Source: Acidobacteriota bacterium
Lineage (GTDB): Bacteria > Acidobacteriota > Thermoanaerobaculia > Gp7-AA8
Direction of reading: 5' to 3'
Assembly: GCA_021325515.1 (NCBI GenBank)
Contig: JAJPHC010000037.1
Location: 1-64,000 of the forward strand
Length of the DNA stretch: 64,000 nt
Every line of letters starts with the position of its first letter. Within the stretch, counting starts at the first letter, position 1. This document shows, one piece after another, positions 1 through 64,000 of this stretch. The translations under genes and the position numbers were made by a program. The notes under the pieces were generated by a model that had not been told where the DNA came from, ran no database searches, and worked only from the letters and a program-made list of their open reading frames with translations.

Positions 1-84
1 CTCTCCCGATAGTTCTCTTATGCGTTGTTCGGCATCGCCGCGGTGCTTGTGACGCTGGCGGCGAGGAGGAGTCCCTATTGACTC
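1..84 (+). other. Possible 3' remnant of a preceding cassette gene
   Basis: Frame 1 is open from about position 13 to a TGA at 79-81 and encodes a short hydrophobic, alanine/leucine-rich tail, with the stop four bases before the first attC-like site. Cassette genes normally end close to their attC, so this could be the end of the previous cassette gene. An in-frame TAG at 10-12 and the window edge prevent confirmation. It may be non-coding. Confidence 0.2.
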
Positions 85-205
85 GCTCAACCTAAGAGTA
101 CGGTGCAACCGACGCCGTGCCGTTCGCTGCCATGATCGGCGTAGTATTCTGGGTGTCGCTCTTACCACGTGAAGCACGGCGCGGCTGAGCGGACGAACGT
201 TGGAC
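85..205 (+). mobile_element. attC-like integron recombination site
   Basis: The segment opens with GCTCAAC (85-91), which fits the R'' core RYYYAAC, and closes with GTTGGAC (199-205), which fits the R' core GTTRRRY. Just inside, GCAACCGACGCCGTG (105-119) can pair imperfectly with CACGGCGCGGCTGAGC (176-191), giving the nested imperfect hairpin expected of an attC. The first ~60 bases resemble the sequence at 818-870 on the other side of the gene. No integrase gene is in the window. This is pattern matching; no covariance model was run. Confidence 0.6.
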
Positions 206-805
206 GGACGTGTGCTAGACCAGCGCAAACTCCATGGTTTGCTTCTCTCGTGTGTTCTTGTAGTACGTCTACCTTTGCAAGCCGCGACACCTCAACGTGT
301 GGTTCGAGCGTTTTATAGGCAGATCGTGGCTCGCCATCCACTTGGAATTCCAGCTGGCGACGACAAAGCAGCTCTGTGGCCTCTCATGACTCCGCGTCTA
401 CGTAAGATTTTGGATGTGGCACAGGAGTGCGAAAAGGACTATTTCGCAAAACATACTTGCGAGGAGTGCAAGCCGACTTTCGGCTGGATTGAACAAGGAC
501 TCTTCTCCGGAGGAAACGAAGAGGCGCTTCCAGCGGAGGCACACGTTGTAAGTACCAAGAGCTTTGCCCACGGAACGTTCCAGGTCACGGTACGGCTTAC
601 CTATCGCGAGACGTTCGAAACATACGGAAGGCCGCCAAATCCCAAGAACCACTTCGATTGGCGCGTTTTGGTCCGGGTCCAGTGCAGCAAGGACAATTGT
701 CTCCTCGACGAGTTTCTGCGCCTCGACCCAGATACTGGCAAGGCGAGGGATGCTCTTTCCGAATCGTTCTCAGAGTGCAACGGACCGCTCTGGGTCGGTC
801 CCTGA
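200..805 (+). CDS. Exported DUF3828-like cassette protein
   Basis: This is a 201-residue frame starting with TTG at the attC cut point. GTG at 212 (197 residues) is an equally good start. The N-terminus carries a hydrophobic segment ending in Ala-Ala (about residues 14-29) that looks like a signal peptide, so the product is probably periplasmic. The body has a Cys-rich stretch (CEKDYFAKHTCEECKP) and the general look of DUF3828-type small secreted proteins. I do not recognise a function. It lies alone between two attC-like sites with no tight neighbour, which is typical of a promoterless cassette gene. Its base composition looks less GC-rich than the flanking chromosome, which supports transfer. 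The coding call is moderate and the functional call is weak. Confidence 0.6.
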   Translation: MDGRVLDQRKLHGLLLSCVLVVRLPLQAATPQRVVRAFYRQIVARHPLGIPAGDDKAALWPLMTPRLRKILDVAQECEKDYFAKHTCEECKPTFGWIEQGLFSGGNEEALPAEAHVVSTKSFAHGTFQVTVRLTYRETFETYGRPPNPKNHFDWRVLVRVQCSKDNCLLDEFLRLDPDTGKARDALSESFSECNGPLWVGP

Positions 806-817
806 ACGTACAACTAG

Positions 818-905
818 GCCTAACTCAACGGTGCACCCGACGCCATGCCGTTCGCTGCCAGGTTCTGGGTATGATCATCGTGCGCGCGTTCGAGCGCGTC
901 CCATT
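818..905 (+). mobile_element. Truncated or degenerate second attC-like site
   Basis: GCCTAAC (818-824) fits the R'' core and starts 12 bases after the cassette stop codon. The next ~45 bases (CGGTGCACCCGACGCC, then ATGCCGTTCGCTGCCA and TTCTGGGT) closely match 101-155 of the first site. No GTTRRRY core follows before the stop codon of the next gene at 921, so only the left half seems to survive. This marks the right edge of the cassette array. Confidence 0.5.
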
Positions 906-920
906 CATGGCTTCCGCTGC

Positions 921-3900
921 CTAAGTCTCCGCCAGCTCCACGGTTCCTTTGCGCTCCAGTTTTCCCCAGCCTGCGCGGATGCCGGAGATCGCCGTCTTCA
1001 GCGACTTGAGCAACACCGCATACATCAACTGGCGATAGAGGAACCTCTGCCAGAAGAGCCACACGAGTACCTTCGGATCTTCATCATCGAGCTTGAACGC
1101 AACCACAGAGCCGATGAGCTCGATCACGAAGAAGAACGCATACATCAGACCTACGACATAGAGCTGCGACATCGCCACGGGGAACGGCTGCCAGTCCTGC
1201 GTCAGATCGTGGCGCAGCAGCGCATCGACCGTCTTGCCCAGCGCCCAGAGGATCTGCAGATCGACGAGCGGCGAGAGCGCCTGATACGCGATCTGAAACA
1301 GCCACAGCGACGGAAGCATGAGCCGGCCGAACCATCCGTACCGTCCCAGCGCGCGGCGATGTTTCCAGAGGCACTGCAGCGTGCCGAAGGCCCAGCGGAA
1401 CCTCTGCTTGAACAGTGCGCGGAACGAATCCGGCGCCTCGGTATACCCGACCGCGTCCGTCTCGGTATCGACTCGCCAGCCGATGCGGCGGATCCGCCAG
1501 GTCAGATCCATGTCTTCGGCCATCGTGTCGGTCGTGTAGCCGCCGGCCTGCAGGATCGCATCGCGCCGCCACGCGCCAACGGCGCCCGGCACGACGGAGA
1601 CGGAGTTGAGGATCGAATAGGCGCGGCGATCGAGGTTCTGGCTCGTCACGTATTCGATCGCCTGCCAGTACGTCAGTGGATTGATCCGATTGCCGACTTT
1701 GACGTTGCCGGCAACCGTTCCCACCAACGGATCCGCGAAGCGGCGAATGAGCTTGCTGATCGTGTCCTTCGCGAAGATCGTGTCGGCATCGAGCGCGATG
1801 ATGATCTCGCCCGCCGCGAGCGCGATCCCGCGATTCAGAGCCGACGCCTTGCCGCCGTTCTCCTGGCGCACGAGCCGGACTCTCGCGTTCTCGCCGAACC
1901 CGCGCTCCACGGCGCCCGAGGTATCGTCGGTCGAGCCGTCATCGACGACGATGATCTCGAGCGGTCCGCTGTAATCATTCGCCAGCACCGCCTCGAGCGT
2001 TCGCCCGATTACCTTCGCTTCGTTGTAGGCCGCGATGACGACGCTCACCGGCGGACGGTAGGTCTCATCGAACGGCGGGTGATGGCGCTCTTTGTACTTC
2101 GCGACCAGCGCCATGACGGTAATGAACACGACGCGCAGCGTGCCGAGGATGATGGCGGAGATGAAGGCGATGCTGAGGAAGAGCTCGAAGAGATACATCG
2201 CCTCGAAGACGATGCGGTCGCTGGCGAGCATCAGCGTGTCCGACTTCGTCACCTTCGGATTCACGTCTTCGCGCGTCGCATTCACGAGCGCGGAGACCGT
2301 GACGAATTTCTTCCCGCGCTTCTGCAGCTCCTGAACCAGCAGCGGAATCAACTTCACCGTTTCGCTGCGATCGCCGCCGCCGTCGTGCAGCAGGATGCAG
2401 CTCCCGTGCTCCGTTTCGACCTGCTGGAGAACGGTCTGCAGCATCTCCTGCGCGGTGCGTTTGCGGATCGTTCCGTCCTCGTTGCGCTCCTCGGTCTTCC
2501 AGTCCTGCGGATCGAGAAATTCGAGGACGGTGATGTAGTTCATCTCCGATGCGGTGACGATCGGCTGCACTTCTTCGGCGGCAGTCGGCTCCGCGTCGGC
2601 GTTGTACGGCGGGCGGAAGAGCAGCGTCGAGCGATGCAGGATGCTCTGGAAGACGCGCTGCGTCGCGTTGATCTCGAACTCCGCGCGGCGCGCCGACACC
2701 GCGCCGATGTTCGGATGTGTGTAGCTGTGATTCCCGAACTCGTGGCCCTCAGCCCAGATGCGCCGCACGAGATTCGGATAGCGATCAGCGTTCTGCCCGA
2801 TGAGGAAGAACGTCGCCGGAACGTGCAGCTCCTTCAACTCGTCCAGCATCTGCGCCGTATAGGGACTCGCCGGACCGTCGTCGATCGTCAACGCGATCAG
2901 CTCAGGGTTGTAACCGCTGCGCTGGATGACATACGAGGTCGGAAATTGCTTGTACACCTCGTCGAGAAAGAGACCGGTCTGTTGATCGATCTCCATGTCT
3001 CTTTGTGCATCGCTTGGAACCGCGGCAACACGGGCGATCTCTCCGTCACCGATGAAGTCGACGTCATAGGGAAACTTGATCTCGCGCAAGGCCGCTCGAT
3101 TCGGTTTGAGCCGCAGGCGGTCCTTTCGGATGAACTTGAAAATCGATGGGTCGCACGAGCCAAGAACCCAGATCGCAACTCCGCGCGGCTTGTACGGCTC
3201 GGCAATCATCCATTCGTTCGCAGCGGTGATCGCGTCGAGCATCCAGACTTCATGCTCGACTCCGTCATCATCGACATAGAAGAACGTCGGGTTCAGCGCG
3301 ACATCGTCGAAGTCGACGATCTTTTCGGGCTTTTCACCCGGGTGGTACCTCTTGGCCGCGACGAGTGCTCCCTGATACGTGAGCGGCTCCGCCCATTCGC
3401 GGTTCTCAGCCCAGTCGTAGGCGTAATTGGCGATTCCCACCACGAGCTTCTCGCGCGGGATATCGCGCTTCGCGCGCTCGATCACCGTGCGGAACCAGTT
3501 GATCGACGAGATCGGCCCCGGCTTGCTCGTGGAACTGTGCTCGTCGTACGCCATGACGACGACGAAGTCGCAAACGTTCGACACCGCCTTCCAATCGAGC
3601 GGCTTTGGCGCCTCGAGATCCGCGCTCACGATGAGTTGCGATGACGCGAACATCACCTTGATGCGCTTCAGGAACAGGATCAGACGCGGATAGTCCTCGG
3701 GATAGAGATTCTCGAAGTCGACGTTGATGCCCTGAAAGCGATTGGCCTGGATCCACGTTCGCAACTGCAGGATGAGCTTCTCCTGCAGCACCGGATCATT
3801 CAGGAGAATGTGCGCCCGCCTGGCATCGAAGTCCGACTGCTGCGCATTGCTCAGAATGGGAACGATCTTGATGTTGCTGCCGCGGCAGATGCCGAGGACT

Positions 3901-4397
3901 TCGCGATTGTGCGGCGTCGTCTCGAGATCCCAGTCGCGAAAGTCGAGGCCCGCACCGTCGGACCGCAGGTGCACCCACGCGGGAAGCAGATGCGTCAGGT
4001 TGTCCTGGTTCGCGCGCAGGGAATGGAGGCCGGTCTCCTGCCACGGTGCGTAGAACGCGGCGACGATTCCGTTGTCCGGCACCGGCACCTGCGCAGCCGC
4101 TTTGTCCTGCGCGGCCTGCTGATCCTTGCGGATCTGTGCGAACAGCTTGTCTCGATATTTTCGCTGCTCGTATTGCTGCAGCCGCGACATCCGCCGCGGC
4201 AGCCGAACCGCACGGCGGAGTGTTCGCTTCAGTTCCGACGTGAGTCCCGGCATGTCGGGAAGGAACGGCGTCGACGAGAGACTGATGAGGAACAGGCTGA
4301 CGACGACGACAGACAGGAGTCCGAGGATCGTGGAGATCCGTTTGATCCACCACCATCGCTTGCGCGAGGGGTCGAAGAAGATTGCCCTATCGGACAC
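921..4397 (-). CDS. GH18-like / polysaccharide deacetylase / GT2 glycosyltransferase fusion
   Basis: This 1158-residue membrane protein combines three enzyme modules. After an N-terminal transmembrane segment (~20-40), a GH18-like glycosidase domain (~110-440) carries VDFE with D227 and E229 in the DxE position. A NodB deacetylase (~500-710) follows, with TIDDGP (D506, D507) and HSYTHP (H557, H561) as the metal-binding residues. A membrane span (~735-765) leads into a processive GT2 domain (~785-1010) with DDGSTDD, DAD (870-872), ED (961-962) and QRFRW (998-1002), then C-terminal membrane helices. The GT2 resembles PgaC/cellulose synthase-type polymerases; the other two resemble PgaB-type modification. 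The likely role is synthesis, partial deacetylation and trimming of a beta-linked amino-sugar polymer at the inner membrane. All key motifs are present. The polymer is unknown. Confidence 0.9.
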   Translation of the reverse strand: MSDRAIFFDPSRKRWWWIKRISTILGLLSVVVVSLFLISLSSTPFLPDMPGLTSELKRTLRRAVRLPRRMSRLQQYEQRKYRDKLFAQIRKDQQAAQDKAAAQVPVPDNGIVAAFYAPWQETGLHSLRANQDNLTHLLPAWVHLRSDGAGLDFRDWDLETTPHNREVLGICRGSNIKIVPILSNAQQSDFDARRAHILLNDPVLQEKLILQLRTWIQANRFQGINVDFENLYPEDYPRLILFLKRIKVMFASSQLIVSADLEAPKPLDWKAVSNVCDFVVVMAYDEHSSTSKPGPISSINWFRTVIERAKRDIPREKLVVGIANYAYDWAENREWAEPLTYQGALVAAKRYHPGEKPEKIVDFDDVALNPTFFYVDDDGVEHEVWMLDAITAANEWMIAEPYKPRGVAIWVLGSCDPSIFKFIRKDRLRLKPNRAALREIKFPYDVDFIGDGEIARVAAVPSDAQRDMEIDQQTGLFLDEVYKQFPTSYVIQRSGYNPELIALTIDDGPASPYTAQMLDELKELHVPATFFLIGQNADRYPNLVRRIWAEGHEFGNHSYTHPNIGAVSARRAEFEINATQRVFQSILHRSTLLFRPPYNADAEPTAAEEVQPIVTASEMNYITVLEFLDPQDWKTEERNEDGTIRKRTAQEMLQTVLQQVETEHGSCILLHDGGGDRSETVKLIPLLVQELQKRGKKFVTVSALVNATREDVNPKVTKSDTLMLASDRIVFEAMYLFELFLSIAFISAIILGTLRVVFITVMALVAKYKERHHPPFDETYRPPVSVVIAAYNEAKVIGRTLEAVLANDYSGPLEIIVVDDGSTDDTSGAVERGFGENARVRLVRQENGGKASALNRGIALAAGEIIIALDADTIFAKDTISKLIRRFADPLVGTVAGNVKVGNRINPLTYWQAIEYVTSQNLDRRAYSILNSVSVVPGAVGAWRRDAILQAGGYTTDTMAEDMDLTWRIRRIGWRVDTETDAVGYTEAPDSFRALFKQRFRWAFGTLQCLWKHRRALGRYGWFGRLMLPSLWLFQIAYQALSPLVDLQILWALGKTVDALLRHDLTQDWQPFPVAMSQLYVVGLMYAFFFVIELIGSVVAFKLDDEDPKVLVWLFWQRFLYRQLMYAVLLKSLKTAISGIRAGWGKLERKGTVELAET

Positions 4398-4523
4398 GGC
4401 GAGTCATCTAAACAATTGTGGAGGTGACAGTCATCCTGGAAAACCGCGATTGCTGGCGGCCGCTACGATACGTCTCCGCCGGCGCAACGCAACCGAAACG
4501 CGGAATTCTCGTACATCCTGATC

Positions 4524-5462
4524 ATGACTGAAACACTCATCGAAGTGCGAGCACTTCGAAAGGAGTATGCGTCGCGGGTCGGCAAGCCGCGCATCATCGC
4601 ACTCGATGGCATCGATTTCACCGTTCGCGCCGGCGAGTTGTTCGGCCTCCTAGGGCCGAACGGCGCCGGCAAGACGACGACGGTGAAGATCCTCCTCGGA
4701 TTGACGGCACCGGGCGCGGGAACCGCGTTCATCGGCGGTCTCCCCGTCAGCAATCCCGAGAGCCGGCGCCACACCGGATATCTGCCCGAAGGCCACAAGA
4801 TCCCGAACTATCTGACCGCGCGCCAGGCGATGACGATCTTCGGACGAATGTCGGGCATGTCCTCGAACGACATCAAGGAACGCGTTCCCGCATTGCTGGA
4901 GCGCGTCGGCCTGGCGCAATGGGCCGACATCCGCATCAGAAAGTTCTCGAAAGGGATGACGCAGCGGCTCGGGCTCGCTTGTGCGCTGGTTCATCGCCCG
5001 AATGTGCTGCTGCTCGACGAGCCGACGGATGGTGTCGATCCCGTGGGACGCCGCGAGATCCGCGATCTGCTCCGCGAAGAGGCAAAGAACGGCACGGCCG
5101 TGCTGCTCAACTCCCACCTGCTCTCGGAGATGGAGCTGACGTGCGATCGCGTCGCGGTGCTGCGCAAAGGAAAAGTCGCCGCGGAAGGGACGATCGACGA
5201 GCTGACGAGGCGGACGGCGAAGTACCGGATGATCGCGACTCCGGTCGATGAGCCGCTGCTGGCGATGTTCCGCGAGACGGGGGCCGGCGTCGAGCGCGTC
5301 AACGGCCATCTCGAGCTGTCGGTGAACGATCTCCAGCATCTCAACGCGCTGGTGGATGGCCTCCGGTCACGCGGCGGCATGCTGCAGGAGCTGTCGCAGA
5401 TGCGATCGACGCTGGAAGACGTCTTCGTCGATCTGGTGAAGACGGAGGGGCAGCAGTCATGA
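4524..5462 (+). CDS. ABC transporter ATP-binding protein (ABC-2 type)
   Basis: This 312-residue nucleotide-binding subunit couples ATP hydrolysis to the membrane protein encoded next. Walker A (GPNGAGKTTT) lies near residue 43, the signature region reads FSKGMTQRLGLA, and Walker B (VLLLDEPTDGVDP) follows, with the D-loop and an H-loop in LLNSHLLSEME. The C-terminal ~90 residues form the accessory domain usual in CcmA/NatA-like subunits. The stop codon overlaps the start of the permease gene (ATGA), so the two are translationally coupled. The substrate cannot be read from the sequence; drug, lipid or gliding-type exporters are all possible. Confidence 0.93.
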   Translation: MTETLIEVRALRKEYASRVGKPRIIALDGIDFTVRAGELFGLLGPNGAGKTTTVKILLGLTAPGAGTAFIGGLPVSNPESRRHTGYLPEGHKIPNYLTARQAMTIFGRMSGMSSNDIKERVPALLERVGLAQWADIRIRKFSKGMTQRLGLACALVHRPNVLLLDEPTDGVDPVGRREIRDLLREEAKNGTAVLLNSHLLSEMELTCDRVAVLRKGKVAAEGTIDELTRRTAKYRMIATPVDEPLLAMFRETGAGVERVNGHLELSVNDLQHLNALVDGLRSRGGMLQELSQMRSTLEDVFVDLVKTEGQQS

Positions 5463-6313
5463 GAGTGGTCTGGGCGAACATCGAAGATGTCTGGCGCGAG
5501 GCGGCGGCGCGCTGGACACTCATCACGTACTTCATTTTATCGACTATTTTTATCGTCATATTTGCGTCAGCCGTTAACCTCGACATTGTCGATGGCGCTC
5601 TGGCCGGAGCGCGGCTCTTCGGCAAGGACGTCGAGATGCGCGGCGGCGGGATCGGGATCGAGCAGCTGGTGATGTACTCCGAGCTCGTGTTCTCGATCAT
5701 CATCTACGGCTTCAGCGTGCTCCTGGCGGTGTTCGCGACGGCGCACCTCGTGCCACGCATGCAGGAGAAGGGAACGGTCGATCTCTATCTGTCGCGTCCC
5801 GTTTCGCGCCCGGCGCTTCTGCTCTCGCGCTACGTGGCCGGGCTGCTGCTGGCGGCGTCGAACGTCGTCTATCTGACGGGCGCGATCTGGTTCATCGTCG
5901 CCTGGAAAACGCACATCTTCAATCCGCGGTTCCTTCTGTCGGGCGTGATCATGATGTTCGTGATCGCGGCGCTGCTGGCGTTCGCGTTTCTGGTCGGCAC
6001 GATCACGTCGTCGACCGCGGTGTCGATCATGAGCAGCTACGCACTCTGCCTGATGTCGATCTTCCTCTCCATCGTGCACGGAAGGATCGACGCGGTCTTC
6101 TCGCACGACTGGCTGGCCGCGGTGGTCGACGGGCTGTACTGGATCGTTCCCAAGGCCTGGGAGCTGGGGGGAAGCGTCGCCGCGTACGTCACCGGTCCGA
6201 TTTCGCACATGAAGATTCCGGCGCCGGGGCTGAGCGCATTCGTAAGCACGGGCATGTTCGGCATCACCTGTCTGGTCCTCGCGGTCTGGCGCTTCCAGAA
6301 AAAGGAGTTTTAA
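5459..6313 (+). CDS. ABC-2 family transporter permease
   Basis: This 284-residue integral membrane protein has about six hydrophobic segments: one near residues 20-42 (ITYFILSTIFIVIF), a pair around 75-100 and 120-145, two more around 155-190, and a C-terminal helix (FGITCLVLAVWRF). This is the layout of NosY/ABC-2 permeases. A long loop after the first helix is probably extracytoplasmic. It overlaps the ATPase gene by four bases and forms its transport channel. A ribosome binding site for the next gene (AAGGAG) sits in its last codons, so the three genes are probably one operon. Confidence 0.88.
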   Translation: MRVVWANIEDVWREAAARWTLITYFILSTIFIVIFASAVNLDIVDGALAGARLFGKDVEMRGGGIGIEQLVMYSELVFSIIIYGFSVLLAVFATAHLVPRMQEKGTVDLYLSRPVSRPALLLSRYVAGLLLAASNVVYLTGAIWFIVAWKTHIFNPRFLLSGVIMMFVIAALLAFAFLVGTITSSTAVSIMSSYALCLMSIFLSIVHGRIDAVFSHDWLAAVVDGLYWIVPKAWELGGSVAAYVTGPISHMKIPAPGLSAFVSTGMFGITCLVLAVWRFQKKEF

Positions 6314-6315
6314 AA

Positions 6316-7290
6316 ATGAAGATCGAAATGCGTCATGCTTTTGCTGCAGCAATATTGGCTCTCGCGCCGTTCGCCATCGGGGCGGAGCAAGGCGGCGCGA
6401 TGTCTCTCGTTCCGCGCGATGCGGTCAGCGTCGGCGTCGTCCATCTCGCCGAGATGCGCACGAGCCCTCTGTCCGCGATGCTGTTCAAGCAGACGGACAG
6501 CGTCAGCGCGCACGGCGATGCGGAGCGCTTCCTCAACGACGCCGGCCTGCAGCCGTCGAAGGACATCGACCTGGTCGTCGTTGCGCTGACTCCCGTGTCC
6601 GCGCTCGGCACCGACAGCCGGACGCTCGTCGCTGCGGAAGGGCGATTCAACACCGATCGTCTGAAGCAGGCGCTGAGATCGCGCGGCGTCGCCGAGAAGA
6701 AGACGGACCACGGGTCGTATTTCCTGCTGCCGGAGGGCGACAAGGAGAAGGATGGCCGCGGCGCCGTCGCGTTCGCCGATGCGCATCTCGCGATCGCCGG
6801 CGATGAAGCGTCGGTCGTTCAGGCGCTGGCCGACCGCGCCAGCGGCGGCACCGCCTTCACCACCGCCGGCGGCCTCGCGCACGAGCTGCGGCGAATCGAT
6901 CCGCACGCGACGGCGTGGGCGCTCGTCGACGTCACGCGCGCGCAGCGCCTGGCCAACGCTCCGCACATCGGAAGCCGAACTTCATCCGCGCAGCAGATCA
7001 ACGCGGCGCTCAACCATGTCTCGACCGTTGCTCTCTGGGCTGTCGACGGCGGCAGCGAGCTTCGTCTCGGCGGCTTCGGTGTCGCGAACGATGCCGAGAC
7101 GCTGCAGCTTCTCGAAGACACCCTTCGCGGTGGTCTCGCCGCGCTGCGCCTCGCCGTGCAGGACAAGTCTCCCGATCTCGTCTCGGTGCTGCGCCGTTTC
7201 GATGTGAAGCGAACGGATGATTCGGTGACGATCAGCGGGTCGGTGCCGGCGGAGTCCTTGAAGAAGTTGTCGGAGAATCACACGCGGTAG
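6316..7290 (+). CDS. Secreted protein of unknown function
   Basis: This 324-residue protein starts with a signal peptide (hydrophobic core AFAAAILALAPFAIGA, residues 8-23) and is otherwise soluble, so it is probably periplasmic. A perfectly placed AAGGAG precedes the ATG at 6316. It begins three bases after the ABC permease and is likely co-transcribed with it, which hints at an accessory role for that exporter. The mature part alternates short beta-like segments with Asp/Thr-rich turns and has no catalytic motif, membrane span or cysteine pattern that I recognise. It resembles DUF3352-type proteins only in general style. Confidence 0.8.
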   Translation: MKIEMRHAFAAAILALAPFAIGAEQGGAMSLVPRDAVSVGVVHLAEMRTSPLSAMLFKQTDSVSAHGDAERFLNDAGLQPSKDIDLVVVALTPVSALGTDSRTLVAAEGRFNTDRLKQALRSRGVAEKKTDHGSYFLLPEGDKEKDGRGAVAFADAHLAIAGDEASVVQALADRASGGTAFTTAGGLAHELRRIDPHATAWALVDVTRAQRLANAPHIGSRTSSAQQINAALNHVSTVALWAVDGGSELRLGGFGVANDAETLQLLEDTLRGGLAALRLAVQDKSPDLVSVLRRFDVKRTDDSVTISGSVPAESLKKLSENHTR

Positions 7291-7295
7291 GCAGC

Positions 7296-7343
7296 GGGAC
7301 AGGCGGGGGCGCGCGGGGGACAGGCGGGGGCGCCTGTCCTACA
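7296..7343. repeat. REP-like palindromic repeat (copy 1)
   Basis: Two head-to-tail copies of GGGACAGGCGGGGGCGC lie here. The second continues into CGCCTGTCCTACA, so ACAGGCG...CGCCTGT forms a hairpin. The same unit occurs again at 46332-46390. The last bases overlap the stop codon of the esterase gene at 7339-7341. This size, pairing and intergenic placement fit REP elements moved by RAYT transposases. No such transposase is in the window. Confidence 0.75.
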
Positions 7344-8046
7344 CGAAGCGGCGCAGATGCTCCCGCCACCAGGGCCAGTCGTGACCAAACACGCCGGGCC
7401 AGATCTCGAGGTAGTTCGGGATGCCTTTGTTCCAGAGCAACTGGCTGAAGTCATGGCTCTTCTGCACGATCGAGTCGTACTGGCCGGTCGCAATGATCCA
7501 GTTCACGCGCGACAGCTTGCCGACCCACTCGCCGTTCATGTTGGGGATATAGGCGACGGGACAGTTGAAATAGCAGTTGTCGTCCCACCAGCCGTCGAGC
7601 TGCGGCGCGATGTCGAAAATGCCGGAGAAGAGAATCGCACGGCTCACGACATCGGGATAGCGCGCCGCGAAATTCGCCGCGTGATACCCGCCGAAGCTCG
7701 CGCCGTAGACCGCCAGATCACCGCGCTGCGCACGGTTGAAGATGTAAGGCACCAGCTCGTTGCGAAGGTACGAGTCGTAATGCGTGTGCCGGACGGCCCG
7801 CAGCGCCGGATGAATGTGCTTGTTGTACCAGCTCTCGTTGTTGACCGTGTCGACCAGCACGAGCTGAATCTCGCCGCGATCCACTTTGTCCGAGAGCGAG
7901 TCCGCAAGGTGGAAGTCCTCGTTCTCGTAGAACCGGCCGGCCGACGTCGGAAAGAGAATCACCGGCCGGCCGAACTTCCCGAACCAGAGAAACTCCATCT
8001 CCCGATTCAGGGAGGGTGAGAACCAGCGGACGTATTCTCTGTACAT
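7339..8046 (-). CDS. Esterase-family alpha/beta hydrolase
   Basis: This 235-residue cytoplasmic hydrolase has no signal peptide. The nucleophile elbow GASFGG puts the catalytic Ser at residue 117. A likely acid lies in IATGQYD, and the C-terminal GHDWPWW supplies the His, so the full triad is present in family order. It resembles the esterase/FrmB-like group (COG0627/COG4947). It is divergent from an ATP-grasp gene 160 bases away. Esterases of this type are recurrent neighbours of ATP-grasp and carboxylate-amine ligase genes, so it may remove an ester or blocked product of that pathway (inference). Its stop codon lies inside a REP-like element, implying the element inserted at or reshaped the gene end. 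Confidence 0.85.
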   Translation of the reverse strand: MYREYVRWFSPSLNREMEFLWFGKFGRPVILFPTSAGRFYENEDFHLADSLSDKVDRGEIQLVLVDTVNNESWYNKHIHPALRAVRHTHYDSYLRNELVPYIFNRAQRGDLAVYGASFGGYHAANFAARYPDVVSRAILFSGIFDIAPQLDGWWDDNCYFNCPVAYIPNMNGEWVGKLSRVNWIIATGQYDSIVQKSHDFSQLLWNKGIPNYLEIWPGVFGHDWPWWREHLRRFV

Positions 8047-8053
8047 AAAAGCT

Positions 8054-8139
8054 CAAATTAAAAATGTCGAATTGCGAACTGAAAATGATGGTGTTTCTGT
8101 GTGCTGGTTTTGCGTCGTCAATTCGTAATTTTTAATTTG
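8054..8139. repeat. AT-rich 21-bp inverted repeat in a divergent intergenic region
   Basis: The arms 8054-8074 and 8119-8139 match at 19 of 21 positions when one is reverse-complemented (core CAAATTAAAAAT...CGAATTG), with a 44-base spacer. It is one of the very few AT-rich stretches here and sits between the divergent esterase and ATP-grasp genes. It could be a small non-autonomous insertion, a shared regulatory site, or a long stem-loop. I see no coding capacity in it. Confidence 0.6.
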
Positions 8140-8205
8140 CATCCCGCCGGGGTTTGTCCTCGGCCTGCCGATTCTATACGATCCCTTTCACGGAGAACCC
8201 AACGC

Positions 8206-9174
8206 ATGCGCAAGAAGAAAATCGGCATTCTGTTCGGCATGGAAGACACCTTCCCCTGGGCCCTCGTCAACGCGATCAACGCCAGGGGTGGTAACGACGT
8301 GGAAGCCGCGCCGGTCGAAATCTCGTATCTGAAGGACGACGGTGTGTTTCCCTACGACCTCATCCTCGATCGCATCAGTCACGAGGTCCCGTTCTACCGT
8401 ACCTACCTGAAATGCGCGGCAGCGTCCGGCGTGCGCATCGTCAACAATCCCATCTGGTGGTCTGCGGACGACAAGTTCTTCGACAACCTGGTCGCGAAGG
8501 CCGTCAACGTGGCGGTACCGCGCACCGTTCTGCTCCCGCACAAGGAGTACCCGCCGAATACCGAGGCGAAGTCGTTCCGCAACATGCGCTTCGTCAACTG
8601 GGACGAAGTCTTCAACTACCTCGGCTGGCCCGTCTTCATGAAGCCTGCTTACGGCGGCGGCTGGAAGGACGTCTACAAAGTCGAGAACCCGCAGGAGTTC
8701 TTCGCCGCCTACGACCAGACGCGCGATCTCACGATGATGGCGCAGGAAGCGATCGAGTTCGAGTCGTACTATCGCTGCTACGTTCTCGGCCGCAGCCGCG
8801 TGCGGATCATGATGTACGACCCGAAGAAGCCGCACCATCTGCGCTACGTCGCCGACTACAAGACGCCGCCCGAGCTCGAGAAGCGGATCCACCGCGACGC
8901 GCTCGCACTCTGCGACGCGCTCGGCTACGACATGAACACCGTCGAGTTCGCGGTTCGCGACGGCATCCCCTACGCGATCGACTTCATGAACTGCGCTCCC
9001 GACGCGGATCGCAATTCGGTCGGCGAAGAGAACTTCGAGTGGATGGTCGCCAACATGGCCGAGGTGCTGATCGAGATCGTGACCGGGGAAAAGAAGCTGG
9101 AGCTCACCGGTTCCTGGCCGCACAAGATGGATACGACGAAGGATGCTTCTTCCCCAATCGTAAGCAGGAGCTAG
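8206..9174 (+). CDS. ATP-grasp family ligase, substrate unknown
   Basis: This 322-residue protein probably ligates a carboxylate to an amine or thiol using ATP. The start at 8206 (MRKKKIGILFG) gives a clean Rossmann-like N-terminal pre-ATP-grasp domain; upstream extension is not supported. The central region (WPVFMKPAYGGGWKDVYKV, residues ~145-165) is the lysine/glycine loop that binds ATP, and the late acidic segments (NTVEFAV...AIDFMNCAPDADRNS) provide the metal ligands and closing Asn. There is no membrane segment. The next gene starts on its stop codon (TAGTG), so it is coupled to the DegT aminotransferase. A second ATP-grasp-like gene lies at 18479. Confidence 0.85.
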   Translation: MRKKKIGILFGMEDTFPWALVNAINARGGNDVEAAPVEISYLKDDGVFPYDLILDRISHEVPFYRTYLKCAAASGVRIVNNPIWWSADDKFFDNLVAKAVNVAVPRTVLLPHKEYPPNTEAKSFRNMRFVNWDEVFNYLGWPVFMKPAYGGGWKDVYKVENPQEFFAAYDQTRDLTMMAQEAIEFESYYRCYVLGRSRVRIMMYDPKKPHHLRYVADYKTPPELEKRIHRDALALCDALGYDMNTVEFAVRDGIPYAIDFMNCAPDADRNSVGEENFEWMVANMAEVLIEIVTGEKKLELTGSWPHKMDTTKDASSPIVSRS

Positions 9175-10298
9175 TGAAAACGATCGGGTTGTCGGCGCCC
9201 GATATCACTCCGGAGGAACACCTCCTCGTCGATGAGGTACTCCGCTCGGGTCACCTTTCATTCGGCCCGATGATGGAGACGTTCGAGCGCGAATTCGCCG
9301 CGCGCTTCGGCGCGCGGCATGCGGTTGCGATGTCGAGCGGAACGGCGGCACTGCATGTCGCGATGATCGCGGCCGGAGTCCACGACAACGATCTGGTCAT
9401 CACGACTCCCTTCTCGTTCATCGCATCGGCGAACTCGATTCTCTTCGAGCGCGGAATTCCGCATTTCGTCGACATCGATCCCGAGACGCTGACCATCGAT
9501 CCGGCCGCGACGGCCGACGCGATCGAATCGCTCGCTCCCTCCGGCCGTCTTCGCGCGATTCTTCCCGTCCACGTATTCGGCCGCATGGCGGAGATGGAGC
9601 CGATTCTGAAGGCGGCGCGCCGTCACGGAATCGCCGTCATCGAAGACGCCTGCGAGGCGATCGGCTCTCAGTCCGACGGCGTGTTCGCCGGACGCTGCAG
9701 CGATGCTTCCGCGTTTGGCTTCTATCCGAACAAACAGATGACGACCGGCGAGGGCGGCGTCCTGATGACGGACCGCGACGACTACGCCGCGCTGGCGAGA
9801 AGCGTTCGCAACCAGGGCCGCAACGGCTACGAGTTCGACCGGCTCGGCTTCAACTATCGAATGAACTCGATCAGTGCGGCGCTGGGCGTCGCACAACTGC
9901 GAAGGCTCGACGAGCTGCTCACAAAGCGCGATGCAGTGGCCGCGCGCTACGACGCGATCCTGGCGAATGTCGCCGGGATCCGGACACTCGCCGCTCCTCG
10001 CGCAGGAATGCGCATCAGCCGCTTCGTCTATGTCGTACGGCTCGACCCCGGCGTGGATCGCGATCTGGTGATGAGCGCTCTCGCCGCACGCGGAATCGAG
10101 AGTCGCGTCTACTTCCCTGCGATCCATCTCCAGCCGTTCTATCGCGAGCGCTTCGGATTCACGGAAGGGATGTTCCCAAACACCGAAGCGGCGGCGGCAA
10201 CGCTGCTCGCACTGCCCTTCCATGGAAATCTCTCGACGGAAGAGATCGAGTACGTCTGCGATTCACTCGCAGCGGAAATCGTCCGGCAGGCGGCGTGA
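9174..10298 (+). CDS. DegT/DnrJ/EryC1 family sugar aminotransferase
   Basis: This 374-residue PLP enzyme probably makes an amino sugar nucleotide from a keto sugar nucleotide. It starts with GTG at 9174 inside the stop of the ATP-grasp gene (TAGTG), with GGAG just upstream. The N-terminus (APDITPEEHLLVDEVLRSGHLSFG) and the phosphate-binding SSGTAALHVA are standard for the family. VIEDACEAIGS gives the PLP-ring Asp, and FYPNKQMTTGEGG supplies the Schiff-base Lys. The C-terminal small domain is complete. It precedes a convergent glycan-export cluster that may use the amino sugar. A role with the ATP-grasp partner is equally possible. Confidence 0.92.
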   Translation: MKTIGLSAPDITPEEHLLVDEVLRSGHLSFGPMMETFEREFAARFGARHAVAMSSGTAALHVAMIAAGVHDNDLVITTPFSFIASANSILFERGIPHFVDIDPETLTIDPAATADAIESLAPSGRLRAILPVHVFGRMAEMEPILKAARRHGIAVIEDACEAIGSQSDGVFAGRCSDASAFGFYPNKQMTTGEGGVLMTDRDDYAALARSVRNQGRNGYEFDRLGFNYRMNSISAALGVAQLRRLDELLTKRDAVAARYDAILANVAGIRTLAAPRAGMRISRFVYVVRLDPGVDRDLVMSALAARGIESRVYFPAIHLQPFYRERFGFTEGMFPNTEAAAATLLALPFHGNLSTEEIEYVCDSLAAEIVRQAA

Positions 10299-10302
10299 TG
10301 CG

Positions 10303-11064
10303 TTACATCCGATCGCCGTTTTGAATCGGCCACCGGCTCACATCCGCCGCCGGAAACGTCGACAGGAATCCATCGGTCCATTCGCAATCGAGCTCCGGAC
10401 GCTGCAGCGTGAACCAGAAGAGCCTTCTGCCGCGATGGAGAAATGGAAGCGCACGCATGTCGGAGATGAGATGCACGCGATCGAATTCCGCGGTGCGCTC
10501 GACGATCGCAGCCCACTCGCCGCTGCGTCCCACGCATTCGATCTGCGCGTGCGGCCGCTCGAGAAACTGCGTGCGCCACTCGTCGTCGTTGTAGCGAAAG
10601 CCGGTGCGAAACCTCGCCGGTTCGGGCTCGAGGACTTCCAGCGCGTTCGTCGCCGTCGACCGTGACCGGCAGTAGTAGCTCGCGCTCACCTGCGCGCCCG
10701 CTTCCTGCACCCGCCTGCAACTGGGGTTATCGCGTCTGCCGAAGGCGAGCACGATTGCATTCCGCTCGCGCGCCGCTTCATGCGTCGCAAAGATCAGAGG
10801 GAGAAATGATTTTCCGCCTCTTGCATCGGGATGCGTCCAGGCACCGGTAAGGATCGCGACCTCACGGCCATCGAGCAGCGTTCGGTAGGTGATTCCCGAA
10901 GCCGCGGCCGGCCGGCCACGCGCATCGTCGAGAAAGAGAATCTCGCCGCCACGAAATGCCCAGGCGAAGGTCGCTTCGTCGCCCCACTGCCCGAACGCGG
11001 CATTCGCACCGCGAAGGTACTCCTGCGGATCGCAATCGCTCGCGCGGAGACGGCGGATATTCAT
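10303..11064 (-). CDS. GNAT-family acyltransferase
   Basis: This 253-residue cytoplasmic protein starts at MNIRRLRASD, whose ATG overlaps the stop of the deacetylase gene by four bases (ATGA); a longer upstream frame is a read-through. Residues ~30-150 follow the GNAT fold, including ILTGAWTHPDARGGKSFLPLI, where strand 4 is followed by an acyl-CoA pyrophosphate loop, and a conserved-looking NPSCRRVQEAG segment. It is the last gene of a leftward glycan export operon, so N-acylation of an amino sugar is plausible. The C-terminal ~100 residues are unassigned. The ends are convergent with the aminotransferase gene, leaving only four bases between. Confidence 0.75.
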   Translation of the reverse strand: MNIRRLRASDCDPQEYLRGANAAFGQWGDEATFAWAFRGGEILFLDDARGRPAAASGITYRTLLDGREVAILTGAWTHPDARGGKSFLPLIFATHEAARERNAIVLAFGRRDNPSCRRVQEAGAQVSASYYCRSRSTATNALEVLEPEPARFRTGFRYNDDEWRTQFLERPHAQIECVGRSGEWAAIVERTAEFDRVHLISDMRALPFLHRGRRLFWFTLQRPELDCEWTDGFLSTFPAADVSRWPIQNGDRM

Positions 11065-11903
11065 GCTGCGAGCTCGCCCATCGATGTCCAGCGCACCGCA
11101 TCGCCATATCGCTCTTCGATCGCCGAAAAGAGCCGGTGCAGCGAGTCGCGATAGTCGATCGTGAGGCCGTCGAGCGCGCGGTACGAGCCCGAGGTCTCGA
11201 GTAGATGAGCCTTGATCGAGAGAAGTCCGCCGCAATCGAGTATCGCGAAGGCTCGCTCGATGGTTGAAGTGGCCTGATAGTTCGTCGGGATGTGCAGGAG
11301 ATCGTGATCAATCCGTTGCGGCCGGATGAGCGATACGCCCTGCAACCCGCTTCCGTTCGCGACGGCGTTCGCGCCGATCGGCGTGTCGAGATCGCGCGCA
11401 GACGCGACGAAGCGGAGTCCTTCGCCGTGCATTGCGGCGAGCAGTGCCGGCGTCACCTGCCAGCCCGGCGGCGACATCCCCGGCACGATCGCGAGACGCG
11501 CATCGCGAAAGATCGCGGCTGCCTGTGCGAGGATTGCGCGGCATTCCTCCACGCTCCGGTTCTCGAATTCGAGCACGGGATGTCTTCCGGGCCGGACATG
11601 CTGGAGACCGTGCAGCGCCACCTCCGCACGATTCCACTCGCGCAACAGAGAACAGAACGGCGGATGGCGATCGAGGCGGAACGTACCGCTCGGCCAGGTC
11701 TCGACCATGAACTCCTCATCCGATCGATAGGGAAGCGTCGGATAAGGATCGCGTGTGCGCCAGTCGGGCGTCGTGAAGAACGTTACGCGCAGCCGCGAAT
11801 GCTTCTCCTGCAGCCACGCTACATGTGCGAGCGCCTCGGCGGCGACGTCTGCCGGATGCACGTCGTCGACGGAAAAACAGATTGCAGGTCCGTTCCAGCT
11901 CAC
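11061..11903 (-). CDS. Polysaccharide deacetylase-like protein
   Basis: I start this gene at GTG 11903, which overlaps the ABC ATPase stop as GTGA, giving 280 residues. The longer open frame upstream reads through the ATPase gene and is not believable. ICFSVDDVHP near the N-terminus supplies the paired aspartates, and ALHGLQHV the HxxxH metal ligands of a NodB-like (DUF2334-like) fold. SPPGWQ and HLLETSG follow in later strands. There is no signal peptide, so it would act in the cytoplasm, perhaps on a lipid-linked or nucleotide-linked sugar before export. It is tightly packed between ABC and GNAT genes in one operon. Confidence 0.8.
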   Translation of the reverse strand: MSWNGPAICFSVDDVHPADVAAEALAHVAWLQEKHSRLRVTFFTTPDWRTRDPYPTLPYRSDEEFMVETWPSGTFRLDRHPPFCSLLREWNRAEVALHGLQHVRPGRHPVLEFENRSVEECRAILAQAAAIFRDARLAIVPGMSPPGWQVTPALLAAMHGEGLRFVASARDLDTPIGANAVANGSGLQGVSLIRPQRIDHDLLHIPTNYQATSTIERAFAILDCGGLLSIKAHLLETSGSYRALDGLTIDYRDSLHRLFSAIEERYGDAVRWTSMGELAA

Positions 11904-12640
11904 GTCGTCTGTTGCGCGGCGAGGTAGAGCGCCGCGACCTCCGATGGGTTTCCAAGCGCGCGAACGGTTCCCTGATCGAGCCAGAGAATACGGTCGCAGA
12001 CCGCCTGCAGCCGCAGAACATCGTGCGAGACGATGACGAACGTGACTCCGCGCGCGCGATGCTCGGACATTCTGGCCGCGCATTTCGCCTGAAACTCGGC
12101 ATCGCCCACGGCGAGCGCCTCATCGATCAAGAGGATCTCGGCGTCGACGCTCGCGGCCACGGCGAATGCAAGACGAACGATCATTCCCGCGGAGTAGGTT
12201 CGGAGCGGCGCGTCGAAGAATTGTCCGATCGCCGCGAACGACGCGATCGCGTCGACGCGCTGCTGCATCTGCGCGCGGCTCATGCCGAGAAACGCGCCGC
12301 GCAGATAGACGTTCTCACGGCCCGTCAGCTCCGGATGAAATCCTCCCAGAAGATCGATGATGGTCGACACACTGCCGCGGATGCGCAGCCGTCCCGAGCG
12401 CGGAGGCAGCACGCGCGCCATCACATTCAGCAGCGTCGTTTTTCCTGCGCCGTTGCGGCCGATGACGCCGAGCATCTCTCCCTGTCTCACCGAGAGGGTG
12501 ACGGCATCGAGCGCGACATGCTCGACGTACTCCCGGCGCCGGCCGCGCACGATCGACTCCTTCAGCGTCACGCCCGAATCGAGCGCGATCCGGTAGCGGA
12601 CCGACACGGAGTCGAGCTCAAGCGCGATAGGCGATGTCAT
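11900..12640 (-). CDS. ABC transporter ATPase for polysaccharide export (Wzt/TagH-like)
   Basis: This 246-residue ATPase has Walker A GRNGAGKTTLL, the family-typical TGRENVYLRGAFLGM after it, an atypical signature YSAGMIVRLAFAVA, and Walker B ILLIDEALAVGDAEF. These features are diagnostic of the Wzt/TagH/KpsT group that exports O-antigen, teichoic acid or capsule. It lacks the long C-terminal carbohydrate-binding domain of some Wzt proteins, so chain-end recognition is not indicated. It overlaps the permease gene by 23 bases and the deacetylase gene by four. Confidence 0.93.
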   Translation of the reverse strand: MTSPIALELDSVSVRYRIALDSGVTLKESIVRGRRREYVEHVALDAVTLSVRQGEMLGVIGRNGAGKTTLLNVMARVLPPRSGRLRIRGSVSTIIDLLGGFHPELTGRENVYLRGAFLGMSRAQMQQRVDAIASFAAIGQFFDAPLRTYSAGMIVRLAFAVAASVDAEILLIDEALAVGDAEFQAKCAARMSEHRARGVTFVIVSHDVLRLQAVCDRILWLDQGTVRALGNPSEVAALYLAAQQTT

Positions 12641-13427
12641 CGGCGAAGTGAGTGAAGAGCAGCCAGCCTGCAGTCAGCATGAGAAGCGCGGTCGCGAACA
12701 TCGCGGCAAACGTGGTCGCCGCAGGAATCGCATTCGAATAGAGAGGCGCGCGAAACGCCTCGATGTAGAGCGTCATCGGATTGGCGCGCAACCAGGGAGC
12801 GAGCCACCTCGGAAGGATCGATGCCGGATAGACGACCGGCGCGCTGAACATCAGAGGTGGCAGCAGCATCCCCCACGCCGGCATGACGTCGGGAAAATAG
12901 AGAGCTCCGGTCGCCAGGATCAGCGAGACGCCGAGGACGAAGAGCGAGGCCAGCACGATCGTCAAGGGAAGCGTGAACAGCGCAGCACCCAGCGGCCTCC
13001 CCACGAGCAGGAGCACGAGGATGAGCGGCAGCAGGGCCAGCATCAGATTGACGAGTCCTGTGAGGAGCGTCGAGATGGCGAGCGCGGTCTTCGGAAAGCG
13101 CACCCTCTTCCAGACATCCGCGGCCGCCATCTCCTCACCCGCGATCGTCGTGCTCTGCGCGAAAAAGTTCCAGAGCAGGAGGCCCGGAAAGACGTAGGCC
13201 GGGTAGGCGGGCGTGATGGAGGTAAAGGTTCGCGAGAAGACGAGCGACAGCGCGACCAGCATCAGCGTCGGGCTGACCATCGTCCAGAGAAACCCGAACG
13301 CGGAGCGCTTGTAACGGACTTTGAGGTTGCGTGAGACCAGCTCGCGCAGCAGCGACCGATGGGTGCGAAGTTCCCTCAGCTCTTCGATCGCTCGGGGTGC
13401 GCGGAGGAGGGAGTCGTATTCGATCAT
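12618..13427 (-). CDS. ABC-2 polysaccharide export permease (Wzm/TagG-like)
   Basis: This 269-residue inner-membrane protein has six predicted helices. The N-terminal cytoplasmic segment LLRELVSRNLKVRYKRSAFGFLW is the typical coupling sequence of Wzm/KpsM proteins, and PYF-like loops follow. It pairs with the ATPase encoded immediately downstream to flip a finished lipid-linked glycan. Its start overlaps the stop of the tandem glycosyltransferase gene by four bases, so glycosyltransferase, permease, ATPase, deacetylase and GNAT genes form one leftward operon. Confidence 0.92.
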   Translation of the reverse strand: MIEYDSLLRAPRAIEELRELRTHRSLLRELVSRNLKVRYKRSAFGFLWTMVSPTLMLVALSLVFSRTFTSITPAYPAYVFPGLLLWNFFAQSTTIAGEEMAAADVWKRVRFPKTALAISTLLTGLVNLMLALLPLILVLLLVGRPLGAALFTLPLTIVLASLFVLGVSLILATGALYFPDVMPAWGMLLPPLMFSAPVVYPASILPRWLAPWLRANPMTLYIEAFRAPLYSNAIPAATTFAAMFATALLMLTAGWLLFTHFADDIAYRA

Positions 13428-15898
13428 GCGTGTGCCGGGAGGAGTGTCTCGTACAACGATGCAACATCATCCGCCGTTCGCGCCGAGGTGAACCCCTGCA
13501 GCATCAAGGTACGTCCCGCCCGGCCGAGCGCCGCGGCGCGCTCCGGGTTCTCGAGGAGTTGAACGATCGCCGCGGCGAGCGTTTCGGGATCGCCGGGCGG
13601 AACGAGGAGCCCCGTCTCGCCGTCCCGCACCGACTCGGGCATGCCACCGACACGCGTTGCGACGACGGGCCGCTCCATCAACAAGGCCTCGATCGTACCG
13701 CCGAGATTCTCGGTGAGCGAACATTGCACCGCGATCGTCGAGGCGGCGAGCAGCGAAGGGACGTCGTTCACCTGTCCTGCGAAGTGAATGCGATCGCCCG
13801 CGTATTTCTTCATCAGTTCGCGGCGATAGCTCTCTCCCGCCTCGATGCGCCCGAGGCCCGCCAGAACGAAGTGCGCATCGGGAAATCTCTCGTGCACGAT
13901 CCGCGCGGACTCGAGAAAGTCTTCGTGCCCTTTCAGGCCGCGCCCCGCAGTGTGCGGCGGCGTCTGACTTCCGAAGGTCGGCGGATAAAAATGCGCGACG
14001 AGCGCGATCAGCGGAACCGTGGCGTCGATGCCGAGCGCCCGGCGCGCAGCCGCCGGATCGGCGCGCGATGGATCGAAGCGTTCCGCATCGGCTCCGTAAT
14101 AGATGCACGCCATGCGCGACGCGCGCGCGCCCAACGCGTCGTACAGATCGCGCGTGTAGCGGCAGCCTGCGACCGTCGCGTCGTCGAGCCAGAGCGTCAG
14201 CCGGTCGATGGCTCGTGTGAGCGGTGCTTCGAGATGCCTCGGACCGGCGACGCCGGCCACGTGGCGCGCGCCGGCAAGCTTCGCGGCGATGCGGGCCGCG
14301 ACTACCGATGCGAAGACGTGCGAGTGAACGATGTCGATTCCTTCCGACCGGAAGATCCGCGCGAGTTTCCATGCAGCGAGCGGCATCTTCATCGCGTAGA
14401 CAGGCAGCCGCGCGCGATCGGCATGCGTCGCGAAGGTGAGGGCGACGCGATAGAAGGGAATGCCTGCGGCCTCGAGCTGCGCGCCCAGCACGCCTTGCTG
14501 CCGATCGATCACGGCCACGACGTCGTAGCCGCGCTCCGTCAGCTCGCGGCAGAGGGAAACGAACCAGTCGCTGTTCTCCCAGATCCCGGCGACCTGCGCG
14601 ATCCTGGTTCTGCGATGGATCTTCTGCGCGCGGCGCACCTCGCGGAGGATCGGCCATAGTTTCCAGGGCAGCACCGCCGATCGGACGATCGATCTGCGAA
14701 TGCGATAGTGATCGTCTGCCCGCGCCGTCTCGCGCGACATCATCGCGTCGAGCTTCTCCGCCGCTCTCCGTGTCGTGAAGTGCTCGAGCATCCGCGCGCG
14801 TCCGTTCTCACCGAGTCTCCGCGCCAGCTCGCGATCGCTCAACAGCCGGATGATTGCGTTCGCCAGCGCCGGCGCGTCGTCGCGAGGAACCACGAGCCCT
14901 GTCTCTTCATGGATCACGCTGTCCGCATAGCCGGGGATGTCGGAAACCACCATCGGCTTCGCCATCAGCAGCGACTCGATCGTGCCGCCGAGATTGTCAT
15001 GAAGCGACGGATGGACGGAGATGTCGAACGAGGCCAGCACGTCGGGAACATCCCGCCGTTCCCCGGTGAAGAGCACCGCAGCGCCGAGCGGTGCCGCGCG
15101 CTCCATCACCTTCTTCATGTACTTCATCCCATCGCTTCCCCATCCGCTGCCGACGAGCGCGAAGCGCGCTGCGGGAAACTTCTCGAGTACGAGAGGAATG
15201 GCGTCGATCAGCACTTCGTGCCCCTTCATGCCGCGGCCCGCGAGATTGGGCCCATACACACCAGTCGATCGCGACGGCGCATAGAAGTACGCCACAATGC
15301 CGATGAGCGGAGTGCCGTCGCCGATTCCGAGCTCTCTCCGGACGCGGCTGCCATCGGCGCGTGCGGGATCGAATCGCTCCTCGTCGGGGCCGTAGTACAC
15401 GAGATCGCATTGCGAGCGAGGAATGCCGTACCGCTCGAAGAGCTCGAGCGTCCAGGAGCACGACGCGATCGTTCGCGTGTCGAAGATCGCAGTGCCGCTT
15501 TCGAGGGGCCGCAGCAGATCCGCTTCCATCGTGAGCGGACCGGCGTTGGCTCCGAAGCGAATCGGCACATCGGCGATCCATCCTGCGATGCGTGCCGTGA
15601 CGACCGACGGAAGAATGTGGCTGTGCAGCACGTCGGGGCGCAGCCGCCGTAACGCGCGTACGAGGCGCGCGATCACGGCGATTCGCTTTGCGGTGCTGCC
15701 CGCGCTCAGCACATCGCAGGGGATGACGTCATATCGAATCCCTTCGCGATCGAGTGCCGGCGCGATCGTTCCTTCCGCGGAAGGGATGATCACCGAGACG
15801 TCGTGACCTCTCCGCCGCTGCTCGCGCGCCATGTCGATCATCCACGGCGCACCATTCGCAGTCGCCGTCAAGTGAATGATTCGTAGCGGCCGGGTCAT
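13424..15898 (-). CDS. Tandem two-domain GT4 glycosyltransferase
   Basis: The start at 15898 (MTRPLRIIHLTA) gives 824 residues made of two complete GT-B glycosyltransferase family 4 units. Each unit has an N-terminal Rossmann domain with HSHI/HSHV, a YYG(P/A)D..RFDP linker, a GRG(M/L)KGHE segment and a donor-binding motif: HDNLGGTIESLLM in the first (~residue 310) and TENLGGTIEALLM in the second (~residue 730). The first acidic residue of the EX7E-type motif is Asp in the first unit and Glu in the second. Two sugar transfers by one polypeptide is the obvious model. The frame stays open upstream to 16936, but that part is antisense to the ligase gene. It heads the export operon. Confidence 0.9.
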   Translation of the reverse strand: MTRPLRIIHLTATANGAPWMIDMAREQRRRGHDVSVIIPSAEGTIAPALDREGIRYDVIPCDVLSAGSTAKRIAVIARLVRALRRLRPDVLHSHILPSVVTARIAGWIADVPIRFGANAGPLTMEADLLRPLESGTAIFDTRTIASCSWTLELFERYGIPRSQCDLVYYGPDEERFDPARADGSRVRRELGIGDGTPLIGIVAYFYAPSRSTGVYGPNLAGRGMKGHEVLIDAIPLVLEKFPAARFALVGSGWGSDGMKYMKKVMERAAPLGAAVLFTGERRDVPDVLASFDISVHPSLHDNLGGTIESLLMAKPMVVSDIPGYADSVIHEETGLVVPRDDAPALANAIIRLLSDRELARRLGENGRARMLEHFTTRRAAEKLDAMMSRETARADDHYRIRRSIVRSAVLPWKLWPILREVRRAQKIHRRTRIAQVAGIWENSDWFVSLCRELTERGYDVVAVIDRQQGVLGAQLEAAGIPFYRVALTFATHADRARLPVYAMKMPLAAWKLARIFRSEGIDIVHSHVFASVVAARIAAKLAGARHVAGVAGPRHLEAPLTRAIDRLTLWLDDATVAGCRYTRDLYDALGARASRMACIYYGADAERFDPSRADPAAARRALGIDATVPLIALVAHFYPPTFGSQTPPHTAGRGLKGHEDFLESARIVHERFPDAHFVLAGLGRIEAGESYRRELMKKYAGDRIHFAGQVNDVPSLLAASTIAVQCSLTENLGGTIEALLMERPVVATRVGGMPESVRDGETGLLVPPGDPETLAAAIVQLLENPERAAALGRAGRTLMLQGFTSARTADDVASLYETLLPAHA

Positions 15899-15931
15899 GT
15901 GGTCAATCAGCTTACGGTATCCTTTACTGCC

Positions 15932-17044
15932 ATGCCGCAACCTTCGTTCACTCTCGGTATCGAAGAAGAGTTTCAGGTTGTCGATCCTGAAACGCGCGAG
16001 CTGAAGTCCCACATTCAGGAACTTTTCACCGAAGGTGCAAAGCGACTGAAGGACGAGATCAAGCAGGAGATGCACGAGGCGGTGATCGAGGTCGGGACTC
16101 CGATCTGCCAGAACGTGGCCGAGGCACGGCGGGAAGTCACGAGGCTGCGCGGCGAGATCATCCGCCTCACGCGCGAGAGCGGCCTGCGCATCGCGGCCGC
16201 CGGCTCGCATCCGATCTCGCACTGGGCGAGCGTTCCGATCACCTCCAACGACCGCTACGACAAGATCGTGTACGAGCTGCAGATGCTCGCACGAGCCAAT
16301 CTGATCTTCGGACTGCACGTGCACGTCGCAGTCGAAGACAACGAGACGCGCATCGCTCTGATGAACGCCGCGCGCTATTTCCTCCCGCACATCTTCGCGC
16401 TGTCGGTGAACTCGCCGTTCTGGTGCGGGCAGAACACGGGATGGAAAAGCTATCGCGCCAAAGTGTTCGAGCGTTTCCCCCGCACCGGCCTTCCCGACTA
16501 CTTCCGCGACTGGGCCGAGTACGATCAGTACGTACAGATCCTCATCCGTACGAACTGCATCGACAATCCGAAGAAGATCTGGTGGGACGTCCGTCCTCAC
16601 CCGTTCTTTCCCACGCTCGAGTACCGCATCTGCGATGTGCCGATGCGAATCGACGAGACCATCTGCTTCGCGGCGCTCTTTCAGGCCATCACGAAGAAGC
16701 TCTACAAGATCTACGCACAGAACATGGGCTGGCGCCTCTATCGCCGTTCGCTCCTGAATGAAAACAAGTCGCGCGCTGCGCGCTTCGGAGTCGAGGGCAA
16801 GCTCATCGATTTCGGGAAACGCGAAGAAGTGCCCTTTGGCCTGCTCCTGGATGAGCTTCTCGAATTCGTGGATGATGTCGTCGACGAGCTCGGTTCTCGT
16901 AATGAGGTGTATTACGCTCGCGAGATCGTGAAACACCGGACCGGCGCCGATCGCCAGTTGATGGCCTTTGAAAGACGGAAGGATCTACGCGACGTCGTCG
17001 ACTATCTCATCCAGGAAACGGAGCTGGGCACCACCATTGCCTGA
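15932..17044 (+). CDS. Carboxylate-amine ligase (GCS2/YbdK family)
   Basis: This 370-residue cytoplasmic enzyme belongs to the glutamine-synthetase-fold GCS2 family, which activates a gamma-carboxylate with ATP and joins it to an amine. The start at 15932 (MPQPSFTLGIEEEFQ) puts the metal-binding GIEEEF at residues ~9-14. Other family marks are AAAGSHPIS, GLHVHV (catalytic-site His), HPFFPTLEYRICD and MNAARYFLPH. YbdK has weak glutamate-cysteine ligase activity, but the true substrate here is unknown. The upstream glycosyltransferase start is only 33 bases away on the other strand. The downstream amidotransferase begins 16 bases after the stop. Confidence 0.92.
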   Translation: MPQPSFTLGIEEEFQVVDPETRELKSHIQELFTEGAKRLKDEIKQEMHEAVIEVGTPICQNVAEARREVTRLRGEIIRLTRESGLRIAAAGSHPISHWASVPITSNDRYDKIVYELQMLARANLIFGLHVHVAVEDNETRIALMNAARYFLPHIFALSVNSPFWCGQNTGWKSYRAKVFERFPRTGLPDYFRDWAEYDQYVQILIRTNCIDNPKKIWWDVRPHPFFPTLEYRICDVPMRIDETICFAALFQAITKKLYKIYAQNMGWRLYRRSLLNENKSRAARFGVEGKLIDFGKREEVPFGLLLDELLEFVDDVVDELGSRNEVYYAREIVKHRTGADRQLMAFERRKDLRDVVDYLIQETELGTTIA

Positions 17045-17060
17045 ATCAGCCACGCTGTAC

Positions 17061-18023
17061 ATGACACAACGCGACATTCACGCGCAGTACGACTTCTTCG
17101 AATACGCACCGCCGGGTGAAGCATTGCCTGCGGAGGATGCGTCGAAGATCGACATCGCGATTCTCGACATGAATCACGCATGGCCGAACGTCGGCCATGA
17201 CTCGCTCGTACACGCCGTGCTGGAGTGCGCCGAAGAGCATCGCGACGAGCTGGTGCGGCGCGGACTGAAGGTGCGCGTGATCACGTTCGACGTGCGGCGC
17301 CGCATCGCACTGCCGCCATCGCCGAACGGACGCTTCCGCTTCTACATCGGAACGGGAGGACCGGGCCACCTCGATCCGCGCTTCAACGACGGCGTGAGCG
17401 AGGTCTCGCAGGGGATTCGCGAGACAGGCGAGTGGGAAGCGCCGCTTTTCCGGCTCTTCGACGACATCCTCGCGCATCCCGGCGCGGGATTGCTCGCCGT
17501 CTGTCACTCCTTCGGTCTGCTCTGCCGCTGGTCCGGCGTCGCGCACCCGCGCCTTCGCGAGAAAAAAAGCGACGGCATGCCGACCAACGCGCTTTCCCCC
17601 GCCGCGAACGATCACCCCTGGTTCTCGCAGTTCGCGCAGAAGCTGGAAGACGGCAGGCACTTCGTCGTCGTCGACAACAGGATGTTCGATCTCGTGCTCG
17701 ACGGCGGCGACGTCACACCGCTCGCCTTCGACGGAGACGGAAGCGATGCGATGACCATGGCGGAATTCGCCCGCAGCGGCAGCATGCCGCGCATCCTCGG
17801 CGTCAATCATCATCCGGAGATCATCGATCGCGATCACGTCCTCACCGTCGTCGAGGAGAAGTGGCGCCGCGGCGAGGTCTCGAGCAAGTGGTATCAGGAG
17901 CGGCTGCACACACTCGAGAACGAGATGATCGGAGCGAATGTCGAGCGCAGCCGGCTCACGTCCGAGTACACGCTCCTCGGCGTTCTGCGGCATCACATCG
18001 CAGAGCTCATCACCAATCGATGA
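17061..18023 (+). CDS. Class I glutamine amidotransferase-like protein
   Basis: This is a 320-residue protein whose ATG at 17061 I prefer; an in-frame TTG at 17037 would add eight residues. GTGGPG (~98-102) forms the oxyanion loop, LAVCHSFG holds the nucleophile Cys148, and GVNHHPEI provides His251 and Glu253. This is a complete Triad amidotransferase set, so ammonia release or gamma-glutamyl hydrolysis is expected. No fused synthetase is present. It sits between a carboxylate-amine ligase and an ATP-grasp gene, which suggests it amidates, or removes glutamate from, their product. Its stop overlaps the next start (ATGA). Confidence 0.85.
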   Translation: MTQRDIHAQYDFFEYAPPGEALPAEDASKIDIAILDMNHAWPNVGHDSLVHAVLECAEEHRDELVRRGLKVRVITFDVRRRIALPPSPNGRFRFYIGTGGPGHLDPRFNDGVSEVSQGIRETGEWEAPLFRLFDDILAHPGAGLLAVCHSFGLLCRWSGVAHPRLREKKSDGMPTNALSPAANDHPWFSQFAQKLEDGRHFVVVDNRMFDLVLDGGDVTPLAFDGDGSDAMTMAEFARSGSMPRILGVNHHPEIIDRDHVLTVVEEKWRRGEVSSKWYQERLHTLENEMIGANVERSRLTSEYTLLGVLRHHIAELITNR

Positions 18024-18451
18024 AACGCCCGCTGGTCCTTTTCTTTCTCCTCCTCGTCGCGGGATGCGCGACGGTTCGGACGAATGACGAAGCCGGCGTG
18101 CGCGCCGCGATGAACGACTTCATGGATGCTCTGAATGCGCTCGATGCCGATCGCATCACAGCGTCGTTCGCCGAGGATGCGACTGCATTCTTTCCGCTGG
18201 CGCAGCCGCTGCGCGCCGAGAATCGCGCGGAGATCGAAGCCGTCTTCCGGAAGTTCGTCGAGACGACGAAGAAGGACACGAAGCGGCTGAACCTCGTTCC
18301 GGAGGACATGAAGATCGAGACCAGCGGCGATCTCGCCGCGGTCTCGTTTCAGATTCGCGGCAGCTCGGCGGCGCGGCGCACGTTCATCTTTCACCGCATT
18401 CATGGCCGCTGGCTGATCACGCACATGCACGCCTCGAACTTCAAGGTGTAG
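18020..18451 (+). CDS. SnoaL-like lipoprotein
   Basis: This 143-residue protein starts at 18020, overlapping the amidotransferase stop. Residues 1-16 form a lipoprotein signal with lipobox LVAGC, so Cys is the acylated first residue and the protein is membrane-anchored. The rest matches the NTF2/SnoaL-like alpha+beta barrel: helix VRAAMNDFMDALNALDADRI, SFAEDATAFFP, a basic loop, then FIFHRIHGRWLITHMHAS. Such domains bind small molecules or act as isomerase-like folds. No catalytic pair is certain. Its place in the operon suggests an envelope-side partner of the pathway. Confidence 0.82.
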   Translation: MKRPLVLFFLLLVAGCATVRTNDEAGVRAAMNDFMDALNALDADRITASFAEDATAFFPLAQPLRAENRAEIEAVFRKFVETTKKDTKRLNLVPEDMKIETSGDLAAVSFQIRGSSAARRTFIFHRIHGRWLITHMHASNFKV

Positions 18452-18478
18452 GGCACACAAGCGGTAAACTCTGCCTGC

Positions 18479-19681
18479 ATGGATCCGCACTATCGCGCGC
18501 TCTTCAACGATCAGATCGACGATGCGCGCTATCAGTGGTATCAGCAGGAGCTCGAACAGCGCCTCGATTGCGAGTTCGAGTTTCGGCTCGCCGAAACGCC
18601 GCTGTTTCTCACGGCCGAATTTCGCCAGCTTGCCATCGAGAGTGCGACCGCGATCGTGGAACAACTGTCGGATCCTCAGCGCATCGCGCGCATGCGCGAG
18701 GCCATTCCCGAGCGCTGGAACACGCCGGGCATGGATGCGCTCCCCAATTTCGCGCAGGTCGACTTCGCCGTCGTCGAAGAGAACGGCTCGCTCGTCCCGA
18801 AGCTGATCGAGCTGCAGGGCTTTCCCTCGCTGACGAGCTTTCAGGTCATTCAGCGCGACGTCTGGGTCGACACGCTCCACCAGATGGAAGGCTTCGAAGG
18901 CGACTGGTCGCCGTGGTTCAGCGGGTATGACCGCGACTCCTTCCTCGAGCTCGCCCGCCGCACGATCTGCGGTGAGCACGACCCGGCGGAAGTCATCCTG
19001 ATGGACATCGATCCGCCGGCGCAGAAGACCGCTCCCGACTTTCACGCGACGAAGCTTCTCTTCGGCGTCGACGCCGTCGATCCGCTGCACCTTGTCAAGC
19101 GCGGCCGGCAGTTGTTCCGGCAGAACGGCACACCCGTCCGGCGGATCTACAACCGCGTCGTCTTCGACGAGCTGCTCAAGAAGAATCTCGAGCTGCCATT
19201 CGACTATCGCGAAGAGCTCGACGTCGAATGGGCGCCGCATCCGAACTGGTACTGGGTGTGGTCGAAGTACTCGCTGCCGTTCCTCGATCATCCGTCGGTT
19301 CCACGCTCCACGTTCGTCTCCGATCTCGATCGCATCCCCGAGGACTTCGAACAGCGCTACGTGCTCAAGCCGCTGTTCTCGTTCGCGGGCGGAGGCGTCA
19401 ACGTCGAACCGACGCGCCCTGACCTCGATGCGATCCCGGCGGCTGAGCGCCACGCATGGTGCATTCAGGAGAAGATCGAGTACGAGCCTGCACTGAAGTC
19501 GCCCGACGGCGGCGTGAAGGCGGAGATGCGGATGATGTTTCTCCGCCCCGATGACGAGGCGAAACCGATTCTGTCGCAGAACCTGGTTCGCCTCTCCCGC
19601 GGCAAGATGCTCGGCGTCGACTTCAACAAGCAGTACACCTGGGTGGGTTCGTCTGTTGCACTCTTCCCGGAGCGTGCGTGA
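18479..19681 (+). CDS. ATP-grasp-like ligase of unknown substrate
   Basis: This is a 400-residue cytoplasmic protein. The C-terminal half contains RYVLKPLFSFAGGGVNVEPT, an ATP-grasp lysine plus glycine-rich loop, then WCIQEKIEYEP and a late Arg/Asp/Asn segment (AEMRMMFLRP...LVRLSRGKMLGVDFNK). The N-terminal half holds VPKLIELQGFPS, reminiscent of the glutathionylspermidine-synthase-type ATP-grasp arrangement. It is 27 bases after the lipoprotein gene and its 3' end overlaps the uracil-DNA glycosylase gene by eight bases. With the GCS2 ligase and amidotransferase it probably builds a small peptide-like metabolite. The assignment to ATP-grasp is fairly firm; the subfamily is not. Confidence 0.72.
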   Translation: MDPHYRALFNDQIDDARYQWYQQELEQRLDCEFEFRLAETPLFLTAEFRQLAIESATAIVEQLSDPQRIARMREAIPERWNTPGMDALPNFAQVDFAVVEENGSLVPKLIELQGFPSLTSFQVIQRDVWVDTLHQMEGFEGDWSPWFSGYDRDSFLELARRTICGEHDPAEVILMDIDPPAQKTAPDFHATKLLFGVDAVDPLHLVKRGRQLFRQNGTPVRRIYNRVVFDELLKKNLELPFDYREELDVEWAPHPNWYWVWSKYSLPFLDHPSVPRSTFVSDLDRIPEDFEQRYVLKPLFSFAGGGVNVEPTRPDLDAIPAAERHAWCIQEKIEYEPALKSPDGGVKAEMRMMFLRPDDEAKPILSQNLVRLSRGKMLGVDFNKQYTWVGSSVALFPERA

Positions 19682-20309
19682 CGCCGAGACCGCCGCGCCG
19701 CTGATTCCATCGCGGCCATCGATTCCGAAGTTGAGGTCGGCGGCTGCCGGCTGCACCGCCTGCGATCTCTACAAGCTCGGCACACAAACCGTCTTCGGCG
19801 AGGGCAGGCAGAGCTCGACCATCATGCTGATCGGCGAGCAACCGGGCGATCGCGAAGATCTCGCAGGCCGCCCCTTCGTCGGACCTGCGGGCGGCCTTCT
19901 CGACAAAGCGCTCGACGAGGCGGGCATCGATCGCAGCCGTGTGTACGTCACGAACGTCGTGAAGCATTTCAAGTGGGAACCGCGCGGGAAGCGGCGCATT
20001 CACAAGAAGCCGAATGCCGTCGAGATTCGCGCGTGCCGGCCATGGCTCGACGCCGAGATTCGCGTCGTCAGGCCGCGCGCGATCATCTGCCTCGGCTCCA
20101 CCGCAGCGCAGGCGGTCATCGGGCCGAGGTTTCGCGTCTCGCTGCAGCGGGGACACTTCGTGAAATCGGAGCTCGCGCCGCTCGTGACCGCGACAGTCCA
20201 TCCATCGTCGGTCCTGCGCGCACCATCAGATGAAGCGCGACGCGCGGAGACGCTGCGATTCATCGCTGATCTGAAGCGGATTCGCGAAGCGATCGAGTCA
20301 GCGGGCTAA
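19674..20309 (+). CDS. udgX: UdgX-type uracil-DNA glycosylase
   Basis: This 211-residue enzyme starts at GTG 19674, with CGGAG upstream. Cys27, Cys30, Cys121 and Cys139 are spaced as in [4Fe-4S] family 4 UDGs. GEQPGDREDLAGRPFVGPAG is the water-activating and uracil-binding motif. The decisive mark is the insert KRRIHKKP with His110 after VKHFKWEPRG. In UdgX proteins this R-I-H loop histidine attacks the deoxyribose and forms a covalent adduct with uracil-containing DNA. HPSSVLR is the C-terminal motif. It therefore looks like a suicide-type uracil-DNA binder and not an ordinary glycosylase. It is coupled to the ATP-grasp gene and converges on the next gene with a 12-base overlap. Confidence 0.92.
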   Translation: MRDAETAAPLIPSRPSIPKLRSAAAGCTACDLYKLGTQTVFGEGRQSSTIMLIGEQPGDREDLAGRPFVGPAGGLLDKALDEAGIDRSRVYVTNVVKHFKWEPRGKRRIHKKPNAVEIRACRPWLDAEIRVVRPRAIICLGSTAAQAVIGPRFRVSLQRGHFVKSELAPLVTATVHPSSVLRAPSDEARRAETLRFIADLKRIREAIESAG

Positions 20310-23300
20310 CGACTCGGGCAGATTCTGTTGATATTCATCGAGCTCGCGACGAGCTCGGGCCGCGAGCTCCTGAAGCCCGGCCTTCGCATAGCAATCGGTG
20401 CGCGTCCGCAGAAGCTCGACATGCCATGGCACCCACGGTTCGACCTGTCGCAGCGCGCTGATGGTTCGCGGGCCGCACCCATCGAGATGATGCGCGAGCT
20501 CGTACTGCGTGCGCTGGCGCACGCTGTTCAACTGGCCGGCTGCAAACGGCTGCGAAACGCCGTCGAGCAGAATCGCGCCGAGCTGGCGATTCTGCATTCC
20601 AATCTCCGAAGCGAGCGTGAGTGCGCTGCCCATCCGATGCTGATCCGGCCACGGATTCTCTCGATACTCGACGAAGGCGCGGTGCAGCAGATCCACCGCG
20701 GCTGCAGGATTGTTTCGTTGAATCATGAGACTTGCTTCGAGCGCATCGGCTTCGACGGGCTGCCAGGGCCGCAGCGCCGCGATGTACGGCGCCGGATCGA
20801 CCGGCACTCTCGCGAAGAGAATCGTCTCTGCGATGCATGCGGTCTCCGCGCTGTTCAGCGGCGGCAAGTAGCCGTGACTCTCCCACGATTTTGCCGCGGC
20901 TACGAAGTCGGCCTGCGCACAAAACAACGCGAGCTCGTGATGAGCATTTTCTCCGGGCGTCGCGAGCGATTGTTGCGGCGAAACGTCCGTCAGTGACGCG
21001 CGTTCCGCAAGCACACGCTGCCAGTCGAGATTGCCCTTGTGCGCCGGTTGTGTGGCGCCGACGGCGAGCGAGTACGCAAAGACTTCATCCATGCGGAACC
21101 GTCCGGTGTCGCCGAGCGTCCTCGCGAATCCGAACTCGATCGGCGTTCGATCATCGGTGTTGAGCTCCGCATCGCGCGACGCAGCATGCGCCAGACGATC
21201 GTCGCCGATGAAGTGCGAGAAGAATCCTTCCGCCGACTCGACGTGCCACGTAGCGCTGAGCGCCGAACGATACGGCTCCATCGCAACGCGCTGCCGGATC
21301 CGGTCGACGTCGTACACGACGGGCTCACGCGTGGCGACGATCAGAAGATCGCCCTTTCCTGCGCGCCACGTCGAGACGTGTGGAAAGACCGCGCCCATCG
21401 TCGCGTAGATCGTCCGCACCGTCTGCGCGTCGATGTCGTACGCCTGCACCCACTGCAGAAACACAGCATGCGGATTCATCCTCTTGCGAACGGCTTCGTA
21501 GAACTCACGCGTGAACAGGCTCGCCACGCCGGCCCGATACGGATTCGACGGCTCGCTGAAGACGATGTCGTAGCGGTCGCGCGACGTGAGGAGGACTTCA
21601 CGCGCATCGCCGATCGACGTGTGGACGCGCGGATTGCGGAGTACGTCATGGTTCACCGCCGCGCACTCCTTCGCCACGCGCAACACGACAGGCTCGAGCT
21701 CGATGACGTTCACCCGCTGCATTCCGGGAACGGCTCCGAGCCAGCCCGCGGTGCTGCCCGTGCCGAGACCGATGACGAGCGCCGATCGGGGATCGGGATG
21801 GATGAGTGCGCCGGCAAGGCCGCTCATCACCTGGGTTCCCGCATCTCCGTGCGCCGCACCATCCGACTTTCCGTTGACGATGAACGCGAAGTCATCGCCA
21901 TCCGAGAGCGCGATCGCGCTCTCGCGGCCGTCCGCCTCCCAGACGAGCGTCCGCCTTCTTCCGTTCGTCCAGGCGCGAAGATCGTTCGGATCCGCCGGCT
22001 GCTCCGCGCGTCCTGCTCCGATTCCGGAATGACGCCAGACTGCCGTCGGACCAAGAGCGAAGCAGAATGTGACCGTCGCCGCGGCCGCGAGCAGAGAGAG
22101 CCCCGCCGCGGCGCGCTGCCTTTCACGCAGCGAGAGGATCGTGGCGGCGATGCCGGTCGCCATGAGCAGACATGCCGCGAGCTTCCAGCAGCCGGTGGCG
22201 GAGAACAAGGGAAGAAACCCGAAGCCGCCGGCCAGCGATCCCGCGATTGCACCCACGGTGTTCCACGCATAGCAGCGGCCGACGTGCACACCGACTTCAT
22301 CGCCACCTCGCCCGAGGAGTGCGATGAGCAAAGGAAATTGCACGCCGGCGACGATCGCGGAAGGGAGGACGACGATCGCGATCACGATCGTCCAGCCGAT
22401 CATGAATCCGCTGAACCCGAGGTGACCGAGTACGCGCAGGTAGTTGGCGATGATCGCGATGCGATCACCAAGAGCGAAGGGCAACATCATCAACATTGCC
22501 TCGAGCGTGCAGGTCAGCGCGAATCCACCCGCGGTCGCTTCGCCTCCGCTGCTCCAAAGCGCATACGCCGTCCCTCCGAGTCCGATGCCGAGAAGCGCCG
22601 TGGCGAGGATCAGACCGAACGTGAAGGTCGTACCGCCGAGGAGAGGACCGAGCAGGCGGTACCAGACGAGCTCCATCAATAGAAATGCGAAGCCCGTCAT
22701 CGCAGCCGCGCAGTAGACGAACCGGGGAGGAACTGCGATCGGCCGCGGCAGGGTGCGCTCCTGTTCGATCGGTTCCATCGCGGCGGCGTGACCCCGCGAA
22801 CGGCCGAGCTCGCGAGCGGTCATCGCCACGATCGCATTCAGCAGGACGGCGATCAGCAGCGTCTTCCGATTGCCGAAGGTCTCCAGCATGAAGAACGTCG
22901 AAGCGAGCGCACCGGTCACCGCGCCGAGCGTGTTGGTGCCGTACAGCAACGCGAGTCTTCTGCGACCGGTGTCATCCGCAGTCTCAACGGCGCGCGCTGC
23001 GGCGGGAAGCGTGCCGCCCATCAGGAAGGTGGGGAGCGCCAGCACGAGAGTCGCGAGGATGATGCGCACGATGGTGGCGAGAGCCGTGCCCAGCACGACC
23101 GTTCCGCCCAGCGCGATGTAGACCTTCTCCGTCAGCCACAGCAGTGGTTGCGACAACGCCGCGGAAATCGCGATTAGCAGTTCGAGGTTGCCGTAGAAGC
23201 GGAGCGGATTGGGATGCGCGTCGGCGCGGCGGCCCAACCATGCGCTGCCTGCACCGAGTCCGCCCATGAAGATCGCGAGTACTGCCGCGGTAGCGAGCGT

Positions 23301-23411
23301 CGATGCGCCGAAGATCAACCGGAACTGCCGCATCCATGCGGTTTGATAGACGAGCGCGGAGAATCCCGAGCCGGCGAGCAGCGTTGCAACTGGAAACAGC
23401 GACCGCTTCAT
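20298..23411 (-). CDS. Membrane-fused spermidine synthase-like protein
   Basis: This 1037-residue protein has three parts. Residues ~1-460 form about 12-14 transmembrane helices of MFS-like character, with repeated GxGLGG and ALPTFLMGGTLPA motifs typical of the fused MFS/spermidine synthase family. Residues ~500-760 form an aminopropyltransferase-like Rossmann domain: VIGLGTGSTAGWL binds the nucleotide-like cofactor, NVIELEP is the acidic strand, and FSEPSNPYRAGVASLFT replaces the usual DxxD region. The last ~270 residues are helical and unassigned. Whether it makes a polyamine is doubtful, because the substrate-binding Asp pattern is altered. It is probably monocistronic. Confidence 0.85.
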   Translation of the reverse strand: MKRSLFPVATLLAGSGFSALVYQTAWMRQFRLIFGASTLATAAVLAIFMGGLGAGSAWLGRRADAHPNPLRFYGNLELLIAISAALSQPLLWLTEKVYIALGGTVVLGTALATIVRIILATLVLALPTFLMGGTLPAAARAVETADDTGRRRLALLYGTNTLGAVTGALASTFFMLETFGNRKTLLIAVLLNAIVAMTARELGRSRGHAAAMEPIEQERTLPRPIAVPPRFVYCAAAMTGFAFLLMELVWYRLLGPLLGGTTFTFGLILATALLGIGLGGTAYALWSSGGEATAGGFALTCTLEAMLMMLPFALGDRIAIIANYLRVLGHLGFSGFMIGWTIVIAIVVLPSAIVAGVQFPLLIALLGRGGDEVGVHVGRCYAWNTVGAIAGSLAGGFGFLPLFSATGCWKLAACLLMATGIAATILSLRERQRAAAGLSLLAAAATVTFCFALGPTAVWRHSGIGAGRAEQPADPNDLRAWTNGRRRTLVWEADGRESAIALSDGDDFAFIVNGKSDGAAHGDAGTQVMSGLAGALIHPDPRSALVIGLGTGSTAGWLGAVPGMQRVNVIELEPVVLRVAKECAAVNHDVLRNPRVHTSIGDAREVLLTSRDRYDIVFSEPSNPYRAGVASLFTREFYEAVRKRMNPHAVFLQWVQAYDIDAQTVRTIYATMGAVFPHVSTWRAGKGDLLIVATREPVVYDVDRIRQRVAMEPYRSALSATWHVESAEGFFSHFIGDDRLAHAASRDAELNTDDRTPIEFGFARTLGDTGRFRMDEVFAYSLAVGATQPAHKGNLDWQRVLAERASLTDVSPQQSLATPGENAHHELALFCAQADFVAAAKSWESHGYLPPLNSAETACIAETILFARVPVDPAPYIAALRPWQPVEADALEASLMIQRNNPAAAVDLLHRAFVEYRENPWPDQHRMGSALTLASEIGMQNRQLGAILLDGVSQPFAAGQLNSVRQRTQYELAHHLDGCGPRTISALRQVEPWVPWHVELLRTRTDCYAKAGLQELAARARRELDEYQQNLPESLAR

Positions 23412-23474
23412 TCGGACTGCATTCTACAAATCGTGGATGGCGAACCGAGGTTTTCCAAGGAATTCGTGCATTTC

Positions 23475-23503
23475 TTGACCGTATCCATACGCGCCCGTAC
23501 ACT
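23475..23503 (+). promoter_or_regulatory. sigma70-type promoter for recA
   Basis: TTGACC (23475-23480) and TACACT (23498-23503) are separated by exactly 17 bases, about 100 bases upstream of the recA start. I see no obvious LexA-type palindrome of the CTGT-N8-ACAG or GAAC-N4-GTTC kind across it, so SOS control is not visible here. Confidence 0.65.
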
Positions 23504-23601
23504 CGCTTCACCACTTGAAATGCCCGTGATTTCGACCTTTCAATCGCGCCTCTCCTCGGCGGCGACCACCTGAAAGCGAACTGAAAAAGGAGCAGGCAGA
23601 A

Positions 23602-24672
23602 ATGGCCACCATTCCCTTAGACAAATTGAAAGCAGCCGAAACGGCGCTCACCCAGATCGAGCGCCAGTTCGGCAAGGGCTCGATCATGCGCCTCGGCGCC
23701 AAGGAGTTCAGCGCGATCAGCGCGATCTCCACCGGCTCGATCGGCGTCGACGCCGCACTCGGCGTCGGCGGCGTGCCGCGCGGCCGCATCGTCGAGATCT
23801 TCGGACCGGAGTCGTCCGGTAAGACGACGCTCTCACTGCATGTGATCGCGGAAGCACAGCGGCTGGGCGGACTCGCCGCGTTCATCGACGCGGAACATGC
23901 GCTCGACGCGGAGTATGCGAAGAAGCTCGGGGTCGACATCGACAATCTTCTGGTCTCGCAGCCGGACTCCGGTGAGCAGGCGCTGGAGATCGCCGAGGTG
24001 CTGGTCCGGAGCAACTCGATCGACGTGATCGTCATCGACTCGGTGGCGGCGCTGGTGCCGCGGGCCGAGCTCGAAGGCGAGATGGGCGATTCTCATGTCG
24101 GTTTACAGGCACGATTGATGTCGCAGGCGCTGCGCAAATTAACCGGCATCGTTTCGAAGTCAAAAACGTGCATGATTTTCATCAACCAGATCCGTGAAAA
24201 AATTGGTGTCATGTTCGGCAACCCGGAAACGACCACCGGCGGCCGCGCCCTGAAGTTCTACTCCTCCGTACGCCTCGACATCCGCCGCACCAATCAGATC
24301 AAGGAAGGGGAGGAAGTCGTCGGCTCCCGCGTCAAAGTCAAAGTCGTCAAGAACAAGTGCGCCGCGCCGTTCCGGCAGGCGGAGTTCGATGTCGGCTACG
24401 GCGAAGGCATCTCCAAGATGGGCGAACTGCTGGATATCGGTCTGGAGAACAAGATCATCGAGAAGTCGGGCTCCTGGTTCTCCTACGGCGATCTCCGTCT
24501 CGGTCAGGGCCGCGAGAACGCGAAGATGTTCATCCGCGAAAACTCCGATCTTTCCGCGGAGATCGAAGGAAAGGTCCGCCGTGCCCTCGGAATCGGAACG
24601 CCGGAGCTCACCGTGATCGAAGGCGGAGACGCTGCACCGGCGCCCTCGAAAGAGCGCATCGTCAGGAAGTAG
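23602..24672 (+). CDS. recA: Recombinase RecA
   Basis: This 356-residue protein is a full-length RecA. It forms ATP-dependent filaments on single-stranded DNA for homologous recombination and SOS signalling. Walker [10 protein letters not shown] lies at 68-76, Walker [11 protein letters not shown] near 145, loop 1 [10 protein letters not shown] and loop 2 [23 protein letters not shown] follow, and the C-terminal domain runs to an unusually short acidic tail ending in basic residues. GGAG precedes ATG by about ten bases. It has its own promoter and is followed by a strong hairpin. Confidence 0.99.
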
Positions 24673-24679
24673 CATCGCC

Positions 24680-24708
24680 GGATGAGGGAGCCCCGCGCTC
24701 CCTCATCC
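24680..24708. terminator. Perfect 12-bp hairpin between recA and the RluA-family gene
   Basis: The sequence 24680-24691 (GGATGAGGGAGC) pairs perfectly with 24697-24708 around a five-base loop. There is no U-tract on either strand, so it is not a textbook intrinsic terminator. It could mark the 3' end of recA mRNA, or reduce ribosome access to the next gene, whose ATG is seven bases beyond it. Confidence 0.5.
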
Positions 24709-24714
24709 ATCGTC

Positions 24715-25431
24715 ATGCGTCTCGATCAAGCCGTCGCCGCACGTTTTCCTCAGTACTCACGGCGCAAGGCGCGTGATCTCATCGCCTCCCGCCAGGTTCT
24801 CGTCAACGACCGGCCGGTCGCCGTCGCCTCGCGCAACGTCGAGGACTCCGATCGCATCGCCGTCATCGACGACCTTCCGCCGTTCGACATCATTCGCGAG
24901 TCAGCGGAATGGGTCGCCGTCAACAAGCCCGCCGGCCTTCCGACGCAGCCGCCGGCGGATCGTTCCGCGCGCTCGCTCGAAGAGCTGCTTCGCGTGAAGT
25001 ATCCCGAGATCTATCTGATTCATCGCATCGATACGCCGGCGAGCGGCGTCGTGCTGTTCGCCCGCACGAGGCAGTACGCGGCTCGTCTCTCCGAGCTCTT
25101 CGCTGCGCGCAGCGTGCGCAAGCTCTATCTCGTCCGCGCAACGGGCAGCACTGCGATCGAGCAGGAGCTGACGATCGAGACTCCCATCGACGGCAAAGAA
25201 GCGATCACCATCGTGCGGCCGCTTCGCGGTGACTTGCTCGAGGTCGAGATCCGAACGGGACGAACGCATCAGATCCGGCGCCATCTCGCATCCATCGGCC
25301 TTCCGCTGCTCGGCGACCGCCGCTACGGAGGCGCTGCTGCACCACGGCTGATGTTGCACGCATGGAAACTCGAGCTCGCTGACGTTGGCGAGCTCATCGC
25401 GCCGCCGCCGGAATCATTCGGTCTGCTTTGA
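24715..25431 (+). CDS. RluA-family pseudouridine synthase
   Basis: This 238-residue enzyme converts uridine to pseudouridine in rRNA or tRNA. The start at 24715 ([15 protein letters not shown]) begins directly with an S4 RNA-binding domain (~1-60); an earlier in-frame ATG lies inside the hairpin. The catalytic motif [16 protein letters not shown] (~98-113) carries the essential Asp in HRID, with a conservative Ile for Leu. [11 protein letters not shown] and [22 protein letters not shown] are the other two family motifs. The target base cannot be told from RluA, RluC or RluD by eye. Confidence 0.93.
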
Positions 25432-25444
25432 TACGATCTCCCGC

Positions 25445-25984
25445 ATGGACCAGCAGGTCATTCACGCGACCACCGTCATCTGCGTTCGCCGCGACGGACA
25501 GGTCGCGATGGCGGGCGACGGACAGGTGACCGTCGGCAACACCGTCATGAAGCATGGAGCGGCGAAGGTGCGGCGCCTGTTTCACGACAAGATTCTCGCC
25601 GGCTTCGCCGGCTCCGCCGCCGACGCGTTTGCGTTGTTCGCGCGCTTCGAGTCGAAGCTGGAGGAGTATCGAGGCAACATGGAGCGCGCGGTCGTCGAGC
25701 TCGCGAAGGACTGGCGGCTCGACAAATACCTGCGGCAGCTGCAGGCCTTTCTCATCGTCGCCAACGCCGAGCGCGCGTATTTGATCTCAGGCACCGGCGA
25801 TCTGATTCAACCCGACGACGGCATTCTGGCGATCGGCTCGGGCGGTCCGTACGCGCTCGCCGCAGCGCGCGCTCTCATCAAGCACTCGGCGATGTCCGCC
25901 TCGGATGTGGCGCGCGAAGCGATGCTCATCGCCGCTTCGATCTGCATCTACACCAACGACAACATTACGGTTGAGAGTCTCTGA
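25445..25984 (+). CDS. hslV: ATP-dependent protease subunit HslV
   Basis: This 179-residue proteolytic subunit forms the double hexamer of the HslUV protease. The start at 25445 gives an eight-residue leader (MDQQVIHA) before Thr-Thr-Val, and removal would expose the catalytic N-terminal threonine. [24 protein letters not shown] and the GSGG segment are family hallmarks. Its stop overlaps the hslU start by one base (TGATG), so the two are coupled. Confidence 0.98.
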
Positions 25985-27381
25985 TGGTCAGACAGCTCGG
26001 GAGCGAGATCGACGCTCTCTCGATGGAACGCCTCACGCCGCACGAGATCGTGCGCGAGCTCGACAAGTACATCGTGGGGCAACGCGCCGCGAAACGCGCC
26101 GTGGCGATCGCTCTCCGCAATCGCTGGCGCAGACAGCAGCTCGCGCCGGAGCTGCGCGAGGAGATCGCTCCGAAGAACATCATCATGATCGGGCCGACCG
26201 GCGTCGGAAAGACGGAGATCGCACGCCGTCTGGCGCGTCTCACCCGATCGCCGTTCCTGAAGATCGAAGCGTCGAAGTTCACCGAGGTCGGATACGTCGG
26301 CCGCGACGTTGAGTCGATCATTCGCGATCTCACCGAGATCGGCGTGAAGCTCGTGCGCGATGAGAAGAATCAGCTCGTGCGCGAGACCGCGATTCGCAAC
26401 GCACGGGAGCGCATCCTCGACATCCTGCTTCCCGACTCCCGCCGTCCCGCCGCCCGTCCGGCGTTCGTGTCGAGCCCGGTTCCCGAGGAAGCATCGTCAG
26501 GCGAGACGCGCGAAAAGCTCGGCCGCTGGCTCGATGAAGGAAAGCTCGACGAGCGCGAGATCGAAGTCGACGTGAAGGAGCAGGGGTTCCCCTCGCTCGA
26601 GATCTTCACGCCGCAGGGAGTCGAGGAGATGGGCATCAACATCAAAGAGATGATGCCCGGTCTCTTCGGCGGAAAATCGAAGCGGAAGAAGATGCGCCTC
26701 GGCGACGCGCGCGAAGTCATCATCGCGGAAGAGGCGGAAAAGCTCGTCGACCAGCAGAACGTCGCGCGCGAGGCGATCGAGCGCGTCGAGCAGAGCGGGA
26801 TGGTCTTCCTCGACGAGATCGACAAGATCGCCGGCCGGCAGAACGCCTCGAATGGTCCGGACATCTCGCGTGAGGGCGTGCAGCGCGATCTTCTCCCCAT
26901 CGTCGAAGGAACGACGGTCAACACAAAATACGGAATGGTGAAGACCGATCACATCCTCTTCATCGCCGCAGGCGCGTTCCATGTCTCGAAGCCTTCCGAT
27001 CTCATCCCCGAACTGCAGGGCCGCTTCCCGATTCGCGTCGAGCTCGAGTCGCTGACCGAGGCGGACTTCGGCCGCATTCTGCGCGAGCCGAAGAACGCGC
27101 TCACCATGCAGTACACCGCATTGCTCGGGACGGAGGGCGTCACGCTGCAGTTCGGCGACGATGCGATCTCCGAGATCGCGCGCTACGCGGCGCTCGTCAA
27201 CGAGAAGACCGAGAACATCGGCGCGCGCCGGCTGCACACGATTCTCGAGCGCCTGCTCGATGAGCTTTCGTTCGAGGCATCGGAGATGAACGGCACATCC
27301 GTAACGATCGACGCCGCCTACGTCCAGCGCATCCTCGGCGAGACGGTGAAGGACGAAGACCTCTCCCGCTACGTGTTGTAG
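25984..27381 (+). CDS. hslU: HslUV unfoldase HslU
   Basis: This 465-residue AAA+ unfoldase feeds substrates into HslV. It begins with the family signature [31 protein letters not shown] in the first 50 residues (shown here only as a region: residues ~15-45). Walker A is [19 protein letters not shown] forms the pore loop, the I-domain is intact (~120-240), and Walker B is VFLDEIDKI. The C-terminus ends in YVL, close to the tail that docks into HslV. Confidence 0.98.
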
Positions 27382-27409
27382 GCGCGATCTCGGCATGAGT
27401 CGTGATTTG

Positions 27410-27423
27410 CCTCCCGCCGGAGG
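27410..27423 (+). promoter_or_regulatory. Hairpin enclosing the Shine-Dalgarno of the hemerythrin gene
   Basis: CCTCC (27410-27414) and GGAGG (27419-27423) form a five-base GC stem with a four-base loop. GGAGG is the ribosome binding site, eight bases before the ATG at 27432. The same bases that initiate translation are thus self-paired, which would lower or tune translation. Confidence 0.5.
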
Positions 27424-27431
27424 AAAAATTC

Positions 27432-27905
27432 ATGGCCGCAAAGAAACGCGCATCAAAAAAGAAGGCAGCTCCCCGCGACGCGATCGCGCTGCTCAAGCAG
27501 GATCACGAGAACGTCCGCGGGCTGCTGGAACGCGCGGCGAAATCATCCGGTGAGCGCCGCTCCCAGCTTCTGACGAAGATCGAAAACGAAGTGAAGGTCC
27601 ACAGCCAGATCGAGGAAGAGATCTTCTATCCCGCCTTTCGCGACGCCGTCTCGAAGAAGGACGATCGCAAGTTGTACTTCGAGGCCGTCGAGGAGCATCG
27701 CGTCGTCGACCTCGTGATGCCTGATGTCGAAAACGGCACCGACGAAGAAGTCGCAGCCCACGTGAAAGTGCTGAAAGAGCTCATCGAACATCATGCCGGC
27801 GAGGAGGAGAAGTCGATGTTCCCGAAGGCGCGCAAGGTCTTCGATCGCGACGAGCTGCGCATGCTCGGCGAGCAGTTGGCGGCACGGAAGAAAGAGCTCG
27901 CCTAA
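27432..27905 (+). CDS. Hemerythrin HHE-domain protein
   Basis: This 157-residue soluble protein has a Lys/Ala-rich N-terminal tail (MAAKKRASKKKAAPRD) and then a four-helix hemerythrin-like domain. Metal-ligand candidates in family order are His in LLKQDHENV, HSQIEEEIF (H-x3-E/H), EEHRVVD and IEHHAGEEEKSMFP. The last is the most diagnostic segment. These proteins bind a di-iron centre and sense or carry oxygen, NO or iron. The basic tail could bind nucleic acid or polyphosphate. The 3' end converges on the ABC permease gene, overlapping by four bases. Confidence 0.9.
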   Translation: MAAKKRASKKKAAPRDAIALLKQDHENVRGLLERAAKSSGERRSQLLTKIENEVKVHSQIEEEIFYPAFRDAVSKKDDRKLYFEAVEEHRVVDLVMPDVENGTDEEVAAHVKVLKELIEHHAGEEEKSMFPKARKVFDRDELRMLGEQLAARKKELA

Positions 27906-29002
27906 ACGACCGTCTTCTTGAATGCCCGCGTACTCACCGCAATCAGCACCGTGGAAATGGCGAGCAGCGAACAGACCGGCTGCCACAGATCGGCGAATGT
28001 CGCGCCGCGGATCACGACTCCGCGCGCGATTCTGATGAAGTGCGTCGCGGGCAACACATACGAAATCATCCGCAGCGGAATCGGGAGCGACGAGATGGGG
28101 AAGATGTAGCCGGAGAGCAGTACCGAGGGGAGCATGATTCCCATCGCCAGCTGCATCGCCTCCATCTGCGACTTCGCGCGCGAGGAAATCAGCAGCCCGA
28201 ACGAAAGCAGCGCGAGCAGATAGACGGACGAAAGCATCAGCAGCAACGTGAGACTGCCGTGAATCGGCACCTGGAAGCCCCACCGCATCAGCGTGAGCAC
28301 GATCAGCAGCGTGAAGTACGCGACGCCCATGTACGGAAGAATCTTTCCGAGCACGACGGCGAGCGGTGAAACGGGCGTGACCATCAGTTGCTCGAGCGTC
28401 CCGCGCTCGCGCTCCTTGACGATCGCGAACGCGGAGAGAATCGTGCCCGAGAACGTGAGCAGGATCGCGATGAGGCCGGGAATCAGAAGATTCGCGCTGC
28501 GCATGTCGGGGTTGAAGAGCATCTGCGGATGCGCTTCGATCGGTGGCTGAAGACGCGCGCTCACCATCTTCTCGATGTTGTTGGTCAGCACCACGCCGTT
28601 CGCCGCGGAGAGGGCCTGCGACGCGACACTGGAGTCCGAGCCGTCGATCAGAACCAGGACGCCGGCCTGGCGGCCCATCGCGAGGTTGCGCGCGTAGTCG
28701 GGCGGAATCTCGACCGCGACCTGTGCGTGGCCGGCGACGATCGCATGCTGCAGTTCGTCCCGCGACGCTGCCTGCCGGGTCACGCGCAGCAGCGTCGTGG
28801 CAGTGAACTGATCGATGAGCCGCCGGCTCTCCTCCGTGCGGCTCTGGTCGAATACGATCGTCGGGATGTTCTTCGCGTTCATGTCGATGACGCCGAAGAG
28901 AATCAGCTCGAACACGGGGACGATGATCGAGAACAGCAGCGTCGCGCGATCGCGTGTCATCTGCGTCAGCTCTTTACGGAACACAGCCGCGAAGCCATTC
29001 AT
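27902..29002 (-). CDS. ABC-2 efflux permease (YhhJ/YbhR-like)
   Basis: This 366-residue inner-membrane protein has one N-terminal helix (~20-40), a large periplasmic domain (~45-170) and five C-terminal helices with the family signature KERERGTLEQLMVTPVSP (~residue 210), followed by LGKILPYMGV. This is the layout of YbhS/YbhR/YhhJ multidrug-type ABC-2 permeases. It is the last gene of a TetR-HlyD-ATPase-permease operon and overlaps the ATPase gene by four bases. Only one permease is encoded, so it should act as a homodimer. Confidence 0.93.
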   Translation of the reverse strand: MNGFAAVFRKELTQMTRDRATLLFSIIVPVFELILFGVIDMNAKNIPTIVFDQSRTEESRRLIDQFTATTLLRVTRQAASRDELQHAIVAGHAQVAVEIPPDYARNLAMGRQAGVLVLIDGSDSSVASQALSAANGVVLTNNIEKMVSARLQPPIEAHPQMLFNPDMRSANLLIPGLIAILLTFSGTILSAFAIVKERERGTLEQLMVTPVSPLAVVLGKILPYMGVAYFTLLIVLTLMRWGFQVPIHGSLTLLLMLSSVYLLALLSFGLLISSRAKSQMEAMQLAMGIMLPSVLLSGYIFPISSLPIPLRMISYVLPATHFIRIARGVVIRGATFADLWQPVCSLLAISTVLIAVSTRAFKKTVV

Positions 29003-29964
29003 CGCGAGGCCTCCACTTCCCTGCCACGCGTCTCCGTCAATTGCACGAACACGTCTTCCAGCGTCGGCGCGATCGCCGCAACGGTAACGTCGCTCGTGCC
29101 GATCTCCTCGAGATCGTGCTCGACCTTCTCGTTCGTGACACGGTCATCGATCAGAAGATGCAGCGTGGTGCCGAAGATCGTCGCCGCACGAACGTAGGGC
29201 AGTTTCTTGGCCGACGTCATCAGCGTGGCAACACCTTCGCGGCACTCCGCCGAGACTCTCCTCGTCCCCTTCGGCGTGACCTCTTCGAGCTTCTTCAATT
29301 CCTCGGGGTGGCCGGCGACGATGAGGCGCGAGAGGTAGAGATAGGCGACGGTTCCGCAGCGCTCGGCCTCGTCCATGTAATGCGTCGTGACGAACATCGT
29401 CACGCCCTCGCCCGCGAGTCCGAAAAGAAGATCCCACAGCTCGCGGCGCGCAACCGGATCGATGCCTGCCGTCGGCTCATCGAGGAAGAGCACGCGCGGC
29501 TGATGCATCAGCGCGGCCGCCAGCGCAAGCCTCTGCTTCCATCCGCCGGACAGTGCACCAGCGAGACGGTCGCGGTACGGACCGATGTGCGTCAGATCGA
29601 TCGCCCACTCCTTGCGCGCGCGCCGTTCCTCGCCGCGCAGGCGATAGATGGAACTGAAGAAATCGAGATTCTCCTCGACGGTGAGATCGCGATACAGCGA
29701 GAACGATTGCGAGACGTATCCGATGTGCTGGCGCACCAGCTCGCCTTCGCGCTCGACGTCGTAGCCATCGACCGTCGCGTGTCCCGACGTCGGCGTCAGC
29801 AGCCCGCACAGAATGCGAATGAGAGTCGACTTGCCCGAGCCGTTGGGCCCGAGGAGACCGAAGATCTCACCGCGGGGCACCTGCAGCGAGATGTGGTCCA
29901 GCGCACGGAACGTGCCGAAGTACTTCGAGACATCCTTCACGTCGATGCCGATCGCGGTGCTCAT
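28999..29964 (-). CDS. ABC efflux ATPase (YbhF-like, single domain)
   Basis: This 321-residue ATPase has Walker A GPNGSGKSTLIR, Q-loop YVSQSFSLYRDLTVEENL, signature LSGGWKQRLALAAALMHQP, Walker B VLFLDEPTAGIDP and H-loop TTHYMDEAERC. LSGGWKQR with Trp is characteristic of YbhF-type efflux ATPases. E. coli YbhF carries two such domains; this protein has one and would dimerise. It overlaps both neighbours by four bases. Confidence 0.95.
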   Translation of the reverse strand: MSTAIGIDVKDVSKYFGTFRALDHISLQVPRGEIFGLLGPNGSGKSTLIRILCGLLTPTSGHATVDGYDVEREGELVRQHIGYVSQSFSLYRDLTVEENLDFFSSIYRLRGEERRARKEWAIDLTHIGPYRDRLAGALSGGWKQRLALAAALMHQPRVLFLDEPTAGIDPVARRELWDLLFGLAGEGVTMFVTTHYMDEAERCGTVAYLYLSRLIVAGHPEELKKLEEVTPKGTRRVSAECREGVATLMTSAKKLPYVRAATIFGTTLHLLIDDRVTNEKVEHDLEEIGTSDVTVAAIAPTLEDVFVQLTETRGREVEASR

Positions 29965-30917
29965 TCGGCGCGTCCTTTGACACCGAGATCGACATCGGCA
30001 GCCATCCCCGCGTGCAGTTTCTGGTCAGGATCGACGAGCACTTTGACGGCAAACACCTGCTCGGCGCGCTGGGCGCGAGTCTGCACATTGCGCGGCGTGT
30101 ACTCGCCCTTGCTGGCGATCGTGGCGATGTGTCCGGGGAACCAGGCGTTGGGGTAAGTGTCGACACGAACGCGCACCGGCTGATCGACATGCACGAGGCC
30201 GAGGAGTGTCTCCGGAAGATAGACGCGAACCCAGAGCTGGCCGGCCTCGAGGATTTCGGCGACCGGTTGATTCGGTGCGACGAGATCGCCCGGCCGCAGA
30301 CCGAAGGACTGCACGACGCCGTCGACGGTCGAACGCACTTCTGTTTCCGCCCGGTTCTTCATCAGCGTGGCGACGCGGCGCTGCGCCTGCTCGACCTGCG
30401 CGCGCGCCGCCGCGATGTCTTCCGCACGCGATCCTTTTTGCAGCACGCGCAGATCTTCGGCGGATGCCCTGGCCTTCGTCGCGGCGTCATCGAACAGCTG
30501 CTTCGCCACGACACCGTCGTAACAGAGGACTTCGAGGCGGTGGCGTTCCCGCTCGTCATTCGCTGCGACGGCGGCGGCCTTCGCGACTTCCTCCGGACGC
30601 GGACCGGCGATCAGCTTCGCAAGCTGCGCCTGCGCCGCCGCGATCGCGGCGCGCTGCTCATCGATCTGGCGATCGATCGTTTCGGTCTCGAGAGTGACGA
30701 GGAGTTGCCCGTTCGCGACCTTCGATCCCTCATCGATGAGAACGCGGGTTACCCGGCCCCCGACGAGCGATCCCACCTCGACGGTTCGCGCTTCGAGGGT
30801 TCCGCTGAGAATCACCGGCTTCGGGACGTTCTTCTCCGCGACGTACACCAGCAGCGCGAGCAGCACGATCAGTACGATCGCTACGGCCAGGAGGATTTTT
30901 ACGAATTTTCGAACCAT
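29961..30917 (-). CDS. HlyD-family membrane fusion protein
   Basis: This 318-residue periplasmic adaptor is anchored by one N-terminal helix (KILLAVAIVLIVLLALLVYV, residues 6-25). A biotinyl-lipoyl half (VGSLVGGRVTRVLIDEGSKVANGQLL) is followed by an alpha-helical hairpin (~70-180), the second lipoyl half (STVDGVVQSFGLRPGDLV) and a beta-barrel. It resembles YbhG/YhiI. The ATG at 30917 has AAAGGAG nine bases upstream, so this start is well supported even though it lies 188 bases inside the TetR frame. Confidence 0.95.
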   Translation of the reverse strand: MVRKFVKILLAVAIVLIVLLALLVYVAEKNVPKPVILSGTLEARTVEVGSLVGGRVTRVLIDEGSKVANGQLLVTLETETIDRQIDEQRAAIAAAQAQLAKLIAGPRPEEVAKAAAVAANDERERHRLEVLCYDGVVAKQLFDDAATKARASAEDLRVLQKGSRAEDIAAARAQVEQAQRRVATLMKNRAETEVRSTVDGVVQSFGLRPGDLVAPNQPVAEILEAGQLWVRVYLPETLLGLVHVDQPVRVRVDTYPNAWFPGHIATIASKGEYTPRNVQTRAQRAEQVFAVKVLVDPDQKLHAGMAADVDLGVKGRAE

Positions 30918-31548
30918 GCCGCTTGACTCCTTTACCTGCAGCCGCGAGCGCGCCGTCGCTCCAGAGAGCAAGAAGGGCATCGATGTACTTGCTCAGGGGC
31001 ACTGCGGGCGCGATCTTCAGTACGGTCTGCGAAAGCACATATCCCTGCAGCGAGCCCATGAAGAGCATGGCCGCCGCAAGCGGATCCTCGATGTTCATCA
31101 CGCGCGCCGCGGCGGCGCGGCGGAAGTAGTCCGCCACGATCTTCAACCCGCGGCGCGGAGGATTGTCGGCCGCGGGGTCGAACGGGAGGACGAGTGACGT
31201 GCTGCGGGCGTTGGCGTGCATGGCGACCACGATGCGCGTCTTCAGCACTTCCTGGATGAAGGGAACGAACTCTTCCGCGATGCGCCGCAGCACGGCGCGG
31301 GGGTCGGTCGCCGGATCGATCAGCGGTAGCTCGAGAATGCAGGCCGGCGGATCGAGCAGCATGCCGCTCTCCATGGCCAGGGCAAACAGGGCCTGCTTCG
31401 AATCGACGTGCCGCAGGATGGCCGCCGGCGTGACGCCGAGCTCCCGAGCGATGTCGGCGAGAGTAGTCCCCGCGAATCCTTTGGCAGCGAACACGGCGCG
31501 CGCCGTATCGATCAGCCGTTCGCGCGAGATGGTCGGCGGCCTGCCCAT
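30730..31548 (-). CDS. TetR-family repressor of the efflux operon
   Basis: This is a 272-residue regulator. Residues 9-55 form the TetR helix-turn-helix (RERLIDTARAVFAAKGFAGT, then TLADIARELGVTPAAILRHV with the recognition helix). Residues ~60-205 form the ligand and dimer domain. The final ~62 residues are basic and low-complexity and are read in a different frame across the start of hlyD, so they are either a real tail or evidence of a lost stop codon. The gene starts one base from a perfect operator that surrounds its own -10 element. It is therefore very probably autorepressed and controls the efflux genes downstream. Confidence 0.92.
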   Translation of the reverse strand: MGRPPTISRERLIDTARAVFAAKGFAGTTLADIARELGVTPAAILRHVDSKQALFALAMESGMLLDPPACILELPLIDPATDPRAVLRRIAEEFVPFIQEVLKTRIVVAMHANARSTSLVLPFDPAADNPPRRGLKIVADYFRRAAAARVMNIEDPLAAAMLFMGSLQGYVLSQTVLKIAPAVPLSKYIDALLALWSDGALAAAGKGVKRHGSKIRKNPPGRSDRTDRAARAAGVRRGEERPEAGDSQRNPRSANRRGGIARRGPGNPRSHR

Positions 31549-31586
31549 TTGTAAATAAATGTATATTTACAAACTGCGCTTGTCAA
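31548..31586 (-). promoter_or_regulatory. TetR promoter and operator with near-zero leader
   Basis: Read leftward, TTGACA (31586-31581), 17 bases, then TACATT (31563-31558) form a near-consensus sigma70 promoter. The arms TTTGTAAATA (31548-31557) and TATTTACAAA (31564-31573) are a perfect 10-bp inverted repeat whose six-base centre is exactly the -10 hexamer. Transcription would start at or within a few bases of the ATG at 31548, so the mRNA may be leaderless. Repressor binding would block polymerase directly. Confidence 0.85.
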
Positions 31587-31595
31587 GTGTGAGGC

Positions 31596-31624
31596 AAACA
31601 AAAAGGGCCGGCTTTCGCCGGCCC
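31596..31624 (-). terminator. Intrinsic terminator of the TonB receptor gene
   Basis: Reading leftward from the receptor stop codon, GGGCCGGC, a GAAA tetraloop, GCCGGCCC and then TTTTTGTTTG form a textbook rho-independent terminator 23 bases after the stop. It separates the receptor gene from the TetR promoter region. Confidence 0.93.
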
Positions 31625-31647
31625 TCGTGAAATCGATGAGGAACTGT

Positions 31648-34596
31648 TTAGAACGTCAGCTTCGCCGCGAGCTGCATGATCCGCTGCCCGGACGTCGCGG
31701 AAGGAACTCCGAACGTCGCGTTCGGCGTGAACACCTTCGTCGTCGCGTTGTAGCTGTAGAAGGTGCGGTTGACGTTGCTCACGTTGTGGCGATTCAACAC
31801 ATTGAACGCCTCGGCGATCAGCTGCAGGCGCATGCCGCTGAAGAGATTGATGTCGCGCGTGATGCGCGGATCAACCGACATCTGCGTCGGCAGCCGCTGC
31901 GAGTTGCGCTTGAAGCCGGGCGCGTAGTCGTTCGCCGAGTTGCCGTCGCCGTTGAGATCGGTGCTGACAGTCGGAGTGTACGGCTGGCCGGTCTGATAGC
32001 TGACGATCCCGCTCAGCGTCCAGCCCGAAGCGAGCGCATGGAGGACCGAGTTTCCGATGTGCTGCGCGTAGTTGTCGAGCGACCACACGCCGCTGAACAC
32101 GATGCGGTCCCGCACATCGACGTCGGCGTACGAGTAGTCCTTGTCGATGTTGAGCGGGTCGCTGACGTACTTCGCGTCGTCGCCCGAGGAGAACGGCACG
32201 ACCGCGGTCGCATCCGGCTTGTTGTCCTTTGCCGTCGAATGCGTCCAGGAGATGCGGCCCTGCCAGTTGTTGGAGAAGCGCTTCTGCAGGTCGAGCGTCA
32301 GTCCGTTGTAGCGCGACTTCGCAGAGCTTTCGAACGCGATCACGCGATTGAAGTGCGAGAACGGCCGTCCCGTGTACTTCGTGTACGAAATCGCTCCGCC
32401 GCCAGCCACCGTCGCGTCGATCGTCGTCGGCGTGCTGACGTTGATGTCACGCGAACGCGGCAGATCATCGCCCGTCACGTACTGGTACGTCAGGCCGACC
32501 GAGTAGTCGCTGCCGAGCTGGTGCTCCACACCGAGGCTCGACTGGGCGACCTTCGGGTTGTGGAAGTCGGGGTCGAACACGAAGATCGTCGGCGTGTTGC
32601 CCGGTCCCGACGGAATCGCGGAAAGAACGTTGGGATACGTCACCGGGATGTTCGACGTGAACGTGAACGTCTGCACGTTGATGCCGTTGTTCGACGTCGC
32701 GGTGCCGATCATGATCGACGGCGTGCGGCCGTAGAAGACACCGTATCCGCCATGAACGACCGTGCGGTTGTCGTTGTGCGGCGTCCAGGCGAAGCCGACT
32801 CTCGGACCATATTCATTGTGCGCAACCGGAATGCTGTTCGTCGCATACCCGGCGGCGGCAAGCTGCGCATCCGGATTCAGCGTCGAGGGCTGCGCGACTT
32901 CCTGCTTGTCCCAGCGAAGGCCGCCGTTCAGCGTCAGCGTCGGCATCACGTGCCACTCGTCCTGCAGGAAGAGTGCGGACTCCTTGATGTTGGGGTGCGT
33001 GGTGCCGCCCGACGTTCCCGGTCCGGCGAACGCCTGCGAATACGAGGACGGCTTGTTGTTCGCGAAGTCGGCGAGACTGGTGAAGCGATACACGCCGAAG
33101 AAGTTGCCCGGGAAGTAGTTGAGGATGTCGTCCTTGCTGTAGTCGAATCCGCCCTTGATCGTGTGGTTCGACATCACGTAGGTCGCCGTGTCGGCCAACT
33201 GATGGCGCTTGATCGTCGTCTCGCGCGGGGAGAACGAGTTCCGCCCGATCACGAGAACGGTGTTGCCGCCCTGCAGAATCGTCGCTTCCGGCAGGTCGCT
33301 GTTGGCCTCGCCCGGCTCGCGATCCTTCAGATACTGCGCACGAACTTCGTTGAAGAACGAGCTCGTCGCCACCGTATCCCAGACCGTCGAGATCGAGTCG
33401 GTAAAGACGTTCGAGTTACCCGAGTGCTGCGAAGAGTTCGTGATGCCGCTGTTCTCGAAGTTGATGCCGTGGAACCGCTGGCGATTGAACCGCAGCGACA
33501 GGTGATTGTTCGTCAGCAGCTCATGATCCGTCTTGATGAGGTAGACGTCCTGGTTCTGCTGCTGGTTGTAGGAGCCGGCGAGTGCCGTGAGCGTCTGCAG
33601 CGCGCTCTGGCTGGCCGCGTCGGTCGGGAACGAGCTGATGCGGCCGCCGCCCAGCACGACGATGTTCGGCGTCGAGTTGCGCTGGCGATCCCAGTTCACG
33701 AAGAAGAAGTGCTTGTCCTTGACGATCGGGCCGCCGAGGCTGAAACCGTACTGATCGAAGTGATACGGGCTCTTCGCGCGATTGTTGAGGACATTGATGT
33801 AGTTGTTCGCGTTGAGGCTCTTGTCGCGGTAGTAGTCGAACAGAGAGCCGTGATACTCGTTCGTGCCCGACTTCGTCACGACGTTGATCACCGCGCCGCC
33901 CGCCCGGCCGTATTCGGCCGAATAGGCGTTGTTGTTCACCTGGAATTCCTTCACCGCGTCCTGCGAGAACTGATACGGAGCGCGGCCGGAACCGGTGCGG
34001 CCCACCGTCTGTCCGAAGAACGTGTTGTCGTTGTTCGCACCGTCGACGACGAGCGAGTTCAGCGTGCCGCGCTGGCCGGCGAAACTGATGTCGCCCAGAC
34101 GAACGTCGCGCACGACACCTGGCGTCGTCAGGACGAAGTCGATGAAGTTACGACCGTTCGTCGGAAGGTTCTGAATGGCCTTCTCATTGACGACCGAGCT
34201 CACCGCGGATTTCGAAGTCTCGATCACCGGCGCTGCCGCCGTGACCGTGAGCTCTTCCGCGACGCCGACCTTCATCTTGATGTTCAGCGTGACGCCGGTA
34301 CCGACGTTGACCACGATCTTGTCGCGCTTGACCGGCTGGAAGCCGGCGAGCTCGGCGACGACGCTGTAGGTCGCCGGCGGAAGCAGCGCGAGTGCATACT
34401 GGCCCGTCGCATTGCTGACGGCCGTGCGGGAAACCCCGGTTGCTGTGTTGGTCGCGGTGATGGTCACGCCCGGCACCGGTGCGCCGGAATCATCCGCGAT
34501 GCTGCCTGAAATCGAGCCGTTCGAGCTCTGTGCGAACGACGCGAAGGGTACGAGCGCAACCAGAAGCGCGAGTACCGTGATTCTGAGGTAATTCAT
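31648..34596 (-). CDS. TonB-dependent receptor with carboxypeptidase-regulatory-like domain
   Basis: This 982-residue outer-membrane protein starts at 34596, where AGGAG precedes ATG by five bases; another ATG 15 bases upstream lacks that spacing. Residues 1-23 are a signal peptide ending in FAQ. Residues ~28-110 form the carboxypeptidase-regulatory-like beta-sandwich (GSISGSIADDSGAPVPGVTI). The plug domain (~125-240) contains LPTNGRNFIDF and VVDGANNDNTFFG. The rest is a 22-strand-type barrel ending in an aromatic C-terminus (LAAKLTF). This Oar-like type is abundant in Acidobacteriota. The substrate is unknown. A classical TonB box is not obvious. Confidence 0.93.
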   Translation of the reverse strand: MNYLRITVLALLVALVPFASFAQSSNGSISGSIADDSGAPVPGVTITATNTATGVSRTAVSNATGQYALALLPPATYSVVAELAGFQPVKRDKIVVNVGTGVTLNIKMKVGVAEELTVTAAAPVIETSKSAVSSVVNEKAIQNLPTNGRNFIDFVLTTPGVVRDVRLGDISFAGQRGTLNSLVVDGANNDNTFFGQTVGRTGSGRAPYQFSQDAVKEFQVNNNAYSAEYGRAGGAVINVVTKSGTNEYHGSLFDYYRDKSLNANNYINVLNNRAKSPYHFDQYGFSLGGPIVKDKHFFFVNWDRQRNSTPNIVVLGGGRISSFPTDAASQSALQTLTALAGSYNQQQNQDVYLIKTDHELLTNNHLSLRFNRQRFHGINFENSGITNSSQHSGNSNVFTDSISTVWDTVATSSFFNEVRAQYLKDREPGEANSDLPEATILQGGNTVLVIGRNSFSPRETTIKRHQLADTATYVMSNHTIKGGFDYSKDDILNYFPGNFFGVYRFTSLADFANNKPSSYSQAFAGPGTSGGTTHPNIKESALFLQDEWHVMPTLTLNGGLRWDKQEVAQPSTLNPDAQLAAAGYATNSIPVAHNEYGPRVGFAWTPHNDNRTVVHGGYGVFYGRTPSIMIGTATSNNGINVQTFTFTSNIPVTYPNVLSAIPSGPGNTPTIFVFDPDFHNPKVAQSSLGVEHQLGSDYSVGLTYQYVTGDDLPRSRDINVSTPTTIDATVAGGGAISYTKYTGRPFSHFNRVIAFESSAKSRYNGLTLDLQKRFSNNWQGRISWTHSTAKDNKPDATAVVPFSSGDDAKYVSDPLNIDKDYSYADVDVRDRIVFSGVWSLDNYAQHIGNSVLHALASGWTLSGIVSYQTGQPYTPTVSTDLNGDGNSANDYAPGFKRNSQRLPTQMSVDPRITRDINLFSGMRLQLIAEAFNVLNRHNVSNVNRTFYSYNATTKVFTPNATFGVPSATSGQRIMQLAAKLTF

Positions 34597-34632
34597 GCGA
34601 TCTCCTTGCATGGAACTACGAGATTGACGAAA

Positions 34633-34661
34633 TTGGACGGGGCTTTCGCGAAGAATAGCAT
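34633..34661 (+). promoter_or_regulatory. Possible promoter of the aldehyde dehydrogenase gene
   Basis: TTGGAC (34633-34638), a 17-base spacer and TAGCAT (34656-34661) lie just upstream of the ATG at 34675. The predicted transcript would have a leader of only about seven bases, and no clear Shine-Dalgarno is present. Confidence 0.4.
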
Positions 34662-34674
34662 GGGGTAAACGACG

Positions 34675-36042
34675 ATGACGATCTCAACGGTAAATCCGGC
34701 GACCGGCGAAACAGTGCGCAAGTTCACGGCTCTCAGTGACGGTGAAATCGAAGTGAAACTCCGCCGCGCCGTCGAAGCCTTTGTCATCAATCGCGCACGC
34801 TCATTTTCCGAGCGCGCGCAACGGATGAACGCCGCCGCGTCGATCCTCGAACGCAGGAAGGACGAGCTCGGAAAACTGATCACGACCGAGATGGGGAAGC
34901 CGGTCGGCGCAGCGATCGCGGAAGTGCAGAAATGTGCGCTCGTCTGCCGCTACTACGCGGAGAACGCGGAGCGCCATCTCGCCGATGAGCATGTGAAGAC
35001 CGACGCCGCGGAATCGTTCATCCGCTACGAGCCGCTCGGGCCGGTGCTCGCCGTGATGCCGTGGAACTTTCCTTTCTGGCAGGTCTTTCGATTTGCCGCT
35101 CCCGCTCTCATGGCCGGCAACAGCGGGCTCCTGAAGCACGCTTCGAACGTGCCGCAGTCGGCGCTGGCGATCGAAGAAGTTTTTCGCGACGCAGGCTTCG
35201 ACGCCGCGGAGTTTCAGACGCTGCTCATCGGTGCGGACGCCGTCGCAGGAATTCTCGACGATGATCGAGTGAAGGCCGCTACGCTGACCGGCAGCGAGCC
35301 CGCCGGAGCGAGCGTCGCCTCGCGCGCGGCGAAGAAGATCAAGAAGAGCGTGCTGGAGCTCGGCGGCAGCGACCCGTTCATCGTGATGCCGAGCGCAAAC
35401 CTCGACGATGCCGTTGCCACGGCGGTCAAGGCGCGCATCGTCAACAACGGGCAGTCCTGTATCGCGGCGAAGCGCTTCATCGTGCACAAGGAGATCGCAA
35501 CCGAATTCGAGCGCCGCTTCAAGGAAGCGATGGAGGCTCTCAAGGTCGGCGATCCGATGGACGAGTCGACGCAGGTCGGCCCGCTCGCCATGCCTCAGAT
35601 CGTGGACGACATCGACGAACAGGTTCGCAAATCGATCGCAGCCGGCGCCCGCCTCGTCACCGGCGGCAAGCGCCTCGGCGGAAACTTCTATGCGCCGACG
35701 ATTCTCGCGAGTATTCCGGAGTCGGCCCCGGCGTTCGCGGAGGAGATCTTCGGACCTGTCGCATCGCTCTTTGTCGTGGGCAGCGAAGCAGAGGCGATTC
35801 GACTCGCGAACGCGACGCCGTTCGGCCTCGGCTCCAGCGTCTGGACCAGCGATCGCGCCGAGGCGATGCGCTTCGTCGATGGCATCGAGGCGGGGCAGGT
35901 GTTCGTCAACGCGATGGTCGCCTCCGATCCGCGCCTTCCCTTCGGCGGCATCAAGCACTCCGGATTCGGGCGCGAGCTGGGAGAGCATGGCATCCGCGAG
36001 TTCGTCAACATCAAGACCGTCGTCCTGGCGAAGGCGTTGTGA
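34675..36042 (+). CDS. NAD(P)-dependent aldehyde (succinate-semialdehyde type) dehydrogenase
   Basis: This 455-residue enzyme oxidises an aldehyde to the acid. It has the aldehyde dehydrogenase fold: PLGPVLAVMPWNFPFWQ, the catalytic Glu228 in LELGGSDPF, the nucleophile Cys262 in NNGQSCIAAKRF, and EEIFGPVASLF. The length and the GQSCIAAKRF segment match the shorter GabD/YneI succinate-semialdehyde dehydrogenase group. It is divergent from the TonB receptor and 53 bases ahead of the OsmC gene on the same strand. Confidence 0.92.
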   Translation: MTISTVNPATGETVRKFTALSDGEIEVKLRRAVEAFVINRARSFSERAQRMNAAASILERRKDELGKLITTEMGKPVGAAIAEVQKCALVCRYYAENAERHLADEHVKTDAAESFIRYEPLGPVLAVMPWNFPFWQVFRFAAPALMAGNSGLLKHASNVPQSALAIEEVFRDAGFDAAEFQTLLIGADAVAGILDDDRVKAATLTGSEPAGASVASRAAKKIKKSVLELGGSDPFIVMPSANLDDAVATAVKARIVNNGQSCIAAKRFIVHKEIATEFERRFKEAMEALKVGDPMDESTQVGPLAMPQIVDDIDEQVRKSIAAGARLVTGGKRLGGNFYAPTILASIPESAPAFAEEIFGPVASLFVVGSEAEAIRLANATPFGLGSSVWTSDRAEAMRFVDGIEAGQVFVNAMVASDPRLPFGGIKHSGFGRELGEHGIREFVNIKTVVLAKAL

Positions 36043-36095
36043 CACTTTGATCGCGATCGAAGTGTCGTGGCGGTGAGTCCCGGTACGATGCGCGC

Positions 36096-36566
36096 ATGAA
36101 GAACGGCGAGCATCACTACTCCGCGCATCTGATCTGGGATGGCAATCATGGCGACGGCACCACGAACTACGCGACCTACGGCCGCGAGCATCGCGTGCTC
36201 GCCGGCAATAAACCGGCGCTCGAACTGACGGCGGATCCTGCATTTCGCGGCGACGCGAAGAAGCACAATCCGGAGGATCTGTTCCTGGCGGCGATCAGCT
36301 CCTGCCACATGCTCTCGTATCTCGCGTTGTGTGCGAAGTACAGGATCGACGTCCGCTCCTATGAAGATCGGGCGACGGGCATCATGCGCGAGGATGGACG
36401 CGGTGGTGGCCGTTTCGTGGAGGTGACTCTGCATCCGGTCGTCACCGTCGCCAGCGCCGATCACATCGAGAAGGCGCGCCAGCTTCACGATCGCGCTCAC
36501 GAGCAGTGTTTCATCGCGGCGTCCTGCAGCGTGCCCATTCATCATGAGCCCGAGGTGCGGACATGA
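36096..36566 (+). CDS. OsmC-family protein
   Basis: This 156-residue protein matches the OsmC/Ohr fold, which reduces organic hydroperoxides with a Cys pair. LFLAAISSCHMLSYLALC carries the first catalytic Cys (Cys70) at the start of the central helix, and EQCFIAASCSVPI near the C-terminus carries the second region. FRGDAKKHNPED is the usual lead-in. Its stop overlaps the ACT-domain gene start as ATGA, so it heads a three-gene unit with ACT and ArsR genes. Confidence 0.92.
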   Translation: MKNGEHHYSAHLIWDGNHGDGTTNYATYGREHRVLAGNKPALELTADPAFRGDAKKHNPEDLFLAAISSCHMLSYLALCAKYRIDVRSYEDRATGIMREDGRGGGRFVEVTLHPVVTVASADHIEKARQLHDRAHEQCFIAASCSVPIHHEPEVRT

Positions 36567-36949
36567 AGGACTTGTCGATCGCACTCGAAAATCGTCCCGG
36601 CGCACTCGCCGCGATGGGAGAGGCACTCGGGCGAGCCGGCGTGTCGATCGAGGGCGGCGGTGTCTTCGAAGGTGGTGCGCACTTTCTCTTTCGCGATGGC
36701 GCTGGGGCGCGCGAAACGCTGGAGGCGGCCGGCATTCGTGTCGTCCGCGAGTGCGAGGTGGTCATCCTGCGGCTGCGGCAGGATGAGCCGGGACAACTCG
36801 GAAAACTCGCGCGTCGCATGGCTGACGCAGGCGTGAACATCGAAGTGCAATACAGCGATCACGATCACAATCTCATCCTCGTCGTGGACGACGATGAGCG
36901 CGCCCGCGCCGTTTCCGAGCAATGGATGGCCGATGCGGCAGCACTCTGA
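36563..36949 (+). CDS. ACT-domain protein
   Basis: This 128-residue protein has two ACT-like repeats. The first (MKDLSIALENRPGALAAMGEAL, residues 1-22, then VSIEGGG) is a classic ligand-binding ACT start. The second (LRLRQDEPGQLGKLARRMADAGVNIEVQYSDHDHNLILVVDD, about 75-115) completes a pair. There is no catalytic domain, so it is a stand-alone amino-acid sensor or a regulator of a partner. It overlaps OsmC by four bases and the ArsR gene by 17. Confidence 0.88.
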   Translation: MKDLSIALENRPGALAAMGEALGRAGVSIEGGGVFEGGAHFLFRDGAGARETLEAAGIRVVRECEVVILRLRQDEPGQLGKLARRMADAGVNIEVQYSDHDHNLILVVDDDERARAVSEQWMADAAAL

Positions 36950-37604
36950 TTTTTCACAACTCGGCGCATTGATCGCCGATCCAGCGCGTGCGCGCATGTT
37001 GAGTGCGCTCCTGCAGGGAGAGGCGCTCACCGCGACCGAGCTCGCGCTCGAAGCGGGCGTGTCGCCGTCGACGGCGAGCTCGCATCTGACGAGACTTGTG
37101 AGCGGCGGCGTGATCGCGGTGGAGAGACAAGGCCGGCATCGCTACTTCCGTCTCTTCGATCACGAGATCGCTACGCTGCTCGAGCAGTTGCACGTCATCG
37201 CCTCGCGCGGCTCGAGCATGCGCCGCGGCCCTTCGGATCCGGCGCTTCGCATCGCCCGCGTGTGCTACGACCACCTTGCGGGCGAGCGCGGTGTGTGGCT
37301 GCTCGACCGGCTGCGCGCGGCGAAGTTTCTCACCGGCCGCGATGGCTGCGCGTTGTCCGCGGAAGGAGAAGCGTTCTTCATTCGCATGGGAATCGACGTT
37401 GAAGAATTGTCGAATGCGCGACGAACGTTCGCGCGCACATGTCTCGACTGGAGCGAGCGGCGGCATCATCTCGGAGGTGCGCTCGGCGCTGCGATTCTCG
37501 ATCGCATCTTCGCGCTGCGCTGGGCGCGGCGCGATCGCATGAGCCGCGCGATTTCGTTTTCGCCGCACGGCGAACGTGCACTGCGACAACTCTTCACGCG
37601 TTGA
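36933..37604 (+). CDS. ArsR-family winged-helix regulator
   Basis: This is a 223-residue regulator. The N-terminal ~90 residues form an ArsR winged helix: ARARMLSALLQGEALTATELA, recognition helix SPSTASSHLTRLVSGGVI, and wing VERQGRHRYFRL. The remaining ~130 residues are a helical C-terminal domain often found in larger ArsR proteins. It lacks the CxC metal site of ArsR/SmtB, so a metal sensor is not indicated. It overlaps the ACT gene, which may provide the ligand signal (inference). An inverted repeat lies across its stop codon and the next promoter. Confidence 0.9.
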   Translation: MRQHSDFSQLGALIADPARARMLSALLQGEALTATELALEAGVSPSTASSHLTRLVSGGVIAVERQGRHRYFRLFDHEIATLLEQLHVIASRGSSMRRGPSDPALRIARVCYDHLAGERGVWLLDRLRAAKFLTGRDGCALSAEGEAFFIRMGIDVEELSNARRTFARTCLDWSERRHHLGGALGAAILDRIFALRWARRDRMSRAISFSPHGERALRQLFTR

Positions 37605-37656
37605 CAGCATCGTGCGTCGTGGCACAATGCAGACATCAACAAGTCGCGTGAGTTGT
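37586..37656 (+). promoter_or_regulatory. Promoter of the radical SAM/peptide locus, bracketed by inverted repeats
   Basis: TTGACA (37601-37606), 16 bases, then CACAAT (37623-37628) give a good promoter ahead of the radical SAM gene at 37667. It is flanked by ACAACTCTTCACGCG (37586-37600) and CGCGTGAGTTGT (37645-37656), which are reverse complements apart from a three-base insert. This could be an operator for the ArsR-family protein encoded just upstream, or a leader hairpin. Confidence 0.6.
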
Positions 37657-37666
37657 TTGGAGGCGA

Positions 37667-39739
37667 GTGCGGGTGAGGAGCGTTGGACTGGTCTCGATGC
37701 CATTCGGTCCGCTCTTCTCTCCATCGATCGGTCTCTCTCTTCTGAAATCCGCGCTTCTCACGGCAGGCATCGAAAGCGAAATCCACTACTTCACCATCCG
37801 CTTCGCGGAGCTCGTCGGTTCGCACTTCTATAACGGCATCGCCGGCGGGATCCGGCCATCGTCGACGAAGCTCGCCGGCGAGTGGATCTTCAGCCGGGCT
37901 CTTTTCGGTTCCTCTTCAGCGCGTGATGACGACGATTACGTCGAGCATGTGCTGCGGCGGAAGCCGCCGGTCACCGCGGTAGCCCTGCGCGCCACGAGCC
38001 GTTCCGCAATTGGAAAGATCATGCGTGCCCGCGACCTCGCGGACGATTTTCTCGCGATGTGCGCGGAGGAAGTGCTCGCCCGTGATCCGAAGATCGTCGC
38101 GTTCACGAGCGTGTTTCAGCAGCAGGTGGCCTCGCTCGCACTGGCGAAGCGGATCAAAGCCTTGCGCCCTGACGTCTTCATTCTCCTTGGCGGCGCCAAT
38201 GTCGAAGGAGTGATGGGCGCCGAGACGGTTCGGCAATTTTCATTCGTGGATGGGGCGGTGTCCGGCGAAGGCGATCTGATCATCACTCCACTCGTCCGCC
38301 GGATTCTCGAAGGAGAGCCGATCGACGGAATGCCCGGGGTGCGTACCCGCGCCTGCATCGATGAGGAGTTCGCGAAAGGCACGTTCTCGAATGCACCGAC
38401 CGTGTACTCGATGGACGATCTTCCGTATCCGGACTACGACGACTACTTCGCGCAATTCCGCCGGAGCGCGTTTCAGCGCAGTTGGGAGCCGCGCATTTTC
38501 TTCGAGACCTCGCGGGGATGCTGGTGGGGCGAGAAGATGCACTGCACGTTCTGCGGACTGAACGGAACGACGATGCAGTTCCGCAGCAAGTCTGCGTCGC
38601 GTGCGCTCGACGAGCTGACGACGCTGACCGATCGCCATCCCGGATGCGATGTCGAGATGACCGACAACATCCTCGACCTCGCCTACTTCAAGGACTTCAT
38701 CCCCGAGCTGGCGCGGCGCAACGCGGAGCTCGGAATCTTCTACGAAACAAAGTCGAATCTCCGCAAGGAACAGATCCGGATGATGCGTGATGCCGGCATC
38801 CTCAGTGTGCAGCCGGGCATCGAGAGTCTGCACGACTCCGTTCTGAAGCTGATGCGGAAGGGCGTCTCCGCGTTGCAGAACATCCAGCTCCTCAAGTGGT
38901 GCAAGGAGCTTGGCGTCACGCCGCTGTGGAACATTCTCGTCGGGTTCCCCGATGAATCGCCTGCGGCATACGAACAGATGACGAGACTCGTTCCGCTCCT
39001 GACGCATCTGCGGCCGCCGGGCAACATGGCGCTCATTCGTCTCGATCGCTTCAGCCCGAACTTCGCCGACGGAAAGAACCTTGGCATCGCGAGGGTCGAG
39101 CCCTGCGAAGGGTATCGCCACGTCTATCGCGGAGTCCCTCGCGAGGCGCTGGACAATCTCGCGTATCACTTCGAGTTCGAGTACACGCGTCCGCAGGACA
39201 TCGCGGCGTATGCCCGGCCGCTGGCACTGGCGGTACACGAGTGGAGGCAGCAGGCGGAGCAGAGTGCACTGTTGTCGATCGACGCCGGCGATCATCTCCT
39301 CATCTGGGATCTGCGGCCGGTCGCCACACGTGCGCTGACTGTGCTGAGCGGCGCCGATCGTCTGCTCTACAAAGCGTGTGATGCCATCGCCGACACGCGG
39401 CAGCTCGTGGCCACGCTGACATCGCTCGGCGCACCGCGCACCGCATCCGAAATCGAAGCGATGCTGGAGCCTCTCGTTACGGAGGGGCTGATTCTTCGCG
39501 ACGGAGGCCGCTATCTCGCGCTGGCGGTGCCCGTCGGCGAGTACGTGCCGGAACAGACGATCGTGCAGCGCTTCGCGGGCGTGTTGCGCGAGATGGGCGT
39601 TCCGACCGCGAAAGGCGTCGCCGTGTCGTTGAACGGCAAGCGCCGGCGCGCGACCGCTCATCGCTTCCCGCGATTCAAACAGCTTTCGAGTTCGACTCCC
39701 CAATTCAAAGTCGAAGGTTCGTATCTGCTCATCCGCTGA
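37667..39739 (+). CDS. B12-binding radical SAM RiPP-maturase-like protein
   Basis: This is a 690-residue enzyme. The GTG at 37667 follows GGAGG by a few bases. Residues ~1-240 form a cobalamin-binding-type Rossmann domain (LLGGANVEGVMG, DGAVSGEGD). The radical SAM core follows with Cys285, Cys293 and Cys296 in CWWGEKMHCTFC (CX7CX2C spacing), then DNILDL and LWNILVGFPDE. The C-terminal ~250 residues are the variable domain seen in 'RiPP maturation radical SAM protein 1' (TIGR03975-like) enzymes. It should make a radical-driven change, such as methylation or crosslinking, in a ribosomal peptide. A 50-residue Lys-rich ORF starts 21 bases after its stop. A truncated paralogue lies at 42545-43268. 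Confidence 0.9.
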   Translation: MRVRSVGLVSMPFGPLFSPSIGLSLLKSALLTAGIESEIHYFTIRFAELVGSHFYNGIAGGIRPSSTKLAGEWIFSRALFGSSSARDDDDYVEHVLRRKPPVTAVALRATSRSAIGKIMRARDLADDFLAMCAEEVLARDPKIVAFTSVFQQQVASLALAKRIKALRPDVFILLGGANVEGVMGAETVRQFSFVDGAVSGEGDLIITPLVRRILEGEPIDGMPGVRTRACIDEEFAKGTFSNAPTVYSMDDLPYPDYDDYFAQFRRSAFQRSWEPRIFFETSRGCWWGEKMHCTFCGLNGTTMQFRSKSASRALDELTTLTDRHPGCDVEMTDNILDLAYFKDFIPELARRNAELGIFYETKSNLRKEQIRMMRDAGILSVQPGIESLHDSVLKLMRKGVSALQNIQLLKWCKELGVTPLWNILVGFPDESPAAYEQMTRLVPLLTHLRPPGNMALIRLDRFSPNFADGKNLGIARVEPCEGYRHVYRGVPREALDNLAYHFEFEYTRPQDIAAYARPLALAVHEWRQQAEQSALLSIDAGDHLLIWDLRPVATRALTVLSGADRLLYKACDAIADTRQLVATLTSLGAPRTASEIEAMLEPLVTEGLILRDGGRYLALAVPVGEYVPEQTIVQRFAGVLREMGVPTAKGVAVSLNGKRRRATAHRFPRFKQLSSSTPQFKVEGSYLLIR

Positions 39740-39760
39740 CAAGAACGAAAGGAGAAGAAG

Positions 39761-39913
39761 ATGGCCACCAAGAAGAAAGCTGCAAAGAAAGCCCCGGCGA
39801 AGAAGGCTGCAAAGAAGGCTGCAAAGAAAGCCCCAGCCAAGAAGAAGGCGGCGAAGAAGAAGCCCGCCAAGAAGAAAGCCCCGAAGGCTGACATCTCGAA
39901 CGGTCAGGATTAG
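39761..39913 (+). CDS. Lys/Ala/Pro-rich 50-residue peptide, candidate RiPP precursor
   Basis: ATG at 39761 is preceded by AAAGGAG at good spacing, and TAG is at 39911-39913. Residues 1-42 are almost only Lys, Ala and Pro in an AAKKAPAKK-type repeat. The last eight (ADISNGQD) have a completely different composition. The gene lies 21 bases after the radical SAM gene and before a hairpin. I read it as a lysine-rich leader plus a short C-terminal core. The alternative is a histone H1-like DNA-binding protein, which the repeat alone would suggest. Position and the parallel second locus favour the precursor reading. Confidence 0.75.
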   Translation: MATKKKAAKKAPAKKAAKKAAKKAPAKKKAAKKKPAKKKAPKADISNGQD

Positions 39914-39925
39914 TTTTCGCTGCAC

Positions 39926-39960
39926 GCGGCCGGGCTCGTCATCGGGTCCGGCCGCATTTC
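39926..39960 (+). terminator. Hairpin after the Lys-rich peptide gene
   Basis: GCGGCCGG (39926-39933) pairs with CCGGCCGC (39948-39955) around a 14-base loop, followed by the weak U-run ATTTCC. It lies 12 bases after the stop codon and probably ends the radical SAM-peptide transcript. Confidence 0.6.
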
Positions 39961-40032
39961 CTGCGCCTTGCTTCGTGTATCCGCCGCAAACGATAATCGG
40001 TCGGTCAGTCCGAAACTCTCTCAGGGCGCATC

Positions 40033-42387
40033 GTGTCATCCATAGGAACGGGTACCCGTTTAGGGCATTACGAAGTCGTGGCCCCGCTCGGGGCCGGCGG
40101 TATGGGAGAGGTTTACCGCGCCAAGGATACGAAGCTCGGGCGCGAAGTCGCGATCAAGGTTCTTCCCCGCCATCTGCAGCAGGATGAGGACGCGCTGGCG
40201 CGCTTCGAACGAGAAGCGAAAGTCATCTCCGGCCTCAACCATCCTCACATCCTCACCATCCACGAAGTCGGCAAGATGCGTATTCGGGGCGACTGGCGCG
40301 CCACGCACTACATGGTGACGGAGCTCATCGAGGGCTGCACGCTGCGCGAGCTCATGTCCAAGGAAGCGGAGGGGCGCAAGCTCGTCGAGTACATGGCGCA
40401 GGTCGCCGATGCACTCCAGAAGGCGCACAGCGCGGGAGTGATCCACCGGGATCTGAAACCCGAGAACATCATGGTCTCAGCGGACGGATACGCGAAGGTG
40501 CTGGACTTTGGTCTCGCGAAAATCGTCGGCTCTCTCGTTGGAGCGGAAACGAGTGACGGCAAAGCGACGGAGAAGTTTCAGACACAGCGCGGCATCGTCA
40601 TCGGCACCCTCGGCTATATGTCGCCGGAGCAGGTACAGGGGCGCCGGCTCGATCATCGATCGGACATCTTCTCCTTCGGCTGCATTCTCTATGAGGTGCT
40701 GTCCGGCCGGCGTCCGTTCGAGGCCGATGGGGTCGTCGACACGCTGCACCACATTCTGCATTCGCCTGCGCCTTCGCTCTCCTCGCAAATCACGCAGGAC
40801 CTTCGGCGGATCGTCGAGAAATGCCTGTCGAAAGAGATCGAGGGTCGCTTCGACTCGATGCGCACCATCGCGGCGGCGATTCGCGAGGCCGTCCGCGAGT
40901 ACGACGGGACCGTGCGTCCTCCATCGAAGAAGACGAAGGCCGTCAGCAGCCGGAGCTCATCTCGCATCAAGTCGCTCGCGGTTCTGCCGTTCGTGAATGC
41001 CACCAGCGATCCGGAGATGGAGTACCTCAGCGATGGCATTACGGAGAGCGTGATTCACGCAATGTCGCGGATCGGCAAACGCCTCCGCGTCATGGCACGC
41101 ACCACGGTCTTTTCGTACAAGGGAAAGTCGCCGACACCGCAGCAGCTCGCCCAGGAGCTTGGCGTAACGTCCGTGGTCAGCGGACGCGTGCAACGCATGG
41201 GCGCCAATCTCCTGATCAACATCGAGCTGGTCAACACCCGCGATGGATCACAACTCTGGGGTGACCGGTTTCGCACGCAGTTCTCCGATATCTTCGAGGT
41301 GCAGGACGAAATCGCGAATCACATCGCGGAAGAGCTGAAGCTTCAGGTCTCGACGACCGAGAAGCGCCGGCTCATGAAACGCGCGACCAAGAAGAGCGAA
41401 GCGTACGAGCTGTATCTCAAAGGTCGCTACCACGCGAACAAGCGCACTACCGATGGCGTCCAACGTGGAATCGACGAATTCGAGAAAGCACTGGGCATCG
41501 ACCCCGACTATGCGTTGGCGCGCGCGGGGCTGGCCGATTGCTACGCCATTCTCAGCGCGCGTTTTCTCGGCGACCCTCTCACGGCTTGGGCCCGCGCGGA
41601 GACCGAAGCGCGAAAGGCGGTCGAGCTCGACCCCACGCTGGCCGAGCCGCGCGCGACACTCGGTCATGTGAATCTCTGCTACAAGTGGAACTGGACCGAA
41701 GCAGAGCGCGACTATCGGCGCGCGATTTCTCTCGACGCGAACTACGCGCCGGCGCATCACTGGTATTCGGTGTTCCTCAACTGCATGGATCGCCGTGACG
41801 AGGCATTCGTCCAGGCTCGCGCCGCGCTCGACCTCGATCCTCTTTCGCTTCTCTACAACTGCCATTACGCGGATCTGCTGTATTTCGACGGGCAATATCA
41901 GCAGGCACTCGAGCACATCGAGAAGGCTCTCGATGGCGAGCGCTACTTCCTCGGTTACCTGTTGAAGGGTCGCACCTATACCGAGATGGGACGTTTTGAC
42001 GAAGGTCTCGAAGCCATCGAGGAAGCGATCTCTCTGGAGGGCGCTTATCCGGAGCTCGTTGCAGCACGCGGTTACGTGCAGGCCAGCAGGGGCGACGTGA
42101 AGAACGCGCTGCGCAGTCTTGATGAGCTCAAGGATCTGGCCACACGGCAATTCGTCGCGCCGAGTTTCTTTGCCGAAGTCTGCCTGGCCCTCGGAAACAT
42201 CGAAGACGCTCTCCGCTACGCGGAAGAGTTCTTCGAGCTGCGTGCCGAGTGTGCCGACATTCTCGTCGGACCGCGATTCGCTCGCTTGCGGGAGGATGAT
42301 CGCTGGCTCGAGATGCTCGAGCGCGTCGGTTTCCCGAGCCGGGCAACCTCAAGCTCACCCGCCTTCGCGCCGACGGCGAATCTATAG
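40033..42387 (+). CDS. Ser/Thr protein kinase with TolB-like and TPR domains
   Basis: This 784-residue soluble protein starts at GTG 40033. The Hanks-type kinase domain (~12-290) is intact: GAGGMGEVY, Lys42, HRDLKPEN with Asp140, DFG (158-160) and GTLGYMSPEQ. Residues ~315-440 form a TolB N-terminal-like domain (SLAVLPFVNATSDPEMEYLSDGI...QLWGDRF), as in adenylate-cyclase-associated regulators. Residues ~450-770 form several TPR repeats (YALARAGLADCYAI, APAHHWYSVFLN). No transmembrane helix is seen, unlike PknB. It sits between two radical SAM-peptide loci and might regulate them (inference only). Confidence 0.93.
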   Translation: MSSIGTGTRLGHYEVVAPLGAGGMGEVYRAKDTKLGREVAIKVLPRHLQQDEDALARFEREAKVISGLNHPHILTIHEVGKMRIRGDWRATHYMVTELIEGCTLRELMSKEAEGRKLVEYMAQVADALQKAHSAGVIHRDLKPENIMVSADGYAKVLDFGLAKIVGSLVGAETSDGKATEKFQTQRGIVIGTLGYMSPEQVQGRRLDHRSDIFSFGCILYEVLSGRRPFEADGVVDTLHHILHSPAPSLSSQITQDLRRIVEKCLSKEIEGRFDSMRTIAAAIREAVREYDGTVRPPSKKTKAVSSRSSSRIKSLAVLPFVNATSDPEMEYLSDGITESVIHAMSRIGKRLRVMARTTVFSYKGKSPTPQQLAQELGVTSVVSGRVQRMGANLLINIELVNTRDGSQLWGDRFRTQFSDIFEVQDEIANHIAEELKLQVSTTEKRRLMKRATKKSEAYELYLKGRYHANKRTTDGVQRGIDEFEKALGIDPDYALARAGLADCYAILSARFLGDPLTAWARAETEARKAVELDPTLAEPRATLGHVNLCYKWNWTEAERDYRRAISLDANYAPAHHWYSVFLNCMDRRDEAFVQARAALDLDPLSLLYNCHYADLLYFDGQYQQALEHIEKALDGERYFLGYLLKGRTYTEMGRFDEGLEAIEEAISLEGAYPELVAARGYVQASRGDVKNALRSLDELKDLATRQFVAPSFFAEVCLALGNIEDALRYAEEFFELRAECADILVGPRFARLREDDRWLEMLERVGFPSRATSSSPAFAPTANL

Positions 42388-42393
42388 TTGCAT

Positions 42394-42431
42394 CAAAAAG
42401 GAACCGGCGGGCCCGGTCAGGGACCCGCCGG
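42394..42431 (-). terminator. Intrinsic terminator after the 16-residue peptide gene
   Basis: Read leftward, CCGGCGGGTCCC pairs with GGGCCCGCCGG and is followed by TTCCTTTTTG. The stem is 11 bp with one bulge and the U-tract is on the minus strand only. It ends the leftward transcript that carries the peptide gene, 24 bases after its stop. On the plus strand it has no U-tract. Confidence 0.85.
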
Positions 42432-42455
42432 TGTCCAGCAACGGCGCGCCCGCAA

Positions 42456-42506
42456 TTACGCGGTGGGGTTGCCGAAGATCGCGGTGATCTTCTTCTTCTT
42501 TTTCAT
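42456..42506 (-). CDS. 16-residue Lys-rich peptide, candidate RiPP precursor
   Basis: ATG at 42506 has GGAAAGGAG six bases upstream, one of the strongest ribosome binding sites in the window. The product is MKKKKKITAIFGNPTA, ending with TAA at 42456-42458. It follows the truncated radical SAM gene by 38 bases and is closed by an intrinsic terminator, so it is a transcribed unit with real initiation signals. The plan is the same as at 39761: lysine run, then a short core (ITAIFGNPTA). At this length the protein cannot be verified by homology. The alternative is a leader peptide controlling termination. Confidence 0.65.
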   Translation of the reverse strand: MKKKKKITAIFGNPTA

Positions 42507-42544
42507 CGAAGACTCCTTTCCATTTCGTTCTTACGGGGCCGGGG

Positions 42545-43268
42545 TTAGACGATCGTCATCAGCTCCAGGGATTCTGACCACTGCGACGGTGCGTCTTCGG
42601 CGATCGTTTTCAGTCTGGTCATCGCCGCATCCTGCGGACGGTACTCGCCGCCGCGAATCGCCAGCGCGAGATAGCGGTTTCCCTGCCGGATGAGAATTCC
42701 GTTCTCAACCATCGGCTGCAGCTGACGCTCGACGTCGACAGCCGATCGCGGTCCGCCCGCAGCCGCAGAGACTTCGACGAGCTGGCGAAGATCCGCCACG
42801 GAATCGCAGGCGCGATAAAGCGCGGAGTCGAGCTCCGACAATTGCGTGACCGCCTGCTTCGCAACCGGACGAAGGTCCCAGATCACAACCTGGCCGCCAT
42901 CTTCTGTGAAAAAGAGGGAGCTGTCGTGATGCATCCGCTGCCACGCCTTCACCTCATTGACGAGAGGACGCATGTACTCCAGCGGATCGCGCTCATCCTG
43001 ATAGCGGAACGTGAAGTAGTAGGCGAGGTTGTGCACCGCTTCATCGGAGATCGAGCGATAGACGTGGCGGTAGGCTTCCGTCGGACGAAGGTCTTTGAAT
43101 CCGAGTTTCTCCGCATCGAAGAAATTCGGACTGAAGCGATCCAGCCGCACCACGGAGCAAACCGTGGGCGGACGCAGATGCGTCAAAAGCGGAGCGATCT
43201 CCGCCATCTTCTGGTAGTCCTCCGCGGTCTCACCCGGGAATCCGCAGAGGATGTTCCAGCGCGCTTCC
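42545..43268 (-). pseudogene. Truncated radical SAM RiPP-maturase paralogue (C-terminal part)
   Basis: About 240 residues align clearly with the C-terminal third of the protein at 37667: WNILCGFPGE against WNILVGFPDE, LLTHLRPP, RLDRFSPNF, YRHVYR, VIWDLRPVA, and RYLALA near the end. The B12 domain, the CX7CX2C cluster site and most of the barrel are absent. Homology starts abruptly near 43264, exactly where HlyD homology in another frame stops, so a deletion has joined the two genes. The frame upstream of the junction is only a shadow of HlyD. It cannot be catalytically active alone. Confidence 0.85.
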
Positions 43269-44167
43269 GCGCGCGACCTCCTGCGCCACGGGAGCGATCG
43301 ACGCGACGCGGCCTTCGTGAGGCTGATTCGGATAGGCGTCGATGACGACAATCGCCCGATCGCCGGGCTGGATGGCGCCGTCGTCCACGTCGGGCAGCGT
43401 CGCCACGACTTCGATCGAGCTCATGTCCGGAATGCGGGCGATGGTCAAGCCGACCCACACGCGCTCGCCCACCTGCAGCTTTCGCGGTTCGAAGGGCGAG
43501 TCGTTCACGAGAACGAGTCCGCGCTCCGGCGCTGTGAGCACGAACGAGTCGATCGAATGCTGCGCCGACATCAGATCGCGCCGCAGAACGCCGGCCTGCA
43601 ATTCGAGATTGCGAATCTCCGCTTCGGATCCCCGCTGCGCCGCGCGCAGCGTCGTCTCGGCCTTCTCCGCTTCGTTCTTCGCCCGCTCGTACGCGAGCAT
43701 CCGATCACGGACTTCTTTCGCCGAGATCACTGTCGCCGGCACGAGCGTGTTGAGACGCGCCTTCTCCGCTTCGGCACGATACCGCTCGACCTCGAAGCGC
43801 TTCTCCTGGAGATCGGCCTCGCCGCGTGCCCGCATCTCCGCGAGCTCATGCTCCGCTGCCTGCAGTTCCGTTCGTTTCTGATCGAGCGTTCTGGTGACCG
43901 GCGAGTTGTCCAGCTCCGCGACGCGATCTCCGCGCTCGGCATGCGCTCCGTCTTCGATCAACCAGCGGATGCTGGTCTCCCACGATTCCATCGGAGGGAC
44001 CGTGATGACGGTCCCGCGGCTCGCCTGCAGCTCTCCGGTGAGAACGACGGTCTGCACGAGATCACCGCGGTGCGGCGACGGATCGCGGCGCGTCGAGCCA
44101 TCGCGCGAGCGCCGCAGCGCAGCGCGAGCAGCGTCGACGCAATCAGAAGCAGGGGCGCTCTGCGCAT
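43260..44167 (-). pseudogene. Decayed HlyD-family secretion protein
   Basis: Residues from LVQTVVLTGELQASRG through a long coiled-coil hairpin and GERVWVGLTIARIPDMSSIEVVATLPDVDDG are typical of HlyD/RND-type membrane fusion proteins. The usual N-terminal hydrophobic anchor (MRRAPLLLIASTLLAL, from 44167) is in another frame and needs a frameshift near 44080-44100 to join. The C-terminus breaks off after VAQEVARGSA at the deletion junction. Its presence next to a radical SAM-peptide pair suggests the intact locus once included an exporter. Confidence 0.8.
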
Positions 44168-44233
44168 GTCGGCAGTGAGACTACCGCTGACGGCAAAAAG
44201 TCATCAATGTTTGTTGGAAGGGAGGGAGCGGAA

Positions 44234-44309
44234 TGGCTCCGGCAGTAGGACTCGAACCTACGACCCACGGATTAACAGTCCGTTGCTCTACCGACTGAGC
44301 TATGCCGGA
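44234..44309 (-). tRNA. tRNA-Asn (GTT)
   Basis: Read leftward, the cloverleaf is complete: acceptor stem TCCGGCA/TGCCGGA, D-arm AGCTCAGTCGGTAGAGCA, anticodon loop CTGTTAA with anticodon GTT, T-arm GGTTCGAGTCC, discriminator G and an encoded CCA, 76 bases in all. It lies beside the decayed HlyD/radical SAM remnants. tRNA genes are common integration sites, but I found no repeat of its 3' end in the window. Confidence 0.97.
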
Positions 44310-44352
44310 GTACTCGAAAGGCGCCGCAAAATAGCATTGCAACGCATACCCG

Positions 44353-44805
44353 TCAAGGCAGGCACGGGCTCAGAACCGCGATGGCCGCCAGTTTATTCAC
44401 GAGCCGCTCGAGCATCCCGTCGAAGGTTTCATCGGTGTATTCGATGAGCTCGATCCCGCTGTCGCCCGACACCATTGCCGTACAACGCGCCGTGTACGCG
44501 GGGCGATAAAGGCAGATCACCGGGATCCCGCGGCGATACCTCGCCGTCGCGATCTCGTAGCCGACGCCTGTCGACGGCACCGACACCTCGGCCACGATCA
44601 CATCGGCCTGATCGATCCATGCGAGATCGCGCTCGAAGATGAAACGGGAGTCGAGCGGCTCGCCGCCGTGGCCGATCTCCGCGGTCACCGCACCGGCGAG
44701 GACCTCGAATCCGTGAGCTGTCAGAGCGGCGACGATGCGCCGGTATTGCGCGACGTCCGCACGTCCGCCGCTGATCGATCCGGAGAAGTAGATGGTGAGT
44801 GCCAT
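44353..44805 (-). CDS. DNPH1/Rcl-like 2'-deoxynucleoside 5'-phosphate N-hydrolase
   Basis: This 150-residue cytoplasmic enzyme belongs to the nucleoside 2-deoxyribosyltransferase superfamily. IYFSGSISGGRADVAQYRRI binds the phosphate, FERDLAWIDQADVIVAEVS is the central motif, and PSTGVGYEIATA holds the catalytic Glu. These match the DNPH1 (Rcl) branch, which cleaves deoxynucleoside monophosphates, and not NDT. It probably sanitises the nucleotide pool. It is divergent from RNase G with 25 bases between starts. Confidence 0.88.
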   Translation of the reverse strand: MALTIYFSGSISGGRADVAQYRRIVAALTAHGFEVLAGAVTAEIGHGGEPLDSRFIFERDLAWIDQADVIVAEVSVPSTGVGYEIATARYRRGIPVICLYRPAYTARCTAMVSGDSGIELIEYTDETFDGMLERLVNKLAAIAVLSPCLP

Positions 44806-44830
44806 CGCGGCAGTCTACAATCCCGTCCGC

Positions 44831-46327
44831 ATGTCGCGCGAAATCGTGATCAACGCCACGAAGCACGAGTCGCGCATCGCCGTTCTCGACGAAGGCCAGG
44901 TCGTCGAGCTCTGGGTCGAGCGCACGCGGCACCGCACGATCGTCGGCAACATCTACAAAGGGCGCGTCACGAAAGTGCTGCCGGGGATGCAGTCCGCTTT
45001 CGTCGACCTCGGTCTTGAGCGCGACGCGTTTCTCTATGTCTCCGACGTCCTCGAGGATTTCGAGGAGTACGACAGCGAGTCGCCCGACGAACTTCATATC
45101 GACGAAGTACCGCAGCAGCGTCCTGAGACTTCGATCTCCGACCTGCTGCGCGAGGGTCAGGAGATCGTCGTTCAGGTGTCGAAAGACACGATTGCCGGCA
45201 AGGGCGCGCGCATTACGAGTCACATCACACTGCCGGGACGTTTCCTCGTCTACATGCCGACGGTGAATCACATCGGCGTGTCGCGGCGCATCGAGAACGA
45301 AGCCGAGCGGCAAAGGCTGAAGGACATTCTGGAGGCGATCCGGCAGCCGGGGATGGGCGGCTTCATCGTACGCACCGCGGGCGAAGAGCGAAACGAGGAA
45401 GAGTTCCGTTCCGATCTCAAGTACCTCACGGATCTGTGGGAGCAGATCCGGCGCAAGGGTGAGAAGGCTTCCGCTCCGACGGCCATCCACCACGATCTCG
45501 ATCTCGTGCTTCGCACGATTCGCGATGTGCTCTCGCCGGAGTTCAAGAGCGTGTGGGTCGACTCCGTCGATCAATATCAGAGGATCGTCGAGTTTCTCGA
45601 TCAGATTCAGCCGAACCTCGTTTCGCGCGTACGACTGTTCCGGCGCGAAGAACCGATCTTCGATGAATTCGGAATCGAGCCCGAGATCGCCAAGGCACTG
45701 AAATCGAAAGTCTGGCTGAAGTCGGGCGGCTACATCGTCATCAATCAGACCGAGGCGCTGGTGGCGATCGATGTGAACACGGGGAAGTACGTCGGGAAGC
45801 GCAATCTCGAAGAGACGGTGTTTCGGACGAACATCGAAGCGGCGAAGGAAATCGTGCGGCAGATCCGCCTGCGTGATCTCGGTGGAATCATCGTGCTCGA
45901 CTTCATCGACATGGAGGAGCCGGCGAATCGTGCGCGGCTCTTCGAAACGCTGGAGAACGAGATCAAGAAGGACCGGTCGAAGACGAAGATCCTGCAGATC
46001 TCCGAGTTCGGCCTGATCGAGATGACGCGCAAGCGGGTGCGTCAGTCGCTCGAGCGCTCACTCACGCAAGCGTGTCCGTACTGCGCCGGCAGCGGGCGCA
46101 TCAAGTCGAACACCACCATCGCGCTGGAGATCTGGCGCGAGCTGATGAAGCTGCGCGACCTGCATGAAGGACAGGATGTCATCGTGCGGGTGAATCCCGT
46201 CGTCTATTCCTCGATGCAGCCGGCCGATCCGATTTTCGAGGAAACCGAGAGGAATCTCGGGATTCACCTCGTCTTCAAGCCTGACGACACACTGCACCAC
46301 GAGCAGTTCGATGTCGTGAGGATCTAA
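44831..46327 (+). CDS. rng: Ribonuclease E/G family endoribonuclease (RNase G type)
   Basis: The start at 44831 (MSREIVINATKHESRIAVLD) gives 498 residues, the RNase G length, without the long RNase E scaffold. The S1 domain (~38-120) contains GNIYKGRVTKVLPGMQSAFVDLG. The DNase I-like catalytic core has VAIDVNTGKYVGK and GGIIVLDFIDM, with the metal-binding aspartates. CPYCAGSGR is the Zn-link. It processes 5' ends of rRNA and degrades mRNA. A REP-like element follows the stop codon directly. Confidence 0.96.
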   Translation: MSREIVINATKHESRIAVLDEGQVVELWVERTRHRTIVGNIYKGRVTKVLPGMQSAFVDLGLERDAFLYVSDVLEDFEEYDSESPDELHIDEVPQQRPETSISDLLREGQEIVVQVSKDTIAGKGARITSHITLPGRFLVYMPTVNHIGVSRRIENEAERQRLKDILEAIRQPGMGGFIVRTAGEERNEEEFRSDLKYLTDLWEQIRRKGEKASAPTAIHHDLDLVLRTIRDVLSPEFKSVWVDSVDQYQRIVEFLDQIQPNLVSRVRLFRREEPIFDEFGIEPEIAKALKSKVWLKSGGYIVINQTEALVAIDVNTGKYVGKRNLEETVFRTNIEAAKEIVRQIRLRDLGGIIVLDFIDMEEPANRARLFETLENEIKKDRSKTKILQISEFGLIEMTRKRVRQSLERSLTQACPYCAGSGRIKSNTTIALEIWRELMKLRDLHEGQDVIVRVNPVVYSSMQPADPIFEETERNLGIHLVFKPDDTLHHEQFDVVRI

Positions 46328-46331
46328 TGCA

Positions 46332-46390
46332 GGACAGGCGCCCCCGCCTGTCCCGGCCAATGGGGGACAGGCGAGGGCGCCTGTCCTACA
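46332..46390. repeat. REP-like palindromic repeat pair (copies 2 and 3)
   Basis: GGACAGGCGCCCCCGCCTGTCC (46332-46353 as a region; arms ACAGGCG and CGCCTGT) is followed eight bases later by GGGGACAGGCGAGGGCGC and CGCCTGTCCTACA (46362-46390). The second unit matches the element at 7314-7343 except for one base in the loop. Each unit can form a short hairpin. Confidence 0.8.
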
Positions 46391-46440
46391 CCAGCGAGGC
46401 GGCACGACCTGTGCAGTTTGGAGGTCGTGTGAGAAGTAGC

Positions 46441-46710
46441 ATGGCTCTCGAGGACACCTTCACGAATCTCGCATCCTTCCTCAACAGCCTCGACACGGAA
46501 GGAGAGCAAAAGCTCGAGCTGTCTCATTCGCTCGTCATCATCTGTCCCGACTGCGGGAAGAACATCGCGTTTCGCGGACGCTGCCCGAAGTGCGGCGGCA
46601 ACAGTTGGATTCCTGCGGGTCACGCCGGCGGCGTGTTCGAGAGGATGAAAGCGCAGCGCTGGCGCAAGGTGATGCACGACGACGAGGACGGCGGCGAGAC
46701 GATTCAGTAG
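46441..46710 (+). CDS. Small zinc-ribbon protein
   Basis: This is an 89-residue protein. CPDCGK and CPKCGG (about residues 35-52) form a four-Cys zinc ribbon of the kind found in rubredoxin-like or RNA-binding proteins. The N-terminus is acidic-helical (MALEDTFTNLASFLNSLDTE) and the C-terminus is charged. GGAGG at 46420-46424 is too far from the ATG but suits an in-frame GTG at 46429, which would add four residues. The function is unknown. It is convergent with the DUF507 gene, leaving two bases between. Confidence 0.75.
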   Translation: MALEDTFTNLASFLNSLDTEGEQKLELSHSLVIICPDCGKNIAFRGRCPKCGGNSWIPAGHAGGVFERMKAQRWRKVMHDDEDGGETIQ

Positions 46711-46712
46711 CT

Positions 46713-47009
46713 CTATTCGAGCCCTTCGCGCACGTGCTCTTCCTCGAGCAGTTTCGTGAAGAGCTGCTCGTACTCTCCTGATCCCGGCGACGGCGGCTTC
46801 TTGATCGTCGCCAGCTTGCGGCGGACGTTCTCTTCCCGTTCCTGTTCGCGCTTCAGCTCATCATCGAGTGCATGCGCGATCGCCTGGCGCACCGCTTCGC
46901 GGTCCTTGAGCAGCACGACGGACTGCGTCCGCGTAAGGATCTCGAGCAGGTCGCGCGCCACCTGGCTAATCCGCTCGCGCGACATTCTCAGCATGCTCGT
47001 ATCGCTCAC
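46713..47009 (-). CDS. DUF507-family protein
   Basis: This is a 98-residue, strongly helical and charged protein. The opening LRMSRERISQVARDLLEIL and the second half with ALDDELKREQEREENVRRKL fit DUF507, a conserved family of unknown function. GTG 47009 abuts the gyrA stop (TAAGTG); ATG at 46994 is an alternative that would match the usual family N-terminus. Co-transcription with gyrA is likely. Confidence 0.8.
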   Translation of the reverse strand: MSDTSMLRMSRERISQVARDLLEILTRTQSVVLLKDREAVRQAIAHALDDELKREQEREENVRRKLATIKKPPSPGSGEYEQLFTKLLEEEHVREGLE

Positions 47010-49586
<2,577 letters not shown>

Positions 49587-49601
49587 GAATTTTCGTTACG
49601 A

Positions 49602-52016
<2,415 letters not shown>

Positions 52017-52123
52017 TCAGGTCGTAACTTTCGCTCGTTCTCTGCAGTGGCTTGCCGGCAGGCTGCGGCGGGTGTGCTACGCCAACGTTTGGAAACGCAG
52101 AATTCTACTATGAAAATCCCGCG

Positions 52124-53197
52124 TCAGGCGAAATCTTGGGCGGACGTAACTCGCCCATTTTCAATCACTAAGCGGCGGTGTGGCGAGGTCTCCAGCACGT
52201 CCAGAAAACGCTCTTTCGCCGAGGTGGCAAAAACCTGCGTCTGAGAGGGCAGTTTCCGCAGGAGCTCCTGAAGGATGTCAAGGTCGAGCTCGGCGTCGAT
52301 ATCATCGAGGAGAAACAGCGGCTCGTCGTCCATTCGGCGGCGGAAAAGCTCGATCTTCGCGAACTTCAGGAAGAGCACAATCATCTTCTGTTCGCCGCCG
52401 CTCAGCACGTCAGCGACCGGCCTGCCGTCGATTTCAAAATCGAGCACATCGCGTTGCGGGCCGGTGAGCGACGTCCTCGCACGGATCTCCGCCCCGCGCG
52501 GAATCACCCCGTTTGCCGGCCGGTACACCAGCTCGATCCGATTGACGTGATACTCATGCATCGCAACGATCTCGCGGAACGTCTGCGACAGCTGCTCGAC
52601 GTAAAGTCTTCGCCCGTTCCAGATCGGCTCCGCAGCGGCACTGACCTCTTCGTCCCACGCATCGAGTGTGAACGACGGCGCGGCACCGGCCGCGATGTCG
52701 TGGAGCAGTGCATTGCGCTGCTTCAGCGCGCGTTGAAATCGCGTGAGCTGCTCGACATATCCAGGACTCACGCTCGCGATGCCGCGATCCAGAAATCGGC
52801 GTCGATCCTCGGGCGTGCCTCGCAGCGTATCCAGCCGCGACGACGAGTAGGCGAACACCGAGAGCGCGTTGACGTAGTCCGCCAGCGGAACTTTCTCGGC
52901 GTTGATCGTGAGGAGCCGGCGGCGTGGCTCCATCTCCATCCCGACGGACAGCGCACGATCGAGTGCATTGCGCTCGACGATCCCGCTGACGAACAGTCCC
53001 GGCTCGTCGAAACGGAACAGGCTCGCCACGCGCGACGTGCGAAAGGATTTCGTCGTCGCCAGAAAGTAGATCGCCTCCAGGAGATTCGTCTTCCCCTGGC
53101 CGTTGCGGCCGACGATGAGATTCGCGTGCGGATGGAACGTTTGGTCCGCGATGTCGAGATTGCGGAATGTCTGCGTCGTGAGCCGCTTGAGAATCAC
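52124..53197 (-). CDS. recF: DNA replication and repair protein RecF
   Basis: This is a 357-residue SMC-like ATPase that loads RecA at gaps. Walker A GRNGQGKTNLLEAIYFLA lies at ~30-47, signature VLSGGEQKMIVLFLKFAK at ~265, and Walker B LFLLDDIDAELD at ~300. Its start overlaps the dnaN stop by four bases (ATGA), linking replication clamp and repair gene expression. Confidence 0.97.
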   Translation of the reverse strand: MILKRLTTQTFRNLDIADQTFHPHANLIVGRNGQGKTNLLEAIYFLATTKSFRTSRVASLFRFDEPGLFVSGIVERNALDRALSVGMEMEPRRRLLTINAEKVPLADYVNALSVFAYSSSRLDTLRGTPEDRRRFLDRGIASVSPGYVEQLTRFQRALKQRNALLHDIAAGAAPSFTLDAWDEEVSAAAEPIWNGRRLYVEQLSQTFREIVAMHEYHVNRIELVYRPANGVIPRGAEIRARTSLTGPQRDVLDFEIDGRPVADVLSGGEQKMIVLFLKFAKIELFRRRMDDEPLFLLDDIDAELDLDILQELLRKLPSQTQVFATSAKERFLDVLETSPHRRLVIENGRVTSAQDFA

Positions 53198-54327
53198 GCG
53201 AGCCGCATCGGCATCACGACATACAGGTAGTCGTACGGAAGGTCCTCAGCGGTCGACGCTGGCCGTCCGATGCACTGGCTGTTCTCGTCCTTCAGATCGA
53301 GCGAGACGCTCGGCGTATCGGTCGCGCTGAGAAAGTCCATCACATACGCCGCATTCAATCCGACGAAAAACGGCTGTCCGGCGTAATCGATGGGAACCGT
53401 CTCGCGTGCATCACCGAGCTCGGGATTCGTCGATGACACGGTGAGCTTTCCGGGCGCAAAGTCGAACCGCACGGCGCGCGTACGTTCATTGGCGACGAGC
53501 GAGATGCGCTTGATCGTCGAGAGCAGCCGCTCGCGGTCGACCATCACGTGACGATCGTTGTCGCGCGAGATGACCTCCATGTAGTTCGGGAAGTTGACGT
53601 CGATCATGCGCGCCATCAACCGGCGGTCGGCAGCGTCGAAGAAGAGCTGGTTGTCGGAGACGCCAAAACGAACGGTGCCTTCTTCACCCGCTTCGAGCCG
53701 GAGGATTTCATCCAGCGCTTTCCGCGGAATCAGAATCGTCAACTCGTTGTCTTTCTTCTTTCCATTGCCGCCAGTCGCGTAGGGGAAGTTGATCAGCGCC
53801 ATGCGATGGCCGTCGGTGGCAACCATCTCCAGCTTCTGCGGCTCCACTTTCAGAAGCGCGCCGTTCAACTGGAAACGCGTCTCTTCATGCGTGATCGCGA
53901 ACTTCACCTTCGCGACCATCGTCTTCAGCTCATCGAGCGGGATCGTGTATCCCTCCGACACGTTCACCGTCGGCAGCGTCGGATAGTCCTCGGCAGGAAG
54001 ACCGAGGAGACGGAACTTCGCAGTTCCGGACTCGACGAGCATCTGGTTGTTTTCCTGGAGCGCAATATGCACGTCCTCGTCGGGGAGACTACGGACGATG
54101 TCGAAGAGACGGCGCGCTTCGAGAGTGACACCGCCGGGAGTCGAAATCCTGGCGGAGCAGGAAGTGAGAATCGTGACGTCGAGATCCGTAGCAGCGACCT
54201 GCAGTTTGCCGTCGGAAGCCTTCAGAAGGACGTTCGAGAGGATCGGGATCGTCGAACGTTTCTCGACGACGCCCTGGCACAGTTGCAACTCTTTCTGAAG
54301 ATCGGCTTTTCCGACTGTCAGTTCCAT
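53194..54327 (-). CDS. dnaN: DNA polymerase III sliding clamp (beta subunit)
   Basis: This 377-residue protein consists of three clamp domains of ~120 residues. The N-terminus MELTVGKADLQKELQLCQGVVEKRSTIPILSNVLL is shown here as a region (1-35). The C-terminus ends in YLYVVMPMRLA, the partner-binding end. GGAAGAG precedes the start. It is separated from dnaA by a 238-base gap with DnaA-box-like sites. Confidence 0.98.
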   Translation of the reverse strand: MELTVGKADLQKELQLCQGVVEKRSTIPILSNVLLKASDGKLQVAATDLDVTILTSCSARISTPGGVTLEARRLFDIVRSLPDEDVHIALQENNQMLVESGTAKFRLLGLPAEDYPTLPTVNVSEGYTIPLDELKTMVAKVKFAITHEETRFQLNGALLKVEPQKLEMVATDGHRMALINFPYATGGNGKKKDNELTILIPRKALDEILRLEAGEEGTVRFGVSDNQLFFDAADRRLMARMIDVNFPNYMEVISRDNDRHVMVDRERLLSTIKRISLVANERTRAVRFDFAPGKLTVSSTNPELGDARETVPIDYAGQPFFVGLNAAYVMDFLSATDTPSVSLDLKDENSQCIGRPASTAEDLPYDYLYVVMPMRLA

Positions 54328-54565
54328 GTCTCTTCCTTCAGAATCCGGGTCTTTTTTTCTTTAGTGGTATTAGCAGTAGAACCGTGCGGAAAAATCGCCG
54401 ACACGCTGCAAAGGTCTCGAAAGTATAGCAGTTCTTCCCCTGGCGAAACTGTGGGTTTTGGCGTGGAAAACCACCGGAAAAAGTCGCGATTTTCCGCAGG
54501 TCCGGCGTGTGCCGCTTCAGCGGTTCCGAAAGTCCACAGCTTTTCAGCGGAGCTTTCCACAGCGC
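54328..54565. other. dnaA-dnaN intergenic region, candidate oriC
   Basis: This 238-base non-coding gap holds several degenerate DnaA-box-like 9-mers related to TTATNCACA: TGTGGGTTT (54450, reverse), TTTTCCGCA (54490), AAGTCCACA (54530) and CTTTCCACA (54553). It also has GTGGAAAA at 54463 and poly-T/A stretches at its dnaN end (TTTTTTTCTTT). Each box has mismatches. The location is a classic one for oriC, but the region on the other side of dnaA is a competing candidate. Confidence 0.5.
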
Positions 54566-55873
54566 TCACCGGAACTGCTTCGTCAGCATCTCGATGGTCC
54601 GCGCGAGTTGCTGATCGTCCTGCATCAACTGATCGATCTTCTCGACCGAGTACATGACGGTCGAGTGATGCTTGTTGTTGAAGAGCTTCCCGATTTCCGG
54701 ATAGGAGAGATCCGTCAGGTGTTTGCACATGTACATCGCCACCTGTCTCGGATAGGCGATCGGGCGGGCGTTCGATTTGGACTTCAGATCGGAGACCTTG
54801 ATGCCGTAGTGCGCCGCGACGACTTTGAGAATCTCCGCCGCCGTAATCGGCTTGTTCTCTTTTGAGAGAAGGTCCTTCAGCGCCTCTTTGCCAAGGTCGA
54901 TGTCGATCGTATGGCCGGTGAGAGACGCGAACGCCGCAACGCGATTGAGATGTCCTTCGAGCTCGCGAATGTTCGAACGGACGCGCTCGGCGATGAAGAT
55001 CGCCACTTCCTGCGGCAGATCCATCTTGCGCTCTTCCGCTTTCTTGCGGAGGATCGCGACTTTCGTCTCGAGATCGGGCGGCTGAATGTCGGCGATCAGT
55101 CCCCATTCGAAACGAGAGCGGAGCCGCTCTTCGAGAGTCGGGATCTCCTTTGGAGGAGCATCAGAGGTGAAGACGATCTGCTTCTGCGCTTCATAAAGAG
55201 CGTTGAACGTGTGGAAGAACTCTTCCTGGGTGCGCTCTTTGCCGGCAAGGAACTGAATGTCGTCGAGAAGCAGTGCGTCGACCGTGCGATATCGCTCGCG
55301 GAAGGAATTCATCTTGTCGTAGCGGATCGATGTGATGAGATCGGTGACGAAGCTGTCAGCCGACATGTAGACGACTTTGCGCCGCGGATCCTTGTCTCGA
55401 AGTTGCTGGCCGATCGCCTGGATGAGATGTGTCTTTCCAAGACCGGCGCCGCCGTAGATGAAGAGAGGATTGAACGAGCCGCTGGGATTGTCCGCGATGG
55501 AGAGAGAAGCTGCGTACGCAAGCTGATTCGAGCTGCCTACGACAAAGGTGGAAAACGTGTAGCGGGGATTGAATGTCGACGCCGGGATTTCCTCGCGAAG
55601 AGCTGCCGAGGGAAGCGGCGGAAGATCATCCGGCGCGGCAGATTCCACGACGAAGTGAACCTGGACGCGTTCCGGGGAGAGTTCATTCAGGAGCTCGCGT
55701 ACCTGCGATCCGAAACGGTCACGAATCGCGTCGACATTCTTCTGGGTCGGGATGCTTACGTCGATCGTGTCGCCTCTGCGCGCGAGAAAGCGCGTAGGCG
55801 CAAACCACGTTTCGTAGTCCGTCCGGTCAATGGTTTGCTCGATCCGGGCGAGGAGCTGGTTCCAGACATTCAT
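54566..55873 (-). CDS. dnaA: Chromosomal replication initiator DnaA
   Basis: The start at 55873 (MNVWNQLLARIEQTI) gives 435 residues; the frame is open further upstream but crosses DnaA-box sequence. Domain I is ~1-75, domain III carries Walker A YGGAGLGKTHL and Walker B ALLLDDIQFL, with sensor segments after it. Domain IV carries the DNA-binding signature YPRQVAMYMCKHLTDLSYPEIG and the HHSTVMY motif that contacts DnaA boxes. It heads the leftward dnaA-dnaN-recF-gyrB-gyrA set. Confidence 0.99.
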   Translation of the reverse strand: MNVWNQLLARIEQTIDRTDYETWFAPTRFLARRGDTIDVSIPTQKNVDAIRDRFGSQVRELLNELSPERVQVHFVVESAAPDDLPPLPSAALREEIPASTFNPRYTFSTFVVGSSNQLAYAASLSIADNPSGSFNPLFIYGGAGLGKTHLIQAIGQQLRDKDPRRKVVYMSADSFVTDLITSIRYDKMNSFRERYRTVDALLLDDIQFLAGKERTQEEFFHTFNALYEAQKQIVFTSDAPPKEIPTLEERLRSRFEWGLIADIQPPDLETKVAILRKKAEERKMDLPQEVAIFIAERVRSNIRELEGHLNRVAAFASLTGHTIDIDLGKEALKDLLSKENKPITAAEILKVVAAHYGIKVSDLKSKSNARPIAYPRQVAMYMCKHLTDLSYPEIGKLFNNKHHSTVMYSVEKIDQLMQDDQQLARTIEMLTKQFR

Positions 55874-55913
55874 GCGGGAAAGGACCGGAGCTAAGTGTTT
55901 GAGATTCCACAGG

Positions 55914-55933
55914 TTTTCCACAGCTGTGGAAAA
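55914..55933. promoter_or_regulatory. Inverted pair of DnaA boxes upstream of dnaA
   Basis: TTTTCCACAG and CTGTGGAAAA form a perfect 20-bp palindrome, 41 bases upstream of the dnaA start. Each half contains TTTTCCACA, one mismatch from TTATCCACA. Autorepression of dnaA, an origin element, or both would fit. The rest of 55934-56060 shows no other gene. Confidence 0.7.
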
Positions 55934-56065
55934 GCGCGCCCTTTTGATGGGCCTGCGAGTCTAGCACAAGCGAAATCGGCTGCGACAGAGGACACAATGA
56001 GCGCAGAAATGGTGGAATAAGGCCGAGTTCCTGCCAGTTTGCGGGCGTGCTGCTGCCCTCCTCGT

Positions 56066-56094
56066 TTGACCGTCCCTCGGGTGGTGGCTATACT
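56066..56094 (+). promoter_or_regulatory. sigma70-type promoter for rpmH-rnpA
   Basis: TTGACC (56066-56071), exactly 17 bases, then TATACT (56089-56094) lie about 40 bases before the rpmH start at 56136. This is a near-consensus promoter as expected for a ribosomal protein gene. Confidence 0.8.
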
Positions 56095-56135
56095 CAGCGC
56101 TTTCTTTCAGGCTGTCTTTTCAAGGGGTTAAGGTA

Positions 56136-56270
56136 ATGAAGCGTACTTTTCAGCCGAACAATCGTCGCCGCAAGCGGACGCACGGCTTCCTGGTCCGTAT
56201 GCGGACCAAGGATGGACAGGCGGTTCTTTCACGCCGTCGCCGTAAGGGCCGTAAGCGCCTGGCGGTCTAA
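56136..56270 (+). CDS. rpmH: 50S ribosomal protein L34
   Basis: This 44-residue protein starts [18 protein letters not shown] and ends [12 protein letters not shown], the universal L34 pattern. It is a basic component of the large subunit. AAGGGG and AAGG lie just upstream of the ATG. It heads the rightward core operon, with rnpA beginning seven bases after its stop. Confidence 0.99.
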
Positions 56271-56277
56271 GAGTCCC

Positions 56278-56637
56278 GTGACTGGCGCCGCGCTCCCGAA
56301 AGGGAACAGGCTGGCAAAGCGGCGCGAGTTTCTTCGAGTCTACGAAGAGGGCCAGAAACTACATTCTCGATATGCGGTCGTTTTTTACGCCGGCAACGCC
56401 CTCCCCTGCTCGCGGCTCGGCATTACCGCGACGAAAAAGATCGGAAAGGCGAACGTCCGCAATCGCCTCAAGCGCTGGACGCGAGAGGTGTACCGGCTGC
56501 AGCGCGAACCGCTCGACATCGACAGGCGAAAGGTCGATGTCGTCGTGAACGTGAAGCCGAATGCTGCCGCCGCCAGCTTCACCGACTACCGGGACGATCT
56601 CATTCGAGCTCTCCGGCGTGTTGCGGTGAGCGCGTAG
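56278..56637 (+). CDS. rnpA: Ribonuclease P protein component
   Basis: GTG at 56278 gives 119 residues; the longer open frame upstream overlaps rpmH and is not real. [27 protein letters not shown] is the N-terminal fold (residues ~11-37). [26 protein letters not shown] is the RNR signature that binds the RNase P RNA and tRNA leader. It assists 5' maturation of tRNA. Confidence 0.96.
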
Positions 56638-56647
56638 TGAGCCCTCG

Positions 56648-56857
56648 ATGCGCACGGCCGCTATCTTTCTTCTTCGCTTCTACAAGCGATTCATTTCGCC
56701 CTGGCTGCCGCCGATGTGCCGCTTCGAGCCGACCTGCTCGATCTACATGATGCAGGCCATCGAAAAATACGGAATTCTCCGCGGCGGATGGCTCGGCCTT
56801 CGCCGGCTGTCCCGTTGTCACGTCTTCAATCCGGGAGGTTGGGATCCGGTTCCCTGA
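56648..56857 (+). CDS. yidD: Membrane protein insertion efficiency factor YidD
   Basis: This is a 69-residue protein. [22 protein letters not shown] and [29 protein letters not shown] hold the family's conserved Cys and aromatic residues. An amphipathic N-terminal helix associates with the inner membrane. It lies between rnpA and yidC, the normal position, and supports YidC-dependent insertion. Confidence 0.96.
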
Positions 56858-56860
56858 CGA

Positions 56861-58549
56861 ATGGAAAAAAGAATCTTTCTGGCAGTTCTCCTTTCCCTCG
56901 CGATTCTGATCGCGTATGGACAGATCGCGCCGATGCTGTTTCCCGAGCTGGCGCATAAACCCTCGCCGGCGACGGCGACAGCCGGTACGAGCACCGCACC
57001 CGGCAAGAGCGAGCCGTCGAAACCGGCATCGAGCACCACGGGCACCACGGGTACCACGAGCAGCGTCGCGGCAGCAGTCGTACCGACGCCGGCAACTTCC
57101 GCTGCGGTGCCCCTGGCGAACGTGAGCGCCGCGGTGCAGAAGAACACCGCGATCGATACGCCGCTCTTCATCGCGACGTTCTCGAATCGAGGCGCGCAGC
57201 TCGTGTCGTTCAAGCTGAAGCGCTACACGACTTCCAAAGGAGAGCTGGTCGAGCTCGTCAAGACTCGGCCTGCCGGCAGATCGGACTATCCGTTTGCGAT
57301 CGTCACGACGACGCGCCCCTTGGCCGATGAACTGAATTCGGCTCTCTGGGATGTCAGCGAGTCGCATGAAGGCGCGAATACGATGCTCCAGTATCGCTAC
57401 GCGCGCAACGGTGTCTCGGCAACGAAGACATTCAAAGTTGGCCCGGAGTACCTTTTCAAGTTTGCGGTGAATCTCACTCCCGCGGTTCCGTACCGCGTCG
57501 AGACAGGCCCCGGCATCCACGCGCTTGGCAAGGACGAAGGGCAGAGCCAGTTGACGATCACCGGCAACGGACTTGTTCAGCAGAACGACAAGCTCGAGGT
57601 CTTCAAGCGCGAGAAGATCGACCATCTGCAGGTCTTCGGGCCGGATGCACAGTTCGTGGCGCTCGAAGACAACTACTTTCTCAGCGTGCTGCGTCCGGAG
57701 AAAGCAAGCGGTGCGGTGCTGAACCGCTTCGATGAAGCCGGGCCGAAGCCGGGTGTGAAGCAGCGAGAGCTCTACGCGGCATTGAACGCAACGCAGGACG
57801 GCAACGTCGCTGGAGACGCGTTCTTCGGACCGAAGGAAGCGGACATCGTCGACAAGTACGGCCTCGAGCGCACGCTGCAATTCGGGACGTTCGGTGTCAT
57901 TGCGCGCTTCTTTCTGTTCGCGCTGAAGTGGATCAACCAGACCACGCACAACTGGGGTTGGGCGATCATCGTGATGACGATTCTCATCAAGATCGTTCTC
58001 TACCCTCTTCAGCACAAGAGCATCGTGTCGATGCGGAAGTCGCAGAAGCTGCAGCCGAAGGTTGAGGCGATCAAGGCCCGTTACAAGAAGGCCAAGTCCG
58101 ATCCGGAACAGCGGCAGAAGATGAACGTGGAGGTGATGAAGCTGTATCAGAGCGAGGGCGTCAACCCGATGGGTGGATGCCTTCCGATGCTGCTTCAGTT
58201 GCCGATTTTCTGGGGCTTCTACGGACTCCTCTCACGCGCAATCGAGTTGCGCGGAGCGCCATTCATGGGGTGGATTCACGATCTGTCGGCGAAGGATCCC
58301 TACTACGTCACGCCGATTCTCATGACGATCGCGATGTTCATTCAGCAGTCGATTACGCCGACGACGGTCGACCCGGCGCAGAAGCGGATGTTCATGATCA
58401 TGCCGATCATGTTCTTCTTCTTCTTCAAAGAGCTACCGAGTGGTCTCGTTCTGTACTGGCTTGTTCAGAATGTCTTGACGGTGATCCAGCAATTGATCAT
58501 GAATAAGTGGTGGAAGGATCACCCGAGCGATCCGACCGGCAATGAATGA
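56861..58549 (+). CDS. yidC: Membrane protein insertase YidC
   Basis: This 562-residue inner-membrane protein has an N-terminal helix (~5-27), an Ala/Pro/Thr-rich linker (~35-95), the large periplasmic P1 beta-sandwich (~100-330) and the conserved five-helix insertase core. The core includes NWGWAIIVMTILIKIVLYPL with the groove Arg/Lys region, GCLPMLLQLPIFWGFY, and MFFFFFKELPSGLVLYWLVQN. P1 marks it as the Gram-negative form. Its last codons overlap a possible early khpB start. Confidence 0.98.
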   Translation: MEKRIFLAVLLSLAILIAYGQIAPMLFPELAHKPSPATATAGTSTAPGKSEPSKPASSTTGTTGTTSSVAAAVVPTPATSAAVPLANVSAAVQKNTAIDTPLFIATFSNRGAQLVSFKLKRYTTSKGELVELVKTRPAGRSDYPFAIVTTTRPLADELNSALWDVSESHEGANTMLQYRYARNGVSATKTFKVGPEYLFKFAVNLTPAVPYRVETGPGIHALGKDEGQSQLTITGNGLVQQNDKLEVFKREKIDHLQVFGPDAQFVALEDNYFLSVLRPEKASGAVLNRFDEAGPKPGVKQRELYAALNATQDGNVAGDAFFGPKEADIVDKYGLERTLQFGTFGVIARFFLFALKWINQTTHNWGWAIIVMTILIKIVLYPLQHKSIVSMRKSQKLQPKVEAIKARYKKAKSDPEQRQKMNVEVMKLYQSEGVNPMGGCLPMLLQLPIFWGFYGLLSRAIELRGAPFMGWIHDLSAKDPYYVTPILMTIAMFIQQSITPTTVDPAQKRMFMIMPIMFFFFFKELPSGLVLYWLVQNVLTVIQQLIMNKWWKDHPSDPTGNE

Positions 58550-58563
58550 TCGGTGAGGGCCTG

Positions 58564-59460
58564 ATGCAGCGATTCGAGGGAAAGAATCTGGAAGAGGCGC
58601 TGAGCCATGCGGCGGAAGCGCTGGGAGTCGAGCGGTATCGTCTTCGCCACGCGGTTCTCACCGAAAAGCGAGGCTTTCTCGGTGGTGTCAAGCGCGTGGT
58701 GATCGAGGCAGAGGTGAACGAGCACGCAACCGAGCCTCCGGCCCAGGTTGCACCCGCACCCGCACCCGCACCTACACCTGCTCCGGCACCTGCAGCAGAA
58801 GCGAAGGTGTCCGCGCCTCCGCGCCGGGAGCGGCCGGCGAGGGGCGGACGCCGCAGCGCGGGAGGCGGCGGTGGGCGCCGCGAAGATCGGGGCCGAGGTT
58901 CGTCGCGCCGGCGGCAGCGAGACGATGACGGCGACAGCGATGCGCTGCGGCCGGGAGATTTCGCACAGTTCGCGGCAGAGGTTCCCGAGCAGGGACCGGA
59001 GTCTGAGGTAGCAGCAGCCGTGCACGCCTGGTGCGACGAGGTGCTTTCTCTCGCCAGGCTGGAGCTGACTGCGCGTACCGATGAAAACGAGTCGCAGGTG
59101 AACGTTCGCCTTTACGGCCGCGATGGACGCCGCGTGACCGATCGCGACGGCGAACTGCTCGATGCGCTGCAGGTTCTCGCGAACAAGTCGCTGGTCGGGC
59201 GGAAGGTCGAGAAGGATATCGAGCTCGATTGTGAGGACTTCAAAGCGCAGCGAGTGGAGAAGCTCGAGCTGCGGGCGCTGGAAATGGCCAACCGCGTGCG
59301 ACACGATGGCCGTGAAGTCCTTCTGCCGGCGATGAGCCCGATCGAGCGGCGGATCGTTCATATCGCATTGCGCGACGACGCCGATGTCACGACCGAGTCA
59401 CGCGGCGAAGGCTTCTTCAAGCGTGTGGCCATCATCCGGAAAACGGCGACCGAATCGTGA
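58564..59460 (+). CDS. khpB: RNA-binding protein KhpB (Jag)
   Basis: I prefer ATG 58564 (MQRFEGKNLEEALSHAAEALGV), preceded by GGTGAGG; ATG 58546, overlapping the yidC stop, would add six residues. The product has 298 residues. The Jag-N domain (~1-50) is followed by a low-complexity linker of Ala/Pro then Arg/Gly (~60-125), a KH domain (~150-225, with LYGRDGRRVTDRDGELLDALQVL) and a C-terminal R3H domain (SPIERRIVHIAL). The RG-rich linker is longer than usual and may itself bind RNA. Confidence 0.93.
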   Translation: MQRFEGKNLEEALSHAAEALGVERYRLRHAVLTEKRGFLGGVKRVVIEAEVNEHATEPPAQVAPAPAPAPTPAPAPAAEAKVSAPPRRERPARGGRRSAGGGGGRREDRGRGSSRRRQRDDDGDSDALRPGDFAQFAAEVPEQGPESEVAAAVHAWCDEVLSLARLELTARTDENESQVNVRLYGRDGRRVTDRDGELLDALQVLANKSLVGRKVEKDIELDCEDFKAQRVEKLELRALEMANRVRHDGREVLLPAMSPIERRIVHIALRDDADVTTESRGEGFFKRVAIIRKTATES

Positions 59461-60773
59461 ACGGATCGCTCACCGACACGATCGTCGCTCCGGCGACGCC
59501 GGTCGGTCGAAGCGCGCTCGCCATCGTACGGATCGACGGACCGCAGAGCTCTGCGATCCTGGAAAGCCTCGGCTGTTCACCGCTCCCCGACGAGCGTCAC
59601 GCAGTGTTCGTGCGCCTGAAGAAGGACGGGGAGCTTCTCGACGAATGCGTGGCGATTCGCTATCTCGCTCCACGCTCATTCACGGGAAACGATCTCGTCG
59701 AGCTGACGCTGCACGGCAATCCGCTGCTGGTGCAACGCGTGGTTAGTGCGGCCATCTCGCATGGCGCGCGGATGGCGGAGCCGGGAGAGTTCACCGAGCG
59801 AGCGGTCGTGAACGGGAAGCTGGATCTCGTGCAGGCGGAATCCGTGGCAGACCTGATCAACGCCCGCACTCCCCTTCAGGCAAAGCTCTCGCTCTCGAAC
59901 CTCGGCGGATCATTGAGCGAAACGGCTGGCAGGCTTCGCGAGGGATTGCTGTACGTGATCTCGAGACTCGAAGCAGCCCTCGATTTCAGCGAGGAGGGCT
60001 ACTCGTTCATCGAACGCGATGATGCGATCGCTCGCGTCGACGAAAGTCTCAACGGGGTTCAGCGGCTCAACGATACCTTCAGGCGAGGAGTCGCGAGCAC
60101 GCGAGGTCTGGAAGCGGTGATCATCGGACGGCCGAATGCCGGGAAGTCGACGCTGCTGAACCGTCTGGTCGGAAGCGAGCGGTCGATCGTCACGCCCGTG
60201 GCGGGAACGACGCGCGACATTGTGCGGGAGACGATCGAGCTGGGTGGACTGCCGGTAACGCTTTCGGACACGGCGGGGCTGCGTGACAGCGATGACGTGG
60301 TTGAGTCGATCGGAATCGATCGCGCGCGCGAGGCGGCCAGGCGGGCAGACATCATTCTCCAGTTGATCGATGCGACGGCGCCCGATGAAGAGCCGGTCGA
60401 GACATCCGCGGCCGTGATCCGTGTTTACACCAAGTCGGACCTGGCGGATGTTCCCGAAGGAGAACTGGGAATCAGCGTGCCGGCGGAGCGGGGAATCGAA
60501 GAGTTGCTTGCGCGGCTCGATGCCGTTGTACGGGATCAATTCGTCGCGCCCGAGGGGTCGGCGGTGCTGGTGAACGAACGGCAGCGTCTGGCGGCGGTCG
60601 AAGCGGAGTCGGCACTGAGGGCCGCGCGCTTCTCGCTGGCAGACGGAAGTAGCGAGGAGATCGTGCTGGTCGATTTGTATCGGGCGGCCACGGCGCTTGC
60701 GGCGCTGACCGGCGGGATCTCAAATAGCGACGTAATAACTGAAATATTCTCTAAATTCTGTATTGGGAAGTAG
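59457..60773 (+). CDS. mnmE: tRNA modification GTPase MnmE
   Basis: This 438-residue GTPase works with MnmG to modify uridine 34 of certain tRNAs. GTG 59457 overlaps the khpB stop. The N-terminal domain binds the folate donor (DTIVAPATPVGRSALAIVRI). The G domain has G1 GRPNAGKSTLLN, G3 DTAGL and G4-like TKSD. The C-terminal CIGK supplies the conserved Cys. Confidence 0.98.
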   Translation: MNGSLTDTIVAPATPVGRSALAIVRIDGPQSSAILESLGCSPLPDERHAVFVRLKKDGELLDECVAIRYLAPRSFTGNDLVELTLHGNPLLVQRVVSAAISHGARMAEPGEFTERAVVNGKLDLVQAESVADLINARTPLQAKLSLSNLGGSLSETAGRLREGLLYVISRLEAALDFSEEGYSFIERDDAIARVDESLNGVQRLNDTFRRGVASTRGLEAVIIGRPNAGKSTLLNRLVGSERSIVTPVAGTTRDIVRETIELGGLPVTLSDTAGLRDSDDVVESIGIDRAREAARRADIILQLIDATAPDEEPVETSAAVIRVYTKSDLADVPEGELGISVPAERGIEELLARLDAVVRDQFVAPEGSAVLVNERQRLAAVEAESALRAARFSLADGSSEEIVLVDLYRAATALAALTGGISNSDVITEIFSKFCIGK

Positions 60774-60788
60774 TTCGCGTCTGCGATC

Positions 60789-60804
60789 TGTTCCACGTGG
60801 AACA
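60789..60804. promoter_or_regulatory. parS-like centromere site 1
   Basis: TGTTCCACGTGGAACA is a perfect 16-bp palindrome matching the ParB-binding consensus TGTTNCACGTGNAACA at every fixed position. Its last base is the A of the mnmG start codon. Confidence 0.9.
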
Positions 60805-62672
60805 TGTCGCGATTCGACGTCGTCGTCATCGGTGGTGGCCACGCTGGAGCAGAGGCTGCGCGCGTCTGTGCGCGCGGCGGCGCTCGCGTGGCGCTGGTTA
60901 CTATGATGCGCGAGGCGATCGGCCGGATGTCTTGCAACCCGGCGATCGGCGGCCTCGCGAAGGGCAATCTCGTCAAAGAGATCGATGCGCTCGGCGGGTT
61001 GATGGGCGAAGCCACGGATCGCGCCGGGATTCAGTTCAAGGTCCTGAACCGGTCCAAGGGTCCGGCCGTCCAGGGGCCGCGTGCGCAGTGTGACCGTGAT
61101 CTCTACTCAGCTGCCGTCCGCGCCATCCTGGATGCCGAGCCGAACATCACCGTCGTCGAAGGCGCAGTGACCGCGGTCTCGCCCGGATTCGTGGTCGCTC
61201 TCGGCGATGGCTCAACGCTCCACGCGAAGGCAGTCGTCATCACCACGGGAACGTTTCTCCGCGCCCTCATGCATTCGGGCGAGACTCGAACTCAGGGGGG
61301 TCGTTTCGGAGAGCCGTCCGCCGAGGGATTGTCGGACTCGCTTCGGGCTTTCGGTCTCGAGCTCGGCAGGTTGAAGACCGGCACACCGCCCCGCGTCGCG
61401 AAGGACAGCGTCGACTTCTCCCGGCTCGAGGAAGCTCCCGGCGACCCCGTCCCTCGCCCCTTCTCCATCCTGACGGATGCCCTGCCACAGCCCCAGGTCC
61501 TGTGTCATTTGACGTACACGTCCGATGCTGCGCACAACCTCATTCGTTCGAATTTGCATCGCGCGCCCATGTACTCGGGTCAGATCCGCGCGACCGGTCC
61601 TCGCTATTGTCCCTCCATCGAAGACAAGGTCGTCCGCTTCGCCGACAAGGAGCGCCACCAGGTCTTCGTCGAGCCCGAGGGCCTTGAGCATCCCTGGCTC
61701 TACATGAACGGGATTTCCACCTCGCTTCCCGCCGACGTGCAGGATCGAGTGGTCCGCTCCCTTCCCGGATTCGAACAGGCGACGATTGCCCGCTACGGCT
61801 ACGCCGTCGAGTATGACTATGTGAACCCGCAGCAGCTCGACCCAGGCCTCCAGGTACGCGGCGTCGCGGGACTCTTTCTCGCGGGACAGATCAACGGCAC
61901 TTCCGGTTATGAAGAGGCGGCCGCGCAGGGATTGCTGGCCGGAATCAACGCTCTGCAGTTTGTCCGCGAGGAGAATCCGCTGGTTCTTCGCCGGGATCAG
62001 GCATACACCGGCGTCATGATCGACGACCTCATCACCCTCGGTACCGAAGAGCCGTATCGGATGTTCACGAGTCGCGCCGAACACCGCCTTCTCCTTGGAT
62101 GCGACTCCGTCTATGAGCGCCTGACTCCGATCGCCGAGCGTCTTCGGATCCTCGATCGTGAACGGCTGCGCCGTGTCGAGGCGCGGATTTCCCGAATCGC
62201 GAGAGCGCGGGAAGTCACCGCAACCCCTCTCACGCCAGACAAGACGACCCTCGAGTGGCTCCGCGAGGCGGGGCTTTCCCTGTCGGAGAAGAGCTCCGTC
62301 GAGAGGCTGATGCAGCGCCATGACTTCGATCTCGACGCCTTCCTGATGCGGGCCGGGACCGCACTGCCGAAGGTGGTGTCTGCACTCCGCGAACTGACGG
62401 AAGAGGAGCGCGAAAGCGTCGTCAGTGCCGCGCGGTACTCGGGCTACATCGAGCGCCAGAGGCGCGAAGCGGACAAAGTGTCCGCGGATGAGGAGTTGAG
62501 GATTCCGGCCACGATGACCTATGGGCTTCCAGGTTTGTCGCGCGAGATGACGGAGAAGTTGTCGTCGATCCGGCCTGCGTCGCTGGGACAGGCGAGCCGG
62601 ATACCCGGTGTTACCCCGGCCGCAATCGCAATTCTGCGCATGCACCTGCGCCGGTCCGTAGATGTCCGATGA
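60804..62672 (+). CDS. mnmG: tRNA uridine-5-carboxymethylaminomethyl modification enzyme MnmG
   Basis: This 622-residue FAD enzyme partners MnmE. FAD-binding VVIGGGHAGAEAA lies at ~5-17; MSCNPAIGGLAKG, GTFLRALMHSGE and RSNLHRAPMYSGQI are family signatures. The C-terminal helical domain binds MnmE and tRNA and is complete. Its start codon touches a parS-like palindrome, so ParB loading could influence its translation region. The stop overlaps the rsmG start by four bases. Confidence 0.98.
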   Translation: MSRFDVVVIGGGHAGAEAARVCARGGARVALVTMMREAIGRMSCNPAIGGLAKGNLVKEIDALGGLMGEATDRAGIQFKVLNRSKGPAVQGPRAQCDRDLYSAAVRAILDAEPNITVVEGAVTAVSPGFVVALGDGSTLHAKAVVITTGTFLRALMHSGETRTQGGRFGEPSAEGLSDSLRAFGLELGRLKTGTPPRVAKDSVDFSRLEEAPGDPVPRPFSILTDALPQPQVLCHLTYTSDAAHNLIRSNLHRAPMYSGQIRATGPRYCPSIEDKVVRFADKERHQVFVEPEGLEHPWLYMNGISTSLPADVQDRVVRSLPGFEQATIARYGYAVEYDYVNPQQLDPGLQVRGVAGLFLAGQINGTSGYEEAAAQGLLAGINALQFVREENPLVLRRDQAYTGVMIDDLITLGTEEPYRMFTSRAEHRLLLGCDSVYERLTPIAERLRILDRERLRRVEARISRIARAREVTATPLTPDKTTLEWLREAGLSLSEKSSVERLMQRHDFDLDAFLMRAGTALPKVVSALRELTEEERESVVSAARYSGYIERQRREADKVSADEELRIPATMTYGLPGLSREMTEKLSSIRPASLGQASRIPGVTPAAIAILRMHLRRSVDVR

Positions 62673-63250
62673 ATCCGTTGATTAACGTTTATCGACAGCT
62701 CCTGCTCGCCTGGAACGAGAAGATCAACCTGATCGGGCCGGAAGCGCGGGAGCATCTCGACGAGCACATCGCCGAGGCGGTCGCGGCGGCTGGCATTCTG
62801 AATCCTGTGGGAGAGGTGCTCGACTTCGGTTCCGGAGGGGGGCTGCCGGCAATTCCGATGGCGCTCACGTCGCCGCAGGCGCGCTTTCATCTGGTCGAAG
62901 CGGATCAGAAGAAATGGGCGTTTCTGAAGCATGTGGTGCGGGAAACCGGATTGAACGCCCGCGTGTACGGTGATAGATTGTCGCGCGCTCTGGAGCGGTT
63001 CCCGCCTGATCTGAAATTCTCTCTCGTCACCTCCCGTGCCGTAGGAAGTCCTGAAGAGTGGGTGCCGTCACTGGAGCCGCATCTGGCGGAGGGAGCCCGT
63101 GTGGCACTGTTCCAGGGGTCGTCCGCCGTACCCGAAATCAGAGGTTTCGAGCGAGGAGAAACGTTCCGTCTGCCGCGTGGCGACGCGAATTACCTCGTCA
63201 TCTTGAACGTTCCACGTGGAACACGCGAATGCGGAAAATCATCTCTCTAG
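62669..63250 (+). CDS. rsmG: 16S rRNA (guanine-527-N7)-methyltransferase RsmG
   Basis: This 193-residue methyltransferase uses SAM to methylate 16S rRNA. LLLAWNEKINLIGPE is the N-terminal signature, VLDFGSGGGLPAIPMAL the SAM-binding loop, LVEADQKKWAFLKHV the acidic strand and VTSRAVGSPEEW the catalytic region. The last 22 bases overlap parA, and the codons for NVPRGT encode the second parS-like site. Confidence 0.96.
   Translation: MNPLINVYRQLLLAWNEKINLIGPEAREHLDEHIAEAVAAAGILNPVGEVLDFGSGGGLPAIPMALTSPQARFHLVEADQKKWAFLKHVVRETGLNARVYGDRLSRALERFPPDLKFSLVTSRAVGSPEEWVPSLEPHLAEGARVALFQGSSAVPEIRGFERGETFRLPRGDANYLVILNVPRGTRECGKSSL
63208..63223. promoter_or_regulatory. parS-like centromere site 2
   Basis: CGTTCCACGTGGAACA differs from the perfect palindrome at 60789-60804 only at its first base. 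It lies inside the end of rsmG, six bases before the parA start, where ParB binding could regulate parA. Confidence 0.85.
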
Positions 63251-63999
63251 CGAATCAGAAGGGTGGCGTCGGAAAGACGACGACGGCGATCAATCTCGGC
63301 GCCTCGCTCGCCGCCTGTGAACGCCGCGTCCTCCTGATCGACCTCGACCCTCAGGCGAACGCCACCTCCGGCGTCGGAATCGGTAAGAACGAAGAGAAGA
63401 CGATGTACAACGTTCTGACCGAGGGAATGAAGCTGAAGGAAGTCATCCGGGAGACCGAGCTTCCAACGTTCTACATCGCCCCCTCCGGCGTTGATCTCGT
63501 CGGTGCGGAGCTCGAGCTGAGCGATGCGATCGGCCGCGAATTTCACCTTCGCCGCGCCCTTCAGGACGTCAACGGCGACTTCGACTACATCCTCATCGAC
63601 TCCCCTCCCTCGCTTGGTCTTCTCACGATCAACGGTCTGACGGCGGCAAACTCCGTCGTCGTTCCGATGCAGTGCGAATATTTCGCGCTCGAGGGGATCT
63701 CGCAACTCGTGAACACCATCGATCGCGTTCGGGATCTTCTGAATCCCGGGCTCGACATCGAAGGCATCGTCCTGACGATGTATGACGACCGGATGAACCT
63801 CTCCAGGCAGGTCGCCGAGGAAGTGCGCAGCCACTTCGGCCCCAAAGTCTACGAGACCATCATCCCGCGCAACGTTCGCCTTGGCGAAGCGCCCTCCTTC
63901 GGCAAACCCATTATTCTTTACGACATCCGTTCCCGCGGCAGCGAGGCCTACATCAGCCTCGCGAAGGAAATCATCCAGCGCGCGGAGACAGTCATCTGA
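63229..63999 (+). CDS. parA: Chromosome partitioning ATPase ParA (Soj)
   Basis: The start at 63229 (MRKIISLANQKGGVGKTTT) gives 256 residues. The deviant Walker A KGGVGKTTT with its signature Lys is at ~11-19. LLIDLDPQANATSG and YILIDSPPSLGLLTING are the other motifs. It lacks the N-terminal DNA-binding domain of plasmid type Ia ParA, as expected for a chromosomal form. It should move ParB-parS complexes. parB is expected just beyond the window. Confidence 0.98.
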   Translation: MRKIISLANQKGGVGKTTTAINLGASLAACERRVLLIDLDPQANATSGVGIGKNEEKTMYNVLTEGMKLKEVIRETELPTFYIAPSGVDLVGAELELSDAIGREFHLRRALQDVNGDFDYILIDSPPSLGLLTINGLTAANSVVVPMQCEYFALEGISQLVNTIDRVRDLLNPGLDIEGIVLTMYDDRMNLSRQVAEEVRSHFGPKVYETIIPRNVRLGEAPSFGKPIILYDIRSRGSEAYISLAKEIIQRAETVI

Positions 64000-64000
64000 G

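Follow-up and report, generated by a model that had tools for sequence, protein, structure and literature searches.

The window, by which we mean the whole 64-kb stretch of DNA that was analysed, contains a locus in which one Ser/Thr protein kinase gene is flanked by two genes for short lysine-rich peptides, each lying behind a gene of the same radical SAM family, one intact and one broken. The features of the locus are as follows.

37667-39739, + strand: B12-dependent radical SAM enzyme, 690 aa, NCBIfam TIGR03975 (RiPP maturation radical SAM C-methyltransferase)
39266-39529, + strand: C-terminal winged-helix domain of this enzyme, RRE-like by prediction, residues about 534-621 (AF2 model of the domain alone, pLDDT 76)
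39671-39736, + strand: clade-specific C-terminal tail of this enzyme, motif about L-x4-F-x6-GEL-x-V-R, ending LSSSTPQFKVEGSYLLIR
39761-39913, + strand: Lys-rich peptide 1, candidate precursor, 50 aa, MATKKKAAKKAPAKKAAKKAAKKAPAKKKAAKKKPAKKKAPKADISNGQD, C-terminal segment ADISNGQD, 21 bases behind the enzyme gene
39926-39955, + strand: G+C-rich hairpin behind peptide 1, folding energy -29 kcal/mol
40033-42387, + strand: Ser/Thr protein kinase with TPR repeats, 784 aa (Pfam Pkinase 5.5e-49, TPR)
42403-42432, no strand assigned: G+C-rich hairpin where the kinase and peptide-2 genes converge, -24.9 kcal/mol, with a T-run on the minus strand
42456-42506, - strand: Lys-rich peptide 2, 16 aa, MKKKKKITAIFGNPTA, with its own RBS, 38 bases behind the truncated enzyme gene
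42545-43351 (homology 42599-43294), - strand: truncated second TIGR03975 gene, identified by profile match, RRE-like region kept and catalytic half lost
43233-44057 (wider span 43233-44167), - strand: remnant of an HlyD-type membrane-fusion protein (Pfam HlyD_D23, HlyD_3)

The 690-residue enzyme is a member of TIGR03975, scoring 668.2 bits against an NCBIfam profile whose curated cut-off is 281.85; members of the lysine-peptide clade described below score 643-647 bits. It also matches Pfam Radical_SAM, and its cysteine motif, Cys285-X7-Cys293-X2-Cys296, was read directly in the codons at 38519-38554. A full-length AlphaFold (AF2) model, built from only five sequences, covering the enzyme without its C-terminal tail and of modest confidence (pLDDT 71), has TsrM, OxsB, TokK and CysS as its best Foldseek matches, and the predicted fold is that of a B12-dependent radical SAM methyltransferase. 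Profile and direct reading agree with the original prediction of a complete B12-type radical SAM gene with a CX7CX2C motif at 37667-39739. That prediction had also described a 50-residue lysine-rich peptide gene 21 bases behind the enzyme gene, followed by a hairpin, and a 16-residue peptide gene on the opposite strand, 38 bases behind a truncated enzyme gene and followed by a terminator; both genes and both G+C-rich hairpins are present, and peptide 1 has the RBS aaaggag. Because the 64-kb window has no third Lys-rich ORF with an RBS, and not one arose when the window was shuffled 20 times with its dinucleotides preserved, we do not regard the peptides as chance ORFs.

The second enzyme is a broken gene, in which an HlyD-type gene, joined out of frame, stands in place of the N-terminal half. 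As had been proposed, it is homologous to the intact enzyme (45% identity) and truncated: it covers only positions 394-606 of the 606 in TIGR03975, scores 164 bits, which is below the cut-off, and lacks the cysteine motif. Its nearest rows in the enzyme tree are members of the clade, but the placement is weak and the copy is too short to have a supported position. The HlyD remnant is frameshifted near its start, and its C-terminus is cut by the out-of-frame junction with the truncated enzyme at about 43265, which is either a deletion junction or an assembly error. We considered HlyD as a constant exporter and rejected it, as it is seen only as this remnant in the window. A tRNA-Asn gene (44234-44309, - strand) lies just beyond the decayed module and is a possible site of integration or recombination. 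Of the two modules originally proposed, what stands is the two peptide-enzyme pairs; rather than as separate modules, they are better taken as one locus round a kinase, in which one of the enzymes is broken. The kinase itself had not been noticed, and its gene fills the span between the two pairs.

Lysine-rich peptides behind one clade of enzymes

Relatives of the enzyme were drawn from the same class, from the phylum and from another class of the phylum, and the resulting tree holds 64 TIGR03975 enzymes, 16 in one clade and 48 others. Within the single clade, which has support 100/98 and spans two bacterial classes, we observed a Lys-rich ORF directly behind the enzyme in 15 of 16 cases; at the same position behind the other TIGR03975 genes there was none (0/48). 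The original prediction had proposed looking for short Lys-rich ORFs downstream of homologues and had named their absence as its refutation; with these counts it passes that check. Fisher's test gives p about 1e-13 for this difference when shared ancestry is ignored; as the clade members are related, the 15 cases do not count as independent of one another. Mapped onto the tree, the presence of a Lys-rich ORF requires 2 changes, against 13.7 with shuffled labels. Besides the window's enzyme, 14 further enzymes have such an ORF directly behind them, MAKKKKAGKKKAGKKKAAKKKKKAGKRKPKVGCIFPG, MPKKKTKKKKPTGVKS and MATRKKAAKKAAPKKKAAKKAVRKTAARKAAPKKKVVKKAVRKTAPKKKASKKKDAGMI being examples, and across approximately 521 kb of enzyme flanks ORFs of the alanine/lysine-repeat kind occur only directly behind enzymes of the clade. 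The one clade exception, L084, has no Lys-rich ORF behind the gene, and its contig begins inside the enzyme gene. A scan of the genome contigs gave only three relatives, all of them distant.

Some related loci depart from this order. In the sister pair L082 and L083 the Lys-rich peptide lies upstream of the enzyme instead (MGGRTGKRSSAGAKGKTKTIGKKSMKKVRGGFFDVFTEVSATGAKKPVKSTTKLGRE in L082). In a sister lineage, too, a Lys-rich peptide beginning MGGRTGKRSSAGAKGKTKTIGKKSMKKVRGGFFDVFTEV precedes the enzyme (L094, about 5804-5980; L095, about 5525-5700), possibly an intermediate or a parallel case. L087 (G501:C35) carries two tandem enzyme-peptide pairs facing one kinase, the first enzyme being frameshifted before the conserved tail. 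Downstream of the enzyme of another TIGR03975 group (L009, L010, L012, L032, L038) another small partner recurs, its start resembling MANYVKYLLTVDADTGVPVKIEQVGEAGEL, which is probably a second precursor or accessory family.

The related peptides are 16-59 residues long with 31-50% lysine and follow the enzyme gene after gaps of 0-38 nt; nearly all of their genes have an RBS and a downstream G+C hairpin. Comparing congeners, we observed in-frame indels and numerous synonymous changes in the lysine part, whereas the C-terminus is near-identical (DVGLV/DVGLI, PVGDIFN/PVGDIFN and VGCIFPG/VGCIFEG), from which we conclude that the Lys-rich ORFs are coding. The last 5-10 residues are kept within a genus, differ between families and are often built around [VTA]-G-[CD]-I-[FY]. 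Conserved Lys-rich starts with variable C-termini had been expected; the ends do vary between families, but within a genus it is the end that is fixed and the lysine part that drifts by indels. Seven peptides compared with known families gave no match above cut-off, including no Nif11 (TIGR03798) or NHLP-type leader, and their nearest family resemblance is to histone H1-like tails (NCBIfam E 0.03-0.07, 14.7 bits against a cut-off of 80). Peptide sequence, gene order and enzyme lineage cohere across at least 13 genomes.

Kinases, proteases and other neighbours

Wherever the contig lets the surroundings of a clade locus be read, in 13 loci (the window, L061-L065 and L087-L093), the enzyme-peptide pair has a kinase gene next to it. 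These genomes hold 12-66 such kinases each, from which 0.02-0.09 per genome would be expected within 1 kb. The arrangement differs: enzyme-peptide-kinase in the window, kinase-enzyme-peptide in L088-L093, and convergent in L061-L065, in L087 and for peptide 2 of the window. The kinases differ as well. Those of L061, L062, L063, L065 and L087 form one group, those of L089-L091 and L093 another, and those of the window and L088 stand apart; the sensor part is made of TPR repeats or a beta-propeller. That different kinases lie beside the pair again and again speaks for a functional link. Kinases are also found near sister TIGR03975 enzymes that have no Lys-rich ORF (L066, L067, L071, L072), and the link between kinase and enzyme is therefore probably older than the peptide. 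General phosphorylation of the core by the kinase was considered and rejected, because several C-terminal segments contain neither Ser nor Thr.

Directly upstream of the kinase, L063, L065, L089 and L091 encode a papain-like C1A protease (PF00112, above cut-off). Proteases of this type are rare in bacteria, and two of them, PoyH and ThoK, remove RiPP leaders (PMC10885120). The C1A protease is not a universal partner: of the 14 clade genomes searched, 7 have it and the window's genome does not, and beyond the four loci its copies are unlinked to the enzyme-peptide-kinase genes. No exporter is conserved among the clade loci. An oxidoreductase gene, probably of GMC type and with a start like MATRLKDTDVVIIGLGAAGGVAALPLAQAGLEVVGLEAG, lies downstream of and convergent with the peptide gene in L089, L091, L092 and L093, all four loci of their family, which may reflect shared synteny only.

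Predicted leader-binding domain and enzyme tail

The C-terminal domain of the enzyme is modelled as a winged helix preceded by strands. The three structures that match it best are lasso RREs with leader peptides bound (Z 8.5 and 8.2 for TbiB1, 7.5 for lasso B1); the next is a generic winged helix at Z 7.2, little below the best RRE value of 8.5. A Pfam search of the domain gave no match, and Foldseek alone gave none with E <0.001. The model supports, without proving, the presence of a built-in leader-binding domain in the enzyme. We find no support for simple charge recognition of the lysine part, since neither the clade enzymes nor their RRE-like domains are more acidic than those of the sisters.

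Behind this domain, 13 of the 16 clade enzymes end in the tail motif, one of them behind a frameshift; in other enzymes the motif is not C-terminal. One could imagine that the clade has shifted the leader from the precursor onto the enzyme, the tail occupying the RRE-like groove in cis and the precursor needing only a generic Lys-rich handle. We think this improbable; if true, such a natural fusion of enzyme and leader would explain how precursors can do without a conserved leader sequence and shrink to 16 residues.

Tail-like motifs, of the form F-x6-G-x-[LV]-x-[VI]-x-N, also occur in small ORFs adjoining sister TIGR03975 genes: a 56-residue ORF behind a Niallia gene (L129:6920-7087), one in front of the G173 enzyme (L074:3353-3697, - strand) and, as a third and weak example, L133:5634-5867 (- strand). 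The Niallia and G173 matches come from visual inspection and a weak hit in the first round of a profile search (E 0.98) and are a lead only. The three ORFs could be leader-like or accessory segments.

Proposed function and comparison with known systems

We think it probable that the locus is a small peptide-modification cassette whose peptides, with their minimal Lys-rich leaders, form a new family of RiPP-like precursors. The TIGR03975 C-methyltransferase would modify a very short precursor encoded directly behind its gene; the low-complexity lysine-rich N-terminal part would serve as leader or handle, and the C-terminal core of about 5-10 residues usually offers a possible site of C-methylation in the form of a Val, Ile or Leu. 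The precursor would be held by the RRE-like winged-helix domain, to which the clade tail may contribute, and in some loci the C1A protease may cut off the leader, the role that PoyH has in the making of polytheonamide. The Ser/Thr kinase is probably a regulator or sensor and not an enzyme that modifies the core. The window would then encode two precursors and, as its second enzyme has no catalytic half, peptide 2 would either be modified by the intact enzyme or be in the course of being lost. Relatives of the enzyme sit beside Nif11, NHLP and CefA precursors, with a Nif11 leader next to the sisters L069 and L073. Since TIGR03975 enzymes elsewhere adjoin such accepted precursors, the candidate undescribed RiPP family of the original prediction is well grounded, by these relatives as by the pairing itself; it is its layout in two separate modules that is better given up.

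The main rival explanation reverses the roles of the two peptide parts: the lysine-rich part would be an effector, a polycation that binds nucleic acid or membranes, its lysines being kept in the product while the enzyme recognises or caps a C-terminal tag. The conservation of the C-terminus and the drift of the lysine part between congeners are the reverse of the usual leader and core pattern and fit this explanation, as do a composition like that of histone H1-like tails and the lack of a conserved exporter and of a universal leader protease. However, from family to family the C-terminal segments differ greatly, like cores, a protease of the leader-removing type is linked in four loci, and two of the peptides have only 16 residues, with 5-8 lysines; we consider it rather unlikely. 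The same likeness to H1-like proteins, in alanine/lysine/proline repeats and a weak NCBIfam resemblance, would be explained if the ORFs encoded small nucleoid proteins that share a transcript with the enzyme by chance, the enzyme acting on something else. Against this stand the fixed position behind one enzyme clade in two classes (15/16 against 0/48) and the brevity of members like MKKKKKITAIFGNPTA and MPKKKTKKKKPTGVKS, which together make it very hard to believe.

The kinase may instead be the centre of the locus, with enzyme and peptide forming a regulatory unit for it, for example a modified peptide that acts as a kinase ligand, and not producing a secreted natural product. A neighbouring kinase is no less constant than the peptide and is found beside sister enzymes that have no Lys-rich ORF as well, and no exporter is conserved; yet the adjacent kinases span several lineages with different sensor parts, so that no single peptide-binding partner is conserved, and we regard this arrangement as distinctly unlikely. 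If the cassette reading is correct, precursors of 16-59 residues, mostly lysine with a tail of 5-10 residues, would rank with the smallest substrates of B12-dependent radical SAM enzymes, and the clade would offer a system that is easy to synthesise and in which leader recognition and the methylation of unactivated carbons could be studied. The constant kinase neighbour is, in these bacteria, an unexplained link of peptide modification with protein kinase signalling.

The leaders known from TIGR03975 systems are mostly long ones of Nif11 or NHLP type, and genome mining for known leaders or long precursors would probably miss the Lys-rich peptides of this clade. With those systems (rSAM_ocin_1) the locus shares the enzyme family and a precursor encoded beside the enzyme, but its peptides carry no Nif11, NHLP or double-Gly leader, have 16-59 residues with a Lys-rich N-terminus, and have a Ser/Thr kinase as constant neighbour. 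In proteusins such as polytheonamide (poy cluster), the peptide is C-methylated by B12-dependent radical SAM enzymes. The C1A proteases of four related loci recall the proteusin leader protease PoyH (PMC10885120), whereas the NHLP-type leader, the epimerase and the long core have no counterpart at the locus, and the window's genome has no C1A protease. TOMM kinase/cyclase-associated systems (TIGR03903) likewise encode a Ser/Thr kinase domain beside a peptide-modifying enzyme, but the window's kinase has no cyclase domain and scores 140 bits against a cut-off of 706. The enzyme's C-terminal domain resembles lasso peptide B1/RRE proteins in predicted fold (TbiB1, Z 8.5 over 78 residues, 2.2 A); it differs in being fused to a B12-dependent radical SAM enzyme, at 13% identity, with no lasso cyclase and with leader binding that is predicted only. 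The lysine-rich part is similar in composition to histone H1-like Lys/Ala-rich proteins (Hc1/Hc2, NF038053), yet the peptides score 12-15 bits against cut-offs of 80-135 and differ in length, position and C-terminus. In the open-access literature that was searched, we found no description of TIGR03975 enzymes with Lys-rich precursors. Given that the peptides fail both the Nif11-type and the H1-like tests while the enzyme belongs to TIGR03975, we take the locus to represent a new precursor type and a new gene context for a known maturase family.
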